IMG/VR virus record: IMGVR_UViG_3300032050_000019
Span: 1 to 64,000 of that record
Origin: a virus
DNA length: 64,000 nt
Strand: one strand, 5' to 3'
Part shown: in pieces, positions 1 through 64,000 of the stretch
How positions within the stretch are numbered: position 1 is the stretch's first letter
Layout: each line of letters begins with the position of its first letter
Made by a program: the position numbers and the translations under genes
The notes under the pieces: model-generated
What the model saw: only the letters and a program-made list of their open reading frames with translations
What the model was told of the DNA's origin: nothing
Databases searched by the model: none

Positions 1-224
1 ACTTCTAATCTTATATTACCTTTTGTTCCTTCATTTAAAAAGTTTTTAGTTTTTGGTATATGAACTTCGCATAAACCATTACTTTGGATTGTCCCATTAA
101 ACATGTAGGACATATCTTCTGTTTCAACAACAACTCTTGCTTTAGATTTTGATAAAGAAGTTCCTTCAATATCAATATTACAATTAAATTTTGTTGGTTT
201 GTCTGTATATAAATTGTACGCCAT
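1..224 (-). CDS. Hypothetical virion-type protein, C-terminus beyond the window
   Basis: The frame starts with ATG at 224 (MAYNLYTDKPTKFNCNIDIE) and stays open to the window edge, so at least 74 codons are present and the C-terminus is missing. The visible part alternates polar and hydrophobic residues like a small beta-sandwich and carries no motif I can name. It lies 14 nt downstream of the next minus-strand gene, so the two are probably co-transcribed. It also has its own TATTTATA box 4 nt before the ATG, which suggests late expression. A structural role is inferred only from that box and from the adjacent fibre gene. Confidence 0.6.
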   Translation of the reverse strand, partial: MAYNLYTDKPTKFNCNIDIEGTSLSKSKARVVVETEDMSYMFNGTIQSNGLCEVHIPKTKNFLNEGTKGNIRLE

Positions 225-228
225 ATCG

Positions 229-236
229 TATAAATA
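229..236 (-). promoter_or_regulatory. Putative late promoter box TATTTATA
   Basis: Perfect octamer on the minus strand, 4 nt (CGAT) before the ATG at 224. It belongs to the recurrent set described in the findings. Confidence 0.5.
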
Positions 237-238
237 TC

Positions 239-571
239 TTAATTGTTATTAAATTTTACGTTAACATTAATATTTTTTGGTTCGGTCATCGCCATTTTCA
301 CATCTTTCAATTTTATTTTGACCGTTTCATTTTTATGTTTGTTAATCCTTGTTTCAAAAACTAATTCATCAACTTGTAACCTAACAAATAGTTCAATTAG
401 TATTTGTTTTTCTTTTTCCTCAAGTTCTCGAACCCTTTTTTTTATTCCTCTTCTTGGTGGTCCGATTACATTTGAAATGATTTTTTTGATTATACAACCT
501 TCGGCCCATGTGAACGGTGTGTCGACCCAAGCAAAAGGTGTATCATCCCAAGAGTAACAAATAGTTTGCAT
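239..571 (-). CDS. Small hypothetical protein with a WDDTPF-type Trp repeat
   Basis: This 110-residue protein opens with a duplicated aromatic motif (SWDDTPFAWVDTPFTWAE), in which W, D, TPF and W recur every 7-8 residues. A basic segment (GPPRRGIKKR) and a charged helix (VRELEEKEKQILIELFVRL) follow, and a beta-rich tail ends the protein. I do not recognise a named family. The opposite frame (243-557) is rejected because this strand continues into the gene at 1-224 with a short gap. A TATTTATC box lies 15 nt upstream of ATG 571, facing away from the fibre gene at 611. A minor virion or neck-tail role is possible but unproven. Confidence 0.65.
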   Translation of the reverse strand: MQTICYSWDDTPFAWVDTPFTWAEGCIIKKIISNVIGPPRRGIKKRVRELEEKEKQILIELFVRLQVDELVFETRINKHKNETVKIKLKDVKMAMTEPKNINVNVKFNNN

Positions 572-573
572 AA

Positions 574-581
574 TATTTACT
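574..581 (+). promoter_or_regulatory. Putative late promoter box variant TATTTACT
   Basis: Lies 29 nt before the fibre start at 611 and overlaps the divergent control region with the minus-strand box at 587-594. Confidence 0.35.
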
Positions 582-586
582 ATATA

Positions 587-594
587 GATAAATA
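587..594 (-). promoter_or_regulatory. Putative late promoter box variant TATTTATC
   Basis: On the minus strand, 15 nt before the ATG at 571. The same variant occurs between the Clp and Hsp20 genes at 17023-17030. Confidence 0.35.
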
Positions 595-610
595 TGCTTA
601 AAATTATGAC

Positions 611-3600
611 ATGTCAGATATTAGGAATCAGTTAATTAAAGATAGTTTCGATTATGTTCTTCAATCAGATTTAAGTACGGGAATTGTTTATAGAATTGGT
701 GGTGATATACCAATTAACCCAACTTTTTTATCAGGGTTAACTATAAACAGTGGTTTTACTTATTCTAACGGAACAGAAATAAATGGTTACGTATTAACAT
801 GTGATTCAAATGGTAATGCTAATTGGGGTCCTGTTTCTGGTGCGTCAGGAAACTTTCTTTCACTTTCTGGAGGAACTGTATTTGGTAACACAACTTTTAC
901 GAGTGGGTTATCAGTGAATTATATTGATTTTGATACTACACCAACCGTACCGTCACCAACAGGAGGAACACTATATTACGACTCAAATGAAAATGCTTTA
1001 TCATACAAACCAATAACACCAAGTAATGATGTAACTGTTAATTTAGGTCAAGAAAGTTTAGTTAGAATTTATAATAATTTAGGGGTTCAAATAAATAATG
1101 GACAGGCATTACATATAACAGGTGCAATTTCAGGTACACCAACCGTATCATTAGCAATCGGAACGGGTGGAGATGCGGTACAATTTCAAATATCAGGTAT
1201 TGCAACTCATGATATACCAAATGGTTCATTTGGTTTTATGACTGTTTTTGGTGTCGTTAGAGATATTAATTTAACAGGATTTAGTATTGGTGAACAGGTT
1301 TATTTATCTCAAACTGTTGCAGGTGGATTGGTAAAATATTCCGACCTATTTTATACGGGCAGAACTTGTGAAGTCGGTCACGTTTTAGATAATTCATCTA
1401 ATGGTAAATTACAAGTTACAATATTAAATGAAATTGAGGGAACAATTATTACGACTCAAGAAAATAATATATTGGCAGCTAATAATAGTTCCACCGGTGT
1501 TTTCCAATTCGGTGGACTTAGTATTGATAACCCATCAGGAACAACATTTAGTGTCGGTGAGGTTGAGGGTTGGATAATTGATAATGTGACAGCGCCAGCA
1601 AATCCAACAATTCAACTTATTATATATTCTGGTTCTACAGGTAACACCTCATTATATTATTCTACTGCAACAGAAACATATGTATTACTTACAAGTGCAT
1701 CAACAATAACACAACAAACAAGTTTTCCAACGCCACAACAAAGAAGACAAAACATATATCTTGGAAAGTTTGGTCACGGAAATAAACAGTTTTTAATTAA
1801 TACATTTAACGAACCTGATTCTGTATTATCACCACTATCCCAATTAAGGGATATGTTTACCTCGATTAAATTGATTAATGATGGTGTTATACCATCCGAT
1901 AATGGTGCCAATTTAACATTTAATACTTCTGCAGGTACATTATATGGTCTTGGTATTGGATACATTACAAACAAATTAAATCCGAATAGTTTAACAATTA
2001 ATAGTCAAAGTCCAACAACCTTTCAATACAGAACTCGAACAGGTGGAACGGCGTCGAATACGACAGTAATTGACCCATCAAATAAGGATGTTAATGGTGT
2101 AATTACACCAATAACTGGTGTAAAGGCAACAAATCAAAGAATTTATTTATTACAAAACGGTCAAATAAGAATTCAATACGGACAACAGGAGTATAACCAA
2201 TTGGCGGCTGCTGTTGCTGCACTACAAAACGAAACATTTGTTACATTCCCCAATTTTAGAGATAATGGTATTTTAATTGGTATTCTTTCTGTTTTAAGCA
2301 GTTGTACTGAATTAAATGATACAAGTAAGGCTCAATTTTTCTCAGTATCAAAATTTGGTGAATTAATTGGCGCTGCGGGTGGAACATCAACAACAACTTT
2401 ACAACAAGCGTATAATAACTCATCTAATCCTGAAATCACAATTAATTCAACATTAGATGGTTTATCAATAAAAAATGGTACAATATCAGGTGATTCGGTA
2501 ACGAATTTAATAGAGGGTGTTAATTCAAGTAATGTTGTTACCTCATTCATAAGGGCGGATGGTGCGTTTTCAGGAACATCTATATTCGGAAACACTTTGA
2601 ATATTGGTGGTAACACGTCATTACAAGGTTTAACTGCAACAACAATATCTGCATCGACATACAGTAATTTACCAGTAAGTTCTGTTACTGGTGGGACAGG
2701 AATTTCAGCATCAACAAGTAATGGTGTTGTAACAGTTACAAACACATCTCCGGATAGAACTGTAACAATTACAGGTGGAACAAATATTCAGATTGCAGGA
2801 ACATATCCAAATTTTGGGGTAAACTACACAGGTCAAACATCATTCCCTTATCTTCCATTAAGTGGAGGTACTGTTACAGGGTCAACAAGTTTTACTGGTG
2901 GTTTAATTGCAAATACAATAAGTGCATCGACTTACAATAATTTACCAAATACTTTATATACCGGTAACGGTACTTTGTCAAGTCCTAGAACAGTAAATCA
3001 AAATGAATTATCATTAACATTTACAGGAACAACAGCATCAACATTATCAATACTTGAAAAATTTAAACAAGGGGCACCTAGTAATAATCCAAGTGGTATT
3101 TTATCACATGCACAAGGATTAAGTACAACTGCTAGTGGTGCTTATTCTCATTCAGAAGGTGTAAGTTCAGGTGCGATTGGTATTTATTCTCACGCGGAAG
3201 GTTCGTCTACCGCTTTTGGTACCGGATCTCATTCTGAAGGGAATAGTACTATAGCAAATGGTTCTTATTCACATAGTGAAGGTGAACAAACACAATCTAA
3301 CGGCTCATATTCACATTCTGAAGGTCATTTCTCAAGATCACCAGGTTCTCATTCACATGCTGAAGGTTCATATAATGATTCTAATGGTAATTATTCACAT
3401 GCCGAAGGTTTTAATACTGATTCTAATGGTGAATATTCTCATTCAGAGGGTTATTATACAAATTCAGTGGGTTTATATTCACATTCCGAAGGTGCGGGAT
3501 ATTTTATTGACGGTTCAAATACTTTTGAACCATTAGTGAATAATCCTTTAACATATTTTAGAATTGATGTTTCAGGTGTCACTTATGAATCATATAGTGG

Positions 3601-6600
3601 TGATTGGTTAGATGAATCGACAATTAGAATAATTGGTGATTGGTCATCAATACCCGATGGTTCGATAGTAAGTAGGTTAATATTTAATTCTTTTGATGTT
3701 AATTTATGTTATTATGGACCATACTATATAGACAAAGCAATTTTCGATTCCGGAGCAGGTGAATCAAATGTTATTTTTACGAATAATTGGAGTGGTGTTA
3801 TATTAAGTTCTGTTACTGGTTGTACAAATATATCTAACGGTATAGGTTCACATTCTGAAGGTTTATCTACACGAGCTAATGGTAATTATTCTCATTCTGA
3901 AGGTATTGGTACACATGCGGATGGTGAAGGTCAACATGCTTCCGGAAAATATAATCTCACAGGTAATACTAATTCATTATTTGTAATCGGTAATGGTACT
4001 GACGATTTTAATAGAAGTGATATTTTAAATGTAAACCAAAATGAAGTAAATGTGTTTGGTAATTTGAACGCACCTTTTATAAGTGGTAATACATTCGATT
4101 TACAATATACAACATTAAGTTCTACTTCATCTGGATTCATAGATTATTTGACAGTAATATCAAAAGAAACCAATTACGGAGTATCGGTTGCACTTACACC
4201 TAATGGAAATCCTTCTGGTTATGGATATGCGTTTCAATTTGCTGCAAATAACATAGCGAATTCATTACTTTTTGTTGGAGATAACTTAACTAAAGCACAT
4301 TATATTCATACCGACTCAACTAACGTTAGTGCTGAGGGGTGGCCATTAATTTTTGGTGTTACACCACAAAATGATAATTGGGATGCTAATTCTAATTTAT
4401 TAGTTTTGACTTCAGGACAAACAATAGGTATTGGTGTAAGAAATCCAACAAATAAATTACACATTTCAGGTAGTACAAATCCTATTAGGATTCAAGGATT
4501 AACTGGAAGTACTACAGATAATTTGATTTTGAGTATTGACTCGACTGGTGTTGTTCACACATATCCTTTATCCGGATTAACTGGTGGTACATCAAGTGGA
4601 ACATTCACAGGTGGTACTGTATCAGGTCCAACGAATTTTACTGGTGGTTTAACGGCAAATACAATAAGCGCATCGACATACAGTAATTTACCAGTAAGTT
4701 CTGTGACTGGCGGAACAGGAATTTCGGCATCAACAAACAATGGTGTTGTAACAATTACTAATACATCACCGGACCAAACTATCACAATATCCGGAGGGAC
4801 AGGAATTCAAATAGTTAGTGCATATCCAAACTTTGGTGTAAATTTTACAGGTTCGACAGGTACTTCATTTACGGGTGGGACAGTAACAGGTGCAACAAAT
4901 TTTACAAATGGATTAACCGCAAATACAATAAGTGCTTCAACTTATTATAATATATCTAATTATAATTCCGGAGTGATTGTTAATTCTGACTTATGGATTA
5001 ACAATAATGATGGTACAATGACATTCCCTACCACACAAGTTGCATTATATAGTAATACCGCGTTTACTGGTAGTGTTGAAGTATACACTGTGTCAGGTCA
5101 AACTACAGGTGTAGGAATACCTGCATTATCAAATGAAGATACTAACTACATTGTTATAGATTATAATAATGGAACTCCGGTGTACGATGTTCTCACAGAC
5201 GACTCAACAATCAATAGTAGTAATATAGTATTGTACCTAATAGTTTATAGGGCAAATAATTTTGTTCACGTATTAGATTTTGGTAACGAAGGTGCTGGTC
5301 TTCCAAATAAATTAAACGATAGAATCATTTACACAGATAGGTTTGCAAGAGAAGACGGTTTTTCTTTGGGTTTAAGTGGGACAACGGGTGTTGTGACTTT
5401 ATCTTCAGGTGTTGCATGGAATGGTACAAATAGACAAACATTGGTTGCGGTTAATAGTACAGATGATGTATTTTTTCAAAGTTTTCACAGTGGTGGTACA
5501 TGGACATATACAACAACATCAAATACACTGAATAATTTATTTTACGATAATGGAACGGATAGAATCGCTGGTACCGCAGGAAAATATCTTGTTAACTGGT
5601 ATTTTAGAGGTCAAGAAATAAATGACCATTTATATGAAGTTTGGGGTAATGACGAATATGATAACGTGTCTGAAGCACAATTATCGTTAGAACCTAATTT
5701 ACCCGAATTAATCACATCACATGCGTTTTTAACTGGTAGAATTATTGTTCAAGTGTCGGCTTTGACAGGTACTGTTGAGAGTGCGTTTGCTCAAGTATTT
5801 CAACCATCAACAGTACAATCTCACAATGATCTAACAGGAATACAAGGTGGGACCGGTGGCGAATATTATCACCTAACATCGTCAGAATATAATAACGTTG
5901 CGTATGAAAATGTATCAAACACTTTCACATCAGGACAAATATTTAATGCAGGTTTAACCGCAAATACAATAAGTGGTGGAACAATATATGGTGATGGTTC
6001 CAATTTAACAAATGTTGTTAATTCAATAACGACTAGTACAGGTTTATCTGGTTCATCAACTAATGGTAACATAACATTAATCAACACATCGCCAGACCAA
6101 ACAGTAACAATATCTGGTGGGACAAACATTCAAATTACTGGTACATATCCAAATTTTGGTGTAAATTTTACTGGTACGACTGGTTCAGGTGGAACGTTTA
6201 CTGGTGGAACTGTTCCGGGTGAAACATATTTTGCTGCGGGGTTGACCGCTAATACTTTAGTTGTCACAGCAACAACAAACCCTGTTCAATTTGTTGGATT
6301 ACAACCATCAACAGATACTGATATTATTACCACAGACGGCACTGGTGTTTTACACACAAGAAGTTTAAATAGTGTGGGTATTATTACTTGGTCAACAATT
6401 ACATCTTCTCAAACAGGTGTGACAAACAATGGGTATATAACTAATTCAGGGTCACAAGTGATTATTACATTACCTTCTACAGCATCAGTTGGGTCGATAA
6501 TTGAAGTTGTTGGTATTGGTGCCGGAGGTTGGAAAATTGCACAAGAATCTAATCATCAAATTCATTTTGGTATTGTTAATTCTACTTCAGGTGCAACAGG

Positions 6601-6706
6601 ATACGTACAATCAACACAAACATATGACGCAATTAAATTATTGTGTACAACAACAAATAACGAATACACCGTATTATCTGCAATTGGTAATATCGATATA
6701 AACTAA
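611..6706 (+). CDS. Giant tail fibre / adhesin with YadA-like SHSEG repeats
   Basis: A 2031-residue protein, the largest in the window, of low complexity in Thr, Ser, Gly and Asn. Residues about 1-280 look like a fibre base (LSGLTINSGFTYSNG). From about 830 to 963 there are ten copies of a roughly 14-residue SH(S/A)EG-x(6-8)-G unit, and two more near 1077-1105. The unit is the head-repeat pattern of YadA/Hep_Hag trimeric adhesins. An insertion of roughly 100 residues separates the two groups. A second module (TANTISASTYSNLPVSSVTG, then TVTI.GGTNIQI..YPNFGVN) recurs near nt 2625, 4640 and 5960. It is followed within 5 nt by the glycine-rich adhesin genes, as T-even gp37 is followed by gp38. 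ATG 611 is preferred over the out-of-frame ATG at 606. It is probably a trimeric long fibre; the receptor is unknown. Confidence 0.85.
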   Translation: MSDIRNQLIKDSFDYVLQSDLSTGIVYRIGGDIPINPTFLSGLTINSGFTYSNGTEINGYVLTCDSNGNANWGPVSGASGNFLSLSGGTVFGNTTFTSGLSVNYIDFDTTPTVPSPTGGTLYYDSNENALSYKPITPSNDVTVNLGQESLVRIYNNLGVQINNGQALHITGAISGTPTVSLAIGTGGDAVQFQISGIATHDIPNGSFGFMTVFGVVRDINLTGFSIGEQVYLSQTVAGGLVKYSDLFYTGRTCEVGHVLDNSSNGKLQVTILNEIEGTIITTQENNILAANNSSTGVFQFGGLSIDNPSGTTFSVGEVEGWIIDNVTAPANPTIQLIIYSGSTGNTSLYYSTATETYVLLTSASTITQQTSFPTPQQRRQNIYLGKFGHGNKQFLINTFNEPDSVLSPLSQLRDMFTSIKLINDGVIPSDNGANLTFNTSAGTLYGLGIGYITNKLNPNSLTINSQSPTTFQYRTRTGGTASNTTVIDPSNKDVNGVITPITGVKATNQRIYLLQNGQIRIQYGQQEYNQLAAAVAALQNETFVTFPNFRDNGILIGILSVLSSCTELNDTSKAQFFSVSKFGELIGAAGGTSTTTLQQAYNNSSNPEITINSTLDGLSIKNGTISGDSVTNLIEGVNSSNVVTSFIRADGAFSGTSIFGNTLNIGGNTSLQGLTATTISASTYSNLPVSSVTGGTGISASTSNGVVTVTNTSPDRTVTITGGTNIQIAGTYPNFGVNYTGQTSFPYLPLSGGTVTGSTSFTGGLIANTISASTYNNLPNTLYTGNGTLSSPRTVNQNELSLTFTGTTASTLSILEKFKQGAPSNNPSGILSHAQGLSTTASGAYSHSEGVSSGAIGIYSHAEGSSTAFGTGSHSEGNSTIANGSYSHSEGEQTQSNGSYSHSEGHFSRSPGSHSHAEGSYNDSNGNYSHAEGFNTDSNGEYSHSEGYYTNSVGLYSHSEGAGYFIDGSNTFEPLVNNPLTYFRIDVSGVTYESYSGDWLDESTIRIIGDWSSIPDGSIVSRLIFNSFDVNLCYYGPYYIDKAIFDSGAGESNVIFTNNWSGVILSSVTGCTNISNGIGSHSEGLSTRANGNYSHSEGIGTHADGEGQHASGKYNLTGNTNSLFVIGNGTDDFNRSDILNVNQNEVNVFGNLNAPFISGNTFDLQYTTLSSTSSGFIDYLTVISKETNYGVSVALTPNGNPSGYGYAFQFAANNIANSLLFVGDNLTKAHYIHTDSTNVSAEGWPLIFGVTPQNDNWDANSNLLVLTSGQTIGIGVRNPTNKLHISGSTNPIRIQGLTGSTTDNLILSIDSTGVVHTYPLSGLTGGTSSGTFTGGTVSGPTNFTGGLTANTISASTYSNLPVSSVTGGTGISASTNNGVVTITNTSPDQTITISGGTGIQIVSAYPNFGVNFTGSTGTSFTGGTVTGATNFTNGLTANTISASTYYNISNYNSGVIVNSDLWINNNDGTMTFPTTQVALYSNTAFTGSVEVYTVSGQTTGVGIPALSNEDTNYIVIDYNNGTPVYDVLTDDSTINSSNIVLYLIVYRANNFVHVLDFGNEGAGLPNKLNDRIIYTDRFAREDGFSLGLSGTTGVVTLSSGVAWNGTNRQTLVAVNSTDDVFFQSFHSGGTWTYTTTSNTLNNLFYDNGTDRIAGTAGKYLVNWYFRGQEINDHLYEVWGNDEYDNVSEAQLSLEPNLPELITSHAFLTGRIIVQVSALTGTVESAFAQVFQPSTVQSHNDLTGIQGGTGGEYYHLTSSEYNNVAYENVSNTFTSGQIFNAGLTANTISGGTIYGDGSNLTNVVNSITTSTGLSGSSTNGNITLINTSPDQTVTISGGTNIQITGTYPNFGVNFTGTTGSGGTFTGGTVPGETYFAAGLTANTLVVTATTNPVQFVGLQPSTDTDIITTDGTGVLHTRSLNSVGIITWSTITSSQTGVTNNGYITNSGSQVIITLPSTASVGSIIEVVGIGAGGWKIAQESNHQIHFGIVNSTSGATGYVQSTQTYDAIKLLCTTTNNEYTVLSAIGNIDIN
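2625..2840 (+). repeat. Fibre internal module, copy 1
   Basis: Encodes the ASTYSNLPVSSVTGGTGIS to YPNFGV module. The DNA is close to identical to the copy near 4645-4850 over the first 70 bases, so this is a DNA-level duplication and not only a protein resemblance. Confidence 0.7.
3100..3500 (+). repeat. Ten-unit SHSEG (YadA-head-like) repeat array
   Basis: Roughly 42-base units encoding SH(S/A)EG followed by 8-9 variable residues. The codons vary between units, so the array is old or under selection at protein level. Confidence 0.8.
4645..4855 (+). repeat. Fibre internal module, copy 2
   Basis: Second copy of the module at 2625-2840. A third, more diverged copy runs from about 5960 to 6180. 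Confidence 0.7.
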
Positions 6707-6710
6707 AAAT

Positions 6711-7706
6711 ATGTCATTTAATAATTCTATAAACGAAATAATAGATACTCAAATATTTTCAGGTGTAGGAACAACAACTTGGACAAAACCTACAGGTGTT
6801 AAGTTTGTATATGTTGTTTGTATAGGCGGCGGTGGTGGTGGTGGAAGTGGTGGAGGTAACGCATCTAATGGTATTAGACAATCAGGTAAAGGAGGCGGCG
6901 GTGGTGCTTTTGTTTCAAGACTCTACACCGCATCTGAATTATCCTCATCAGAAACTGTAATTGTAGCATCAGGAGGTACAGGTGGTGCAGGGACAACGGG
7001 TAATGGAAATGCGGGTACTGGTGGTGGTAATTCAAGATTTAGTTCAGGTTCAACTTTATTAGTTGCATATGGTGGCGGTGGTGGAGGAGGTGGATTTGTT
7101 ACTGTTCAGTCGGCAGCATGTGGTGGTGGAGGTGGTGGTACCGCTAGTGTTGGTACGAATGCTGCGTCAAACTCAACAAGTGTTGCTGGAGGTAACCCAC
7201 AATCGTCAGCATCAACTTCTCTTTCAATCGGTGGTACAGGAGGTGCATCAAACTCAACATTTGGTGGAGCATCTGCTGAATATGGTGGTGCCGGTGGGGG
7301 AGCATACACTGCCAGTGGAGTAACAGTATTTCAAGGAGGGTGTTCTTTATTTGGTGGCGGTGGCGGAGGATGTGGTGGTTTTGGTGGTATTAGTTATACA
7401 AGACAACCAAGTTCAGGAGGTGCGTCAGGTATTTATACTGGTGGTACAGGAGGGTTAAGTGGAACAACTGGTAATCCACCAACTTCAGGTTCAACAGGAA
7501 CTAGTCGTGTTGGTATTGCTGCTGGTGATGGCGGTGGGGGTGGTGGTTGTTCTACATCAACAACTGTATCAGGAGGAAGAGGTGGTAATGGTGGTACGCC
7601 TGGCGGAGGTGGCGGAGGAGGTGGTGGCGGCGGTAATTCAGGAGGTGCCATTGGGGGTGCCGGAGGAACCGGTGGAATTGGTGAGATTAGAGTTTATTCT
7701 TGGTAA
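6711..7706 (+). CDS. Glycine-rich tail-fibre adhesin-like protein, copy 1
   Basis: A 331-residue protein with a conserved N-terminal beta segment (FSGVGTTTWTKPTGVKFVYV) and then long glycine runs (GGGGGGGSGGG, YGGGGGGGG), ending in a conserved GGIGEIRVYSW. The WTKPTGV...V..IGGGGGGG opening is typical of phage glycine-rich domains. The polyglycine architecture resembles gp38-type adhesins of T-even phages, in which glycine-rich helices carry receptor-binding loops at the fibre tip. It starts 4 nt after the fibre stop and heads a run of three paralogues. The tip-adhesin role is inferred from composition and position. The other open frames here are artefacts of GGT repeats. Confidence 0.75.
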   Translation: MSFNNSINEIIDTQIFSGVGTTTWTKPTGVKFVYVVCIGGGGGGGSGGGNASNGIRQSGKGGGGGAFVSRLYTASELSSSETVIVASGGTGGAGTTGNGNAGTGGGNSRFSSGSTLLVAYGGGGGGGGFVTVQSAACGGGGGGTASVGTNAASNSTSVAGGNPQSSASTSLSIGGTGGASNSTFGGASAEYGGAGGGAYTASGVTVFQGGCSLFGGGGGGCGGFGGISYTRQPSSGGASGIYTGGTGGLSGTTGNPPTSGSTGTSRVGIAAGDGGGGGGCSTSTTVSGGRGGNGGTPGGGGGGGGGGGNSGGAIGGAGGTGGIGEIRVYSW

Positions 7707-7717
7707 ATTAAAATAAA

Positions 7718-8713
7718 ATGTCAATAAATAACGTAATAAATAGTGCAAGAAGTGTAGATATATACACAACAACAGGTTTCACAACTTGGACAAAACCTAC
7801 GGGTGTTCAATTTGTATTTGTTGTTTGTATTGGTGGAGGTGGTGGTGGTGGTGGTGGTTATGCTTCAACCACATCTACAGATAACCAAGCTGGTGGTACT
7901 GGAGGAGGTGGTGGTGCAGTTTGTTTTAAAATGTTTACTGCGTCTGATTTACCATCGGTAGTACCAATTTTTGTGGCATCTGGAGGTACTGGTGGTGGAG
8001 GTGGATTACATGGTGGCGGATTAAATCCAATTACCGCCGCGACTGTTGGTGGAAACTCAACATTTGGTACAGGTTCAACAGTTTACTTAACTGCTTTTGG
8101 TGGTGGTGCTGGTGGTGGATTCAGTGACATTATTGCATCCGCATTGTCAGGTGGTTCTGGTGGTGGTAGTGGAAGTGCAGGTAATTCCTCTTCAGCATCT
8201 AGTCTTTCAGGAGGTCTTCCGGGAGCAACATCAAATGTTGCTAATTCCGGTCAAGGAGGTAACTCACAAACAAATTCAAATGGTGGTACCGCCGAGTACG
8301 GTGGTGCTGGTGGTGGAGGTCATAGTGCATTATATGTTCAATATAACGGAGGAAGTTCATTATTTGGTGGTGGTGGTGGTGGGAATGGTGGATCAAGGTC
8401 AGGTGGTTCATCTTTTGCACCTACTAATGGTGGTTCTTCATCATCATACACAGCAGGTAACGGTGGTTCTGCCGGTACGAATGGTGCTATAGGTACTGTT
8501 GGTACATCGGGAACGACAAGTGATACTGGTATTTATTGTGGAAATGGTGGTGGTGGTGGAGGTGGTTCAACAAACACAACAACAAGAGGTGCAAATGGTG
8601 GTGATGGTGGATATCCGGGAGGAGGTGGTGGAGGTGGTGGTTTTGGTTTCGGTGCGAGAGGTGGCGATGGTGGAAAAGGTGGAAATGGTAAAATAATTGT
8701 ATATAGTTGGTAA
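7718..8713 (+). CDS. Glycine-rich tail-fibre adhesin-like protein, copy 2
   Basis: This protein has 331 residues, the same length as copy 1, and starts 11 nt after it. The opening (FTTWTKPTGVQFVFVVCIGG) and ending (GGNGKIIVYSW) match copy 1 closely, while the residues between glycine runs differ. The sets of Ser, Asn, Thr and Tyr loops are the likely specificity-determining parts. As with copy 1, no signal peptide or membrane segment is visible. Tandem duplication followed by loop divergence is the simplest origin, and one adhesin per receptor type, or a recombination reservoir, is the likely benefit. Confidence 0.75.
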   Translation: MSINNVINSARSVDIYTTTGFTTWTKPTGVQFVFVVCIGGGGGGGGGYASTTSTDNQAGGTGGGGGAVCFKMFTASDLPSVVPIFVASGGTGGGGGLHGGGLNPITAATVGGNSTFGTGSTVYLTAFGGGAGGGFSDIIASALSGGSGGGSGSAGNSSSASSLSGGLPGATSNVANSGQGGNSQTNSNGGTAEYGGAGGGGHSALYVQYNGGSSLFGGGGGGNGGSRSGGSSFAPTNGGSSSSYTAGNGGSAGTNGAIGTVGTSGTTSDTGIYCGNGGGGGGGSTNTTTRGANGGDGGYPGGGGGGGGFGFGARGGDGGKGGNGKIIVYSW

Positions 8714-8719
8714 ATTTTT

Positions 8720-9721
8720 ATGTCATTTAATAACTCAATAAATTCAGTACCTAATGTTCAAATTTTTACAGGAACAGGTATAAACACTTGGACAAAACCG
8801 ACAGGTGCAAAAGTTGTGTATGTGGTTTGTGTTGGCGCTGGTGGTGGAGGTGGTGGAGGAGCAAAAAATAACGCAGGTACTAACAGATTAGGTGGTGCTG
8901 GTGGTGGTGGTGGTGCAATATCAACAAGAACATATTTAGCGTCATTATTAAATTCAACTGAATCTGTTTATGTTGGTGCTGGCGGTACTGGCGGTGCTGG
9001 TTCAACTACTACAAATACTGTAGGAATTAGTGGAAATACGGGTGAATCATCATCATTTAGTACAGGTTTAACTCAAACTATTGCGTATGGTGGTGGAGGT
9101 GGTAGTGGTGGACAAGTAACTGCTACCGCGCATGGTGGAGGTGGAGGTGGTGGCACAGGTAGTTCGGGATTAACAGGAACGGCGGTATCAACTGTACGTG
9201 GTGGAGGTTTACCCGGAACATCAATACTAACAGCGATTGGAGGTCAAGGTGCGAGTAGTCAAGGTGCCACTACGACAGGGAATGGTGAATATGGTGGTGG
9301 TGCTGGTGGTGGTAGAACTAATAATACAATTTCGGTATCCTCTCCCGGAGGTTCATCAATATATGGCGCAGGTGGTGGTGGTTATGGTGGTCTTGTGGGT
9401 ACAGGTAATGGAGGATTAGTTGGGAGTGCTGGTGGTAGTTCACAATCTTACACAAATGGTGGTGGTGGTGCAGTGGGAACTAATAGTTCAACCGCACCAA
9501 CATCAGGTAGTACGGGTTCAGACGGAAATTCTTTAAAATGTGGTTCCGGTGGTGGTGGTGGAGGTGCAGGTACTGGTACCGGAAACGTTTCAGGTGCCGT
9601 AGGTGGTAATGGTGGCGCATGTGGTGGTGGAGGAGGTGGTGGTGGTGCCGCGACGGGTACAGGTAATGGTGGTAACGGAGGTAATGGTGGTAGAGGTGAA
9701 GTTAGGGTTTATACTTGGTAA
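8720..9721 (+). CDS. Glycine-rich tail-fibre adhesin-like protein, copy 3
   Basis: The third paralogue has 333 residues and starts 6 nt after copy 2. Its first residues (MSFNNSIN) are identical to those of copy 1, and it carries TGINTWTKPTGAKVVYVVCV and ends in GGRGEVRVYTW. Its inter-glycine loops again differ from both other copies. The close match at both ends with a diverged centre is the pattern expected if cassettes can recombine through their shared termini. The next gene has its own promoter-like box, so the fibre transcription unit probably ends here. Confidence 0.75.
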   Translation: MSFNNSINSVPNVQIFTGTGINTWTKPTGAKVVYVVCVGAGGGGGGGAKNNAGTNRLGGAGGGGGAISTRTYLASLLNSTESVYVGAGGTGGAGSTTTNTVGISGNTGESSSFSTGLTQTIAYGGGGGSGGQVTATAHGGGGGGGTGSSGLTGTAVSTVRGGGLPGTSILTAIGGQGASSQGATTTGNGEYGGGAGGGRTNNTISVSSPGGSSIYGAGGGGYGGLVGTGNGGLVGSAGGSSQSYTNGGGGAVGTNSSTAPTSGSTGSDGNSLKCGSGGGGGGAGTGTGNVSGAVGGNGGACGGGGGGGGAATGTGNGGNGGNGGRGEVRVYTW

Positions 9722-9729
9722 TATTTATT
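9722..9729 (+). promoter_or_regulatory. Putative late promoter box variant TATTTATT
   Basis: Lies 13 nt before the ATG at 9743 and directly after the stop codon of the third adhesin gene. Confidence 0.35.
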
Positions 9730-9742
9730 AAAAACAATTTAA

Positions 9743-10357
9743 ATGAAATACGAATGGATAATAAATAAAATTGATGTTAAACCGGTTTTTGAAGGTTTAG
9801 AAAATTTTGTTTATATAATATATTGGGATTATTTGGCGGATAATGAAAGTGGTTATACCTCAACAATTAAAGGATACACTGAATTTAGTTCTGAAGTTAA
9901 TAGTGATACTTATGTACCTTATGAAAGTATAACAAAAAATATTGCGGATTATTGGTTAAATACAAGTACAAATGTCAATCAATTACAATCAATATTAAAC
10001 AAAAAAATAGAGGATTTAATAAATCCTCCAATTATTAATTTACCATTACCTTGGGTACCTAATCCTACTCCAACGCCTACACCAACACTTAGTCCAACAT
10101 CTACACCAACACCAACAACTGTTTTTTATGTTTTTGACTTATCTTTTAGTGATGTCACCGAAAACGATGCATGTACAATATATCCCACAACTAATGCATA
10201 TTATTCAAGTTCATCATTACTATCAAACGGTGTAACAATATTTACTGATATGGAATTAACTACACAAGTGAGTAACGGTTACTATTCTGATGGTATAAAC
10301 GTATGGACAGTTAATTCTTCGACATTATCTAATCAAAATTTATGTAGTATACCTTAA
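9743..10357 (+). CDS. Fibre-associated protein with PT-rich linker
   Basis: A 204-residue protein. Residues 1-95 form a compact domain (MKYEWIINKIDVKPVFEGLE, then VYIIYWDYLADNESGY) of a type common in phages, ending in a conserved helix and proline segment (INPPIINLPLPWVP). A PTPTPT/SPTSTPTPT linker covers about residues 108-129. A short C-terminal domain contains two Cys residues. The linker resembles the longer PT stretches of the adhesin gene at 49453, suggesting a similar stalk-and-tip construction. I do not assign a function. A role in fibre attachment or host contact is inferred from position. Confidence 0.7.
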   Translation: MKYEWIINKIDVKPVFEGLENFVYIIYWDYLADNESGYTSTIKGYTEFSSEVNSDTYVPYESITKNIADYWLNTSTNVNQLQSILNKKIEDLINPPIINLPLPWVPNPTPTPTPTLSPTSTPTPTTVFYVFDLSFSDVTENDACTIYPTTNAYYSSSSLLSNGVTIFTDMELTTQVSNGYYSDGINVWTVNSSTLSNQNLCSIP

Positions 10358-10367
10358 CAACATAAAT

Positions 10368-10577
10368 TTATGAATAAGATTCATCTGAATCCATAATTTC
10401 TCCACCATAATATTGACAAATCATTTCACCGTTTTCATCGTAAACTTTGGTTTTGTGTAATAATCTTTTAGCGTATCTAACTGCTCTATTCTCATTTAAA
10501 AAATAATGAACCAATTTTTTTAATCTACCGTCTTTCCAAATAAAAACTTCTATTCTAAATTTTTTATTTTCTTTCAT
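10368..10577 (-). CDS. Small hypothetical protein
   Basis: A 69-residue basic protein (KKFRIEVFIWKDGRLKKLVH) with a beta-beta-alpha look and an acidic tail (GGEIMDSDESYS). It resembles no family I can name. Its ATG at 10577 lies 1 nt downstream of the stop of the glycosyltransferase gene, so it probably shares that message. A TATTTATT box lies 11 nt upstream, inside the glycosyltransferase 3' end. It is convergent with the plus-strand gene ending at 10357, and no strong terminator separates them. Confidence 0.55.
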   Translation of the reverse strand: MKENKKFRIEVFIWKDGRLKKLVHYFLNENRAVRYAKRLLHKTKVYDENGEMICQYYGGEIMDSDESYS

Positions 10578-10578
10578 T

Positions 10579-11640
10579 TTACTTTTTTAATAAATAGTTT
10601 TTCCAAATCTTTTTTGTTTTATTTGTGTAACTTTTTAAAAAATATTGATTAGTTAGTACATTTAATTTTGGAAAATTATAACTAAACATTAATTTTCGTA
10701 CCATATCTTCACTATCTACAGGGTTAGAACAAAACCAAGAATTGGCCCAAGGGATTTCGTGAGACGCCACTAATGGAATTCCTTGACTTACTAAGTCTGC
10801 ACCAACTATATTAAATGTTTCAGATAATGAAACTTGCATACCAATATCCATTTTTGAACATAATTCTAAAAATTCTTCTCTTGGCATCCATTCATGATTA
10901 ATTAATTCATGACCTTCGTCATATAAATGTTCAAATAAACTCATCATATTTTTTAAAACAGAATTACCTTTTTGTTCAACCCTACCTGAATTGATATGAA
11001 ATCTTAATTTTTTACCTATTTTTTCCGCAAACTTAACAGCAGCAATTGCTTGTAAAAGTTGATTTTTTAATGGTCTAATTGCACCAAAAGAACAGATATC
11101 AATATATTCTTTGTTTCTATTGAATTTTTTGTCAATGTATTGTTGTGGATAATAATTTGGGAGATACGTTACTTTGTTTTCAACAATTTCACTATTACAA
11201 TTTAATTTGTGTTTAAGATAAAACTTCATTTCCTTATAAGTTCTTGGTGCATTTGTTGCAATTATCACATTTTTATAAGTCATGTAGTCACCTAACCAAT
11301 TAAAAGCAGAACCTTCATTTGCTAAAAATGGAATTTCACTGTGCAGTCTAATAATCCATTTAACATTAGGATGTAGTTTTGTGAGAACATAAAATTTATC
11401 AGGAACAACCCATAATGCTTCTATTATTACATGAGTAGGTTTGTATTTTGTTACTTCTTTATCAATACAATTGTTATCTACTACCACAACAATTTCAGAT
11501 TTTATTCCCAATTCATTTATCATTTCATTCATAAAAAACGCCGAATTATATAAACCGGTGCTCATATTAACATTTGAATGTTTTTCTGAATTGTAATCAT
11601 GTCTTCTCTTTAAAATGAAGAGTACTTTTGGTTTGGGCAT
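10579..11640 (-). CDS. Glycosyltransferase, GT-B/GT4-like
   Basis: A 353-residue protein starting MPKPKVLFILKRR. An upstream in-frame ATG at 11682 would add 14 residues, but a TATTTATT box at 11669-11676 lies inside that extension, so 11640 is the better start. The C-terminal half carries the GT-B donor-site pattern: a stretch with Arg-Pro-x-Lys (GAIRPLKNQ) and then SLSETFNIVGADLVSQGIP, matching the E-x7-type motif of GT4 enzymes. The donor is presumably a nucleotide sugar; the acceptor cannot be read from sequence. It is one of four glycosyltransferase-like genes in the window. Acceptors could be modified DNA, virion proteins or host surface sugars. Confidence 0.75.
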   Translation of the reverse strand: MPKPKVLFILKRRHDYNSEKHSNVNMSTGLYNSAFFMNEMINELGIKSEIVVVVDNNCIDKEVTKYKPTHVIIEALWVVPDKFYVLTKLHPNVKWIIRLHSEIPFLANEGSAFNWLGDYMTYKNVIIATNAPRTYKEMKFYLKHKLNCNSEIVENKVTYLPNYYPQQYIDKKFNRNKEYIDICSFGAIRPLKNQLLQAIAAVKFAEKIGKKLRFHINSGRVEQKGNSVLKNMMSLFEHLYDEGHELINHEWMPREEFLELCSKMDIGMQVSLSETFNIVGADLVSQGIPLVASHEIPWANSWFCSNPVDSEDMVRKLMFSYNFPKLNVLTNQYFLKSYTNKTKKIWKNYLLKK

Positions 11641-11668
11641 AAAAAATTGTTTGTGAAATTTATCTAAT

Positions 11669-11676
11669 AATAAATA
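11669..11676 (-). promoter_or_regulatory. Putative late promoter box variant TATTTATT
   Basis: On the minus strand, 28 nt before the preferred glycosyltransferase start at 11640. It supports that start over the upstream ATG at 11682. Confidence 0.3.
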
Positions 11677-11717
11677 ACACAAACAAAATCAAAAGAGAAA
11701 AAATAATATTTTTTTAT

Positions 11718-12080
11718 TTAAAAATAAATCTGTAAAATAACTTCATTATCATTTACAAAATACAAACATTGTGGGGTTTTTAATTCATACCTACCACAAA
11801 TTACATGTGTTTGATTTTTCTTATCATTTTTGTTTTTTATGATGACTTTTGTACTATAATATTTATAATCTGAAATAAGATTTTCATAGGTACTATCTTT
11901 TAACCAAATTATATCTTTTTCATCTAATCCCGATTCAGATAAACACTGTTTATACAATTCTTTTTGACTTTCTGTCAATTTTTGATACGACTCTGGTGTC
12001 ATTTCACTGCGTAAATTTTGAGCGTTCATTTTAACCAAAGAAAAAATAAACACAAAAATCGTTAGTAATGACTTTTTCAT
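11718..12080 (-). CDS. Exported small protein with signal peptide
   Basis: A 120-residue protein beginning MKKSLLTIFVFIFSLVKMNA, a classic signal peptide with a probable cut before Gln-Asn. Cleavage before Gln is typical of exported proteins of Bacteroidota. The open frame extends to 12137, but the added residues are polar and would bury the signal, so ATG 12080 is chosen. The mature part is about 100 residues with two Cys (QCLSESG and VICGRYELKTPQC give three in total). No family is recognised. An envelope role such as superinfection exclusion is only a guess. It is divergent from the gene at 12161. Confidence 0.65.
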   Translation of the reverse strand: MKKSLLTIFVFIFSLVKMNAQNLRSEMTPESYQKLTESQKELYKQCLSESGLDEKDIIWLKDSTYENLISDYKYYSTKVIIKNKNDKKNQTHVICGRYELKTPQCLYFVNDNEVILQIYF

Positions 12081-12138
12081 AATAATGGTTTTTTTGATTC
12101 TAATATCAAAATTAGGGGTTTGTTTCCAAATAACCAAA

Positions 12139-12146
12139 TATTTATT
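12139..12146 (+). promoter_or_regulatory. Putative late promoter box variant TATTTATT
   Basis: Lies 14 nt before the ATG at 12161. Confidence 0.35.
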
Positions 12147-12160
12147 TAAAAATATTTTAC

Positions 12161-12772
12161 ATGAATAGATTTATTTTAAACGAAAATGACAGAAATCACA
12201 TAAAAAAATTGTATATGTTAAAAGAGGCTGAAGTACCTCAAGAAATGAAATCAACTAAACCTGATAATACATACGAATACTATTTACAACTTTATTCAGA
12301 TGACCCATTAATTGAAGAACCAGGATATATGTATTTTAAAAAAAGTGGTAATAGATTTGAATCGTTTGAAGAAAAAATTGACCCAAATACCGGATCAAAA
12401 TCAATTATTTCAACCGGGTATAAATTACCTTTTATTAACGAATTAGGTTTTAAAATAGTAGATAATAAAATTTCAGAAGAAACTAATACCATTGCAAAGA
12501 ATTCAAATACAGAAGCAATAAAATTAACTCAACCTACTCAACGTAATAATAAGGTTGTATTATTTCATGATGTACAAAAAGATATACCGTCTTTAGGTTA
12601 TTTAGTGAAAAGTACTTTCGAAAATAAGATATTAAATGATATGCAACTTAGAGGTAAAGCGTCAAAACCAACAAATACAGGTGAAATTAGATATTATGAA
12701 TTTATAACAGGACCAAATAAGGGAGATTTAGTTATGGTTCAAAAAATACGAGATGCATATAAAGTATCATAA
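12161..12772 (+). CDS. Hypothetical protein with possible prohead-core leader
   Basis: A 203-residue protein starting MNRFILNENDRNHIKKLYML and continuing KEAEVPQE. The amphipathic N-terminal helix followed by L-x-E resembles the capsid-targeting leaders that T4-type prohead protease removes after (L/I)xE. The rest is hydrophilic, with a beta-rich C-terminus (TGEIRYYEFITGPNKGDLVM). I do not recognise a domain. If the leader reading is right, this would be an internal head protein delivered with the DNA. The gene has a late-type box upstream and is followed after 25 nt by a membrane-protein gene. Confidence 0.6.
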   Translation: MNRFILNENDRNHIKKLYMLKEAEVPQEMKSTKPDNTYEYYLQLYSDDPLIEEPGYMYFKKSGNRFESFEEKIDPNTGSKSIISTGYKLPFINELGFKIVDNKISEETNTIAKNSNTEAIKLTQPTQRNNKVVLFHDVQKDIPSLGYLVKSTFENKILNDMQLRGKASKPTNTGEIRYYEFITGPNKGDLVMVQKIRDAYKVS

Positions 12773-12797
12773 ATAAACACAAATAAAAACTTACACA

Positions 12798-13076
12798 ATG
12801 ACTTTCAAAAAATGGATTATTGAACTTTTTAAAGACGAGAGAGGTTCTACATCAATTAAACCGGTAATTGCATTTTTAGGTGCAATATTTCTATGTGGTA
12901 CAATGTTAATAAACTCATTTACCCATGGTGACATAAAACCATCAGATTCATTAGTCGATGCTGTTATGATTATCACCGCAATTGGTATGGGTGCTGATAG
13001 TTTGGATAAATTTTCACATAAAAAGAAAGAAGAACCAACTATAATTTCTGAAACCCCCGAAGAACCAATAGTTTAG
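12798..13076 (+). CDS. Small two-helix membrane protein, holin-like topology
   Basis: A 92-residue protein. A charged N-terminus (MTFKKWIIELFKDERGSTS) precedes one hydrophobic segment at about residues 22-40 (VIAFLGAIFLCGTMLINSF). A second segment lies at about 52-66 (LVDAVMIITAIGMGAD), and a Lys/Glu-rich tail of about 25 residues follows. Size and topology suit a phage holin or a related membrane protein, and similar small proteins with a K-D-E-x-G-x-x-S opening are common in phages. No lysis enzyme is adjacent, so holin is a possibility and not a call. A strong terminator follows at 13086. Confidence 0.6.
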   Translation: MTFKKWIIELFKDERGSTSIKPVIAFLGAIFLCGTMLINSFTHGDIKPSDSLVDAVMIITAIGMGADSLDKFSHKKKEEPTIISETPEEPIV

Positions 13077-13085
13077 ATATAATTA

Positions 13086-13113
13086 AAAAGTCGGAAATTA
13101 TCCGACTTTTTTT
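13086..13113. terminator. Bidirectional intrinsic terminator
   Basis: The stem AAAAAGTCGG / CCGACTTTTT with a 7-base loop has T-runs on both strands. It separates the convergent genes ending at 13076 and 13113. Confidence 0.85.
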
Positions 13114-13427
13114 TATGTTAATTTTTTGTATAAATCTCTTACTATACAACAGGTATCATAATCTTCAATTTCTTCAAAATAGGATAACACATCTCTTTTA
13201 AGTACAATTGTATCTTTTCTTGTAAAATGAAATTCAGTATCCCATTCTAATCCTTGAATGTTACCAACCACAAGAATTGATAATTTTTGTTTTTTTGTTT
13301 TCAAAAATTCGTCAAAAACTTCAATTATTGTTTTCAATATATAAGGTCTATTTTTATCATAAAAATCAGTAAAATCTTCAAATTTTTCTTTTGATTCTAA
13401 AATTTTGTAGTAGTTTTTCTTTGCCAT
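13113..13427 (-). CDS. Hypothetical protein next to the kinase/cREC genes
   Basis: A 104-residue protein (MAKKNYYKILESKEKFEDF) predicted to be alpha/beta. A hydrophobic strand (LSILVVGNIQGLEWD) follows a helix, and a short Cys pair occurs near the C-terminus (DYDTCCIVRD). No family is recognised. It is the last gene of a minus-strand run that starts with the kinase at 14465. The gap to the preceding gene is 18 nt, so it is probably co-expressed with the kinase and cREC proteins. Its stop codon lies at the edge of the shared terminator hairpin. Confidence 0.6.
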   Translation of the reverse strand: MAKKNYYKILESKEKFEDFTDFYDKNRPYILKTIIEVFDEFLKTKKQKLSILVVGNIQGLEWDTEFHFTRKDTIVLKRDVLSYFEEIEDYDTCCIVRDLYKKLT

Positions 13428-13445
13428 TTAAATTAGTCTATTATT

Positions 13446-13859
13446 TTATATTGTATGATCTATTCTTATTCTAACACATGTCTGTGGTAGTCTACAGTTT
13501 TTTAAGTAATTGTTAACGTACCCCATAATATTCGCAGAACCTATTGGATTGGCGGAGTGTACATATATTAGAGGTAAAGGGACGTTATCTTGAATCGATT
13601 TATCAACTAAAAATTTTGCACAATCATATCCTGTTTTTTCAGAAATATTATTGTAATCCAATTTATAATTTGGGCTTACGTTTGTGAAATATTCTTTCAT
13701 TGCACTTTCACCTAAATCATGGTCTAATGAAATGAAGTCAATTGAGGATAACCCATTTTCATTTACTATTTTTACAAATTCATCATAATTTCTAGCAATT
13801 ACCCAAGTATCCTGTTTAGGTGTACGTACATCATCTAAGTATATTCTTATTTTATCCAT
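13446..13859 (-). CDS. Cyclic-phosphate-processing receiver-domain (cREC-like) protein
   Basis: A 137-residue protein from ATG 13859 (MDKIRIYLDDVRTPKQDTWV). The open frame begins 18 nt earlier, but the start at 13859 overlaps the upstream gene in the compact way seen elsewhere here. Visible motifs are LDDVRxP at residues 8-13, SLDHDLG near 45, GYDCAKFLV, and HSANPIGSANI near 108-118. Together these are the signature of receiver-like domains named cREC in comparative studies of RNA repair, where they are thought to process 2',3'-cyclic phosphate ends. The DD and DHD acidic residues are present, so the site looks intact. The substrate is inferred. It sits directly downstream of a P-loop kinase gene. 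Confidence 0.7.
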   Translation of the reverse strand: MDKIRIYLDDVRTPKQDTWVIARNYDEFVKIVNENGLSSIDFISLDHDLGESAMKEYFTNVSPNYKLDYNNISEKTGYDCAKFLVDKSIQDNVPLPLIYVHSANPIGSANIMGYVNNYLKNCRLPQTCVRIRIDHTI

Positions 13860-14046
13860 AATTCTTTGTGTACCCAAAAATGAATTCCCATTTACCCCAA
13901 GAGAAGGTTAAAAAAATCCCGGTAATACCGTCTTTTAGTAATCGTCTATGTTCAAGTGGAGAATGTGACTCGAAATACAAATGTAAGGTCGGGATTATGT
14001 TAAAAATCCACTTGTTGATAACTTTTTGATAAAAAAATTTATTCAC
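13852..14046 (-). CDS. Small hypothetical protein between kinase and cREC genes
   Basis: A 64-codon frame that begins at GTG 14046, overlapping the kinase stop by 3 nt, and ends at 13852, overlapping the cREC start by 8 nt. Overlap at both ends suggests translational coupling and a real gene. The N-terminus has no internal ATG and may begin later at a non-ATG codon. The C-terminal half (HSPLEHRRLLKDGITGIF, then WGKWEFIFGY) is rich in conserved-looking aromatic and charged residues. No family is recognised. It may also be a remnant. Confidence 0.4.
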   Translation of the reverse strand: MNKFFYQKVINKWIFNIIPTLHLYFESHSPLEHRRLLKDGITGIFLTFSWGKWEFIFGYTKNYG

Positions 14047-14465
14047 AGTTTTATGTTAAATCGATTTTTCATTTGTGATACTTTTTCCTCGGGACAATCA
14101 TGTATGTTTTTATTACCATGTCTATTTTCCACAATTACGGTATGTACCCTATATCTGTATCTTTCAGCCATTTCAAAATATGTTTCCATTTCCCATTCTT
14201 CAGTAAAAGTATTTGCAACAACTATCTTTAAAATCTCATTTCTCATTTTGTTTGCGCACCTTTGTTGACAATCATTGTGAGCTTCTTTTAATTTCGACCC
14301 ATCAAATTCATAGTTACCTTCAGAATTTATAAAATAATCGTCAGCAGATAAAACATCAGGTTTATCTATAAAATTTGTTAGTATGATTTCACCAAGTGTT
14401 GATTTACCGGAACCTGGTAGTCCTCTTAGTAGGATTAAGTCCCCCACGTAGTTAGTGTTAGTCAT
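14043..14465 (-). CDS. P-loop kinase, N4BP2-like / polynucleotide-kinase-like
   Basis: A 140-residue protein with a clear Walker A near residues 14-22 (RGLPGSGKSTL), an early acidic strand (DVLSADDYFI), and VVANTFTEEWEMETYFEMA, where Thr-Phe followed by a helix matches small ATP-dependent kinases of the N4BP2L1 type. It is much shorter than T4 Pnkp (301 residues), and no phosphatase domain is present. The likely reaction is phosphate transfer from ATP to a nucleic-acid or nucleotide 5'-OH, which is an inference. The neighbouring cREC gene makes an RNA end-healing function attractive. No RNA ligase is visible in this window. Confidence 0.7.
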   Translation of the reverse strand: MTNTNYVGDLILLRGLPGSGKSTLGEIILTNFIDKPDVLSADDYFINSEGNYEFDGSKLKEAHNDCQQRCANKMRNEILKIVVANTFTEEWEMETYFEMAERYRYRVHTVIVENRHGNKNIHDCPEEKVSQMKNRFNIKL

Positions 14466-14504
14466 AGTTATAGTATAAAAAGGTTAGTTAATAATGAGAA
14501 AGAA

Positions 14505-14530
14505 AATAAGGCCGTTTGACCGGCCTTATT
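14505..14530. terminator. Intrinsic terminator after the lipoprotein gene
   Basis: A perfect 10-bp stem (AATAAGGCCG / CGGCCTTATT) with a 6-base loop. The minus strand continues into TTTTC, so it best terminates the lipoprotein gene. Confidence 0.85.
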
Positions 14531-14544
14531 AATCGGTTCAGAAA

Positions 14545-14736
14545 TTATTTACTGCAGCTATCAGCACAGTTTTTAGCTTCTGTTTTAGTAGTATCAACAC
14601 TTTCACTTATTACTGTGTCAGTTGTGACTACTGTTGAGTCCGTTGTTTCTGTTGTGTCGGATGTGGTTGACCCTGTTCCACAAGAAGCAATTGCAACAAG
14701 TGCAAATGCGACAAAAATTAAAATATATTTTCTCAT
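14545..14736 (-). CDS. Small lipoprotein
   Basis: A 63-residue protein with the signal MRKYILIFVAFALVAIASC and a lipobox AIAS-C, so Cys19 should be lipidated. The mature peptide is about 44 residues, is almost entirely Thr, Ser, Asp, Val and Glu (TTSDTTETTDSTVV), and ends in two Cys (NCADSCSK). It looks like a disordered, surface-tethered peptide. No family is recognised. Phage lipoproteins of this size sometimes block further infection, but nothing here proves it. It is bounded by a strong terminator downstream. Confidence 0.65.
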   Translation of the reverse strand: MRKYILIFVAFALVAIASCGTGSTTSDTTETTDSTVVTTDTVISESVDTTKTEAKNCADSCSK

Positions 14737-14780
14737 ATTGTTAAATATAACAAAAATGATTTGAAAAAAAAAATGTTATA

Positions 14781-14883
14781 AAAAAACCCCAACGAGATGT
14801 CGGGGTTAGAAGGTCTTTCGGTGGGTTCAACTCCACTTACTTATGAAAAAAAACGAAAAGGTAATCGACAAAGAGAACCTCCA
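14781..14883 (-). ncRNA. Candidate structured small RNA between a late box and a terminator
   Basis: On the minus strand, a perfect TATTTATA box (14888-14895) is followed by about 100 bases with no open frame, ending in a strong hairpin and T-run (14781-14807). The 5' end reads CCTTGGAGGTTCTCTTTG. GGAGGT (14882-14877) can pair with ACCTTC (14814-14809), extended by CTTT with AAAG after a 3-base bulge, closing a domain. Inside it, GTGG-AGTTGAAC-CCAC forms a hairpin. The terminator stem CCCCGAC/GTTGGGG needs a G-U pair and works only on this strand, which supports the orientation. It could instead be the 3' UTR of the Clp message. The function is unknown. Confidence 0.5.
14785..14807 (-). terminator. 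Intrinsic terminator of the candidate ncRNA / Clp unit
   Basis: The minus-strand stem AACCCCGAC / GTTGGGGTT with a 5-base loop (ATCTC) is followed by a T-run. The G-U wobble becomes an A-C mismatch on the plus strand, so it is directional. Confidence 0.8.
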
Positions 14884-14887
14884 AGGA

Positions 14888-14895
14888 TATAAATA
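14888..14895 (-). promoter_or_regulatory. Putative late promoter box TATTTATA before the candidate ncRNA
   Basis: Perfect octamer on the minus strand downstream of the Clp stop codon. No open frame follows, only the structured segment and terminator. Confidence 0.45.
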
Positions 14896-14930
14896 TATAT
14901 GTTTTTACAAAAAAACAAATATTTACCAAA

Positions 14931-16943
14931 TTATTTTTTAAAAATTTTTAGATTATCGTTTTTGTACCTCAATGTTACTTGTTTATTTTCCACAATATTT
15001 CCTTTTAAAATTTCTTCGCTTAAAAAGTCTTCCAATAAATTTTGGATAATTCTTTTTAATGGTCTTGCACCATATTCTTCTTGTGAATTTAAATCAAAAA
15101 TTTTGTTAACAACAGAGATATCGTAATTGATTTTGTAGTTTTTTTCAAGTAATCTGTTAGAAAGTAATTTTAATTCTATATCAATAATTTTTTTAAGTGT
15201 TTCATTATTCAAAGAATTGAAGAGGATAATATCGTCAATTCTATTCAAAAACTCAGGTGAAAATTGTTGTTTTAATGACTTCTGAATTATTGATTTTCTA
15301 ACTTCATATTTTTGTTGTTCAGTAGATTTAGTTGCGAAACCAACACCATCACCAAAATCAGATATTTTTCTTGCACCTACATTTGATGTCATAATAATTA
15401 GACAATTTGTAAAATTAACTTTCCTACCAAAGGAATCAGTCAAATGTCCTTCATCTAAAATTTGAAGTAAAAGATTAAACACATCTTTATGAGCTTTTTC
15501 TATTTCATCAAATAGAATAACTGAAAATGGATTGTTTTTAACTTTTTCTGTTAATTGTCCACCTTCATCATAACCCACATATCCGGGAGGAGAACCTATT
15601 AGTCTTGATAAATTATGTTTTTCCATATATTCACTCATATCAATTCTAATCATGTTTTCAGGATTACCAAACAAAACTTCCGCAAGTGATTTTGCTAAAA
15701 ATGTTTTACCTACTCCAGTGGAACCTAAAAATATAAAAGAACCAATTGGTTTGTTTGCGTCTTTGATTCCAACTCTATTTCTCCTAATTGATTTGGATAT
15801 GATTGAAATTGCTTCATCTTGACCAATAACTTTATTACTTAGTATTTCTTCTAATTTTAAAAGTTTTTCAGTTTCTTTACTATCCAATTTTGCAATAGGA
15901 ACACCCGTCATTTGAGATATAATTTGATAAACATCATCAATAGAAATTGGGATTTTGTTCTCTTTTTTAATGTTGTTCCATTTTTGTTTTTCTTCTTCTA
16001 ATGATGTTAAAATTTTTCTTTCTTCATCTCTAAGTTTTGCAGCTAATTCATAGTTTTGTGATTTAACAACTTCTAATTTTTTTTCTTTTAATTCTTCCGC
16101 TTGTTTTTTTATCTTATCTATTGAATCAGGTATTTTATCAGAAACTTTTTTCTCGGAACCAAGTTCATCCATAACATCAATTGCTTTATCCGGAAATTGT
16201 CTATCTGTAATGTATCTACCTGATAATTTTACAATTGTTTCTATAACCCCTTCTTCATATGATACTTTATGATAATTCTGATAAGAATTTTTTATATTAT
16301 TAAGAATTTCAACTGTTTCAGATTGTGTTGGTTCTTTTAGAATTATTTTTTGAAATCTTCTTACCAAGGCACTATCTTTTTCGATATGTTTCTTAAATTC
16401 ATCAAATGTGGTTGCACCAATACATTGAATTTCACCTCGAGCTAATGCTGGTTTTAATATGTTGGCAGCATCCATTGAACCACTTGCGTTTCCTGCTCCA
16501 ATCATGGTATGTAATTCATCTATAAAAACAATTACATTAGGTGCTTCTTGTAGTTCGTTAAGAATTGCTTTAATCCTTTCTTCAAATTGACCCCTATATT
16601 TAGTACCAGCGACAAGTGATGTCAAATCTAAAGACATAATTCTTTTTTCTAAAAGATTTGGTGGACATTGATTTTTATAAATCATAAGTGCTAGTTTTTC
16701 AACTAACGCAGATTTACCAACTCCCGCGTCTCCAACAATTACCACATTATTTTTCTTTTTACGAGATAATATTTGTGCAATTCTTTTTACTTCAATATCT
16801 CTACCAATTACCGGATCTATTTTACCCTCTTCAGCTAATTTTATCAAATCCCTTGAAAAATTATCTAAAATAGGTGTGTTAGAACCTTTTTTTACTTTCT
16901 TTTGGTTTGAAGTTGGACCTTCTTCAAAAAAATCTACTGACAT
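14931..16943 (-). CDS. ClpC-like double AAA+ unfoldase lacking the N-domain
   Basis: A 670-residue Hsp100 protein. The first AAA+ module has Walker A GDAGVGKS (71-78) and Walker B VIVFIDE (137-143). A UVR-like motif ([15 protein letters not shown], about 296-310) sits in the linker, as in ClpC. The second module has GSTGVGKT (407-414), pore loop GYVGYDEGG (454-462), ILFDEIE (476-482) and sensor-2 GARPLKR (625-631). It is shorter than cellular ClpC (about 810-850) because the N-terminal double Clp repeat is missing. A VGF tripeptide (534-536), at the position where ClpC binds ClpP, is kept, so docking to the host protease is plausible. The gene is divergent from the Hsp20 gene and followed by the candidate ncRNA. 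Confidence 0.9.
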
Positions 16944-17003
16944 TAAAATTTAGTTTTATCAAAAAAATATAACTCAAAATATTTGAAATAAAAAATTATC
17001 GAC

Positions 17004-17043
17004 AAAATGTCACTTAATTTATGATAAATATGAAAAAATGTCA
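17004..17043. promoter_or_regulatory. Possible operator: direct repeats AAAATGTCA in the Clp/Hsp20 divergent region
   Basis: AAAATGTCA occurs at 17004-17012 and 17035-17043, 31 bases apart, which is about three helical turns. A GATAAATA sequence (minus-strand TATTTATC) lies between them at 17023-17030. This is a candidate shared control site for the two chaperone genes, seen by eye only. Confidence 0.3.
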
Positions 17044-17098
17044 TAATAATATTGAAAGGTGCAAAATTTGATTTTTCTATTACAAAAATTTATATATT

Positions 17099-17476
17099 AT
17101 GTTAACAACTTACAGAGATCCATTCAAAGAGATGATTGATTCTTTCTTTGATGACAGAAATTATCAATCAAAAAACAAAAAGTCATCAGATGTAATAACA
17201 ACCGAAAACGAGTACCGTATAAATTTAGCGGTACCCGGATTGTCAAAAGAGGACATAAAGATTATTTTGAAAGATGATGTTTTAACTGTGTCTTATGAAA
17301 AACAAGAAACAGATGATAAAACATATTCTTTTGTGAACTCTTTTAAAAAGTCCTATCGTTTACCTGAAGATGTTGATGAAAAAAACATTAAGGGTAAAGT
17401 AGAAAACGGGGTAGTAGAGATTACTCTACCAAGAAGTAGGAGAAAGTCAATTGAACGACTCATTTCTCTGAATTAA
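17099..17476 (+). CDS. Small heat-shock protein (Hsp20 family)
   Basis: A 125-residue protein. A short N-terminal arm (MLTTYRDPFKEMIDSFFDD) precedes an alpha-crystallin domain at about residues 31-110 with the hallmarks EYRINLAVPGLSKEDIKI and ENGVVEITLP. The C-terminal tail ends KSIERLISLN. Hsp20 proteins hold unfolding proteins in a refoldable state without ATP. Paired head-to-head with a ClpC-like unfoldase, it could pass clients to that machine. T4-like cyanophages also carry Hsp20 genes, so the family is known in phages. A clear terminator follows the stop codon. Confidence 0.93.
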   Translation: MLTTYRDPFKEMIDSFFDDRNYQSKNKKSSDVITTENEYRINLAVPGLSKEDIKIILKDDVLTVSYEKQETDDKTYSFVNSFKKSYRLPEDVDEKNIKGKVENGVVEITLPRSRRKSIERLISLN

Positions 17477-17482
17477 TAATTG

Positions 17483-17508
17483 AACCCTCCTATTACGGAG
17501 GGTTTTTT
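17483..17508 (+). terminator. Intrinsic terminator after Hsp20
   Basis: The stem AACCCTCC / GGAGGGTT with a 6-base loop (TATTAC) is followed by TTTT. Confidence 0.9.
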
Positions 17509-17514
17509 ATTTGA

Positions 17515-17522
17515 TATTTATT
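17515..17522 (+). promoter_or_regulatory. Putative late promoter box variant TATTTATT
   Basis: Directly follows the Hsp20 terminator, 26 nt before the ATG at 17549. Confidence 0.4.
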
Positions 17523-17548
17523 AAGTATATTCTTTAAAAAGAAATATT

Positions 17549-17794
17549 ATGGCAATTACATCAGAAAAAATTGAAGGTAAAATGATTATGGTTGAAATCA
17601 ATTCAAGTAATCTTAAATCAGCATCATTTAATACCGAATCAGAAGATTTAACTATCACTTTTAATAATGGCTCTATTTATGAGTATAATAAAGTTCCATG
17701 GGAAGTGTTTGCGAAATTAAGGTTAGCGGAATCTCAGGGAAAGTTTTTTAATCAGAATATATCAAAAAATTATAAATACACTAAAGTAAAATGA
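17549..17794 (+). CDS. KTSC-domain protein
   Basis: An 81-residue protein whose residues 14-78 match the KTSC pattern: INSSNLKSASFNTESEDLTI, then FNNGSIYEYNKVPWEVFAKL, then GKFFNQNISKNYKYTKV. The family is common in phages and bacteria, often next to nucleic-acid enzymes; its biochemical role is not established. A second ATG at 17582 could also serve as start. The stop overlaps the start of the next gene (ATGA), so the two are translationally coupled and probably work together. Confidence 0.8.
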   Translation: MAITSEKIEGKMIMVEINSSNLKSASFNTESEDLTITFNNGSIYEYNKVPWEVFAKLRLAESQGKFFNQNISKNYKYTKVK

Positions 17795-18870
17795 GTGAGT
17801 TTAAAGATTTAATATATCAATTAAGAGATAATAAACAGGATATCCAAAAAATATTAAAATTTGTGATATCTAATCCTGTTGAAATTTCTAAAATGCCAGA
17901 TGATACATATGTGATAAATGATGGTAATCATCGAGCGAATTTATTAAATCTGTTAAATGTTAAAAAAATCCCCTCAATTGTAAATGGTGATTTTAAATTA
18001 ATACCTACAGAAATCTTAAGAAGACCTAATGGTAGTATCGGAACTCAAGGATTTACCGCTGAAAACATGACTAAATTAATTAATCATATTTTAAGTAAGG
18101 AAAGTGAGTTAGAAGAGGATAAAGAATTAGATAAAAAAATTATTTCTTCATTTGAAAGTAAAGACCATCTTTGTTATGATATATTCCGTAGAGTTGATAG
18201 TGGTTATGAAATGAAAGAAAACATTAGAAAAAGATTATTAGAAATTGCTAATAATTTTATTGAATCTATAGATGTTGATTTTTTTATACACGATATAATC
18301 TTAACAGGTTCATTAGCAAATTTTAATTGGTCGGAATTCTCGGATGTTGACTTACATATACTTCTTGATATGGATGAATTTGATAATAGTAAAAAAACGG
18401 ATTCAAAAATACTTCATAATATCGTAAAAGAATTTTTTAATAGTAAAAAGAACGTATGGAATAAAGACCATAATATTAAAATAAAAGGATTTGATGTTGA
18501 ATTATACGTTCAAGACATTGATGAAGAACATATTTCCTCCGGAGTTTATTCTATATTACACAATAAATGGTTAGTAGAACCTCAAAAAGTTAATACTAAA
18601 ATTGATGATAGGAAAATTCTAGAGAAAGGTGAAGAATATGCTAAACAGATAGATGATTTGGTTTCAAATAGTGATGATAAAGACATAGTTAAAAAAATAG
18701 ACGACCTAAAAAATAAAATAAAAAAATTCAGACAGAGTGGTTTAGAGGATGGTGGTGAATATTCATACGAAAATTTAACATTCAAACTTTTGAGAAGAAA
18801 TGGATATATCGAGAAGTTACTTAATTTAAAAAGTACCGCAATCGATAAAAAATTATCTCTACCACAATAA
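17791..18870 (+). CDS. ParB-like / nucleotidyltransferase fusion protein
   Basis: A 359-residue protein. Residues 1-70 look like the ParB/sulfiredoxin fold, with INDGNHRAN at 42-50 in the position of the nucleotide-binding motif. Residues 165-240 match the pol-beta-type nucleotidyltransferase core: GS at 173-174, SDVDLHILLD at 184-193 with D185 and D187 as metal ligands, and D235 (FDVELYVQD) as candidate third carboxylate. The C-terminal 100 residues are helical and charged. Transfer of NMP to a protein or RNA is the likely chemistry, but the target is unknown. It is coupled by a 4-nt overlap to the KTSC gene. A DNA or tRNA modification role is also possible. Confidence 0.65.
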   Translation: MSEFKDLIYQLRDNKQDIQKILKFVISNPVEISKMPDDTYVINDGNHRANLLNLLNVKKIPSIVNGDFKLIPTEILRRPNGSIGTQGFTAENMTKLINHILSKESELEEDKELDKKIISSFESKDHLCYDIFRRVDSGYEMKENIRKRLLEIANNFIESIDVDFFIHDIILTGSLANFNWSEFSDVDLHILLDMDEFDNSKKTDSKILHNIVKEFFNSKKNVWNKDHNIKIKGFDVELYVQDIDEEHISSGVYSILHNKWLVEPQKVNTKIDDRKILEKGEEYAKQIDDLVSNSDDKDIVKKIDDLKNKIKKFRQSGLEDGGEYSYENLTFKLLRRNGYIEKLLNLKSTAIDKKLSLPQ

Positions 18871-18898
18871 TTAACGTTAATTTTTTGAATTATCATTG

Positions 18899-18906
18899 TA
18901 TTTATA
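18899..18906 (+). promoter_or_regulatory. Putative late promoter box TATTTATA
   Basis: Perfect octamer, 34 nt before the ATG at 18941, heading the four-gene block before the terminase. Confidence 0.5.
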
Positions 18907-18940
18907 GGTTAAGAATAAGCCAATTTAATTTTATTAAAAA

Positions 18941-19948
18941 ATGGGAGAATACAAACCACTAGGTAGTGAGAAATTAGCAGGAGACGAAAAATTAAAAAGA
19001 ATCCTCGAACTCACATACTACAAAACAAACAATAATAAACCATCTGATTCTAAAGTACAAGTAGTAAAAGAATCTAATAATGGTGTTTACGGAATCGTAA
19101 AAGAGAAGGATGGATATTATGTAAAGAAAGGTTTGAATGAAAGTTCACTCGATTATATCGGTGGATTATTCATGAAAAATAAAAATAAATTTAGTTCATA
19201 TGCGGAAGCGTTGAAAAGACTTGAATTATTAAAAGGTCAAGAAGAATTACAAGAAGCCACCAAATATGTATTAAAACAAAAATCTGAAGGTTCCTCTGAA
19301 GAACCATCTAGTGATGGAACTGTACCTCCTTTTCCTCCTCCAGCACCTTCTACTGAAATGACTCCTCCTCCACCTCCATCAGGTGAAGAAATGACACCGC
19401 CACCACCAAGTGAAGAAATGGGTGGTGAAGAAATGCCATCAGAAGAACCTGAAATGAGTGGTCAAGAAGGTTCCAAACCATCGGATTATATGGCTGAAAT
19501 TCAAAAATTCGCAGGTAAATTAGGTCAAGAATTAAGAGACCAAAAACAAAAAATGGAAAGTGACGATATTAAATATGTTTTAAACATGGTCATATCTGCG
19601 GTTGATTTGGAGAAATTAGAAGAAGATGATTTAGACGATATTGCGAAAAAATTTGAACCTAAAGAAGAAGGTGAAGAATCCCCATCAGAAGAACCTGAAA
19701 TGGGTGATGAAGAAATGCCGTCAGAAGAACCTGAAATGGGTGGCGAAGAATCTGAATTAGGTGAAACTATGGACAAACTAGAAAGTTTTATTAATACACC
19801 AATTGCTAATTATGGTGAAATTGATTTGAGTAAGTACGCTGATTTAGGTAATGAAGGTAAATCTGATATTCAAGAATTAGATTTGGATGAAATAAAGAGA
19901 GATATTAATGATTCGATAAATAAAACTTTGAGTAAATATTTCAAATAA
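18941..19948 (+). CDS. Acidic, proline-rich hypothetical structural protein
   Basis: A 335-residue protein. Residues 1-110 form a folded-looking domain (LKRILELTYYKTNNNKPSDS, then VYGIVKEKDGYYVKKGLNE). From about 125 to 180 it is Pro-, Glu- and Met-rich with repeated PPPPPSGEEM and SEEPEMSG. A helical part follows, then a second acidic stretch (SEEPEMGDEEM) before the C-terminal helix. The acidic repeats resemble scaffold-type proteins, and related SEEPEM stretches occur in the scaffold at 28792. It starts the block leading to the terminase. A head or core role is inferred from place, box and composition. Confidence 0.6.
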   Translation: MGEYKPLGSEKLAGDEKLKRILELTYYKTNNNKPSDSKVQVVKESNNGVYGIVKEKDGYYVKKGLNESSLDYIGGLFMKNKNKFSSYAEALKRLELLKGQEELQEATKYVLKQKSEGSSEEPSSDGTVPPFPPPAPSTEMTPPPPPSGEEMTPPPPSEEMGGEEMPSEEPEMSGQEGSKPSDYMAEIQKFAGKLGQELRDQKQKMESDDIKYVLNMVISAVDLEKLEEDDLDDIAKKFEPKEEGEESPSEEPEMGDEEMPSEEPEMGGEESELGETMDKLESFINTPIANYGEIDLSKYADLGNEGKSDIQELDLDEIKRDINDSINKTLSKYFK

Positions 19949-19950
19949 TA

Positions 19951-20352
19951 ATGAAATTAATCTATGTCAATGAAATTGGTTCAGATTACAAGGGTCAGAA
20001 ACAATATGAGTTCATTTTCAGTAAGAGCTCAGAATTTGACATGGATGAATGGTTTGTAATTCCTGCATCTTTATCTACAGGACAAAAATCACCAAACGTT
20101 GAATATATTGATTTGGTTGGTTTGTTAAAAGATACCAACCTGAATTTAGAACTGATTCAAAACTCCGATTATTTCGGAGTTATTGATGCTGTAGATGGTG
20201 TAATTTCATTAGCTTGGGAAAAATTTGATATTGATTCCGAAGATGAAAGATTGACATTTAAATTTGGTGAGACATTAGATAACGTAACCAAAAAATTAAA
20301 AGTAAGAGGTTACTTACTTATTAACGAAGAAATTAAATTCAAAACAATATGA
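19951..20352 (+). CDS. Hypothetical protein upstream of terminase
   Basis: A 133-residue protein starting 2 nt after the previous stop. The sequence (MKLIYVNEIGSDYKGQKQYE, later WFVIPASLSTGQKSPNVEYI) suggests an alpha/beta fold with several conserved-looking aromatic and acidic positions (DMDEW, AWEKFD). No domain is recognised. Its 3' end overlaps the next gene by 4 nt (ATGA). Tight packing implies coordinated production with its neighbours, so a virion or assembly role is likely but unproven. Confidence 0.6.
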   Translation: MKLIYVNEIGSDYKGQKQYEFIFSKSSEFDMDEWFVIPASLSTGQKSPNVEYIDLVGLLKDTNLNLELIQNSDYFGVIDAVDGVISLAWEKFDIDSEDERLTFKFGETLDNVTKKLKVRGYLLINEEIKFKTI

Positions 20353-21545
20353 CAAGAGTTGAAATGGTAAGAAGACTTTTAGGTGAAGGTCTTTCCAGAA
20401 ATACATTAGTAAATTTAACAGATAAACAACTTAATTCTTTATGTGAAAGAATGTTAAATGAGGAGTTGACTAAGCAAGTTAAGGTTTATAGCATGAATAA
20501 CCCAAAGGACGCTGAGGCTATCAATACAATAATTAATGACCCAAAAAAAGTTGCGGATATTTCTAAACAAGGTCATATACAAGTAACAAAAGAAGAAAAA
20601 ACTAAACCAACAAAGAAACAATTATCCGCTTTAGACAAAAATAAAAATGGTAAAATAGATAAAGAAGATTTCAAATTACTTAGAAGTAAAAAAACTGAAA
20701 TGAAAGAAGGTGAAATGAGTCCTGTCAAAAAAGTGATTAATCGTATCTTTAAAAAACACGAACTGAAACCATATAAAACAATTACAACAGGTGTTAGAGG
20801 TTTTACAAAATCTGAAGGAACGGGATATAAATACGAATATGCGGGATTAGTTAGTTTTCGTGGAGTTTCAGAAGAACTTGTGAATCAAATGGCGAACGAG
20901 ATGAAAGAAGAAGGTGTAATTGTTGGTGCTGTCAGAAAATCAGGTATTGAATTTAACGCTTATAAATTATCAAATGAAGATAATGTGGTTAATGAAAATG
21001 ATAAAAAATGGATTCAAAAAGCGTTACATCCTTCCAAAAAAGGTTCATTAAAAAAGGCGTTAGGTGTAAAAAAAGACGAAACAATTCCTGCAGGTAAATT
21101 GAAAGCAGCTGCAAAAAAAGGTGGTAAATTAGGTCAAAGAGCAAGACTTGCAAAGACACTTAAAAATTTAAAAGAAACTAAAGAAATTAGAAATTGGGTT
21201 GAAGATATTGTGGAAAATAATTATCATCCATTTACATCTAAAAATGAAATTATGGAGTTAATTAAAACAAAACTTAACGAGGTTGAAACAGCTGCGATTC
21301 CAATGCCATCAACTAAGGCTAAAAAAGGACATAATGGTGTTCCTGAATTTATGACATATGACTCAATTATGAGTTCAAGTGAAACAAAGGAAAAACCGGC
21401 ACCAACTGAAACACCTGTAAGAGAAAAACCTATACCAACTCCGGGAGAAAAACCAAAAAAACCGTCTTACATACCAGGTCCCGGACCGGATCATAAACCA
21501 AAAGCGTTATCCGAGAAAAAAAGTTTGAAAAATGGAAATAAGTAA
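20349..21545 (+). CDS. Structural-type protein with EF-hand-like loop and basic DNA-binding-like domain
   Basis: A 398-residue protein. The N-terminus (MTRVEMVRRLLGEGLSRNTL) is an amphipathic helix. Near residues 97-109 a DKNKNGKIDKEDF loop matches the EF-hand calcium-binding consensus. A domain around 125-215 follows (YKTITTGVRGFTKSEGTGYK). Residues about 222-275 are very basic and patterned (KKWIQKALHPSKKGSLKKAL, KLGQRARLAKTLKNLK), a module I recall from other phage proteins without known function. The C-terminus is Pro- and Lys-rich. The start overlaps the previous gene by 4 nt and the end overlaps the next by 14 nt. It could be an internal or head-associated DNA-binding protein. Confidence 0.6.
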   Translation: MTRVEMVRRLLGEGLSRNTLVNLTDKQLNSLCERMLNEELTKQVKVYSMNNPKDAEAINTIINDPKKVADISKQGHIQVTKEEKTKPTKKQLSALDKNKNGKIDKEDFKLLRSKKTEMKEGEMSPVKKVINRIFKKHELKPYKTITTGVRGFTKSEGTGYKYEYAGLVSFRGVSEELVNQMANEMKEEGVIVGAVRKSGIEFNAYKLSNEDNVVNENDKKWIQKALHPSKKGSLKKALGVKKDETIPAGKLKAAAKKGGKLGQRARLAKTLKNLKETKEIRNWVEDIVENNYHPFTSKNEIMELIKTKLNEVETAAIPMPSTKAKKGHNGVPEFMTYDSIMSSSETKEKPAPTETPVREKPIPTPGEKPKKPSYIPGPGPDHKPKALSEKKSLKNGNK

Positions 21546-22851
21546 AAAAAATTTGTTATCTTTCATCAAAGAAAACATAGAAGAAATGGCAATGGACTTT
21601 GATACGGAAGATAGACCAAGTCCCGACATCCAAGCAAAATTGGCTGCCGGTGATACTCCTTTAAAAAAGGTACCGTTACCTAAAACAGGTGACGAACCAA
21701 ACAAAAACTTTCAGGAGTTGCTAGCGTCTGAAAGATATAAACAAGTAATTCAAAAAGTTAGACAATATACTGGTGTTAATACTCCTTTGAGAACTATGGG
21801 TGATTTAGGTCCATTGACTCAAATGATGATGGGTGCTCATAATCAAATTGTTCAAACTGAAAGAGCACACAGAGACGCATTAGAAAAATTAGGTATTGAA
21901 TTAGTTATGAAAGAATTTTCAATACCTGAAGGTGCTGTTGAATTTGATGCAAAAATTGTTGGTTTAGGAGAAATAGATGCTAGTGATTTTAATAGAGAAA
22001 ATCAAGGACAACAAAACGCTCCTGAAGTTAATTTAGAAGTTGAAGAAGATTTAGCAAACGATTTACAAAATTTAGATTTAGAAAAGGCTAAAAGAAGATT
22101 AATAAACAATATAATTCAAGGAGCATCAAAAAGGGGTCATTACATGTACCATTATGTTGCTGATAAAATAAGAGAAATTACCGGTTCTGAAAATTTAATT
22201 AATCAATATGGTGTGTTAATGTCAATTAATGATACTCTATATTGGCAATTAGGTGATGACCAAATGCAGATGATGATGGGAGGTGGAGGTGGAGAACCTA
22301 TGGTTGGTGGTAAAGAGTCCGTTGATAGAAATTCTGATCCACCAAAGATTACTGTGAGAGCAATAAACTTCCCTGTATTAGTTCATGAATTAATTAAAGG
22401 TTGGTTAGAATTATTGTCGCATCATGGTGACCCAAGTGATGAAGAAACATTTAGTGCGGTACAAGCGTCTGAAGATACATTAGAAAAAGAAATGTGGGAT
22501 TTAAGATTAGGTCCAGCTATTTGGGACAGAATTAGACAACAATTCCCTGAAGAAATTTTAACTGATACGGATAAATACGAATTACAGAATTATTTAATTG
22601 CGGAAATATTCAAACTACCAGCAAGAAATTTCTTAGTATTTGCTAAAGAGGTCATAGGTGGTACTGATAAAGGTAAAAGACTTATGAATGAGTTAATGGA
22701 TGGTATTGAAAAAATGTTAAAAGACGAAGAATTTGAACAAGCGGTTCAACAGTTCGAAAGTGATTTAGACGATATCACGGATGATACTGACGATGATGAT
22801 TTACGAGATTTTCTTGGTGGTTTAGGTATAGACATGCCAAGTGATAATTAA
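21532..22851 (+). CDS. Conserved hypothetical structural protein upstream of terminase
   Basis: A 439-residue protein starting at ATG 21532 inside the previous gene. The N-terminal helix (MEISKKNLLSFIKENIEEMA) resembles leaders of core-targeted proteins. The middle contains a helical region (LEKAKRRLINNIIQGASKRG), a Met/Gly-rich loop (QMQMMMGGGGGEP) and FPVLVHELIKGWLELLSHHG. The C-terminus is strongly acidic (DDITDDTDDDDLRDF). I do not recognise a family. VHELIKG is not a metalloprotease motif. A strong terminator follows immediately, so it closes the pre-terminase unit. A head-vertex or core function is inferred. Confidence 0.6.
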   Translation: MEISKKNLLSFIKENIEEMAMDFDTEDRPSPDIQAKLAAGDTPLKKVPLPKTGDEPNKNFQELLASERYKQVIQKVRQYTGVNTPLRTMGDLGPLTQMMMGAHNQIVQTERAHRDALEKLGIELVMKEFSIPEGAVEFDAKIVGLGEIDASDFNRENQGQQNAPEVNLEVEEDLANDLQNLDLEKAKRRLINNIIQGASKRGHYMYHYVADKIREITGSENLINQYGVLMSINDTLYWQLGDDQMQMMMGGGGGEPMVGGKESVDRNSDPPKITVRAINFPVLVHELIKGWLELLSHHGDPSDEETFSAVQASEDTLEKEMWDLRLGPAIWDRIRQQFPEEILTDTDKYELQNYLIAEIFKLPARNFLVFAKEVIGGTDKGKRLMNELMDGIEKMLKDEEFEQAVQQFESDLDDITDDTDDDDLRDFLGGLGIDMPSDN

Positions 22852-22855
22852 TACG

Positions 22856-22882
22856 AAAAGGTGGTTTTACCACCTTTTTTTG
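22856..22882 (+). terminator. Intrinsic terminator before the terminase gene
   Basis: The stem AAAAGGTGG / CCACCTTTT with a 5-base loop and T-run. The long open frame of the terminase runs through it from a GTG at 22861, which shows that the true start is further downstream. Confidence 0.88.
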
Positions 22883-22890
22883 TATTTATA
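22883..22890 (+). promoter_or_regulatory. Putative late promoter box TATTTATA, 3 nt before the terminase ATG
   Basis: It directly abuts the preceding terminator and ends 3 nt (TGT) before ATG 22894. This is one of six cases with exactly this spacing. Confidence 0.5.
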
Positions 22891-22893
22891 TGT

Positions 22894-24672
22894 ATGAATA
22901 GTAAAATTGAGCAGTTAAAAGAATATGCTCGTATTATCAAAGATGCTCCATATGCTCTCAAAACATATCTAACAACTTATGATAATACACAAAAGAAATT
23001 TGTTCCTTTAGAATTATTCCCTGACCAAGTTCAGTTAATTAAAGATTACGAAACTTATAATGAGAATATAACAAGGAAATATAGACAGGCGGGTGTGTCA
23101 ACAGTTACCGCTGCATGGATATCAAAGAAACTTCAGACAGCAAAACCCGAAAATCCTGAAAGGGTTTTGATTATTGCAAACAAGAGAGATACCGCAATTG
23201 AAATGGCCAATAAGGTTAGACATTTCTTAGACCAATGGCCTGAATGGATTAATGTTGGTTTTCACCCGGATAAAAATTCAGAAAGTAGATTTAGATTAAA
23301 CAATGGTTGTGAAGTAAAAGCGGTAGCAACATCTGCGGATGCGTTACGTGGTTATACTCCAACAATACTTGTATTTGATGAGGCTGCTTATATTGAAGCA
23401 GGAGAAGATTTTTGGGCGGCGTCTATGGCGTCATTGTCTACCGGTGGTAAGATTATTCTTATTTCAACACCAAATGGATATGACCCAATTTATTATGGTG
23501 TTTATGATCAGGCTCTACGTGGTATAAATGATTTTCATATTACTGATTTAAGATGGTTTAAAGACCCAAGATATACTAAGGATTTAAGGTGGATTAAATG
23601 TGCTGACATATGTCATTACATGTTGAATAGAGAACAATATAATGATGATGAAGTTGTTATGTACGATTTTGATATTGAAAAATATCGTGAGTATGAAGAA
23701 CAAGGATACAAACCTTTTTCTTCTTGGTTTGAATCTATGTCTAAAAAATTCAAATATGATAGACGTAAGATTGCTCAGGAATTGGAATGTGACTTTTTAG
23801 GTTCAGGTGATGGTGTTATTCCAGGTGAAATACAAGAGAATATTGCAAAGAATATGGTTAGACAACCGATTGAAAAGTATATGCAAGGTACTCTTTGGCA
23901 ATGGAAAGAACCTATTGTTGGTCACCGATATATTATGGGTGTTGATGTGAGTAGAGGTGATAGTGAAGATTTTTCAGCAATCAATATAATTGATTTTGAT
24001 GATAGAGAACAAGTTTTAGAATATATAGGAAAAATTCCTCCAGATGATTTGGCGTCAATCGCATATAAATGGGGTATTCTTTATGGTAATTCATTTATTG
24101 TTACAGATATAACTGGTGGTATGGGAATTGCTACATCAAGAAAACTTCAAGAAATGAATTATAAAAATTTATATATTGAAGGTATTAATACACAAAATAT
24201 TTGGGAATATAATAGAAAAGTAATGGATAAAATTCCCGGTATAAATTTTAATAACAAAAGAACTCAAATTGTTGCTGCATTTGAAGAACAAGTTAGAAAA
24301 GGATTCTTAATTAGATCGAATAGATTATTAAATGAATTAAACACGTTTGTTTATATTAATGGTAGACCTGACCACATGAAAGGTGCTCATGACGATGCAA
24401 TTATGAGTATATCTATGGCGTTATATGCTGGTGATATATGTTTTAACCAACTTCAAAGAAATGAATCGGCAAATAAAGCCATGTTAGAGTCTTGGACAGT
24501 AAGTGAAAGAACATATGAACCTAATAAATCATTTTATTCATACGGAACGTCTTTTGATCCGGTTGGTTTAACTCAAATGGATAATCCAGGATTAAATTCT
24601 AATATGAATAATATATCATCAAATAAAGACGCATATCAAGAATATTCGTGGTTATTTGGTACTAAGAAATAA
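22894..24672 (+). CDS. terL: Terminase large subunit, gp17-like
   Basis: A 592-residue DNA-packaging motor. The ATPase domain shows RKYRQAGVST (61-70) as a variant Walker A, Walker B TILVFDEAA (157-165) with catalytic Glu, and motif III LISTPNG (189-195). The nuclease domain shows MGVDVSRGDSEDF with D351, FIVTDITGG with D405, and GAHDDAIMS with D500/D501. Length and order match T4 gp17 (610). The start is placed at ATG 22894 because the open frame upstream crosses a terminator and promoter box. It threads DNA into proheads through the portal encoded next and cuts the concatemer. Confidence 0.95.
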   Translation: MNSKIEQLKEYARIIKDAPYALKTYLTTYDNTQKKFVPLELFPDQVQLIKDYETYNENITRKYRQAGVSTVTAAWISKKLQTAKPENPERVLIIANKRDTAIEMANKVRHFLDQWPEWINVGFHPDKNSESRFRLNNGCEVKAVATSADALRGYTPTILVFDEAAYIEAGEDFWAASMASLSTGGKIILISTPNGYDPIYYGVYDQALRGINDFHITDLRWFKDPRYTKDLRWIKCADICHYMLNREQYNDDEVVMYDFDIEKYREYEEQGYKPFSSWFESMSKKFKYDRRKIAQELECDFLGSGDGVIPGEIQENIAKNMVRQPIEKYMQGTLWQWKEPIVGHRYIMGVDVSRGDSEDFSAINIIDFDDREQVLEYIGKIPPDDLASIAYKWGILYGNSFIVTDITGGMGIATSRKLQEMNYKNLYIEGINTQNIWEYNRKVMDKIPGINFNNKRTQIVAAFEEQVRKGFLIRSNRLLNELNTFVYINGRPDHMKGAHDDAIMSISMALYAGDICFNQLQRNESANKAMLESWTVSERTYEPNKSFYSYGTSFDPVGLTQMDNPGLNSNMNNISSNKDAYQEYSWLFGTKK

Positions 24673-24676
24673 CCTT

Positions 24677-24703
24677 TAAACTATTGATATTTTAGTTTAT
24701 TTT
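24677..24703 (+). terminator. Weak hairpin after terminase
   Basis: A 7-bp AT-rich stem (TAAACTA / TAGTTTA) with a 9-base loop is followed by TTTT. It is weak and may be only an attenuator or chance. Confidence 0.3.
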
Positions 24704-24712
24704 AAACAAAAG

Positions 24713-24720
24713 TATTTACT
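24713..24720 (+). promoter_or_regulatory. Putative late promoter box variant TATTTACT, 3 nt before the portal ATG
   Basis: The box is followed by TAT and then ATG 24724. Confidence 0.4.
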
Positions 24721-24723
24721 TAT

Positions 24724-26520
24724 ATGGATAATCAAAATTTAACGGTATTTCAGAAACTCACTAAGATGTTTGGGTTTCCGGGTCAATCAAAACCTGAAGA
24801 AAAACAATCATTTACATTTAGTAAGGATGAGTTACTGAAAACGGATAGTAAAGAAGAATACGAAAACGCATTACTTCAAGCACAACAAAGTACATATATC
24901 GCAGATAAATGGGCTAAATTAGATCAATCACTATATAATCAATCAGTATATTATGAACCAAATAGATTAGCAGCATACTATGATTATGAATCTATGGAGT
25001 TTACTCCGGAGATATCTGCTGCTTTAGACATTTACGCTGAAGAATCAACAACAATGTCAGAAAAAGGTGAAATATTAACGATATATTCAGAATCAACCAG
25101 AGTTAAAAATATTTTAGAAGATTTATTTAGTAACAGATTAGACATAAACACAAATTTACAAATGTGGGCTAGAGGATTATGTAAATATGGTGACAATTTT
25201 ATCTATCTCAAAATAAATCCCGAAAAAGGAATTATTGGTTGTCAACAGTTACCAAATATTGAAATAGAAAGATTGGAAGGTGTTTCATCAAAAACACCCA
25301 ATCAAAATCCTGAAATGAAAATGCCAACTAGAGAATTGAGATTTCAATGGAAAAATAAAGACATGGAATTTCAATCATGGGAAATTGGACATTTTAGATT
25401 ATTAGGTGATGATAGAAAATTACCTTATGGTACATCAATGTTAGATAAAGTTAGAAGAATTTGGAAACAACTACTTTTAGCCGAAGACGCTATGTTAATT
25501 TATAGAACATCAAGAGCACCGGAGAGACGTGTGTTTAAAGTCTTTGTTGGTAATATGGATGATAAGGATATTGAAGCTTACGTACAAAGGGTTGCGAATA
25601 AATTTAAAAGACAACCTATTGCTGACCCTAAGAATGGACAAATTGATATGAGATATAATCAAATGGCGGTAGACCAAGATTATTTTATTCCTGTTCGTGA
25701 TCCAGCTGCGACTAACCCTATTGAAACATTAGCAGGTGCTCAAAACTTAGGTGAAATCGCCGATATAGAATATATTCAAAAGAAATTATTAGCTGCATTG
25801 AGAATACCTAAAGCTTTTTTAGGGTTTGAAGATGCTGTGGGTGACGGTAAGAATCTTGCACTAATGGATATACGTTTTGCGAGAACAATTAATAGAATTC
25901 AAAAATCATTAATTCAGGAATTAAATAAAATTGCGTTAATTCATTTATACTTATTAGGTTTAGAAGATGAATTAAATAATTTTCAATTATCTTTAACTAA
26001 CCCATCTTCTCAATCAGAATTATTAAAGATTGAACAATGGAAAGAAAAGATAACTCTTTATAAGGATGCAACATCTGACCAATCTCAAATAGGTATTTTA
26101 CCTGTTTCTCATACATGGGCTAAGAAAAATATTCTTGGTATGAGTGATAATGAAGTTATTCTTGATTTACAGCAACAAAGACTTGAAAGAGCTATTGGTT
26201 TTGAGTTAACTAACACACAAAATGTTATTAAACGTTCAGGAGTATTTGATAATGTAGACAATAAGTACGGTATACCCGAAAAAGAAAGAGAAGCAAGTGC
26301 GGGTGCTCCAGGTGAATCTCCCGGTGGTATGGGTGGTGAATTGGGTGGTGGTTCTCCTCCTCCACCACCTCCAACAGGTGGTGGTGAAGCTCCTTTAAGT
26401 GAATCAAAAAAATTAAAAATAACAGAAATGTTAGATGAAAATGAAGAATTTGATTTTAATAAGGCGCAAGAGAATATTTATGAAATAGAAAATAAATTAA
26501 AAGACATATTAAACGATTAA
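24724..26520 (+). CDS. gp20: Portal vertex protein, gp20-like
   Basis: A 598-residue protein with features of T4-type portals: an early YYDYESMEFTPEISAALDIY segment, a central core (DKVRRIWKQLLLAEDAMLIY, then RAPERRVFKVFVGNM), and the conserved helical region VGDGKNLALMDIRFARTINR. The length is close to T4 gp20 (524) plus a C-terminal extension rich in Gly and Pro (GGMGGELGGGSPPPPPP), which is unusual for portals. It forms the dodecameric entry ring for DNA and docks the terminase encoded upstream. It lies directly between terminase and the prohead-core genes, the T4 order. Confidence 0.93.
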   Translation: MDNQNLTVFQKLTKMFGFPGQSKPEEKQSFTFSKDELLKTDSKEEYENALLQAQQSTYIADKWAKLDQSLYNQSVYYEPNRLAAYYDYESMEFTPEISAALDIYAEESTTMSEKGEILTIYSESTRVKNILEDLFSNRLDINTNLQMWARGLCKYGDNFIYLKINPEKGIIGCQQLPNIEIERLEGVSSKTPNQNPEMKMPTRELRFQWKNKDMEFQSWEIGHFRLLGDDRKLPYGTSMLDKVRRIWKQLLLAEDAMLIYRTSRAPERRVFKVFVGNMDDKDIEAYVQRVANKFKRQPIADPKNGQIDMRYNQMAVDQDYFIPVRDPAATNPIETLAGAQNLGEIADIEYIQKKLLAALRIPKAFLGFEDAVGDGKNLALMDIRFARTINRIQKSLIQELNKIALIHLYLLGLEDELNNFQLSLTNPSSQSELLKIEQWKEKITLYKDATSDQSQIGILPVSHTWAKKNILGMSDNEVILDLQQQRLERAIGFELTNTQNVIKRSGVFDNVDNKYGIPEKEREASAGAPGESPGGMGGELGGGSPPPPPPTGGGEAPLSESKKLKITEMLDENEEFDFNKAQENIYEIENKLKDILND

Positions 26521-26522
26521 AC

Positions 26523-27266
26523 ATGAACAGTTTTGGTAAATTAAAATCAAAATTACTGACAAGAATATCTGAATCGTATTCTGAAAAAAACATGACAGAT
26601 GTAAAATCTATTATGGAAATCATAAAAGAGAATAAAAGTTTCAAAGAATTATATCTATTTTATGAAGAAATAGAAAACAAATATTTTGAAGATAAAAATG
26701 TTGCGAAAGTATACGTTGAAAGTATAATTAATCTATTAAAAGATAAGACTAAAGAATTATATAAATTTAACAAAACACTTTACGAACATATTCAAGATTA
26801 TAACTGTGATAACAATCAAGTATATGAATACTTAGATATTTTATCAGAGGATGATAGTTTGTTAAACATAGATAAAAAAGTATTAGCGAAGGATAATTTA
26901 ATTAAGTTTTTAACAACTAAAAAAGAATCTGTAAAACTTGAGGAATCGGAAACATTAATACCAAATTTAGGTTTATTAAATGCAGTACTTGTCAATAATT
27001 TCAATGTTTTATATAATGATTCATTAAATGAGAATCAGAGAAAAGAATTAAAGGACATTTTATCATTTAATGACGAAGATTTAAAAGAAAAAACAAAAGA
27101 ATTAAAAGAAGATATCAATCAAAAAATCAATGGTATCTTATCTGAGTCAAAATACATACAATCAGATGTTATATCAAAATTAGAATCTGTTAAAAAAGAA
27201 GTGGATTCTATGGAAATTTCAAAATACAATTATTACAAACTTAAAGAATTAAAAAATGGTCTTTAA
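26523..27266 (+). CDS. Hypothetical protein at the prohead-core position
   Basis: A 247-residue, highly charged, largely helical protein (MNSFGKLKSKLLTRISESYS, then KELKEDINQKINGILSESK) beginning 2 nt after the portal stop. No motif is recognised. In T4 the space between portal gene 20 and protease gene 21 holds core genes 67 and 68, so a prohead-core or scaffold-helper role is the positional inference. Its last codons form half of a terminator hairpin shared with the convergent bS21 gene, and the two stops overlap by 4 nt. Confidence 0.65.
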   Translation: MNSFGKLKSKLLTRISESYSEKNMTDVKSIMEIIKENKSFKELYLFYEEIENKYFEDKNVAKVYVESIINLLKDKTKELYKFNKTLYEHIQDYNCDNNQVYEYLDILSEDDSLLNIDKKVLAKDNLIKFLTTKKESVKLEESETLIPNLGLLNAVLVNNFNVLYNDSLNENQRKELKDILSFNDEDLKEKTKELKEDINQKINGILSESKYIQSDVISKLESVKKEVDSMEISKYNYYKLKELKNGL

Positions 27267-27281
27267 TTAAGACCATTTTTC
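27252..27281. terminator. Bidirectional terminator formed by two convergent gene ends
   Basis: The stem AAAAATGGTCTT / AAGACCATTTTT encodes Asn-Gly-Leu at the end of both the core protein (plus) and bS21 (minus). It provides a T-run in each direction. Confidence 0.85.
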
Positions 27282-27454
27282 ATTTTATTTTTAAATTTAG
27301 CTTTTAATATAATTTCTCTTTTAACTACAGAGGGTTTCACGTATTCTTTTCTCTCTTTCAATTTTTGAATTTGTTTAATTCTATTCACCTTGTTTTTATA
27401 GTTTTTCAACGCGGTTTCAATATTTTTTTCTTTTGTTACATCAATAATAATCAT
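27263..27454 (-). CDS. rpsU: Phage-encoded ribosomal protein bS21
   Basis: A 63-residue basic protein from ATG 27454 (MIIIDVTKEKNIETALKNYK). The pattern I-x-V-x-x-x-x-N-I-E-x-A-L-K-x-Y-K, then the basic helix, then KPSVVKREIILKAKFKNKMK follows bS21 of Bacteroidota along its whole length. The upstream in-frame ATG at 27529 would add 25 hydrophobic residues and is rejected. It is expected to bind the 30S platform near the 16S 3' end. In Flavobacteriia bS21 helps to hide the anti-Shine-Dalgarno sequence, so a phage version could alter initiation. No Shine-Dalgarno sequence precedes this gene. It sits alone on the minus strand inside the head operon. Confidence 0.88.
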   Translation of the reverse strand: MIIIDVTKEKNIETALKNYKNKVNRIKQIQKLKERKEYVKPSVVKREIILKAKFKNKMKNGLN

Positions 27455-27554
27455 AAAAATAAGTATTTGAAAAAAATATAAAAAAATTTGTTTTTTACTA
27501 AAAATTATATTATATTTTATTAACACCATAAAAATATTATAACATGAAAAATTA

Positions 27555-27980
27555 ATGAAAACCGGTAAGTTTATTCCATTAGGAATTTACAATGATGTAA
27601 AAATTGGATATGGAACAGTAGATTCTAAAAATTTAAAAACAATTTATTTAAAAATTAATTCTTGGGTTCAACCAAAAAACGAAAATGAAGATTTTGATTT
27701 TACTATTTTGAAATCAAGAAGATTAATTAAAGAAATAATTTCTAATCTCAAATTAGAATATTTTAAACCACAATCTATAGTTGATTTAGACATAAGGACA
27801 AAAGGAATTAAAAAAGAAAAAAAATCCTTTATGAATTTAGAGGTTACTTTATACGTAGAAAAAAAGTTTGATGTTAAATCAAAAGAAATAAAGTCAACTA
27901 TAAAATATATTACAGAAACCATTATCGATAATGGTTTATCTGACAAAAATCTATTTAATTTCTCTAAAAGTAAAAATTAG
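27555..27980 (+). CDS. Hypothetical protein between bS21 and prohead protease
   Basis: A 141-residue basic protein (MKTGKFIPLGIYNDVKIGYG) with alternating strands and Lys-rich helices (KGIKKEKKSFMNLEVTLYVE). No family is recognised. It occupies the second core-gene position (T4 gene 68 region) before the protease. The upstream 100 bases are very AT-rich. A possible host-type promoter (TTTG at 27487, then TATATTTT at 27511 after 20 nt) loosely fits the Bacteroidota consensus and may serve this gene. The role is unknown. Confidence 0.6.
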   Translation: MKTGKFIPLGIYNDVKIGYGTVDSKNLKTIYLKINSWVQPKNENEDFDFTILKSRRLIKEIISNLKLEYFKPQSIVDLDIRTKGIKKEKKSFMNLEVTLYVEKKFDVKSKEIKSTIKYITETIIDNGLSDKNLFNFSKSKN

Positions 27981-27992
27981 TAAATATCTAAG

Positions 27993-28000
27993 TATTTATA
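27993..28000 (+). promoter_or_regulatory. Putative late promoter box TATTTATA
   Basis: Perfect octamer, 16 nt before the prohead protease ATG at 28017. Confidence 0.5.
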
Positions 28001-28016
28001 GTATTAATAGCTATAA

Positions 28017-28703
28017 ATGAAGATATTAGGTCCCAATGATATTGGTGTAAAAGGTTACCTCATCGAATACGATGCAGGATACGTTTCCGCAGAAGATAAT
28101 AAAGGAATAATTTCAGAAATGAAGGATATGGACTTTTCAAAAGACCTTATCCTTTATGCTGTTTTACAGAAATACGACACACCAAACAAAAATGGTAGAA
28201 TTTATCCTGAAACCATTTTAAAAAGAGAAAACGAAAAATATCAAACAATTATAAAAAAAGGTGGGGCATTAAATGAATTAAATCACCCATCATCTTCTCT
28301 TATTGACTTAGACAGAGTTTCTCACTCAATTTTAGAAACATGGTGGGATGGTAAAATGTTAATGGGTAAAATCAAATTGTTTACTTCTCCCGGTTGGAAA
28401 AAAATGGGAATAGTCAGTACTAAAGGTGACCAAGCAGCAATGTTAATAATGAATGGTGCGACTTTAGGTATTTCATCTAGAGGAGTTGGTTCTTTAAAAA
28501 ATATAAAAGGTCAAAACGTTGTACAAGAAGATTTTGAATTGGTCTGTTTTGATTTAGTGTCGTCTCCGTCTACTCCTGGTGCATATGTATTTAGTGACCC
28601 ATCAGAGAGAGAACAGTATCAAGAGTCTATAGAAGAACCAAAGGTCGATACTGACAAAATGAAAAGTCTAATGGGTCGACTTGATAACTTCTTATCAAAA
28701 TAA
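28017..28703 (+). CDS. gp21: Prohead core protease, gp21-like
   Basis: A 228-residue serine protease of the T4 gp21 / herpesvirus-assemblin-like group. Key features are YDTPNKNGRIYPETIL (53-68), GGALNELNHPSS with catalytic His90, and ATLGISSRGVG (148-158) with the nucleophile at Ser153 or Ser154. EDFELVCFDLVSSPSTPGAY follows. The length is close to T4 gp21 (212). It should cleave the scaffold, capsid protein and internal proteins during head maturation. It sits directly before the scaffold and capsid genes, as in T4. Confidence 0.92.
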   Translation: MKILGPNDIGVKGYLIEYDAGYVSAEDNKGIISEMKDMDFSKDLILYAVLQKYDTPNKNGRIYPETILKRENEKYQTIIKKGGALNELNHPSSSLIDLDRVSHSILETWWDGKMLMGKIKLFTSPGWKKMGIVSTKGDQAAMLIMNGATLGISSRGVGSLKNIKGQNVVQEDFELVCFDLVSSPSTPGAYVFSDPSEREQYQESIEEPKVDTDKMKSLMGRLDNFLSK

Positions 28704-28758
28704 TCAATTTTTTCCCGATAAACATATAATAAAACTGAATTTTTTATAAAATTCATAG

Positions 28759-28766
28759 TATTTATA
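28759..28766 (+). promoter_or_regulatory. Putative late promoter box TATTTATA
   Basis: Perfect octamer, 25 nt before the scaffold ATG at 28792. The capsid gene that follows has no box of its own and probably shares this message. Confidence 0.5.
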
Positions 28767-28791
28767 GAATAATAAAACTAAATAAAGAAAA

Positions 28792-30009
<1,218 letters not shown>

Positions 30010-30037
30010 ATAATAAAAAAATAAAACCAATTTAAAA

Positions 30038-31786
30038 ATGGGAGCATTATTAGAATCAGGTATGGTTGGTAACATCGGTCTTAAGCACCTTCGTGTTATC
30101 AAAGAAGATACCATCAGAAAATGGGATGACCTCGGATTCCTTGAGGGTCTTGACGGTCACATGAAAGATAACATCGCGCAGTTGTATGAAAACCAAGCGT
30201 CTTATTTGATAAACGAAGCAGCAGTATCTGATGCTTCAGGTTCATTTGAGACTGTGGTATTTCCTATCATCAGACGTGTGTTCTCTAAATTATTAGCTAA
30301 CGACATCGTGTCTGTACAAGCTATGAACTTACCAATCGGTAAATTATTCTATTTCGTACCAAAAATTCAAGATAGAACTGGCGGAAATGGTCACTATCAA
30401 CCATATGGTATTCCAGGTGGTGGAGGTGGTACAAGTGCATCTACTGGATACACAGGTATTAACCTTTATGATCGTTTCTATGAGTCAAACGATGACGCAA
30501 CTTCAGGATTGTATGATTACTCTAAAGGAGGTTTCACTACAGTTAGTTTAACAGGTAATAGTCTTGTTACTTTCTCTAACGGAGCTGTTACTTATGGTGT
30601 AACTTATCCAATTAATACATCTTTATCAAGTGTAGTTGTTGCACTTAGTGGTTTCTCTAGACCAGGTCAAGGTAAATTAGCTGGTCCAGACGGTAACGAA
30701 ATGGATACAGAAGAATTCTTGGCTTCATTATCTGTTGTGACTAACGCGGTTAGTATTTCAGGTATATCAACAGGAAATTTACCATTCAATATCGTTACAC
30801 AGAAATATGGTAAAGGAATTGTTAATTACGGTGTTAAAGCATTTGATTCTGCTAATGGTCTTGGTTATCAAGATATTTGCGATGAGAATGGTACTATATT
30901 CATCCAAGTTGATTTACAAACTTATTCGTCAACTGCAGGTTTCTCTAATTACACAGTAGCAGGTGGTGCTTTAGATGGTACTGACTTTATCTTTACTTAT
31001 CGTAGATATGCTACTTTGGAATTTGAAGATGAAATCGGTGAAGTTTCTTTCGATCTTGAGTCAGTAACAGTTTCTGTAACTGAAAGAAAATTGAGAGCTA
31101 GCTGGTCTCCTGAATTAGCACAAGACGTTAGTGCGTTCCACAACATCGATGCAGAAGCTGAGTTAACAGCGTTGTTATCTGAGCAAATCGCTGCTGAGGT
31201 TGACCGTGAAATTTTACGTGACCTTAGAAAAGGTGCAGCATGGTCATTGAAGTGGGATTACAACGAATGGAAATATGGTGGTAATGCAGGTGCTACTCTT
31301 CAGGGTTACACTCAAAAAGATTGGAACCAAACATTGTTAACCAAAATTAACCAATTGTCTGCTCAAATCCACAAAACTACTTTGAGAGGTGGTGCTAACT
31401 GGATCGTTGTTTCTTCAGAAGTTTCTGCAGTATTCGATGATTTGGAATATTTCCACGTATCAAACGCTGCTCCTGAGCAAGATCAGTACAACATGGGTAT
31501 TGAGAAAGTTGGTACATTAGCAGGTCGTTACCAAGTATATCGTGACCCTTACTTCCCAGCAGGAAAAATCTTGATTGGACACAAAGGTAAGTCATTGTTA
31601 GACGCTGGTTACATTTACGCACCATACGTACCATTACAGTTGACTCCAACAATGTATAATCCTTTCAACATGACACCGATTAAAGGTATCATGACAAGAT
31701 ACGCAAAGAAAATGGTTAACAACCGTTACTTCGCAACTATCGATGTGAGAGGTCTTCAAACATTTGATTTGAACACTTTAAGATAA
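30038..31786 (+). CDS. gp23: Major capsid protein, gp23-like
   Basis: A 582-residue capsid protein with the T4 gp23 pattern: IKEDTIRKWDDLGFLEGL, a block around residue 75 (ASGSFETVVFPIIRRVFSKL), VQAMNLPIGKLFYFVPKI, and near the end KKMVNNRYFATIDVRGLQTF. It is longer than T4 gp23 (521), with extra loop sequence in the 130-320 region. Codons look more GC-rich and more optimised than those of neighbours, as expected for the most abundant virion protein. A strong terminator follows. Processing by the gp21-like protease near the N-terminus is expected. Confidence 0.95.
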   Translation: MGALLESGMVGNIGLKHLRVIKEDTIRKWDDLGFLEGLDGHMKDNIAQLYENQASYLINEAAVSDASGSFETVVFPIIRRVFSKLLANDIVSVQAMNLPIGKLFYFVPKIQDRTGGNGHYQPYGIPGGGGGTSASTGYTGINLYDRFYESNDDATSGLYDYSKGGFTTVSLTGNSLVTFSNGAVTYGVTYPINTSLSSVVVALSGFSRPGQGKLAGPDGNEMDTEEFLASLSVVTNAVSISGISTGNLPFNIVTQKYGKGIVNYGVKAFDSANGLGYQDICDENGTIFIQVDLQTYSSTAGFSNYTVAGGALDGTDFIFTYRRYATLEFEDEIGEVSFDLESVTVSVTERKLRASWSPELAQDVSAFHNIDAEAELTALLSEQIAAEVDREILRDLRKGAAWSLKWDYNEWKYGGNAGATLQGYTQKDWNQTLLTKINQLSAQIHKTTLRGGANWIVVSSEVSAVFDDLEYFHVSNAAPEQDQYNMGIEKVGTLAGRYQVYRDPYFPAGKILIGHKGKSLLDAGYIYAPYVPLQLTPTMYNPFNMTPIKGIMTRYAKKMVNNRYFATIDVRGLQTFDLNTLR

Positions 31787-31806
31787 TCTTTACGACTATC
31801 TATATA

Positions 31807-31834
31807 AAAACCCTCGAGAAATCGGGGGTTTTTT
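31807..31834 (+). terminator. Intrinsic terminator after the capsid gene
   Basis: The stem AACCCTCGA / TCGGGGGTT with a GAAA tetraloop is followed by a T-run. Confidence 0.9.
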
Positions 31835-31841
31835 ATTTACT
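31834..31841 (+). promoter_or_regulatory. Putative late promoter box variant TATTTACT
   Basis: Directly follows the capsid terminator, 39 nt before the small gene at 31881. Confidence 0.25.
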
Positions 31842-31880
31842 TATTGTCCTTTAAAATCTATATTAATTAAAATATAATTT

Positions 31881-32030
31881 ATGAATACAATTAAATGGAA
31901 TTTAAATAGGACCGGTTTTGTACTAACATTTGAAAACGGTACTAAAGAAACATATTGTGAAAAACCGTCTTCAAACACTACATATGTAAAAATTAACGGT
32001 GTTAGATATTGGTTATGTAAAGTAAATTAA
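31881..32030 (+). CDS. Small hypothetical protein, 49 residues
   Basis: A 49-codon frame (MNTIKWNLNRTGFVLTFENG, ending YWLCKVN). The protein looks like a compact beta-meander with conserved-looking aromatic residues and two Cys. It lies in its own space between the capsid terminator and the next gene, with no competing frame. No family is recognised. The short length keeps confidence moderate. Confidence 0.45.
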   Translation: MNTIKWNLNRTGFVLTFENGTKETYCEKPSSNTTYVKINGVRYWLCKVN

Positions 32031-32066
32031 TTTTGTTATTTCAAAACATTTTACTATTTTTGTATA

Positions 32067-32393
32067 ATGAATGAAACTACAGATTACGAAAAGTTAAGAT
32101 TGGATGTCCTTCAGCAAATGATTGAAATACGTTCAATACCATTCAAAGTTTATAAAAAGGACACTGACACCAAAAAAGGTATAATTGAACTTTTACTTTT
32201 AGACGACCAAGGGAAATATATAAGGGAAACAACACATGAAAAAAGTGAAGGTGGATATATTATTGGTATAGATTTTAATAATAAAAAACACATGTCAGAT
32301 ATCTCTAAGTTGATTGAGAAAAAGGACGCGTATAAATTAAATAGGTATTGTGATAATAGATTACAGTACTGGTCAAATCAAAAATTACTATAA
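32067..32393 (+). CDS. Hypothetical protein
   Basis: A 108-residue charged protein (MNETTDYEKLRLDVLQQMIE) with an alpha/beta look: strands FKVYKKD and GIIELLLLDDQGKYI, then helices rich in Lys and Asp. It starts at ATG 32067; an out-of-frame ATG at 32071 is not used. A clear terminator follows the stop, so with the 49-residue gene it forms a small separate unit. No motif is recognised. Confidence 0.55.
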   Translation: MNETTDYEKLRLDVLQQMIEIRSIPFKVYKKDTDTKKGIIELLLLDDQGKYIRETTHEKSEGGYIIGIDFNNKKHMSDISKLIEKKDAYKLNRYCDNRLQYWSNQKLL

Positions 32394-32400
32394 ACAACAA

Positions 32401-32424
32401 ACCCACCAATTACGGTGGGTTTTT
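32401..32424 (+). terminator. Intrinsic terminator
   Basis: The stem ACCCACC / GGTGGGT with a 6-base loop (AATTAC) is followed by TTTT. It closes the unit at 32067 and faces the convergent gene ending at 32457. Confidence 0.88.
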
Positions 32425-32456
32425 GTCTGGGTGGCGTGCGAGGTGTGCCTATAATT

Positions 32457-33188
32457 TTACCATGTTCTACATGCCCAATATCTCGGTTTCCAACGAGGTC
32501 CCGGATTATCACAATTGTGTCTTGCTCTAAATGATTTTCTTCTTTGTGGGTTATTCTTTTTAATAACCATTCTTTTTCCTTTTGCGGATTTACCACCAAA
32601 CCCAAAGTTTACTTTAACTACTTTTCCTTTATCATTTTTAACATAAACTTTGAATTTCTTAATGTCTCCTTGCATGATTTTACCTAACTGAACTTTACGT
32701 CCTTGATATTCCGCTTCATTCAATAAATCGTCTGCAATAAATTCAGTTTCTTCAACAGAACCGAATTCATCTTCATATAGAATACTAGTGTGTTTTAAAC
32801 TGTTTATTTCTTCTAAAACTAAATCAGTTAGTTTTGATATTCTTTCTTCGTTATAATGTGTCATTTTTGGTTTATTTCCTGTTCCTGATTTATTATGTGT
32901 TTTCTCCGCTTTTCTCTTTTGTGTTGTCATTGCTTTCTTTTCTTTTGCGGAATACGAACCAGCGGTTTTAGGTGTTTCTTTGGATATTTTCTTTTTAGGT
33001 CTACATTTAGGGTATCCTTTATCTGTTGCTTTCTTTCTACCACAAGGAGGATGTTTACCATCAACTTTTCTACTAACATCAACCCATTTTTCTTTAAACC
33101 ATCTTCTTAAATCTTCTTGTAAAACTTCACCGGTTTGAATGGATTCTTGAACGTATTTTAAATCCTCTTCACTTAATCTTATTTTCAT
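32457..33188 (-). CDS. Basic Cys-containing phage protein, two conserved modules
   Basis: A 243-residue, Lys/Arg-rich protein. After an N-terminal helix comes a module (RRWFKEKWVDVSRKVDGKHP, then PPCGRKK and YPKCRPKK) with a Cys pair that could bind metal. The middle is a hydrophilic linker. The C-terminus has another module (RKSFRARHNCDNPG, then PRYWACRTW) with a second Cys pair. Both modules are familiar from phage proteins of unknown function, usually in separate genes. The charge suggests nucleic-acid binding. An internal head protein is one possibility. The stop is 3 nt after the preceding minus-strand gene start region, so the genes are packed together. Confidence 0.6.
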   Translation of the reverse strand: MKIRLSEEDLKYVQESIQTGEVLQEDLRRWFKEKWVDVSRKVDGKHPPCGRKKATDKGYPKCRPKKKISKETPKTAGSYSAKEKKAMTTQKRKAEKTHNKSGTGNKPKMTHYNEERISKLTDLVLEEINSLKHTSILYEDEFGSVEETEFIADDLLNEAEYQGRKVQLGKIMQGDIKKFKVYVKNDKGKVVKVNFGFGGKSAKGKRMVIKKNNPQRRKSFRARHNCDNPGPRWKPRYWACRTW

Positions 33189-33191
33189 ATT

Positions 33192-33668
33192 TTACTTTTT
33201 TGACTTTCTCCATCCACCACCATGTTTTTTATACCATTTAGCAGCCCATCCGTTTGCATAAGCTGAAGGGTAGACCTTAAATTTGGATTTAGCCATAGAT
33301 TTTGCTCTCGCCCATAGTTTAGGATTTGTTGGTTTGTTTTTACTTTCATCAATTTGTTCTTCTTCATTTAAACTAAATTGACTCAAATCTGATTTAACGT
33401 CAGTTATACCTTTTTCCATTTCTTTAGTTTTGTTCATAAAGAAATCGAATACTTGATCCATGTTATTCTTTGCTTCAGATACATGGTCATCAGCCCAATC
33501 GTGACCATCCTGAATAATAGAATCCAACATCTTCGGGTCCATTTTAAGTAACATTTCACATTGTCTCTTAATTTGTTCTAGATTACTGAAAAACATGTAG
33601 TTTTCCATACCTTCATTTTCTGTTAGACTTCTTAATTGTCTTTTAATAATTTCTTCTATATTTTTCAT
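33192..33668 (-). CDS. Hypothetical protein with C-terminal KPTNPKLW module
   Basis: A 158-residue protein from ATG 33668 (MKNIEEIIKRQLRSLTENEG). The open frame reaches 33704, but a perfect TATTTATA box at 33672-33679 lies inside that extension and ends 3 nt before this ATG. The middle is helical (MDQVFDFFMNKTKEMEKGI). The C-terminal module KPTNPKLWARAKSMAKSKFK, then YPSAYANGWAAKWYKKHGGG, is widespread in large phages, without a known function. The helical leader resembles capsid-targeting leaders. It lies directly upstream of the basic protein gene at 32457. Confidence 0.65.
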   Translation of the reverse strand: MKNIEEIIKRQLRSLTENEGMENYMFFSNLEQIKRQCEMLLKMDPKMLDSIIQDGHDWADDHVSEAKNNMDQVFDFFMNKTKEMEKGITDVKSDLSQFSLNEEEQIDESKNKPTNPKLWARAKSMAKSKFKVYPSAYANGWAAKWYKKHGGGWRKSKK

Positions 33669-33671
33669 ATC

Positions 33672-33679
33672 TATAAATA
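33672..33679 (-). promoter_or_regulatory. Putative late promoter box TATTTATA, 3 nt before ATG 33668
   Basis: Perfect octamer on the minus strand followed by GAT and then ATG. The identical 14-mer TATTTATAGATATG recurs before the gene at 39093. Confidence 0.5.
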
Positions 33680-33681
33680 TT

Positions 33682-35055
33682 TTACTTTTCTGATACAATC
33701 TCAAATTTTAATATATCATTATGGAAAATTTCCTCTGTGTGAGTTTTTGCTTTTATTTCGATAAAATATTCTCTTGGAATCATATAGGACGTGTCTAAAA
33801 CAAAAGAGTTCTCATTAGTCACATCTAATAGGGTCCAATCGTGAATATTAACCTCAGTACGACCTTCTTTTATGTACATTCTATAATATACTTGGTCAAA
33901 TAAAACAATGTTCTGAACATCAATAGATTTCAAATTAACAACTACTTTTCTGAGTTCACCTCTCTTTATTTTCTCATTCAATTTTATTCCATAATATTGA
34001 ACAATATACCTTTGATATTCAGTTGGATTTTCACCTATTGTATATTGTGTATTAAATAATTTGGGAACAAATTTTTGTTTTACATCTGCTAATGATACAC
34101 CATCTATTTCAATACCCTTCCATTTATCAAAAAAGAACCTTCTACCGTCACATAAAGTACCATCTATACCAAAATTAACCACGTATACACCTTTTCTAAC
34201 TTTAGTGGTTGTAAGGTCATTTAAACCCGGAATTATGGAGTTTGTGTGATCAAGTATATCAACTGTAGGTTCTATATCTAAATCGTAGTAATTACCACCT
34301 TTAGTTACGTATAAGTAGAGGTTTTGGTATACATTACCAACAAAATTGTGTCTGTTGTCGTTTATTCTATCTTCGAAGAAAGATTCGACGTAAGGTTCAA
34401 AAAAGGTTTGAGTGTATTTTGTAAAAAACGCCACGGATTGATACACGGAGTCGACAACAGTTTCATAAGGAATATCAAACGCTAATCCAAGTCCGTAATT
34501 CGTGTTTCCATCAACAATGATACCATTTACATATTCAGTAATATCAACCTTTAAATCTTCGTTTCCGTTATCAAAATGTATTGTATCAATTATTATCGGT
34601 GTTCCTGAATATATACCTGAAGTCGTCCACGCATTTAATGTTGTTGCACTAAACCAGTTTGATGGTCTTTCATCATAAATTTTATTCATTAAATTGAAAT
34701 CGTACTCATTTCTTTCATAATCGAATCCAACACCTTCATCCCAATCTTGGTCTAATTCAAATAAAATTAAGTCAAATGAAGTTGCTCTTCTCTTATCGTT
34801 ATTTTTGAGAATACCCATAAGAGCCTCATCACCAAATATGGTGTTTTTCATGTTGAGATAATGGCTTGTGTTATTATCCACAACTAAATCACCATTATCT
34901 AATTTTTGGATTAAATCGGTAAAATCTACCTTGAAGATGAATTTTGAAAAACCTGAACCATAGTAAATTTCGGTATTTGGGTTTTTAGCACTATTTGCGT
35001 GAGAATTCTTAATTATAGTATTATTCTTCTCGAAATATGAACGGTAATATGACAT
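33682..35055 (-). CDS. Virion structural protein, tail/baseplate region
   Basis: A 457-residue beta-rich protein (MSYYRSYFEKNNTIIKNSHA). It contains a jelly-roll-like stretch (WFSATTLNAWTTSGIYSGTP, then NEDLKVDITEYVNGII), a pattern seen in carbohydrate-binding and DNRLRE-type surface domains. A long region of alternating strands follows. The C-terminus reads IPREYFIEIKAKTHTEEI. No T4 homologue is claimed. It is the last large gene of the baseplate run that starts at 39093. A baseplate or tail-surface role is inferred from position and fold impression. Confidence 0.6.
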   Translation of the reverse strand: MSYYRSYFEKNNTIIKNSHANSAKNPNTEIYYGSGFSKFIFKVDFTDLIQKLDNGDLVVDNNTSHYLNMKNTIFGDEALMGILKNNDKRRATSFDLILFELDQDWDEGVGFDYERNEYDFNLMNKIYDERPSNWFSATTLNAWTTSGIYSGTPIIIDTIHFDNGNEDLKVDITEYVNGIIVDGNTNYGLGLAFDIPYETVVDSVYQSVAFFTKYTQTFFEPYVESFFEDRINDNRHNFVGNVYQNLYLYVTKGGNYYDLDIEPTVDILDHTNSIIPGLNDLTTTKVRKGVYVVNFGIDGTLCDGRRFFFDKWKGIEIDGVSLADVKQKFVPKLFNTQYTIGENPTEYQRYIVQYYGIKLNEKIKRGELRKVVVNLKSIDVQNIVLFDQVYYRMYIKEGRTEVNIHDWTLLDVTNENSFVLDTSYMIPREYFIEIKAKTHTEEIFHNDILKFEIVSEK

Positions 35056-35065
35056 CTTTTTATTT

Positions 35066-35073
35066 AATAAATA
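35066..35073 (-). promoter_or_regulatory. Putative late promoter box variant TATTTATT
   Basis: On the minus strand, 10 nt before the ATG at 35055. Confidence 0.35.
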
Positions 35074-35077
35074 TCAA

Positions 35078-36607
35078 TTAGTTGATTCTAATTGAATTAT
35101 TAAGGATATCATTTTTTAGTGTTTCGAATTTTTGTTTTAAAACTTGATGTTCGTCAAAACCGTTTGTTGTGTATACTTTATTAATATTATGTTTATGACC
35201 TAAAAATGCATTATATAACGCTTCTAAAAACTCCACTAATTTTTCACCTCTAACTGACGCGAATGTAAAATCTTCGATTTTTTGAACATAGTCGTCTTGA
35301 GTTAATTCATACTTATCAAATTCTTCAAATTTTATTCTTTGAATATCATTAGTATCGGTGGATAGAAAATATATTTTATCTGATTTTACCGTCGCAAAAG
35401 TTTGTTCTGGTGAGTCAAATTGTTCTTTTAATTCATCAACAATAACATCAATAAGTTTAGGTTTATTTTTCATTTGAGTACTCTGCCACACCAATCCTGA
35501 ACCGGGACCAATACCCGTAACCAATTTAAAATTGAAAATTTTATCCTTAATTTCTTCTTGTGTAGTGTTTGTGGGGATATAATTTTTCATCTGTTGTGTG
35601 GGTCTAAAATAGAAAGGGTGAATGTCTTCATTTGGATAACTTGTATAATCTAAATTAGTTATATTTTGTTTCCTAATAGTTTCTATTAGATAATCTTCGT
35701 GCAATGAAAATATAATTGTTCTTATTTGGGTTGTGACTTGATTGATATCAGTTATTGGTACTGTAAAAGTTGGTGTAGATGAGGTACCGTCAGTATTGAT
35801 TAATTTAATATTTGCGTAAGATAATGGTGTATTTTCATTGAAGAAATCAGATTGGTATGTTTTACCTATTGACTTTACAACTTTGTATACAAAAAAATTA
35901 ATGTTACTTGGTGAGGATAAAGAATCTATTTCAAATTCGATAACATATTTTAGTGGTTGTACTTCAATAATTTCTTTCTTTGTTAACTTCTGTGTTTTAA
36001 CTAATTTTTTTGGAAACTTTTTTAAATAAATGGAACTTGATTTTTGCGTCATTAGTGGGTAGACTAACATTTTTTTTCTGTTAGTTCCACTTGCAGCTTG
36101 TTTTGATAATAATTTACCACCTCTTAATTGTAATCCATTTTCGGTGAACACAATGTCTGAACCGGATTTACCATAAATTGCAAAATCTTTTTCTTTTGCA
36201 AAGACACCTTCAGATTTATCCTCTATAAATTTTCCTGTTTCTTTATTGTAAATGTCAGGTGTGTTTTTAAATTGAACACCATATGACGTGTTTTCAACTT
36301 GTTGTGAGAATGTTTGAGAATTAAAATCAAACATTGTTGTAAAAGGACCAGCAATGTACTCTTGGTTTACATGGTCTTTGTCTGAATTGTAATTTATAAT
36401 TTTTACCGCTTGACCAATTTCAGGAATAAAATTAATATTTGGTGGTAAAAATGGAATAGCAATAAACATATCTTTATCGTCCCATTTTTCATATGTCACC
36501 GCCTTTTCTTTTTCGCCCACATAATCAGAATATCTAACACATCTAATTCTACCTATTCCTTTGGGGTCCAAGTTATCGACACAAACACCAATATCAATTA
36601 TTTTCAT
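35078..36607 (-). CDS. Baseplate hub protein with gp5/VgrG-type OB domain
   Basis: A 509-residue protein. Residues 1-115 match the OB-fold of T4 gp5 and related spike proteins: VDNLDPKGIGRIRCVRYSDY, then AIPFLPPNINFIPEIGQAVK, then EYIAGPF. No lysozyme domain is visible in the middle, unlike T4 gp5. A long mixed region follows, and the C-terminus is helical (FLEALYNAFLGHKHNINK). The lysozyme-free form is common outside the T-even phages. It probably sits at the centre of the baseplate. Its start overlaps the stop of the gene at 36607-36807 (TAATG). Confidence 0.6.
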   Translation of the reverse strand: MKIIDIGVCVDNLDPKGIGRIRCVRYSDYVGEKEKAVTYEKWDDKDMFIAIPFLPPNINFIPEIGQAVKIINYNSDKDHVNQEYIAGPFTTMFDFNSQTFSQQVENTSYGVQFKNTPDIYNKETGKFIEDKSEGVFAKEKDFAIYGKSGSDIVFTENGLQLRGGKLLSKQAASGTNRKKMLVYPLMTQKSSSIYLKKFPKKLVKTQKLTKKEIIEVQPLKYVIEFEIDSLSSPSNINFFVYKVVKSIGKTYQSDFFNENTPLSYANIKLINTDGTSSTPTFTVPITDINQVTTQIRTIIFSLHEDYLIETIRKQNITNLDYTSYPNEDIHPFYFRPTQQMKNYIPTNTTQEEIKDKIFNFKLVTGIGPGSGLVWQSTQMKNKPKLIDVIVDELKEQFDSPEQTFATVKSDKIYFLSTDTNDIQRIKFEEFDKYELTQDDYVQKIEDFTFASVRGEKLVEFLEALYNAFLGHKHNINKVYTTNGFDEHQVLKQKFETLKNDILNNSIRIN

Positions 36608-36807
36608 TACTTAATATTTCTCTTTTCTAATTCGTTATTCGCTTTATTATACATTTCTTCAACTGTATCTAAATGACGAGTTAAATCAATTATTAAATTT
36701 TTAGTTTTATAAAATTCTTCGTGTAAAAAATTAACAACTTTAGTCAAATCTTTATTTGATTTATTTTCTACTTCACTTACAATTTCTATAATTTTTTCTT
36801 TGTCCAT
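36607..36807 (-). CDS. Small coiled-coil protein in the baseplate cluster
   Basis: A 66-residue, fully helical and charged protein (MDKEKIIEIVSEVENKSNKD, ending YNKANNELEKRNIK) with heptad-like spacing of Leu, Ile and Val. It lies between two large baseplate-region genes with overlap or 1-nt spacing, so it is translated with them. A small assembly factor or chaperone for a baseplate part is plausible. No homologue is recognised. Confidence 0.6.
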   Translation of the reverse strand: MDKEKIIEIVSEVENKSNKDLTKVVNFLHEEFYKTKNLIIDLTRHLDTVEEMYNKANNELEKRNIK

Positions 36808-36808
36808 C

Positions 36809-38713
36809 TTATTGTATTTTACCTGAACTATTTAATAAACCCGGTGGAATTACAATTGGTCCAACAGGTGTGGGGATTGTCATTTTTTTGTTTGAAACTT
36901 TAACAAAACCATTTGTATCCATTTCTTCCGTATGACCATCAATAATACCTTTAATTACACTAACTAAATCATTTGAATCACCGTATATTGGTCCCATGGG
37001 TACTCCCGCCTTTTCTAATCTTTCTGTTATGTTTAATAGTGCTCTATCCTGACTATATCCGGGTAATACAGTATCTGATAACCCAAGTAATATACCTGGT
37101 ATACTAAATGACTTAGTTCCTGCTAATGACGCTTCGATTGCTGCGGTTATTGCTTCAAATAATGTTGAACAGTTATCAAAGTTGGGTATGGTTCTAAGTC
37201 TACTTAAAAAATTAATAAGTGACTTTATGATTGTCACATACCTTTTATATTTGTTTTTCAATATTTTAGCAACTAATTTTCTTAAAAAATTAATCAAATC
37301 TCTTTTAATAAACTGCCAGAATTCTCTTAAAAATCTCCAAAATAATTGTTTTACTATAACCCCAAATAGCTTTGATAATTTTCTCATCAGTTCTTTAACG
37401 TCAAGTTGAGCTAATGCTGATTTAAATAATTTATATATTATTACTATCGGTAAAAATATTTTTGGGGATAATAAACTCCCTATTAGTGCTTTTGGTAATT
37501 GTAAAATGAAATTGTTTAATAATGACAAATTCAAATTAATTAATGGTAAATCAGATTGTTCTGCGGCGTCTTTTGCCGCTTTTCTTAATGTATTATCAAC
37601 AACATTGTTTATATTATTACTAGTCGAGGATAGATATACAAAATCTTCTATATTATCTGTATTAACAGGTATTTCAAAATTATCACAATCTCTAAATTTT
37701 AACACACCTCTACTTATCGCGTCTTCATCATCTAAATCAATACCTTCAACATCATTAAAATCAAAATAAAACTCTAATACTTCATCATTTTCGTCAAACA
37801 AGTCAACCGCGTTTTGATTTGCTACTGAGTTTCTATTTGTTTCTGAATTACACAATGCAAATAATTTTTGTAATAATCTATTCAGATTTTTCATTCCATC
37901 TTTGAATAAAACACTTTCACTACCATCACCTTGTATTGTCATTAACATGGCTGTTTTTGTGATTCCTGTAATATCCGGTAATTCTATATTGGAATAATAA
38001 TCATTAAAAAAATCTTCAACCTTAACGGGGTTTAAACCACCTTGAGTTAATCCACTTATATTAAATTGTTGACTTCCGGAATCCCAAGTGGATGTAAATA
38101 ATGTTAAATTATTGTTCGTGTCAAATTGATAAGGACCGGAATTAAATGAATCGTATAATGATCTATTGACTTTTTGTTTACCAATACTTGGACTTTGTGG
38201 TTCGTACATTATTTTACCACTATTACTTGAAGGGTCCAAAGTCAACATATTTAAAAAATCTATTTCCTTAGGTTTTATTGTGATAGTGTCAATTGGCATG
38301 CTACTGTTCGCACCACAAATACCTTCACCTTCAAAAAATACTTTTTTAACGCTTTCCAATATAATTGGTTTGGCGTTTTCTAAAGTTATTCTACAAGAAT
38401 CAATTGCGTATTTTTTAATTTTACCTTTGCTAAATAATTTATCCGAACCTTCAACTTTACTATTATTTGAACCTAAAAACCCTTCAGCAATATCCATTAA
38501 TTCGCTGAAAATATCTTTTTTGTTTTCTTTTTTTCTTTTTCTTTTTTCTAAAAATGAGTCGAGTTTATTACCAAATAGTTTATCTGTACTTGGTAAATCT
38601 TTCAAATACGCGTCAAATATATCATCCGTAGCTTTTTTGGGGTCATCATTAATTTTTTTAATGGCCTCAAGTTTGGCTTTAATTTTTTTCTTTTTATCCT
38701 TAACTTTACTCAT
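36809..38713 (-). CDS. Large baseplate/tail-region protein with amphipathic helical block
   Basis: A 634-residue protein. The N-terminus is very Lys-rich (MSKVKDKKKKIKAKLEAIKK). A beta-rich part with SLYDSFNSGPYQFDTNNN follows. Residues about 405-500 form a strongly hydrophobic and basic helical block (LNNFILQLPKALIGSLLSPK, later FLREFWQFIKRDLINFLRKL), which could be membrane-active or a bundle inside the tail. The C-terminus (TPVGPIVIPPGLLNSSGKIQ) is Pro/Gly-rich. No T4 homologue is recognised, but its place next to the gp5-like gene suggests a hub or tail-tip component. Confidence 0.6.
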   Translation of the reverse strand: MSKVKDKKKKIKAKLEAIKKINDDPKKATDDIFDAYLKDLPSTDKLFGNKLDSFLEKRKRKKENKKDIFSELMDIAEGFLGSNNSKVEGSDKLFSKGKIKKYAIDSCRITLENAKPIILESVKKVFFEGEGICGANSSMPIDTITIKPKEIDFLNMLTLDPSSNSGKIMYEPQSPSIGKQKVNRSLYDSFNSGPYQFDTNNNLTLFTSTWDSGSQQFNISGLTQGGLNPVKVEDFFNDYYSNIELPDITGITKTAMLMTIQGDGSESVLFKDGMKNLNRLLQKLFALCNSETNRNSVANQNAVDLFDENDEVLEFYFDFNDVEGIDLDDEDAISRGVLKFRDCDNFEIPVNTDNIEDFVYLSSTSNNINNVVDNTLRKAAKDAAEQSDLPLINLNLSLLNNFILQLPKALIGSLLSPKIFLPIVIIYKLFKSALAQLDVKELMRKLSKLFGVIVKQLFWRFLREFWQFIKRDLINFLRKLVAKILKNKYKRYVTIIKSLINFLSRLRTIPNFDNCSTLFEAITAAIEASLAGTKSFSIPGILLGLSDTVLPGYSQDRALLNITERLEKAGVPMGPIYGDSNDLVSVIKGIIDGHTEEMDTNGFVKVSNKKMTIPTPVGPIVIPPGLLNSSGKIQ

Positions 38714-39093
38714 TATAACGAATAATTTTCTGACCTACCTTGGTTATCATTACCGTCATTAACTAATTTATCAAGTAATTCTCTATCTTCATCAGACAAA
38801 CTTAATTTACCCATAGGTGCTCCTTTACCTCCTCCGCTAGTTTGCTTGAGTAATGCTCCTTGTAATTTCACTAATGATATCTTTTTCTCAGTACAATCGT
38901 TAAGAATTTTTTGTTGTTCTTTAATGACCGGACCAATGACACTCATATCCTCAGCGTCTTTCATAAAAGTCAACATTTTTTTAGTAATTAAAGACGCTGT
39001 GTTTTTTTGTTCAACAATGTCATTATAGATTTCTTGCATTAAAGCCAATGCGGAATCCACATCTAAGGAGATTATGTTTCTTTTATCTTTCAT
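38713..39093 (-). CDS. Small baseplate-region protein
   Basis: A 126-residue helical protein (MKDKRNIISLDVDSALALMQ) with a central helix (VIKEQQKILNDCTEKKISLV), a Gly/Lys stretch (TSGGGKGAPMGKL) and an acidic C-terminus. It overlaps the next gene by 1 nt (TAATG-type junction). A perfect promoter-like box lies 3 nt before its ATG, so it is probably the first gene of the baseplate unit running to 33682. No family is recognised. Confidence 0.6.
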   Translation of the reverse strand: MKDKRNIISLDVDSALALMQEIYNDIVEQKNTASLITKKMLTFMKDAEDMSVIGPVIKEQQKILNDCTEKKISLVKLQGALLKQTSGGGKGAPMGKLSLSDEDRELLDKLVNDGNDNQGRSENYSL

Positions 39094-39096
39094 ATC

Positions 39097-39104
39097 TATA
39101 AATA
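39097..39104 (-). promoter_or_regulatory. Putative late promoter box TATTTATA, 3 nt before ATG 39093
   Basis: Perfect octamer on the minus strand followed by GAT and then ATG, identical to the arrangement at 33672. It marks the start of the baseplate unit. Confidence 0.5.
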
Positions 39105-39107
39105 GAT

Positions 39108-39806
39108 TTAATCTAAAAATCTACCTAATATACCCTCGTATAGTTTTTTGTATTTTTTAAGTGAAACTCTGATTTCTTTTGTTGATAGAGAAGTCATTTC
39201 TCTTAGTGAGAGTAGTATTAGGTTTTTATTGAATTTATTACCTTCACCATTTTGAAATATTTTTTCAAAATTGTTAAAGATTTCTAATAGTGCATAACCT
39301 AATTTCTTTTCATTGTCTGATAAATCTTTCTTTTCTATAAAATCTTCAAGTTCGATACTTAATTTGATTATCACATCTCGATAATCTAAAACATCTTCTT
39401 CAATAGTGTATGATAAATCGGGTCTATCTTCTAAATCTGATGAGATGTCATCGTATGAAACACTTCTATTTGTTTCTTTTGTATCTTTCTGAATCGCCCC
39501 CATAAGATAATTCTTACATATTGTACCAAAGTAAGAGTATGCTTTATGGTTTTTTGTATGGTCAAACTTATTGATTTTGGTTATCAAAAATGACATAGTA
39601 TCAGTATGCACATCTTCGTACTCAAAATCTTTTCTGTATAATTTATAACGGCGGATAATACTTTCCACCATTATTTTAAGGGGTTCTCTTAAATATTCAT
39701 TGAATATCTTATTCTTTTCGTTCTCGGATTCAGATTGTAGATATCTTATTACCGCTTCTTCTTGAGCCTCCCCAAAATAAATTTTTTGGGTTCTCTTTCT
39801 TGGCAT
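39108..39806 (-). CDS. gp55: Late-transcription sigma factor, gp55-like
   Basis: A 232-residue protein opening MPRKRTQKIYFGEAQEEAVI, an opening like that of gp55 proteins in T4-like phages. Residues 61-110 (FEYEDVHTDTMSFLITKINK, then AYSYFGTICKNYLMGAIQKD) match sigma region 2, which binds core polymerase and melts the -10 element. T4 gp55 has 185 residues; the extra length is at the C-terminus. It would replace the host sigma to read late promoters, for which the TATTTATA boxes are the candidates. Its start overlaps the stop of the glycosyltransferase gene at 39806. Confidence 0.85.
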   Translation of the reverse strand: MPRKRTQKIYFGEAQEEAVIRYLQSESENEKNKIFNEYLREPLKIMVESIIRRYKLYRKDFEYEDVHTDTMSFLITKINKFDHTKNHKAYSYFGTICKNYLMGAIQKDTKETNRSVSYDDISSDLEDRPDLSYTIEEDVLDYRDVIIKLSIELEDFIEKKDLSDNEKKLGYALLEIFNNFEKIFQNGEGNKFNKNLILLSLREMTSLSTKEIRVSLKKYKKLYEGILGRFLD

Positions 39807-40591
39807 TAATTTTGGGAATATGTTACATCTCGTTTATTTTTAAAGAAAAATTCTTTTTTTGCGGTATCTACCCAAAATTTAATTTCTGATTCGTCCATTT
39901 TACTATTTTCATCTTCTTTATAATTCCAAAACAAAGAATCTTCTCTGAAATTAACGTGTTGATATCCAATTTTTGGTACTGTCATAATTTTTGTACCATT
40001 ATGTGTAAGTCTTAATAAAAATTCATAAATGAATGTTAGTTTAATATTTTCTTTAAATTTTCCATTTTCTTTTACTACACTGGTTTTATATAAACCTCCG
40101 CTAGTTTGATAATTTTGAAATTCGATTAATGTTTCATTATCTAAAAATCCTTGGGTTTCACAAAATCCATACGCCCACACGGATTCATTAGTAAAACTTA
40201 AAAATTTACCTTCTGTATTAATATCTTTTACGATTGGTAATAGTACGTCAACTTCAGGAAAACCAACAACATATTCAGTCATTGATTTTAACCAATTTGA
40301 ACTAAATTCATCATCGATTTCTAAAATACTAAACCAAGTTGTTTTAACATTTTCAATACCCAAATTTATTTGAGAACAGAAATCTGTTTTACCTTTATTT
40401 GGTATTACTTCAATATTTAATTTATCAGATAAATTATCCAAATCTTTACTAATTGATTCCGGACAAATAACCATTAAATTAACATCGTTATAAAATTGTT
40501 CAACTGATTTAACAGCGTTATCCAACATTTCTTTATAATCACCGTCTATTTTATGTACTGGCAATAAAATTGTAATATTCATTTCTTTCAT
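39806..40591 (-). CDS. Glycosyltransferase family 2-like protein
   Basis: A 261-residue protein with a GT-A start (ITILLPVHKIDGDYKEMLDN), then LMVICPESI, and FSILEIDDEFSSNWLKSM, in which IDDE takes the place of the DxD donor/metal motif. The C-terminal part has helices typical of acceptor-binding regions. The start overlaps the upstream gene by 4 nt (ATGA). It follows a GT-B-type gene, so the two probably act on one pathway. Substrates cannot be read from sequence. The overlap with gp55 places it in the same message. Confidence 0.75.
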   Translation of the reverse strand: MKEMNITILLPVHKIDGDYKEMLDNAVKSVEQFYNDVNLMVICPESISKDLDNLSDKLNIEVIPNKGKTDFCSQINLGIENVKTTWFSILEIDDEFSSNWLKSMTEYVVGFPEVDVLLPIVKDINTEGKFLSFTNESVWAYGFCETQGFLDNETLIEFQNYQTSGGLYKTSVVKENGKFKENIKLTFIYEFLLRLTHNGTKIMTVPKIGYQHVNFREDSLFWNYKEDENSKMDESEIKFWVDTAKKEFFFKNKRDVTYSQN

Positions 40592-41652
40592 ATTTTTTGT
40601 TCTTCTTTTAATTTTTCTGATGCTTGTTTAAGCGAGATTAGTCTTTGTGAAACAAAACTATTAAATACTCTTTCTATGTTATTTTCTGTTACTGATGTCA
40701 TATATGGTAAAAGAGTTTCTTTCATTTTATCTTTTACTTCCATATTAAGTTCAACACCCTCTAACCAAGCCAAAATATATGTCCCTAAAATTTCAACAAG
40801 TTTAGATTCGTCATATGTCCACATTCCATTTTCTGATAACCAATCAGGTTCAGTATCTGGTATTTTACCAACAACAGGAACACCACATTTCATAGATTCC
40901 AATGGAAATGTTCCAAAAGTAGATTCATCATCTAACCATAAAGAAACCATAGATTCTTTAAGTCCATTTGAAAAATCTTCATATGTCATTTGTACCATGT
41001 CTCTAAAAGTAATCCAACGTAATTGAGGAAATTTCAAATAAAATTCTGAGATAATTTTCTTTTGTACTGATCTATTTCTACAATGAATTGAAACAAACGG
41101 TTTGACTGGTTTTTCTGAAGGACTAAAATTATCTCCAATAATTGGTGGGATAATAAAAGTTAACATTTCAGGAAAGATTTCTTGAACGTATTTTTTTAAT
41201 TTTTCTGTTGTTACAATAGCTCTATCAAATCCATAATCTGACCATCTACTACCCATAGGTAATGTTTCAAAAATGTACTCTTTTTGTTGTATCAACATAA
41301 TTTTAGTACATCTAATGTTTGCCAATTGTTGTAGTACATTCGAATAAAATTCAGGTACTACCATAATGTCATCAACATTAATTTCAATTTTGTCAGTTTT
41401 AATTGATACAACACTTAATTCATCATATGTGTCTCCTAACCATCCTTTTACTCCGGTATAACTACTATCTTCAACTAAAATTTTAGAGTTATACCCATTT
41501 CTTTTAAGAGTCAGCGCAATATCATAGATATGTTTTACCGCAGCTCTTGGATTATTTTTTGTGTCATAAGTTAAAAAATAAATGACACTTTGTTTGTTTT
41601 CTAGTCTACCAATCGCAGACTCTAGTCTTTCTAAATTTTCTTGATTATTCAT
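40588..41652 (-). CDS. Glycosyltransferase-like protein, GT-B type
   Basis: A 354-residue protein. After a charged N-terminal helix comes a Rossmann-like start (SVIYFLTYDTKNNPRAAVKH, then GYNSKILVEDSSYTG). The C-terminal half has FVSIHCRNRSVQKKIISEFY and SLWLDDESTFGTFPLESMKC, a donor-site pattern with Glu followed by GVPVVGK, as in GT4-like enzymes. The first 8 nt overlap the preceding gene. It is part of a cluster of three sugar-transfer genes in this minus-strand block. Confidence 0.7.
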   Translation of the reverse strand: MNNQENLERLESAIGRLENKQSVIYFLTYDTKNNPRAAVKHIYDIALTLKRNGYNSKILVEDSSYTGVKGWLGDTYDELSVVSIKTDKIEINVDDIMVVPEFYSNVLQQLANIRCTKIMLIQQKEYIFETLPMGSRWSDYGFDRAIVTTEKLKKYVQEIFPEMLTFIIPPIIGDNFSPSEKPVKPFVSIHCRNRSVQKKIISEFYLKFPQLRWITFRDMVQMTYEDFSNGLKESMVSLWLDDESTFGTFPLESMKCGVPVVGKIPDTEPDWLSENGMWTYDESKLVEILGTYILAWLEGVELNMEVKDKMKETLLPYMTSVTENNIERVFNSFVSQRLISLKQASEKLKEEQKI

Positions 41653-41947
41653 CTTCTTCTTCGATTATTATTCCGTATTTTATTAATGTATTAAACGCAA
41701 TTTTAAATGACATTGGTGTTTTTTCTTTTCCAAAAACTCCCATTGATTCATCATCTTCTTCGTACTCTGATAAAACTCTTTCAATACACATTTTAATCAT
41801 TTCGTACTTAAAAATGTTTATTTCAATTGACCCTTCAGAATTTTCGGTTTCATCAGTATCGTCATCGTTTTTTACTGATTGTGTTGTTCTGCATTTGTCT
41901 GTGATTCCGTCAATGTCAATGTAGTAGTTTTTTCCAAACAGTTCCAT
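41645..41947 (-). CDS. Small hypothetical protein
   Basis: A 100-residue protein (MELFGKNYYIDIDGITDKCR) with an acidic low-complexity linker (NDDDTDETENSEGS) and a helical C-terminus ending EEEDE. Its first 76 nt overlap the end of the gene at 41872-42519 in another frame, a larger overlap than usual here, but both frames look coding. The FGKNYYIDID opening looks like a conserved sheet. No function is assigned. Confidence 0.5.
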   Translation of the reverse strand: MELFGKNYYIDIDGITDKCRTTQSVKNDDDTDETENSEGSIEINIFKYEMIKMCIERVLSEYEEDDESMGVFGKEKTPMSFKIAFNTLIKYGIIIEEEDE

Positions 41948-42519
41948 GGTTCTTGTATTTCTGATAATTTAGTTATTTCTTTTTTATTAGTAAAGAATTG
42001 ATTATAAATTGTATTAAATTTTATTACTGACTTTTCATTTGGACAGGAATCAATAATTCTTTTATCATCGGTAATCCAAAAATCACATTTTTCCCAAATG
42101 TTATTTATTTCATTTGATTTGATAAACTTTATATCATTCCCTAAAAATCCATTTTTAGATAAAAAGAATAGTGTTGCCGGTTTAGATTTTCCGAATTGAT
42201 CTAAACCAACAACAGTAAAATTATGTTCAGGATTATTATGTATTAGATTATTTAAATCTGAAATGGCAGTTGAGTAACTTAGTCCGGCGTGACCAAAAAT
42301 TTCTATTGGATATTCAATAAATAAAAAATAGTCAAATTCTTCTTTTGACTGAAATTTATATGAATCTAATAAATTATTATTTTGAATTGGTTCTATTATT
42401 CCATATTCAAAATTATTTTCACTCTCAAATTCAGAATCAAAAAAACTGTCTTTGTAATGATAATCAAATTTTTGAATTGTGTTTCTTAAAACACCATCAA
42501 TACTAACGAATATTTCCAT
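41872..42519 (-). CDS. HAD-like protein, nucleophile position altered
   Basis: A 215-residue protein. The start (MEIFVSIDGVLRNTIQKF) resembles HAD motif I, hhDxDGxL, but the first Asp is Ser6. Near residue 150 (CDFWITDDKRIIDSCPNEKS) an acidic pair resembles motif IV, where HAD enzymes hold Mg2+. Without the nucleophilic Asp, phosphatase activity is doubtful, so it may be a binding protein. The C-terminus overlaps the next gene. It is located among glycosyltransferase and nucleotide-metabolism genes. Confidence 0.5.
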   Translation of the reverse strand: MEIFVSIDGVLRNTIQKFDYHYKDSFFDSEFESENNFEYGIIEPIQNNNLLDSYKFQSKEEFDYFLFIEYPIEIFGHAGLSYSTAISDLNNLIHNNPEHNFTVVGLDQFGKSKPATLFFLSKNGFLGNDIKFIKSNEINNIWEKCDFWITDDKRIIDSCPNEKSVIKFNTIYNQFFTNKKEITKLSEIQEPWNCLEKTTTLTLTESQTNAEQHNQ

Positions 42520-42556
42520 AAAAGAAATATACTATTAGATTGATTATAAGTAAACC

Positions 42557-43318
42557 TTAATCTTCATATCTTTTTAAGATATGACTTATTAATGGATTTC
42601 TAACAATGTCTTCATTACCAAATTCAAATATACCAATATCGTGTGACCCGTGTAATCTTTTCTTAGCGTCGTATAAACCAGACTTTGTTTTGTCTTTGTA
42701 TTTATCTGATTGTTCTAAATCACCTGATATAAAAAATTTAGAATTAAACCCTATTCTTGTTAATAATAACTTTATTTGTTGTGGAGTTGCGTTTTGTGCT
42801 TCTTCAAAAACTAATATCGTATTATCAACGTTCCATCCACGCATATACGCCAACGCAGCCACTTCAATAAACCCTTCATCTTTCAAAGTTTCTCTGGCTT
42901 CTTTACCAATTATTTTATTAAGTAGATAATATGAAGGATAAATGTATGGGTCTAGTTTTTCTTCCAAACCTCCTGGTAAACTACCAAGTTTTTCCTCAGC
43001 TTCAACCGCCGGTCTAACAATAATAATTTTCTCGTACTTATTACTATCGTCCCAAAGTAAATCAACCGCTTTTTTCATTGCAATGTATGATTTACCAACA
43101 CCCGCAGGTCCAAAACATAAAGTAATTTGATTATCACCCAAAATGTTCCAATACTCTTCTTGAGATTTAGTTAAGAACTTTTCTTTTGGTTTTTTTATGA
43201 CCTCACGAATTCTTTGTTTGTTATTTATCTTTTTTTCTTCGAATGTTATAGGTGCTTTTTTTTCTACTGTGGGTCTACCTTTTTTAGGTTCAGATGTTTT
43301 TGGTTTTCTTTTTAACAA
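42557..43318 (-). CDS. phoH: PhoH-like ATPase
   Basis: A 253-residue protein with a Lys-rich N-terminus and the PhoH P-loop domain: Walker A FGPAGVGKSYIA (69-80), KIIIVRPAVEAEEKLGSLPG, Walker B TILVFEEAQNATPQQIK (167-183), and TRIGFNSKFFISGDLEQSD. A stop codon lies two codons before TTG 43318, and the next Met lies beyond Walker A, so a non-ATG start (TTG) is required. PhoH-like proteins are very common in marine and T4-like phages and are linked to RNA or phosphate metabolism, but the exact role is unsettled. A TATTTATT box lies 30 nt upstream. Confidence 0.9.
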   Translation of the reverse strand: MLKRKPKTSEPKKGRPTVEKKAPITFEEKKINNKQRIREVIKKPKEKFLTKSQEEYWNILGDNQITLCFGPAGVGKSYIAMKKAVDLLWDDSNKYEKIIIVRPAVEAEEKLGSLPGGLEEKLDPYIYPSYYLLNKIIGKEARETLKDEGFIEVAALAYMRGWNVDNTILVFEEAQNATPQQIKLLLTRIGFNSKFFISGDLEQSDKYKDKTKSGLYDAKKRLHGSHDIGIFEFGNEDIVRNPLISHILKRYED

Positions 43319-43348
43319 AATTTAAAATTTAACAACATTTATTATTCT

Positions 43349-43356
43349 AATAAATA
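43349..43356 (-). promoter_or_regulatory. Putative late promoter box variant TATTTATT
   Basis: On the minus strand between the dUTPase stop and the PhoH TTG start, 30 nt upstream of 43318. Confidence 0.3.
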
Positions 43357-43359
43357 TCT

Positions 43360-43977
43360 TTAATTACCTGTTGATCCAAATCCACCAGTATTTCTTTCTG
43401 TATCTGACAATTCGTCAGATTCAATAAATTGTACTTTAGGGTAAGGTAAAACGATAATTTGTGCAGCTCTCTCATTTGCACCATAATAATTAAAAGTACC
43501 TTCAGTCTTTTTGAACGTTGCTTGTATTTCTCCTCTATATCCACTATCTATAACACCAACTGCGTTCGTTAACAACATGTCATATTTTCTTATTGATGAT
43601 CTTGGAAATACTAACCCTACATATCCTTTTGGAATCTCAAGCGCAATTCCAAAACCATATGTAATATCGGTCATGGTTTCTGAAATAATATGTGTTACAG
43701 TTAAATCTAAACCAGCGTCACCATCTTTAGAATATTTTGGAATAACAGCGTTTTCCCTTAATTTTTTAATCTTTACACTTAATGGTGAAAAATCCATTTC
43801 ATAATCAGTTTTATCGATTTGTTGAGATTGTGTTTTTACAATATCATCATTAAGTACATTTAATAAATTATTCAATTCATTTATGAGTGTTGGGTCAAAA
43901 TTTTCATCATCACCACTCATAGTTGAGTCAAATTTTTTTAATCTTTCGATATAATCGTCAATTTTTTCCTTATCCAT
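43360..43977 (-). CDS. dut: dUTP diphosphatase
   Basis: A 205-residue trimeric-type dUTPase with all five motifs: GDAGLDL (86-92), PRSS (125-128), GVIDSGYRGEI (141-151), ERAAQIIV (169-176), and RNTGGFGSTG (195-204). It hydrolyses dUTP to dUMP and pyrophosphate, keeping uracil out of DNA and feeding dTMP synthesis. An N-terminal extension of about 65 acidic residues (SGDDENFDPTLINELNNLLN) precedes the catalytic core; most dUTPases lack this. The start overlaps the preceding gene by 8 nt. Confidence 0.93.
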   Translation of the reverse strand: MDKEKIDDYIERLKKFDSTMSGDDENFDPTLINELNNLLNVLNDDIVKTQSQQIDKTDYEMDFSPLSVKIKKLRENAVIPKYSKDGDAGLDLTVTHIISETMTDITYGFGIALEIPKGYVGLVFPRSSIRKYDMLLTNAVGVIDSGYRGEIQATFKKTEGTFNYYGANERAAQIIVLPYPKVQFIESDELSDTERNTGGFGSTGN

Positions 43978-44206
43978 TTGGTATAGATTTTTTTTCTTCT
44001 ATTTTTTCATTAATCCATTTATCTAAAGATTTGATTCTTTTTTTTAAATCATCGTCTGATGGTCTTAAACAGCATTCAACAAAAATGTCGGTAATTCTTT
44101 GTAGTTCTTCTACAGTTACTTGAACATTAAGTGAATTAAGATACTCTAAAACCATTTTACTTTGTGACTGACGTAAAATTTGAATGTCTCTACTATGGAA
44201 TTGCAT
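43970..44206 (-). CDS. Small helical hypothetical protein
   Basis: A 78-residue, mostly helical protein (MQFHSRDIQILRQSQSKMVL, then LQRITDIFVECCLRPSDDDL). Two adjacent Cys and a charged C-terminal helix are visible. It overlaps the dUTPase start by 8 nt, which suggests coupled translation. No family is recognised. A regulatory or accessory subunit for the neighbouring enzyme is conceivable, but nothing specific supports it. Confidence 0.55.
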   Translation of the reverse strand: MQFHSRDIQILRQSQSKMVLEYLNSLNVQVTVEELQRITDIFVECCLRPSDDDLKKRIKSLDKWINEKIEEKKSIPNG

Positions 44207-44220
44207 CGTGTTTCTTTTTA

Positions 44221-44451
44221 TTATTTATAATATTCCGGAGTGTTTTTTTTATCAATGATACATTCAATTGGCATTTTAACAATTGAAATACTTTCACTTG
44301 ACCTTACGTCTCCCGCTCTGTATTTTGATGCAACAATTGTTGCTTCTTCAACACTTTCAGCTTCAACGATGTACTTTAATTTTTGTAAACGAGGATTTCC
44401 GTTTCTGTCCATTTGTTCGGTTTCATAACCGATAGTTACTAAATAATGCAT
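44221..44451 (-). CDS. Small DUF4494-like hypothetical protein
   Basis: A 76-residue protein (MHYLVTIGYETEQMDRNGNP) with strand-strand-helix order: RLQKLKYIVEAESVEEATIV, then SISIVKMPIECIID. The arrangement of a variable loop, YIVEAES and an EEA helix resembles DUF4494-type proteins found in Bacteroidota. That resemblance is by eye only. It stands between a glycosyltransferase and the dUTPase group with gaps of 12-14 nt. The function is unknown. Confidence 0.55.
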   Translation of the reverse strand: MHYLVTIGYETEQMDRNGNPRLQKLKYIVEAESVEEATIVASKYRAGDVRSSESISIVKMPIECIIDKKNTPEYYK

Positions 44452-44463
44452 GTTTTTTTGTTT

Positions 44464-45690
44464 TTATTTATTAATAATTGATTTTATAAATTCAACTCTA
44501 TCTTTACAAACTTTACGTAAAGAATATTTGTCTTTTACTGTTTCATATAATCTATTACCCAAATCTTCAATCATGTTTGGATTTTCATATAATTTTTTCA
44601 TGTGTTGTGTCCATTGTTTATGGTTTCTGTTTGGTGAAACCAATAACGCATTACCCTTACTATTAAATTTACCATCATCAACACCTGAAATCAAATCTAT
44701 AGTGTACGGGTTTATTTCACTAGCAATTAATGCCTTTTTATGAAATCCCGCTTCAATAACTTTTAATTGTGATTTATTAGTGTTAAATTCTGAATCAACT
44801 ATCGGTGCTAAAGATACGTCAAAATAATTGTAATTATTCGCGTATTTACTAACTTCTCTAGTCCATCTTCTTACGTATGGTTTATCTTTATCCACATAAT
44901 TACCTTCTGTAAAAGTCATTAAATAATTTTTATATTCTTCATCAAGTACATTGTAATTATCTGTGAAAATTTGTTCGTATTTGTACCAAACAGTTTCCAT
45001 AGGTTGAATTGGTCTTTGTGTTACTTGATTTGTTTCTTTGTTTATTTCATTAACCGAACCTCTCGTATCGAACCCACATAAAACAAATTGTATTTTTTCA
45101 CCGTAAGCACTATAAACAGATGAGATACCATTTCTTAACAATTCTAAATCGTGTAAGTGAGATGAACCACCTAACCAACCAAATCTAATTTTTTCTGATT
45201 CAATTTTATTTGGTTGAAATTGTTGTTCTTCATCGTTAACGGCATTCGGGAAAACTAACACATTTTTTATACCCAACTTTGTTTTTATTGTGTTTGCGAA
45301 AACCGGTGTGGTTGTTGTGACATAATCCGATAACCTCATCAATTCAACTTTCTTTTCACTAACTTTGTTAAAAAGGATTTGATGATACATTGGATGTCTC
45401 TGATCAACTTTCCAATGGTCATCAATATCCATAATCACTTTAATTCCTTGATTTTTTAACCAATTAATTCTCGCGATATTCGCTTCGTGAGGTAATTTGT
45501 GTATAAAACTATGAAACACAACAATATCATAATTTTTAAAAAAATCATGATTATCTTCTGTGTTAAATGCTATATCAACATGAATTTCATCTGAGTAGTT
45601 ATCACCAATGTATTTAAATGGATCTAAGATTCTGAATTTACCCACACCAAATGTATCGGATGGGATTACTAATACTTTAATTTTTGACAT
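44464..45690 (-). CDS. Glycosyltransferase, GT4-like
   Basis: A 408-residue GT-B protein. The N-terminal domain starts IKVLVIPSDTFGVGKFRILD and includes GIKVIMDIDDHWKVDQRHPM, a segment known from phage and cyanobacterial glycosyltransferase-like proteins. The C-terminal domain shows KIRFGWLGGSSHLHDLELL (donor loop), then FDVSLAPIVDSEFNTNKSQL and KVIEAGFHKKALIASEI, matching the Glu-containing donor site. It is the fourth sugar-transfer gene of the window. The acceptor is unknown. A degenerate TATTCATT sequence lies 4 nt before the start. Confidence 0.75.
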   Translation of the reverse strand: MSKIKVLVIPSDTFGVGKFRILDPFKYIGDNYSDEIHVDIAFNTEDNHDFFKNYDIVVFHSFIHKLPHEANIARINWLKNQGIKVIMDIDDHWKVDQRHPMYHQILFNKVSEKKVELMRLSDYVTTTTPVFANTIKTKLGIKNVLVFPNAVNDEEQQFQPNKIESEKIRFGWLGGSSHLHDLELLRNGISSVYSAYGEKIQFVLCGFDTRGSVNEINKETNQVTQRPIQPMETVWYKYEQIFTDNYNVLDEEYKNYLMTFTEGNYVDKDKPYVRRWTREVSKYANNYNYFDVSLAPIVDSEFNTNKSQLKVIEAGFHKKALIASEINPYTIDLISGVDDGKFNSKGNALLVSPNRNHKQWTQHMKKLYENPNMIEDLGNRLYETVKDKYSLRKVCKDRVEFIKSIINK

Positions 45691-45738
45691 ATCTAATGAA
45701 TATGTCTAAAGTATAAACAAAAATTTTGAAAAAAGAAA

Positions 45739-46332
45739 TTATTTAGCTTTATTTACGCCTGTTATTTTTCCTTTAAACACGGAATCACCAACTTTTAATA
45801 CAAGATTTTCATTGATAGACGCGGTTTGATGTGCGGTTAAAATCTGATTTAGTTTTCTGTCAACTATTTCATCTAAAGTTTTCCTAATTATGTTTTCAAT
45901 AATTGGTGTTAATTTTTCCGCGATATCTGATGTATTTGATTCTGAAAGATATGTTTTGATTACTTGATTTGAAGACCCTGATTTTTTAGATGTTAAACCT
46001 TCTTGTTCCATCAATCTTTTTGCATTTTTAACAAAATTCATGTCCAAACTATCATTTAAAGAAATTTGTGGAATTGGGTTTTCAATCATCGCTTTTTTAA
46101 TTGCATCAGGTAATTTTGAATTTTGTATTTTATCTACAGTTGGTGTTGGTATTTGTTTAGTTACTGTTGATGGTGATTGCATTTCCATAATTTCTTCTGG
46201 AGGTGATGTTAGTATTCTTTCGTTTACATTACCTCTTTCAAAATTTCCTGAGTCAACTTTATTCATTACTTTTTTAGCTTGGACTAATTTCATCATTAAA
46301 TCATTAGTCGATATTGTTCCTTGTCCTGACAT
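45739..46332 (-). CDS. Hypothetical protein with helical C-terminus
   Basis: A 197-residue protein. The first 80 residues are mostly disordered (SPPEEIMEMQSPSTVTKQIP). The remainder has helices (DIAEKLTPIIENIIRKTLDE) and a short beta end (LVLKVGDSVFKGKITGVNKA). The early LMMKLVQAKKVM helix is amphipathic. It is the last gene of the run 49397-45739. No family is recognised. A virion-associated role is inferred from its structural neighbours. Confidence 0.55.
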   Translation of the reverse strand: MSGQGTISTNDLMMKLVQAKKVMNKVDSGNFERGNVNERILTSPPEEIMEMQSPSTVTKQIPTPTVDKIQNSKLPDAIKKAMIENPIPQISLNDSLDMNFVKNAKRLMEQEGLTSKKSGSSNQVIKTYLSESNTSDIAEKLTPIIENIIRKTLDEIVDRKLNQILTAHQTASINENLVLKVGDSVFKGKITGVNKAK

Positions 46333-46353
46333 AGTATTTTTATTTAATTATAA

Positions 46354-47067
46354 TTAAAAACTATAGGAAATTAAAGATTTAAATCTTACTATTCCTTCTT
46401 GTAATTTATTTTTTTCCTTTTCAGGGTTTTCTTCAGAATTAGGTTCCTCTTTTTTTTCTGGTTCCTTAAGTTCAGGTTTAGTTGGTTCAACCTCTTTTTT
46501 TGGTGGTTCAGGTTTCTTTTCAGGTTTTGGTTGAGGTAATTCTTCAGGTTTTACCGGTTCATCTTTCTTCGGTTCTTCCGGTTTTGTTTGTTTTGGTGTT
46601 TCTTTTGGTTTGACAGGTTCTACTGGTTTTGGTGTTTCTTTTGGTTTGACAGGTGGTGTTGAAGTCCACGATGATTTGACATATGTTACTGTCATGGATT
46701 TATCGTCACCTTCTTTATATCCTGGTCTTTTAACATCAAATGTCTTGTCATCGAATACAGTAATACTACTCATTCTATTTACAATAAATGTTCTCCAATT
46801 TCCTTTATTAAAACCTGTTTTAGTTCTTGATGGAGGTTCGACCCACGCCCTGACAATTAAATTACCTTTTTTACTCAAACCCATTGCAACAATTTCAGCC
46901 CTAAATCTACCACCCGCAACCACACTATCTTTTTTAGGGTTTCTTGGTCCCGAATAATAAAACGTCACCGGATTTCTATTTTTTATTGCATTCACTAATG
47001 GTTTTGATTTTGCATCAAAACTTGGTTGTTCCAATAGTATGTCAAAAATAATATTATTAATTTTCAT
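46354..47067 (-). CDS. WYL-like domain protein with Pro/Lys/Glu-rich tail
   Basis: A 237-residue protein. A leader (MKINNIIFDILLEQPSF) contains L-L-E, a possible prohead-protease-type site. Residues 20-120 look like a WYL-type small beta-barrel: LVNAIKNRNPVTFYYSGPRN, then RAEIVAMGLSKKGNLIVRAW, then WRTFIVNRMSSITVFDD. Residues 135-220 are a PKE repeat (PVKPKETPKPVEPVKPKETP) and are probably extended. WYL domains usually bind ligands or nucleic acid in regulators. Here no DNA-binding helix-turn-helix is attached. An internal or structural protein using the fold as a binding module is possible. Confidence 0.55.
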   Translation of the reverse strand: MKINNIIFDILLEQPSFDAKSKPLVNAIKNRNPVTFYYSGPRNPKKDSVVAGGRFRAEIVAMGLSKKGNLIVRAWVEPPSRTKTGFNKGNWRTFIVNRMSSITVFDDKTFDVKRPGYKEGDDKSMTVTYVKSSWTSTPPVKPKETPKPVEPVKPKETPKQTKPEEPKKDEPVKPEELPQPKPEKKPEPPKKEVEPTKPELKEPEKKEEPNSEENPEKEKNKLQEGIVRFKSLISYSF

Positions 47068-47069
47068 TT

Positions 47070-48164
47070 TTAAAAGTCAGGATATTGTCTTGTTTCTCCA
47101 TAATAATTTCTACCTCTATTATCGATTCTCGTTAGAATATCAGTTTGTCCACCAACACTACCATTGTTCTCACCTTTACCTGGTTCATCACCATCAGATA
47201 ACGCCCTTGTGTTTACTGATGAATATTGATTGTTAGGGTTATAAATATTTCTACCAGTATTATCAATTCTTGTAAAAATATCAGTTTGTCCTCCAATACT
47301 ACCATTGTTCTCACCTTTACCTGGCTCGTCACCATCAGATAACGCACGAGTATTGATGGAAGAATATTGATTATTTGGTGAATATATATTTCTTCCGGTA
47401 TTATCAATTCTAGTCAATATGTCGGTTTGACCTCCGATACTACCATTGTTCTCTCCTTTACCTGGCTCATCACCGTCAGATAATGCTCGAGTATTAATAC
47501 TTGAATACTGATTGTTAGAGTTATAAATGTTTCTACCGGTGTTATCAATTCTTGTTAGAATATCAGTTTGTCCACCAATATTTCCGTTATTTTCTCCCTT
47601 ACCTGGTTCGTCACCATCAGATAACGCCCTTGTATTTACTGATGAATATTGATTATTTGGTGAGTATATATTTCTTCCTGTGTTATCAATTCTTGTGTTA
47701 ATATCCGTTCTACCCCCGATATTTCCGTTATTTTCCCCTTTACCTGGTTCATCACCATCAGATAACGCTCGAGTATTGATGGAAGAATACTGATTATTAG
47801 GATTGTAAATATTTCTACCAGTATTGTCAATTCTAGTCAATATATCTGTTCTTCCTCCGATATTACCATTGTTTTCCCCCTTACCTGGTTCATCTCCGTC
47901 AGACAATGCTCGAGTATTTACTGATGAATATCCGTTATTTGAAGAATATGTATTTCTTCCAGTATTATCGATTCTTGTTAAAATATCCGTTTTTGAACCA
48001 ATACTTCCATTATTTTCTCCTTTACCAAATTCATCACCATCGGATAATGCGTTAGAATTTTCAGAAGAATATTTTTTTTCTGACTCGTATTTGTTTCTGG
48101 CTATATGTTCTATTCTTAATTTTTCTGCAATTTGTTCTAACTGTGTTGCCATATTAGTAGTCAA
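47070..48164 (-). CDS. Protein of seven 47-residue repeats
   Basis: A 364-residue protein. A 31-residue helical head (TQLEQIAEKLRIEHIARNKY) is followed by exactly seven 47-residue units and YPDF. Each unit reads YSS-x-NTRALSDGDEPGKGENN, then G-x-(I/V)-GG-x-TDI-x-TRIDNTGRN-(I/Y)-Y and a linker. No insertion or deletion occurs between units. The DGDEPGKGEN loop is acidic and glycine-containing and could bind Ca2+, and TRIDNTGRN looks like a strand-turn. I do not know the family. Neighbours are structural-looking, so a repetitive virion filament or tail decoration is a fair guess. Confidence 0.7.
   Translation of the reverse strand: MTTNMATQLEQIAEKLRIEHIARNKYESEKKYSSENSNALSDGDEFGKGENNGSIGSKTDILTRIDNTGRNTYSSNNGYSSVNTRALSDGDEPGKGENNGNIGGRTDILTRIDNTGRNIYNPNNQYSSINTRALSDGDEPGKGENNGNIGGRTDINTRIDNTGRNIYSPNNQYSSVNTRALSDGDEPGKGENNGNIGGQTDILTRIDNTGRNIYNSNNQYSSINTRALSDGDEPGKGENNGSIGGQTDILTRIDNTGRNIYSPNNQYSSINTRALSDGDEPGKGENNGSIGGQTDIFTRIDNTGRNIYNPNNQYSSVNTRALSDGDEPGKGENNGSVGGQTDILTRIDNRGRNYYGETRQYPDF
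47085..48071 (-). repeat. Seven tandem 141-bp coding repeats
   Basis: Units of exactly 141 bp encode the 47-residue repeats. Codons differ between units at many synonymous positions, so the array is conserved at protein level, not freshly duplicated. Confidence 0.85.
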
Positions 48165-48651
48165 TTAATTTTTTTATTTTTTCAACTTCTTCAAATAATC
48201 CTAATGATGTTATTGGTGTAATTGATGATTTATGTGAATTACTTTTAATTAAATTAACAGGGATTTTGAAACTAAATCTTTTCTTGTGTTTTTTTAAATG
48301 ACTATTTTTTCTTTCTCCTGTGATTCCTCCCATACTATCCGCATTTTTTTTAGAATCTTTTCTGTTAATTATCAACTGTCTTTCATTATCTAAAAATTGT
48401 TTAGCCCATTTTTCCATTAAATCACCACCACATAAATCGTATTTGGTTCTGTCTTTTATTTTATCAATATTTTGTATGTCATGAATAATTCTTTTTAATT
48501 GACCATATTTTACTTTTTTGTCGTTCAATAGTTTTTTTGCTCGTTGAATCCCACGAACATTTTCACCTTGTAAACAAGTTACTGTATGATTAATTTTATC
48601 TAAGATATTTTGTGGTATATCAAAATATCTACTTTTTAATTCACTATTCAT
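48154..48651 (-). CDS. Hypothetical protein, helical and basic
   Basis: A 165-residue protein (MNSELKSRYFDIPQNILDKI). Motif-like pieces include HTVTCLQGENVRGIQRAKKL, YGQLKRIIHDIQNIDK and a Cys-Gly-Gly (YDLCGGDLMEKWAKQFLDNE). This order looks like a conserved phage family whose function I do not know. The C-terminal third is Lys/His/Ser-rich. It overlaps the repeat-protein gene by 11 nt and its start coincides with the stop of the upstream gene. Confidence 0.6.
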   Translation of the reverse strand: MNSELKSRYFDIPQNILDKINHTVTCLQGENVRGIQRAKKLLNDKKVKYGQLKRIIHDIQNIDKIKDRTKYDLCGGDLMEKWAKQFLDNERQLIINRKDSKKNADSMGGITGERKNSHLKKHKKRFSFKIPVNLIKSNSHKSSITPITSLGLFEEVEKIKKLIDY

Positions 48652-49397
48652 TATTTTTTTAATTCTTTGGTAACATCATTAATAGTCAAATTATATGTAT
48701 TCATTGTATTTTTTAATGATTTTAATTGTTTTTGTACAATACTTGGGATTTCTTTAGTTTCTTCTGTTTCATCTGTTTCTTTTTGAACTAAGTCATTTTC
48801 CAAAGTTTTTTTATAAATTATACTTTCAATATAATCTGACATGAATTTTTTTGGGTTTTCTATCAATCTTACTTTATCTTTTGGTAAATTTTTATCATAA
48901 CCCATTTTACTTAATCTTTCTTCAGCTTCTGGCTCATCTAAATTTAATTCATCTTCAAAATGTTCTTCAGCATCTTCGTAATCTTTATCTTTTCCCAAGG
49001 TTTCTTTGTAACCTAAAGTTTTACTCATGTCCGCTTCCGCCCAATATCTTAAAGAAGTATGTGTACCATGTACGCCATGAGTACCCATAGATCCCGACCC
49101 ACTTTTTACAACTTCATCACTCATAGAATTTGATGTAATTCCTTTTGTGTTAAAGTTTTTAGGTTTTTTATTTCTACTTATGTTACCGAAATCGTCAACT
49201 ATTTCGTCTACTTCTTCTTTTTTCTTTTCTGGTAATTTTTCAAAATCCGTATCTGCTGAAAATTCTTGAGCCCATTTCTTCCATTTTTTTCTTTCTTTAG
49301 GTGAAATGGATTTATCAGAAGATTTAGCATAAAACAATCTTTGTTGTTTTTTTGACGCAAATTTTTCTTCAATTACCTGTTTTATGAAATTATTCAT
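48651..49397 (-). CDS. Hypothetical protein with SKKQQRLF-type N-terminus
   Basis: A 248-residue hydrophilic protein. The N-terminus (MNNFIKQVIEEKFASKKQQR, then LFYAKSSDKSISPKERKKWK) combines a leader-like helix with a short motif seen in several phage proteins. The middle includes MGTHGVHGTHTSLRYWAEAD. The rest is acidic, with a helical end (IVQKQLKSLKNTMNTYNLTI). It is the first gene of the unit reading leftwards from the divergent promoter pair at 49415/49440. The function is unknown; a virion or core role is possible. Confidence 0.6.
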   Translation of the reverse strand: MNNFIKQVIEEKFASKKQQRLFYAKSSDKSISPKERKKWKKWAQEFSADTDFEKLPEKKKEEVDEIVDDFGNISRNKKPKNFNTKGITSNSMSDEVVKSGSGSMGTHGVHGTHTSLRYWAEADMSKTLGYKETLGKDKDYEDAEEHFEDELNLDEPEAEERLSKMGYDKNLPKDKVRLIENPKKFMSDYIESIIYKKTLENDLVQKETDETEETKEIPSIVQKQLKSLKNTMNTYNLTINDVTKELKK

Positions 49398-49414
49398 GAT
49401 AACTTAGGTTTTTA

Positions 49415-49422
49415 TATAAATA
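49415..49422 (-). promoter_or_regulatory. Putative late promoter box TATTTATA
   Basis: Perfect octamer on the minus strand, 17 nt before ATG 49397. It is divergent from the plus-strand box at 49440-49447. Confidence 0.5.
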
Positions 49423-49439
49423 TCAAACGAAAGGAAAGA

Positions 49440-49447
49440 TATTTATA
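49440..49447 (+). promoter_or_regulatory. Putative late promoter box TATTTATA
   Basis: Perfect octamer, 5 nt before ATG 49453, opening the second adhesin block. Confidence 0.5.
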
Positions 49448-49452
49448 AATTA

Positions 49453-51969
49453 ATGAATAGTCAGAATATTTTAAAATATTACGGGTCTAAATTAGACGTT
49501 AAATTAGATACCTCAGAATTATATGATTACGAACTATCAAAAGTTGACGATGATTATTATTCGGATGTATTAGATTTAGATAATTTAATTACATATACCG
49601 GATTAACAATAGATACTTCTATGAATCAATTTGGTTGCGTTAGAGATAATGTAATTCTAATTGAATATGATAACAGAATCAATGATTTGTCTTACCCATA
49701 TTCGGGATATAGTATTTTTTTAAATTACAATGATTTTGTTAATCATTTTGGTAACACATATTCAAATACAATATTGAATAACCATGTTTACACTTATACA
49801 AATCCAGACGGAGAAACTCATTATTTTATTATTTCTGCATTTACTGAAAGTATACAATTGAATTTAAATGCTCAAATTACCCCCGGTTCAATAGTTTTAA
49901 ATTATTATTTGAATAGTAATCAACCGGTACAAGACAACATTACAGTCAATTTTACACACAAACTAAACACAACAGGTGATACAATAGAAATTATTACAGG
50001 AATAACAATAAACGCTGGTGAAAGTAGTTCTAATTTAACAATCACTTTAGATGAGTCTTTTGATATCCTTACTCAAGAAAATGTATTTGAGGATATCGTT
50101 TTACCATCAAATATCCCATACACAGGATTTAAAATAGAACCTGATGTGGTATTTATTGAACCAACACCGACACCTACACCAACACCTACACCAACACCTA
50201 CACCAACACCGACCATTACTCCGACACCTACATCAAGCCCAACACCAACTATTACACCAACACCGACACCAACTAACACCCCTGAACCACCAGAACCAAC
50301 ACCTGAACCAGTTGCTCCTCAAGTACTATATAGAATTGATGTAAATAACTCATCATCATATTCAGGTACAGGTAACACAATTACTGATTTGGCGTTTTCA
50401 GCAACAACCACAATTTATAATAATCCAACTTATTCAAGTGATTATTGTGTCGATTATTTGGAATTTAATGGTACTTCTAATTACGGTTTTGTTAATAATA
50501 TTTCACAATCATTTGTAAGTAATAAATTATCTGTATTTACATGGGTTTATCCGATATCAAATGGAATAGTCCTTAATGAGATGTCTGGTGGACTTTCAGG
50601 TGATTGGCATTTATCAATAATAGAATTAGTTAGTGGTTATTTCCACTTTGGTCTGTGGAATGGTTCAAGTATAGATTTTGTTGCAAATCCTAAACCTGTT
50701 CAATTTAATAGATGGTACTATGTTGGTTTTACATATGACGGAACGGAAATAGTTGCATATGTCGATGCAATTGAAGTTAATAGAACATTTGTTAATAGAA
50801 TTGCTCCTCCAAATTATCAATTAGGTATAGGATTACTTGACATAGTCAATATGGGTAATGGTGGTCCGGGTAATTTTAGAATAGGTACTATAGAAATTTG
50901 GAATCAAAACATATCTTCTGGATTGATAACCGGTAATTATAATACATATCTATCGACATACGTTTGTCCTACACCGACACCAACAAATACACCAACACCA
51001 ACGCCGACACCAACGTCAACTAATACACCAACACCAACTAATACACCAACCCCGACACCAACATCAACTAACACACCAACACCAACACCGACGCCAACTA
51101 ATACCCCAACACCGACTAATACACCTATTCCACCAACACCAACACCAACATCAACACCGGTTTCAACAAATACACCAACACCTATCCCTGCAACTGCGAC
51201 ACCAACACCAGTTCCAACAAATACACCAACACCAACACCAGGATGTCCAACAGATTTGATTAGATTTAATTATGACGCAACGGGTGACGCATCAATTACT
51301 GGTCTTTTAGGTCCAAATTCTTTTATTAACTCATTTATAACTGGTTCTTTCCCTCTTGATAGTACAACAACATTAATTGAAGCAACTCGTAATAATGAAG
51401 AAGGTGATGAGAATTTGATTATTAGTTATGTGGGAGATAGTACTCTTGATAAATCAGTTAATATCGACACAAATTGTGGTAGAACTGCGGAATTCCACAT
51501 ATATGCTGGTAGTTTAACGGGTTCTTTTATACTTGATAGAACACCAATACCATCCTCAGATTATTTAGTTATAACGGTTGTAAATGGTTTCCGTTTAATT
51601 CGAGATACAGGTAGATTAATAGTTTCTAATAATACAGATAGAGAGGCGAGTCCAGGTTTGGTAATAAACAACGTTGAGTTGCTGTCTGGTCTTGACGGTC
51701 CGGGTTATAGTGTTATTGATGGTTCAAATACTATACCGTTAAGTGCTAGAGATTGTCTTGTGGCGACACATACAAATAATAGTTCGAGTACTATTCTTGT
51801 TGAAATAACTAATGGTATAAAACAGGATCACACAGTTAAATTATATATAAATAGTGTTTTACAAGATTCACTTCTTGTTCAAGGAGATAGTACGAATACG
51901 TACTATTTTACTCATGATTCATTTGTGGTGGAAGACACTATAGAAATAGTTGTTGTACCTAATGTGTAA
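49453..51969 (+). CDS. Large adhesin with PT-rich linkers and LamG-like domain
   Basis: An 838-residue modular surface protein. The N-terminal domain (1-235) starts [23 protein letters not shown]-rich linker spans 237-286, then a LamG/concanavalin-like domain at about 295-505 with typical strands ([20 protein letters not shown], then [20 protein letters not shown], and [12 protein letters not shown]). A longer PT/NT linker covers 506-596. The C-terminal beta domains follow. LamG-type folds bind sugars or form passive sandwich modules. The linkers would act as flexible stalks. The gene begins the second adhesin block and has its own late-type box. Confidence 0.75.
50161..50310 (+). repeat. Low-complexity CCAACACC-type repeat (PT linker 1)
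   Basis: Short 6- and 12-base units encode Pro-Thr. The array is in frame throughout and could slip in multiples of 6 without breaking the gene. Confidence 0.75.
50968..51240 (+). repeat. Low-complexity CCAACACC-type repeat (PT/NT linker 2)
   Basis: About 270 bases of Pro-Thr, Asn-Thr and Ser-Thr codons in irregular 6-, 12- and 18-base periods, between the LamG-like domain and the C-terminal domains. Confidence 0.75.
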
Positions 51970-51984
51970 ATCTAATTAAAATAC

Positions 51985-51992
51985 TATTTATA
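51985..51992 (+). promoter_or_regulatory. Putative late promoter box TATTTATA
   Basis: Perfect octamer, 12 nt before ATG 52005. Confidence 0.5.
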
Positions 51993-52004
51993 TAGAAAAG
52001 ATAA

Positions 52005-53048
52005 ATGTCAATTGATTTACAAATTCCTGTATCTGATTTATCCTCCGAAATTATTAATTGTGTCGGAAAATTAGAAAGTTCAGATAATTGTTGTGACCAA
52101 GCACCAAGTTTACAAAATAAACCTTGGGCATATAAATTTGACACAGGAAGTGGTATCGATAATTGTTCACCAATATTTTCAAGTAGACATGAAAAAGGTT
52201 GGAGTTTGGAATTTGTTTTTAATAAAAATGGGTTGGATTGGTCCGATGGTAGTGTATTTTATTATATAGGTACAAGAGGTGAAGATGATCCACAAAAATA
52301 CGCCGATAATAATTTATCTTTTCAATTTACTTCAGATGGTAGAATCAGATGGGTTACAATAAGATATTCAGGTGATACAACAAATTGTGATTCGGGTTAC
52401 ACTAGAAATTATTATGTTTCAAGTGGTCAGACACCTACACTCCACATTTGTGAAGAAACTAAAGATTTTCACGTTGCAATAGTTTTTGATAGGTACAAAT
52501 ATTATACTGATTGTGATTTATTAAATGAAGGTGGTGTCAATGATTTAATTACCGGGTCAACAGTATTAAACCCATATGATGTCTTAACCGGAGCTACACC
52601 AATTTATGAAGAAACTCAAATACTAAACCCAAGATGGGATGAAGAAAGAGATAGAAGATTAGGTGTTCTAAAAATATATCTAAATGGTAGACCAATATAT
52701 AAAATAATTAATTGGGAAGAAATTATACCAAGGGATGGTGATAGTGTTCAACCATTTATACAATCTTGGGGTGGTGGAACAGGATTAATGAACAACGTAC
52801 ACGATGGTGTTTGTTGTTTTGATATTAAAAAAATAAGATATTATACAGAACCTCTAAGTTTTGTGTATGTAAAATATAATTTTTTAATTCTTACTGAGAC
52901 ATATGATTTATGTGTTTATAACACTAATGAATGTGACTATATTGACGCGAATGGGGTTAATAATATAATAAGTTTGATAAATAATGGATTATTGGCCGAG
53001 GATGGAAAAAATTTATTAACAGAAAATGATAATCTATTGATTATTTAA
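52005..53048 (+). CDS. LamG-like virion surface protein
   Basis: A 347-residue beta-rich protein. It opens MSIDLQIPVSDLSSEIINCV and includes SRHEKGWSLEFVFNKNGLDW, FHVAIVFDRYKYYTDC, and GVLKIYLNGRPIYKIINWEE, a strand order consistent with a concanavalin/LamG-type sandwich (bulky aromatic strand, then the phrase K-I-Y-L-N-G-R). It contains many Cys for a phage cytoplasmic-assembly protein (about ten), including CCDQ and CCFD, so metal or disulfide use is possible. It follows the PT-linker adhesin and probably contributes to the same appendage. Confidence 0.65.
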   Translation: MSIDLQIPVSDLSSEIINCVGKLESSDNCCDQAPSLQNKPWAYKFDTGSGIDNCSPIFSSRHEKGWSLEFVFNKNGLDWSDGSVFYYIGTRGEDDPQKYADNNLSFQFTSDGRIRWVTIRYSGDTTNCDSGYTRNYYVSSGQTPTLHICEETKDFHVAIVFDRYKYYTDCDLLNEGGVNDLITGSTVLNPYDVLTGATPIYEETQILNPRWDEERDRRLGVLKIYLNGRPIYKIINWEEIIPRDGDSVQPFIQSWGGGTGLMNNVHDGVCCFDIKKIRYYTEPLSFVYVKYNFLILTETYDLCVYNTNECDYIDANGVNNIISLINNGLLAEDGKNLLTENDNLLII

Positions 53049-53050
53049 AA

Positions 53051-53058
53051 TATTTATG
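53051..53058 (+). promoter_or_regulatory. Putative late promoter box variant TATTTATG, 3 nt before ATG 53062
   Basis: The box is followed by TAA and then ATG. The upstream stop codon is within a few bases. Confidence 0.4.
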
Positions 53059-53061
53059 TAA

Positions 53062-53430
53062 ATGTCAGGTATAAAAATATCACTACTTCCAAATTTAACG
53101 ACTCCAAGTTTAACCGGCGTAACCGCTATTGTTCAAAATGGTGTTACATATAAAGTAACATTTGATTATTTACGTAATTTGTTGACCCCATTTATATATA
53201 ATCAAACAAGAACAGGTTATACAAGTACAATTGAAGAATATCAAGTAATATATAATCATTCTAATTTAACTGTAAACCAAAATACTGTATTTATTATAGA
53301 ACAAAATGCTGAATATTTTGTGCAAGGTAATTTAACTAATAATGATTCGATTATTGTTGATGGTACACTTAAAATTGGTGGAGCACTAATAAATAATGGG
53401 TCTATAACAGGTTCAGGAATAATAATTTAA
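53062..53430 (+). CDS. Small fibre-type protein
   Basis: A 122-residue protein. The N-terminal 40 residues (IKISLLPNLTTPSLTGVTAI, then VTYKVTFDYLRNLL) form a motif widespread at the N-terminus of phage fibres, probably for attachment. The remainder is a short beta-helix-like run of Asn/Ile strands (FIIEQNAEYFVQGNLTNNDS, then IIVDGTLKIGGALINNGS), as in pectate-lyase-like fibre tips. The same N-terminal motif recurs in the gene at 54969. A minor fibre or spike component is likely. Confidence 0.65.
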   Translation: MSGIKISLLPNLTTPSLTGVTAIVQNGVTYKVTFDYLRNLLTPFIYNQTRTGYTSTIEEYQVIYNHSNLTVNQNTVFIIEQNAEYFVQGNLTNNDSIIVDGTLKIGGALINNGSITGSGIII

Positions 53431-53442
53431 AAAATAAATAAA

Positions 53443-54906
53443 ATGCCAAGTTACATACAATTACAAAAACAAAATAAAAACAATATTCCGACATCAAGTG
53501 GTAATACGTATAACCTATTCGTAGATTCAAGTGACGGGTTTTTTAAATTTAAAAATGATTCAGGTAATACATTTAATCTTTCAAACGACTATGAAAGTGT
53601 TACTTATTCTGAATTAGTCAGTAAAATAACAGGTAAAACGCTTACCGCTGGTAAATCATATTTAATAACCAACTATAAAACGTGTTACGATCAACCAGAT
53701 TTTTTAATTAATGGTCAACCTGTTACTGGTAATACAACTTATAAACAAGGACCTATTGAACCAATTATTGTTTTTGCTTTAAGTGCAAATACAATTAGTT
53801 CAGACGGATATCAACCTAAATACCCTAAAGACAAAATCAAATATGACTATACTTTCAGTACTACTGAAAAAACGGGTGGTCAGGCGTTTGGAAGAATTAT
53901 AGAAAGAATTGATGAATATAACAACAGAACAGATTATGACCATAGAAACATATACTTTAAAAGATATGAATCTTATTCATATAAATTAAGTGATATATTA
54001 CCTGGTACAATACAAGTACAATCAAATGGTGTGGTTGTTGGTAATACCGGTACAACTTTTTCTTCATCATTAACTGTTGGAGACGTAATTGCAATACCAA
54101 GTATGGGTAACAAGTATTTTGAAGTATTGACTATTTCCGGTTCTTCAGGTATGACTATTACCGGATTAAGTATTACGACCATAGGTTCAGGTACAACTTA
54201 TTACTCAACTATTAATGATGGGTTTGTTAGTCATAAAAGAAACAACATATCACTAACAAGTGAAGAATACACAACTTTTAATCTGACCGGGGTTTCACCA
54301 ACAGGATTAACAATTTTTAATAATTACATTGGAGACTATAGTATATATCATTTATATGATAGTGTAGGAAATTTCATATTACCTAATAATGTTTTTAAAG
54401 GTAATTTTGATTACTATCAAAATACTTTTGGTAACGTTTGCTACAACAACACTTTTGATAATCATTCTTATAGCAACAGTGTAGGTGATTATTTTAGAAA
54501 TAATATAACAAACGATAATTTTGAAGACAATTTTATAGGTAACTTATTTGAAGATAATTACATTACATCAAATTTTAGAAAAAATCAAATAGGTTATGAA
54601 TTTGCTCGTAACACAATTTTATCTAATAATTTTAATGATAGTATCGTAAAAAATTCATTTACCGATAATACCATCATATCCGATTTTTATGATAATAATA
54701 TTGTTGCAAATAGTTTTCAAAATAATATAATTCGTACTGATTTTCAATTAAACAATGTTTTATGTCAGTTAAATAATACTACTTTTACAGGTTCGATTAG
54801 CGTGTCAGGTAGTTTTAATAAAAATATTTTACAAGATACCGATGGAAATAATAAATTATTTTTCATTTCTGGTAACACCTTAATAATAACGGGTATCACT
54901 AATTAA
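53443..54906 (+). CDS. Tailspike-like protein with Asn/Phe beta-helix repeats
   Basis: A 487-residue protein. The N-terminal half has fibre features (SGNTYNLFVDSSDGFFKFKN, then YDHRNIYFKRYESYSYKLSD). From about residue 300 to 455 a five- to ten-residue cycle repeats: NNVFKGNFDYYQNTFGNVCY, NNTFDNHSYSNSV, DNFEDNFIGNLFEDNYI and so on. Phe/Ile alternate inside and Asn stacks outside, the look of a right-handed beta-helix with asparagine ladders. No catalytic residues were recognised, so depolymerase activity is possible but not shown. It is part of the second adhesin block. Confidence 0.65.
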   Translation: MPSYIQLQKQNKNNIPTSSGNTYNLFVDSSDGFFKFKNDSGNTFNLSNDYESVTYSELVSKITGKTLTAGKSYLITNYKTCYDQPDFLINGQPVTGNTTYKQGPIEPIIVFALSANTISSDGYQPKYPKDKIKYDYTFSTTEKTGGQAFGRIIERIDEYNNRTDYDHRNIYFKRYESYSYKLSDILPGTIQVQSNGVVVGNTGTTFSSSLTVGDVIAIPSMGNKYFEVLTISGSSGMTITGLSITTIGSGTTYYSTINDGFVSHKRNNISLTSEEYTTFNLTGVSPTGLTIFNNYIGDYSIYHLYDSVGNFILPNNVFKGNFDYYQNTFGNVCYNNTFDNHSYSNSVGDYFRNNITNDNFEDNFIGNLFEDNYITSNFRKNQIGYEFARNTILSNNFNDSIVKNSFTDNTIISDFYDNNIVANSFQNNIIRTDFQLNNVLCQLNNTTFTGSISVSGSFNKNILQDTDGNNKLFFISGNTLIITGITN

Positions 54907-54945
54907 AATTTTTTAAAATAAAAAGAATAATTTGAAATAACCAAA

Positions 54946-54953
54946 TATTTATA
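54946..54953 (+). promoter_or_regulatory. Putative late promoter box TATTTATA
   Basis: Perfect octamer, 15 nt before ATG 54969. Confidence 0.5.
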
Positions 54954-54968
54954 ATAAAATAATTTACA

Positions 54969-55685
54969 ATGAATAGTATTAAAATCACAGATTTAGACAA
55001 TTTAGCTAACCCCTCATTATCCACAACAACAGTTGTAGTTGATAATGATACAATTTATCAATGCTCAATACAAACTATTGCAGATACAATACAGTTTAGT
55101 GGTTCTAGTACACTATATAGTAGTGACGATAGTTTGACCGGTAATAGAACGGTAAATTTCGCAGGATATGATTTAACTTTTAATGGTACAACTGCAACTA
55201 CTTTTACTGTAGACAGTGTGATGGATGTTACCGGTGATTTAAACGTTACAGGAACAGTTACCGCAACCGATTTTTCTGGTGACGGTAGTAATATTACAGA
55301 TGTACCCGGTGCAACATTATTTACAACGACTGGAATAACAATTACTAGTGGACAAACAGCACTATTGGCAACAACACCTCAAACAATTTTGGCGGCACCT
55401 GGTGCTAATAAATTAGTTGTGGTTGATTCAGTAATTCTGAAAACTTCTTCTGGTACTGCGTATACAGGTGGTACTCAAGTTACGATTGGTTATAGTGGTG
55501 GTAGTCAAAACATTGTTACTTCAACTAATGGACCTTTAGGTTTAGCGTCAAAAACACTCGTATATTATCCTACATCACTTACAGGATTAACTAACGAAAA
55601 TATAGCAATAACAGCAGCAAGTAATGCTTCAGGTGGTACATTATCAATGCAAGTATACCTTTCGTACCATACAGTTTCACTATAA
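54969..55685 (+). CDS. Fibre-type structural protein
   Basis: A 238-residue protein with an N-terminal attachment-like motif (IKITDLDNLANPSLSTTTVV, then YQCSIQTIADTIQF) similar to the gene at 53062. A middle region resembles fibre repeats (GTVTATDFSGDGSNITDVPG). The C-terminal domain is beta-rich (VVVDSVILKTSSGTAYTGGT, then LSMQVYLSYHTVSL). This fits a short fibre or collar appendage. A strong terminator follows, closing the second adhesin block. Confidence 0.65.
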   Translation: MNSIKITDLDNLANPSLSTTTVVVDNDTIYQCSIQTIADTIQFSGSSTLYSSDDSLTGNRTVNFAGYDLTFNGTTATTFTVDSVMDVTGDLNVTGTVTATDFSGDGSNITDVPGATLFTTTGITITSGQTALLATTPQTILAAPGANKLVVVDSVILKTSSGTAYTGGTQVTIGYSGGSQNIVTSTNGPLGLASKTLVYYPTSLTGLTNENIAITAASNASGGTLSMQVYLSYHTVSL

Positions 55686-55702
55686 TTTTTAAATTTTAAT
55701 AA

Positions 55703-55734
55703 TAAATCCCTTCTAAACGAAGGGATTTTTTTTT
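55703..55734 (+). terminator. Intrinsic terminator after the second adhesin block
   Basis: The stem AAATCCCTTC / GAAGGGATTT with a 5-base loop (TAAAC) and an extended T-run. Confidence 0.9.
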
Positions 55735-55739
55735 CGATA

Positions 55740-55747
55740 TATTTATT
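55740..55747 (+). promoter_or_regulatory. Putative late promoter box variant TATTTATT, 3 nt before ATG 55751
   Basis: Follows the terminator directly, with GAT between box and ATG. The terminator-box-ATG arrangement is the same as at the terminase gene. Confidence 0.45.
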
Positions 55748-55750
55748 GAT

Positions 55751-55987
55751 ATGAATAAGTTACCTTTAATACCAATAGATAAAGCAAATCACTTTGTTTA
55801 CGGTGTAATTATTTACACATTATTTAACTTAGTATTTCATCCATTGATTTCATTAATTTTTTTAATGGTTATTTCAATAGGAAAAGAAGTGTATGATTAT
55901 TTGTCCGACACCGGTACTCCGGATTATAAAGATGCATTATGGACTCTCATGGGGGGAAATATTGTCTTTTTAAATCATTTTTTATAA
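55751..55987 (+). CDS. Small membrane protein
   Basis: A 78-residue protein with a polar start (MNKLPLIPIDKANHFVYGVI) and two hydrophobic helices at about 14-26 and 28-44 (HPLISLIFLMVISIGKEVYD). A conserved-looking GTPDYKDALWTLMGGNIVF follows. The DKANHFVYG...GKE.YD....GTPDYKDALW.L.GG layout recurs in small phage membrane proteins. Its relation to lysis or membrane modification is not established. Nearest neighbours are structural genes, and no endolysin is adjacent. It may be a holin-like or VanZ/YfiM-type protein. Confidence 0.6.
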   Translation: MNKLPLIPIDKANHFVYGVIIYTLFNLVFHPLISLIFLMVISIGKEVYDYLSDTGTPDYKDALWTLMGGNIVFLNHFL

Positions 55988-55988
55988 T

Positions 55989-56357
55989 ATGGAATTTTTT
56001 ATAAGAAAAGGCGCAACAGACCCGATATTAAAATTAAGATTAATTGACGATGGTAAAAACGATAAATCATCTTTTAATGATTTATTGGAAAATTCTGAAA
56101 TAACGTTTGAAATGTCAGAAGTTTCAACTGGTGACCCTATTATATTTGATGGTCAATGTAATTTGGTATTAAGAACAAAAAAATACAATCAAACAACAGA
56201 TGAATATTATATTACATATAGATTCACCGAAGAACAAACTTCTCAAGTAGGTAGGTTTGAGGGTACGGTTACCATACAATTTTTAGATACCGATTTGAAT
56301 CCCACAAACAAATTAATAGTTCCAATCAGAGAAAAACTTTACATCAATATTTTTTAA
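55989..56357 (+). CDS. Hypothetical protein, BppU-N-like fold pattern
   Basis: A 122-residue beta protein starting 1 nt after the previous stop. The opening MEFFIRKGATDPILKLRLID, then ITFEMSEVSTGDPIIFDGQC, then RFEGTVTIQFLDTDLN and IVPIREKLYINIF, follows the order of the N-terminal domain of phage upper-baseplate (BppU-like) proteins, which begins with F-x-x-R-x-G-D-T-x-P. It may be a stand-alone adapter linking an appendage to the baseplate. This is a pattern impression, without alignment. Confidence 0.5.
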   Translation: MEFFIRKGATDPILKLRLIDDGKNDKSSFNDLLENSEITFEMSEVSTGDPIIFDGQCNLVLRTKKYNQTTDEYYITYRFTEEQTSQVGRFEGTVTIQFLDTDLNPTNKLIVPIREKLYINIF

Positions 56358-56443
56358 TCTCGAACTTTTTTGTTATAATTATTGGAATACAAGACAAACT
56401 ACTGATTTACAGTAAGCTAATAGGTCAACCAAATTTATAACAC

Positions 56444-59341
56444 ATGAAAGAAATTATTTCTCAGGAAGTCATTGAGAGCTTCTTGAACGGCGCAGATTCC
56501 GAAGAATTCATTGTTGGCGTTGAATACGATTACCAACAAAATAAAATTTACAAAATCATACAGGACCCTGAACAGGGTAAGATAATCAAAGAAGATAGTT
56601 TCATTCCGTTTCTTTGGGTTGGGGACTTAACTGGTCTTAATTTTTACAATAATAGTAAGACACTTCAAAAACAAAAAATGGTTGAATATGGTATTCTAAT
56701 TGAAAAATTAGAGACCCATGGTAATGAAAGATTATCAAATGGTTTAAACTTTTTAGTAAAAAGTATAAAAGGATATACTGAACTAATTAGTTTTTTCAGA
56801 CAAGGTGGTATAAATCCTTGGGATGAAAAATATAAACCATATTTTATAACATTATCTCCGGTAGAACAATATCTTATTCAAAAGAAAAAAAGACTGTTCA
56901 AAGGTATTGATGATTATTCTGGTGTTCACAGATTTGTGTTTGACATTGAGACCACCGGTTTAAATCCTGAAACAGATAAAATCATACTAATTGGGATGAA
57001 AGATAATAGGGGATTTCAAAGGACATTAAGTGCGTTTGGTGATGATGGTGAGAAAAAATGTATTGAGGAATTCTTTAATACAATAAGAGAATTAAAACCA
57101 ACAATTATTGCAGGATATAATTCAGCGTCATTTGACTTTCCATTTATACTTAAAAGAGGTGAAATTTTAGGTGTTGATATTAAAGGGTTGACTCAAATTT
57201 TTACTTTAGAAGGTATAAAACAAAAAGAAGGTCTTTTAAAGTTGGCAAATGAAATTGAACCGTATACTCAACATGTTATATGGGGTTTCAATATTGTGGA
57301 CATTGCTCACTCTGTTCGTAGAGCACAGGCAATTAATTCAGAAATTAAATCATGGAGTCTTAAATACATAACAAAGTATTTGGAAAAAGAAAAACCAAAT
57401 CGTGTGTATGTTGAGGGTAATAAAATTTCTAAAATTTATTTAGAGAATGAAAGTTACTATGTCAATCCTAAGACAGGTAATTATAAGAAAATTGGTGAAC
57501 CGGGTACAGAAAACTTATTAGAAAAATATCCGGGTAAATTTGAGATATGGGTTGGTTCTAAAATTGTTGAACAATATCTCGATGATGATTTGTATGAGAC
57601 ATTAGTTGTTGATGATTCTTTTAGTCAATCTACTTTTCTATTGTCAAAATTAGTACCAACAACATATGAAAGAATATCTACTATGGGTACTGCGACCTTA
57701 TGGAAGATAATAATGTTAGCATGGTCTTACGAAAATAATTTGGCAATTCCCGCTAAAGATGAAAGACGAGCAATCACTGGAGGGTTATCAAGATTACTGA
57801 GTGTAGGGTATTCTAAAAACATCGTTAAATTTGACTACGCTTCACTATACCCATCAATTCAATTGGTGTACGATGTATTCCCTGATTGTGATGTTATGGG
57901 TGTACAAAAATCAATGTTAAAATATTTCAGAAACATTCGTATTCAATATAAAAGATTGGCAGGTGAATTAAAAGACAAAGACCCTGTATTGGCGGAAATG
58001 TACGATAGAAAACAGTTACCAATTAAAATATTCATCAACGCTTATTTCGGTTCATTATCTGCACCTCAAGTATTTCCATGGGGTGATATGAATATGGGTG
58101 AAACAATTACATGTGTGGGTAGACAATGTCTTCGTATGATGATTATGTTCTTTATGAAGAAAGGTTATAAACCACTTGTAATGGATACTGATGGTGTCAA
58201 CTTTGAAACACCCATTGATGTTGAATCGCACATTTATATTGGTAAGGGATTAAACGAATTAGTTGAAGAAGGTAAAGAATATAAAGGTATTGAAGCAGAC
58301 ACTGCAGAGTTTAATGATGTTTTTATGAGGAACGAAATGGGTTTGGATATTGATTATATTGCTCCCGTTTGTATTAATGTCTCAAGAAAAAATTATATCA
58401 TTAAACTATTAAAGAAAGGAAAAGAAAAAATAAAACTTACTGGTAACACAATCAAATCCAAGAAATTACAACAGTATGTTGTCGAGTTTTTAGATGAAGG
58501 ATTAAAACATCTGTTAAATGGTGACGGGGTTTCTTTTATTGAGTTATATTATTCTTATGTTGATAAGATATACAATAAACAAATTCCTTTATCTAAAATC
58601 GCCAACAAATCAAGAGTAAAACAATCTGTAGAAGAATATAGAAAATACATCAAGAAAACAACTAAAGCCGGTATCTTAATGTCAAGACAAGCTCACATGG
58701 AATTAGTTTTACTTAATGACTATCCTGCAACATTAGGTGAAACAATTTATTATGTAAATAACGGTACAAAGAAAACTTCTGGTGACGTTCAAAAAATAAC
58801 TAAACCAACTAAGAAACAAAAAGAAGAGTATGAGTTAAAACATGGTGAACCGATGCCGAGTGATTATTTGGAAATTAACTGTTACATGATTCCTGAAAGA
58901 GATATTCAAAATAATCCTGAACTAACAGGTGATTACAATGTTGCTCGTTATTTAAATAATTTCAATAAAAGAATTGAACCACTATTGGTTGTTTTTAAAC
59001 CTGAAATCAGGGACGATATTTTAATTGAGGATCCGGCTAACAGACAATACTTTACGAAACTTCAATGTGAACTTGTAAGTGGGTTTCCTCTAAAAGAATC
59101 TGGTCAAGATAATTTTAATGAAGTAATGACATTATCAGATAGTGAAGTAATGTTTTGGAATAGAGTAAATAGAGACCCGTTCTTTATGTATGTTGAGGAG
59201 AGTTTAAGTAACGTAGACAGTTATTGGGTGGAACACAATAGAAAAGTCGTTTCTATGATTGAGTCAAGTACTGTGAGTAATGAAGATGAAATTATTGAAA
59301 CAAATGGCAATGATTTTGCGTATCACGCGAATCACCTTTAA
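56444..59341 (+). CDS. gp43: DNA polymerase, family B, gp43-like
   Basis: A 965-residue replicative polymerase. Exonuclease motifs are VFDIETTG (165-172; D167, E169), a middle motif NSASFDFPFIL (226-236; D231) and EQYLDDDLYETL (376-387) with Y378 and D382. Polymerase motif A is VKFDYASLYPSIQL (461-474), motif B is KIFINAYFGSLS (528-539) and motif C is VMDTDGVNF (579-587). All catalytic acids are present, so proofreading and synthesis should work. It is slightly longer than T4 gp43 (898). The 86-base leader has no late box, consistent with early expression. Its stop overlaps the convergent neck gene by 4 nt. Confidence 0.95.
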   Translation: MKEIISQEVIESFLNGADSEEFIVGVEYDYQQNKIYKIIQDPEQGKIIKEDSFIPFLWVGDLTGLNFYNNSKTLQKQKMVEYGILIEKLETHGNERLSNGLNFLVKSIKGYTELISFFRQGGINPWDEKYKPYFITLSPVEQYLIQKKKRLFKGIDDYSGVHRFVFDIETTGLNPETDKIILIGMKDNRGFQRTLSAFGDDGEKKCIEEFFNTIRELKPTIIAGYNSASFDFPFILKRGEILGVDIKGLTQIFTLEGIKQKEGLLKLANEIEPYTQHVIWGFNIVDIAHSVRRAQAINSEIKSWSLKYITKYLEKEKPNRVYVEGNKISKIYLENESYYVNPKTGNYKKIGEPGTENLLEKYPGKFEIWVGSKIVEQYLDDDLYETLVVDDSFSQSTFLLSKLVPTTYERISTMGTATLWKIIMLAWSYENNLAIPAKDERRAITGGLSRLLSVGYSKNIVKFDYASLYPSIQLVYDVFPDCDVMGVQKSMLKYFRNIRIQYKRLAGELKDKDPVLAEMYDRKQLPIKIFINAYFGSLSAPQVFPWGDMNMGETITCVGRQCLRMMIMFFMKKGYKPLVMDTDGVNFETPIDVESHIYIGKGLNELVEEGKEYKGIEADTAEFNDVFMRNEMGLDIDYIAPVCINVSRKNYIIKLLKKGKEKIKLTGNTIKSKKLQQYVVEFLDEGLKHLLNGDGVSFIELYYSYVDKIYNKQIPLSKIANKSRVKQSVEEYRKYIKKTTKAGILMSRQAHMELVLLNDYPATLGETIYYVNNGTKKTSGDVQKITKPTKKQKEEYELKHGEPMPSDYLEINCYMIPERDIQNNPELTGDYNVARYLNNFNKRIEPLLVVFKPEIRDDILIEDPANRQYFTKLQCELVSGFPLKESGQDNFNEVMTLSDSEVMFWNRVNRDPFFMYVEESLSNVDSYWVEHNRKVVSMIESSTVSNEDEIIETNGNDFAYHANHL

Positions 59342-60462
59342 ATAACATTAAATGGTGACACCATTGGTCTATACTTCAGAGATTTGTTAAGATTCTCCGC
59401 TTCGTTTCCTTTTCTTTCTAAAAGTTTTTCGGGGCGGAGTCTTTCTAGTCTTTGTTGTAATTCTTCAACTAATTTAAGTTTTTCATCTTTTGCTTCGGTT
59501 AATAAAGAAGTATAGTCAAGTTTAATATCTTGGTCAGGTACTTTTAAGTCACCGGAGTATTTTCCCCATATTCTTGCAAGACCTTCCTTAGCATATGCTG
59601 TCAAATATTTTCTTACCCAATTTTGTGAAGGTTTATTCATTTTATCCCAAGTTAACGCTTCAACCATAACATCAGACGGAAGTTTTACTATGTCTTTATT
59701 TTTTTCTAAACATTCATCTCTTGATGTTGTAGTTGTATCATAATACCAATACCACACTTGGTAGTTATTTTGTTGTACAGACCCGAAGTCAAATTTACCA
59801 CCGGGTACATTATATAAATGTACTATTTTAGTCCCATTTGGTCCCGCAGTAATTCTATAAGTTAATTCACCACCAATTAATCTATTTTTAATATTTCTAT
59901 CTTGCATTCTTAATAACAAATCAAACGCTGGTAACATAAAATAGGACCCTGACGCACCAACTTGAGCGAATCCACCAACACCACCAAAACCAACACCACC
60001 AAGACCACCAAATCCACCCAAAAACGGATCAACAATTGAATCGGTAAGAGTTGCTCTTGTGAACCATAATAACTCGTTTATTTCACGTCCTGCGGGGATT
60101 ACATATGTCTGAGTTCCTCCTGTTAATGTGAAATAATCTTTTTTCAACTCCCATGGACCACCTGTTTGTAATCCAACGATTTTTGAATATGAATATGTAT
60201 ATTGTGTTTCATAGTCCATTGCTCTTGTGGTCAGAGCTCTTGTTAAGGATTGTGTGTCAACATCCAATCCGGCTAAAGCAGACCACTGTGATTCAATTAA
60301 CCAATCATTAACGTATTGTTCATACTCAGATACCGCTAATTCTAAAAACGTATCCATTTGTTCTTCTGTTAATTCAATTCCCCTAACAGGCATACCTAAT
60401 AGGTGAAAAACCTGTGTATATAATTTTTCCTTTTCAGGTAGAGTTATTATTGTTGCTGACAT
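59338..60462 (-). CDS. Neck protein, gp13-like
   Basis: A 374-residue protein. The opening (LYTQVFHLLGMPVRGIELTE, then DTFLELAVSEYEQYV) and the C-terminal part (NWVRKYLTAYAKEGLARIWG, then KDEKLKLVEELQQRLERLRP) follow the order of gp13-type neck proteins of T4-like phages, which close the head and meet gp14. A Gly/Phe-rich insertion (DPFLGGFGGLGGVGFGGVGG, about 143-162) interrupts the beta core. That loop is unusual. The gene has a TATTTATT box 16 nt upstream and is convergent with the polymerase gene. Confidence 0.6.
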   Translation of the reverse strand: MSATIITLPEKEKLYTQVFHLLGMPVRGIELTEEQMDTFLELAVSEYEQYVNDWLIESQWSALAGLDVDTQSLTRALTTRAMDYETQYTYSYSKIVGLQTGGPWELKKDYFTLTGGTQTYVIPAGREINELLWFTRATLTDSIVDPFLGGFGGLGGVGFGGVGGFAQVGASGSYFMLPAFDLLLRMQDRNIKNRLIGGELTYRITAGPNGTKIVHLYNVPGGKFDFGSVQQNNYQVWYWYYDTTTTSRDECLEKNKDIVKLPSDVMVEALTWDKMNKPSQNWVRKYLTAYAKEGLARIWGKYSGDLKVPDQDIKLDYTSLLTEAKDEKLKLVEELQQRLERLRPEKLLERKGNEAENLNKSLKYRPMVSPFNVI

Positions 60463-60478
60463 ATCTTTGTGTTATTAC

Positions 60479-60486
60479 AATAAATA
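60479..60486 (-). promoter_or_regulatory. Putative late promoter box variant TATTTATT
   Basis: On the minus strand, 16 nt before ATG 60462. Confidence 0.35.
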
Positions 60487-60537
60487 TCTTAAAAGTTATT
60501 ACTAAATACCAAATATTTTTAGTATTTTTAACTAATA

Positions 60538-61653
60538 ATGATGACACCTGAAATATACAATAGATTAATGACGGATAAAAAGGTAGGATATGAGGTAACT
60601 TTTTTTCAAGTATTAAGTGAAATCGGGGAATATAAGTACAAAGATAAATGTATAAAATACCGGATATCTGACTCAATTAATTTTATATTAAAAGAATATT
60701 ATGAACCATTAGGTTTATGGTTAAGAAATCCTCACCCTCAATCTAAATTAACTGATTTTGGTGTTGTGTTATTGAATAGGTGGCACAGATTAAATACACT
60801 TAATACTAATTTAAGTGGACAGTTATATCTTTTTTCACAATGTAATGTTATTTTGGAATCATTAAAAAAATCCGGAAAAGATTATATTGAAATTGATGGT
60901 AAAATAATATACACTGAAAAAATAAGAATAGGTGAGAATTGGAGAGAAGATATTGAATCGACATATGAAAAAATTCATAGTCTTTTATTAATTGTTAGAA
61001 AATACAGTAATTTATTATTGGATTATAATTCACCTCAGTGTAAAGAAATGATGTCAATATGTGCAAACGTAATGATGATAGGTGACATTGGTGAAATGTT
61101 ATTCAAAAGATTTATTAACGAATTTTTCCCAAATTATTTAAGAATGAAATGTTCAAGTGGATTAGGTGATCCACTAGATAGAGAAACTGGTGTTGATTTT
61201 TGGGTAGTTAACTCAAATAATTTTGAAGAAAAAATTCAAGTGAAATATGCAAATTATTACATCAACAATGAAAATCAAATTCTAACTAAATCTAAATTTA
61301 GTACTCGTTCTAATTGTCATTATTGGGTAATGGTTTATAAGGATAGTATAATAATGTTAAAAAATGATTTAAATAAAAATAAACAACTACAAGATACGAC
61401 ATGGGTTTTTCCTGAAGAAGTTGTAGTAAAAAAAATAAAAATAATCGATATGTTTGAAGAACTTAAAAATTTAATGAAAATAGCGAGTAAAAACAACATA
61501 AATGTTGTAATGACTAAGGATGGTGATATTAATAAAATAATTTATGATGAAGAAACCAAAACAGTTACAATTCAATTCCCTGATGCTGAAGACAAAGGAA
61601 TTAAGAAAATGGTTATTGATGAAACAGAAAGATTAAATAAGCTCTTTAATTAA
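60538..61653 (+). CDS. Putative PD-(D/E)XK-type nuclease
   Basis: A 371-residue protein with no homology I recognise over its first 170 residues, which are mostly helical. From 180 it shows a restriction-nuclease-like core: helix IGDIGEMLFKRFINEFFP with E186, then GLGDPLDRETGVDFWVV with D220, then EEKIQVKYANYY with Q234 and K236. The E...D-x13-Q-x-K arrangement matches PD-(D/E)XK enzymes with a Gln variant. DNA cleavage is the likely activity. The C-terminal 120 residues are helical and charged. The 3' end overlaps the convergent helicase gene by 21 nt. Confidence 0.6.
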   Translation: MMTPEIYNRLMTDKKVGYEVTFFQVLSEIGEYKYKDKCIKYRISDSINFILKEYYEPLGLWLRNPHPQSKLTDFGVVLLNRWHRLNTLNTNLSGQLYLFSQCNVILESLKKSGKDYIEIDGKIIYTEKIRIGENWREDIESTYEKIHSLLLIVRKYSNLLLDYNSPQCKEMMSICANVMMIGDIGEMLFKRFINEFFPNYLRMKCSSGLGDPLDRETGVDFWVVNSNNFEEKIQVKYANYYINNENQILTKSKFSTRSNCHYWVMVYKDSIIMLKNDLNKNKQLQDTTWVFPEEVVVKKIKIIDMFEELKNLMKIASKNNINVVMTKDGDINKIIYDEETKTVTIQFPDAEDKGIKKMVIDETERLNKLFN

Positions 61654-63375
61654 GTCTTTACTGAAAGATTCAGAATATTCCCCATCACCCATTACTTGGT
61701 CAATAATATTTTTCTTTTTCTGTAAAATATTATAAACAATCTTTTCAATAGTGTTTTCAAAAATTGGATAATAAACGAGAACACTATTTTTTTGCCCGTA
61801 TCTGTACGATCTATCTTCTGCTTGACTATGGTGAGCAGGAACAAAAGATAAGTCATTCATAATTACTGTGTCCGCAGCGGTTAATGTGATACCTACACCT
61901 CCAGCAATGATATTCGAAATGAATACTTTTACTTTATCGTCATTTTGAAATCTGTCAACACTTTCTTGTCTTTTATCTTTTGACATTCTTCCATCTAAAA
62001 CAACAGAATTTTTTTTATATTTTTGATGAAGAGTGTCCAATGTTGCTGTGAAGTTAGTAAAGACTATAACTTTTTTACCCATTTCTAAACACTTGTCAAT
62101 TAATTCACAAGTATATGGAATTTTTTCGTAAGAAATTAGTTGTCTTATTTTCATAAGACGATTAAGTGTAACACTTATCGTTTCATTATTTTTATTTTCA
62201 CTTGTTATTTTTGTAAACTCTTCTAATTCCTCATCGTACATTTTATTTGTCAATTCTAAAAATACAGGAGTAATTGTTTTTTCCGGTAAATCTAAAATGT
62301 CAGTTTTCATTCTTCTTAAAACATAAGATTTAGTTAAATCTCTTAATTCATCTAAATTACTTGCACCACTTGTATTCCACACTTTTCTATTACCAACAGT
62401 AAATTGATAACCTTTACAATATCTTCTTACATATGTTTGCCAATTAAGTGTTAATGGTGAGTCAACAATTTTTAATAAATTAAAATAGTTAATTGGTCTT
62501 GATGTCATAGGAGTACCAGTTAATAACCAAACCTTGGGAATTTTACTTAAGACATCATTTAATAGTCTTGTTCTATTTGCTGTTGTATTTGATACATAAT
62601 GTGCTTCATCAACTATTGCTAAATCAAAATTCATATTGACTAAAAGTTTATAATCCTCACTGTCTTCTGATTTATCAGTTGTGTGAAAGTTTTTAATGAT
62701 ATCATAGTTTATGATATAATAATCAAATGTTGAACCCCACTTTCTACCTTCAACGATTAATATTTTTTTATCGGAATAATTTTTGATTTCTCTTTCCCAA
62801 TTTATTTTAAGTGACGCGGGACAAACAATTAATATTTTTTTTGCACCACTTTCTAAAGACGCAATAACCGCAGATGTTGTTTTACCTAAACCCATGTCAT
62901 CAGCCAAGATAAACTTATTGTTGGCTAACAATTTTTCTATCGCTTCTTTTTGATGTTCAAGTGGAGGTCTATTACTATATTTACTGTAATCAATTTCTCT
63001 ATCTAATTTTTTTTCTTCTTGTAAAACTGCTGCTTTTGGTATCCAAAAAGAATTTAATGGGTCAGTTTCAATAATTTTACCCCATATATGAAACGCTTTA
63101 TCTGATTCACATAACAATTTTTCACACCAAAATTTTTCAGGTACCTCAGGAAGTAATCTTTCGTCCATAATTTTTTGTCCGAATGTTTTCGCTATTTTAA
63201 TATATTTCCTTGCAACTTTTGGTTTAATGTCATGATATTTTAAAACATACTCAGACTGTGGTCTGGTTAGTTTAAAACTCTTCTGTTCGGAAAATCTTTT
63301 TTTCCATTCTAATAATTGGTTATTAGAACCTTCATAATTTAAGAGTATTTCTCTTGCTTCAATTTCTATAATCAT
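61633..63375 (-). CDS. SNF2-family helicase / ATPase
   Basis: A 580-residue superfamily-2 translocase. Motif I is LADDMGLGKTTSA (157-169), motif II DEAHY (256-260), motif III LTGTPMTSRP (285-294), then VIVFTNFTATLDTLHQKY in the second RecA domain, and motif VI QAEDRSYRYGQ (518-528). The N-terminal 130 residues form a smaller domain with basic segments. The layout resembles SMARCAL1/HepA-type annealing helicases and, functionally, T4 UvsW, which remodels forks and R-loops. It probably acts in recombination-dependent replication or repair. A TATTTAGA sequence lies 2 nt before the ATG. Confidence 0.9.
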   Translation of the reverse strand: MIIEIEAREILLNYEGSNNQLLEWKKRFSEQKSFKLTRPQSEYVLKYHDIKPKVARKYIKIAKTFGQKIMDERLLPEVPEKFWCEKLLCESDKAFHIWGKIIETDPLNSFWIPKAAVLQEEKKLDREIDYSKYSNRPPLEHQKEAIEKLLANNKFILADDMGLGKTTSAVIASLESGAKKILIVCPASLKINWEREIKNYSDKKILIVEGRKWGSTFDYYIINYDIIKNFHTTDKSEDSEDYKLLVNMNFDLAIVDEAHYVSNTTANRTRLLNDVLSKIPKVWLLTGTPMTSRPINYFNLLKIVDSPLTLNWQTYVRRYCKGYQFTVGNRKVWNTSGASNLDELRDLTKSYVLRRMKTDILDLPEKTITPVFLELTNKMYDEELEEFTKITSENKNNETISVTLNRLMKIRQLISYEKIPYTCELIDKCLEMGKKVIVFTNFTATLDTLHQKYKKNSVVLDGRMSKDKRQESVDRFQNDDKVKVFISNIIAGGVGITLTAADTVIMNDLSFVPAHHSQAEDRSYRYGQKNSVLVYYPIFENTIEKIVYNILQKKKNIIDQVMGDGEYSESFSKDLIKELI

Positions 63376-63420
63376 AATCTAAATACTTAAAATATAGTTA
63401 AATAGAATAAAAGTTTGTAC

Positions 63421-63428
63421 TATTTATT
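63421..63428 (+). promoter_or_regulatory. Putative late promoter box variant TATTTATT
   Basis: Lies 5 nt before ATG 63434. Confidence 0.4.
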
Positions 63429-63433
63429 ATATT

Positions 63434-63946
63434 ATGACAAACCGTTTACCAATAACTAGATTATCTAAGTTCGTATCTGTTGATGATATTGATCTTAATA
63501 TTCAAATGGGTCAAGAATATCTTCATGGTGACTTAAATATGAAATTAATTCTATTTAGAGTTGATAGACAAAAAACAGACACCGATGATGTATACGGTGA
63601 AGTCGGGAAAGACCAAATAAAGTTTTTCCCTCCTATAGAATTTAATGCTCTGGTTAAGATTGAAGAACCTAAGAATGCTTCATATAAAGCTGGTTTAGTT
63701 CGTTATCAAGAACCCGGAAATTTAATTGTGTCTGTGTACATAAAACATTTAGAAGAATTAAAGATTAATATAAGATATGGTGATTATGTAGGTTATCAGG
63801 AAACAGAAGACAGAATTAGATATTATACGGTTACAAATGACGGTACGGTTGTATCTGATAATAAACATAATATGTTTGGTTACAAACCGCATTATAGAAC
63901 AATAACTTGTGCTCCGGTACAGGAATCTGAATTTAGAGGAATATAA
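63434..63946 (+). CDS. Hypothetical structural protein, possibly neck/head completion
   Basis: A 170-residue protein (MTNRLPITRLSKFVSVDDID). The middle includes DDVYGEVGKDQIKFFPPIEF and a barrel-like series of strands (FNALVKIEEPKNASYKAGLV, then INIRYGDYVGYQETEDRIRY). The end is YRTITCAPVQESEFRGI. The strand order could be a stopper-type fold as in neck proteins, but I cannot match it to a T4 gene. It lies in the neck-gene region, starts a new plus-strand unit and is followed within 1 nt by another gene. Confidence 0.55.
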   Translation: MTNRLPITRLSKFVSVDDIDLNIQMGQEYLHGDLNMKLILFRVDRQKTDTDDVYGEVGKDQIKFFPPIEFNALVKIEEPKNASYKAGLVRYQEPGNLIVSVYIKHLEELKINIRYGDYVGYQETEDRIRYYTVTNDGTVVSDNKHNMFGYKPHYRTITCAPVQESEFRGI

Positions 63947-63947
63947 T

Positions 63948-64000
63948 ATGCCATTACCTAAAAGAAAAACAAATTTTAGTGTTTATACTCAAAAAGAGTT
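63948..64000 (+). CDS. Start of a further gene, truncated by the window
   Basis: ATG 63948 opens a frame (MPLPKRKTNFSVYTQKE) that remains open to the window end, 17 codons. It begins 1 nt after the previous stop, the compact spacing used elsewhere. The product cannot be identified from this fragment. A structural gene is likely from context. Confidence 0.55.
   Translation, partial: MPLPKRKTNFSVYTQKE

Follow-up and report, generated by a model that had tools for sequence, protein, structure and literature searches.

A Bacteroidota-type bS21 gene among phage head genes lacks the extended Shine-Dalgarno sequence of Flavobacteriales rpsU

Why should a phage keep a gene for the ribosomal protein bS21 among its head genes, and what would its product do on a host ribosome? 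We addressed this question for IMG/VR record IMGVR_UViG_3300032050_000019, whose first 64,000 nucleotides are referred to here as the window. In Flavobacterium johnsoniae, the host gene rpsU is controlled by a pool of bS21-less ribosomes; ribosomes that lack bS21, or carry a C-terminally damaged copy, favour messages with a strong Shine-Dalgarno (SD) sequence, rpsU foremost, and loss of the bS21 C-terminus or of Y54 raises translation of strong-SD reporters, rpsU included (PMC9976891).

The first-pass annotation had described the product as bS21 along its full length, and profile and sequence matches bear this out. Pfam Ribosomal_S21 (PF01165) matched the 63-residue protein with 35.2 bits (cut-off 27, E 9.7e-9; profile positions 2-50 of 55), and the NCBIfam S21p score of 27.9 was slightly below its cut-off of 28.95. 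The top phmmer match among solved structures was F. johnsoniae bS21 (7jil_z), covering residues 1-62 of 63 (E 2.3e-9). The mechanically called ORF spans 88 residues; the 63-residue start is favoured because relatives uniformly begin at MIIIDVTK. The AlphaFold model contains two helices, residues 12-35 and 41-59 (pLDDT 88.9). A Foldseek search with this model returned no PDB matches, which we read as uninformative for a two-helix protein of 63 residues.

Alignment with Flavobacterium bS21, named beforehand as a check, was gap-free and placed a phenylalanine at position 54, where the F. johnsoniae protein has the tyrosine that stacks on the anti-Shine-Dalgarno (ASD) sequence. Phe54 is thus the aromatic residue that marks Bacteroidia-type bS21, and the other C-terminal features tied to ASD sealing (KPSV, R46 and A52) are also kept, as the earlier assignment to the Bacteroidota type had implied. 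Judged by its sequence, the ORF at 27263-27454 (-) is a bS21 of this type. It shares its length, the KPSV motif and the aromatic residue 54 with the bS21 of Flavobacteriales hosts, in which residue 54 stacks on A1534 (PMC9976891), and differs from Flavobacteriales rpsU in its diverged N-terminal half, its lack of an extended SD and its place in a phage head-gene cluster. Across 22 distinct lineage proteins, K40, S42, R46, A52 and the residue called aromatic at 54 (Y in 19, H in two, F in one) are retained. The N-terminal half, in contrast to the host proteins, has diverged and is fixed inside the lineage: at positions 2, 5, 7-10, 14, 18, 21, 23, 24, 27, 28 and 30, the 22 lineage proteins and 72 distinct host proteins have zero or near-zero residues in common.

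When bacterial genomes were searched with the phage protein as query, no relative was confirmed, and the host rpsU set was retrieved instead with an F. johnsoniae/9i5v alignment. A bS21 tree built from 87 rows and a small number of columns puts every viral row but L133 on the same side of a 99/93 branch, in a single long-branched group. L133, the most host-like viral match, pairs with the bacterial locus L318. Its contig is listed as viral; its bS21 is nearly identical to that of bacterial genome G015 (L318) and has the same SD-less upstream region. We therefore set L133 aside as a candidate for a phage that lost its SD; it may be host DNA. Separately, genome G040 holds two bS21 genes (G040:C27:2762-2920 and G040:C34:366915-367076), one of which, the divergent L289, may derive from a phage.

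The gene and its surroundings comprise the following features.

22894-24672 (+): terminase large subunit (TerL), by family match; a TATTTAT element lies 4 nt upstream
24724-26520 (+): gp20-type portal protein (PF07230, E 6.1e-78)
26523-27266 (+): 247-residue head-cluster gene without family match, convergent with bS21 and ending ELKNGL before its stop
27250-27282 (no strand assigned): terminator-like hairpin, in both directions, over both convergent stops; the two arms code for the KNGL ends of bS21 and the 247-residue protein
27263-27454 (-): bS21, 63 residues, MIIIDVTK...KPSVVKR...KAKF54...KNGLN (PF01165, 7jil_z match, AlphaFold)
27455-27554 (no strand assigned): divergent intergenic region of 100 bp between bS21 and the 141-residue gene, without SD on the bS21 side and with blocks conserved in relatives
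27459-27466 (-): ATACTTAT, a variant of the phage-wide TATTTAT with its end 4 nt ahead of the bS21 ATG; possible late promoter
27555-27980 (+): 141-residue conserved neighbour in the place of Chen's bS21_CN (conservation, AlphaFold)
28017-28703 (+): prohead protease, Peptidase_S77 (PF03420, E 1.6e-23)
28792-30009 (+): 405-residue acidic protein without family match, in the interval between protease and capsid genes
30038-31786 (+): gp23-type major capsid protein (PF07068, E 7.9e-73)

Family matches and gene order confirm that bS21 sits on the opposite strand between the portal side and the protease gene: TerL, portal, 247-residue gene, bS21, 141-residue gene, S77 protease, 405-residue gene and gp23-type capsid protein follow one another. 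The first-pass annotation had placed the gene inside the head operon; it does lie amid head genes, on the opposite strand, but a single operon does not hold, as bS21 and the 247-residue gene converge, with stop codons overlapping by four bases under a hairpin. The same order, as far as contigs reach, was found in 42 of 47 fetched viral contigs, and a 43rd (L048) spans one side only; the remaining four (L042 and L045-L047) carry bS21 without these neighbours. Close TerL relatedness, about 70% or more, is a mark of the lineage of Chen et al.; TerL of the window was compared with that of the fetched bS21 contigs and is 70-86% identical to most of them. The 141-residue neighbour shows 63-82% identity (best segment) in most relatives and about 40% in L043, L044 and L048. 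Its AlphaFold model looks confidently folded (pLDDT 80.7); searches against PDB folds gave no confident match (best E 0.029), and the single viral match in BFVD, A0A8S5L9A5 (E 4e-8), has no known function. The position of the 405-residue acidic protein suggests a scaffold or core role.

This arrangement is known. Chen et al. (2022) described 47 phage genomes with a reverse-strand bS21 in the TerL-portal-protease-capsid region, with predicted Bacteroidetes hosts and an aromatic residue 54, and proposed that phage bS21, highly transcribed alongside late genes, substitutes into host ribosomes (PMC9723584). As in clades a-e of those phages, the gene studied here is antisense among TerL, portal, prohead protease and capsid genes, belongs to a separate viral bS21 cluster with an aromatic residue 54 and has a conserved gene beside it, here the 141-residue gene, whose position is that of bS21_CN (their fam498). 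Phe54 itself was reported by Chen et al. in one case (PMC9723584). Their complete genomes measure 293-331 kb and encode 5-25 tRNAs, whereas the present record has 141.9 kb (30.8% GC) and no tRNA genes over that length by ARAGORN; it may be a fragment. The window bS21 is thus a member of a published lineage, and neither lineage, arrangement nor idea is new; the Bacteroidota context that had been singled out as the interesting part was already in print in 2022 (PMC9723584). What we add is an SD contrast with host genes, a covarying hairpin at the stop codons and the TATTTAT element, none of which occurs in the available part of the text of Chen et al. (PMC9723584).

SD duplex energies were calculated between the 16S 3' tail, AUCACCUCCUUUCU, and the 25 nt upstream of each start, with pairing stronger than -13 kcal/mol taken as an extended SD. 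The phage bS21 gene scored +1.9 kcal/mol, in keeping with the earlier claim that it has no SD, and lacks the extended form as well. An extended SD was present in 80 of 80 Flavobacteriales rpsU genes (-17.5 to -23.3 kcal/mol), a set picked by similarity to F. johnsoniae bS21, versus 0 of 85 distinct viral relatives (best -5.4 kcal/mol); 86 distinct viral genes were scored, and L144 (-13.0 kcal/mol), which is not of the Bacteroidota type, was excluded from the 85. This comparison strengthens the suggestion of the first-pass annotation that the phage gene might escape SD-based rpsU control. In a phylum-wide draw of 60 further host genomes, the rpsU gene of 40 lay below -13 kcal/mol; a strong SD was missing from several genomes with Tyr54. 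The contrast therefore appears clear against Flavobacteriales and weaker across the phylum, is drawn from related rows and depends on the host; because only 40/60 rpsU genes in the wider draw passed the threshold, some hosts perhaps have no control to escape. Neither AGGAG nor GGAGG occurred within 20 nt of any of the 136 ORFs called in the 141.9-kb record, which agrees with the claim that phage messages generally lack an SD. Because the phage ORFs are SD-less as a rule, the missing SD at bS21 is explicable without selection for escape and may simply follow phage-wide style.

Based on these features, we lean towards a functional phage bS21 that would be expressed late in infection from a transcription unit of its own and take the place of host bS21 on the 30S subunit. 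In ribosomes modified in this way, the 16S 3' tail would stay sequestered and initiation on SD-less mRNAs would still be efficient, while the diverged N-terminal half would alter mRNA handling. Since most host rpsU genes have an extended SD and the phage gene has none, phage bS21 should be made independently of the bS21-less ribosomes that control the host gene. Host rpsU, the main predicted target, should in turn stay repressed at the level of its SD-dependent translation because phage bS21 would fill the vacant site with its sealing features intact. McNutt et al. (2023) suggested that rpsU autoregulation could counter phage takeover (PMC9976891); both autoregulation and phage bS21 were known separately, and the present comparison makes the opposite outcome testable with F. 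johnsoniae reporters that already exist. A more specific proposal, which we hold to be unlikely, is that phage bS21 replaces the sensor of rpsU autoregulation without being regulated in turn: itself immune to such control because its gene has no SD, it would fill vacant ribosomes with the ASD sealed and host rpsU off, and ribosomes would drift to the phage form.

McNutt et al. also speculated that a phage protease attacks host bS21 (PMC9976891). The window encodes a ClpA/ClpC-like AAA+ unfoldase of 670 residues at 14931-16943 (-), with AAA_2, AAA_lid_9 and ClpB_D2-small domains; we draw no link between the two.

The first-pass annotation went further and suggested that initiation could be biased towards the SD-less phage messages. 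This cannot work by SD-lessness alone, because most Flavobacteriales mRNAs are equally SD-less (PMC9976891), and for the same reason sealing the ASD is not enough to tell phage and host messages apart. If there is a preference for phage messages, the diverged N-terminal half must be its source, in line with the proposal of Chen et al. Their model, in which this half selectively recruits phage mRNAs and the missing SD is incidental (PMC9723584), fits both the fixed divergence of the region and the SD-less phage ORFs, but we found no feature of phage mRNAs for such a bS21 to read; we regard it as a serious possibility that falls somewhat short of an even chance. Alternatively, the gene could serve supply, covering a bS21 shortage late in infection or ribosome turnover with specificity unchanged. 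The retained C-terminal features agree with this, as does the poor initiation on SD-less mRNAs seen in F. johnsoniae when ribosomal bS21 is truncated at its C-terminus (PMC9976891), but so many N-terminal differences from hosts would be unexpected, though they may reflect drift after an old transfer; the viral copies form a single long-branched group (99/93). We consider supply alone rather improbable.

A phage-encoded bS21 is also known from pelagiphage HTVC008M, which differs in its alphaproteobacterial host and in sequence. That protein enters E. coli ribosomes and leaves them with about 5% of the wild-type translation activity in vitro (Mizuno et al, 2019; PMC6375957). By analogy, phage bS21 might inhibit or park host ribosomes instead of supporting translation. 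However, the pelagiphage assay crossed phyla, whereas the sealing features here are those of the presumed host group, and relatives express the gene late, as would suit a need for translation; we view inhibition as very improbable. The reading we prefer remains a late bS21 that would work on host ribosomes and bypass rpsU control.

Its expression may involve TATTTAT. This motif occurs 38 times within 60 nt upstream of called ORFs (3.4 expected) and, across eleven related loci, 63 times (2.8 expected); the end of many copies lies 4 nt ahead of the start codon. As the motif was first spotted in these sequences, the counts are descriptive and not a blind test, although the related loci are partly independent. 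Upstream of bS21, ATA[A/C/T]TTAT variants occur in 15/20 and 18/23 lineage copies. The element is a possible late promoter, and if it is a -10 element, transcripts would be near-leaderless; alternatively, it could be a translation signal. Examples in the window lie at 22883, 27993, 28759, 53051 and 55740.

Bacteroidota-type promoters follow the consensus TTG-N17-22-TAnnTTTG. This consensus is only weakly enriched genome-wide (4 versus 1.6 expected), though TAnnTTTG is present in 14 of 20 bS21 upstream regions; we set this reading aside.

At the other end of the gene, the hairpin AAAAATGGTCTT...AAGACCATTTTT spans the overlapping stops (dG -13.1 / -15.1, z -5.6 / -6.7). On both strands it has the form of an intrinsic terminator, a GC-containing hairpin followed by a U run, with just three G-C pairs. 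A terminating ribosome may, according to one report, open a hairpin at a stop codon (PMC4824070). The structure is conserved in relatives: in 18 sequences sharing one geometry, pairing holds in 96% of cells, and three pairs changed on both sides, such changes accounting for nine cells versus 2.6 in shuffles and none in slid versions. The convergent gene also ends K/R-N/D-G in 57 of 60 cases in which bS21 has a K/R-N/D-G-L tail, and L269 and L270, which lack the hairpin, likewise lack that tail. Because the covarying hairpin overlaps the stops and encodes both KNGL tails, tail conservation is not assignable to protein function alone, to which Chen et al. had tentatively assigned it (PMC9723584); it reflects, at least partly, a nucleic-acid constraint, and the common KNGL hairpin cautions against reading it as ribosome function. 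Host bS21 carries K/R-D at positions 59-60, and part of the phage tail may be inherited from the host form. Elsewhere in the window, another terminator-like hairpin (22855-22879) lies immediately 5' of the TATTTAT element and ATG of TerL, and an SNF2-type helicase gene (61633-63375, -) extends 21 bases into the end of a convergent ORF.
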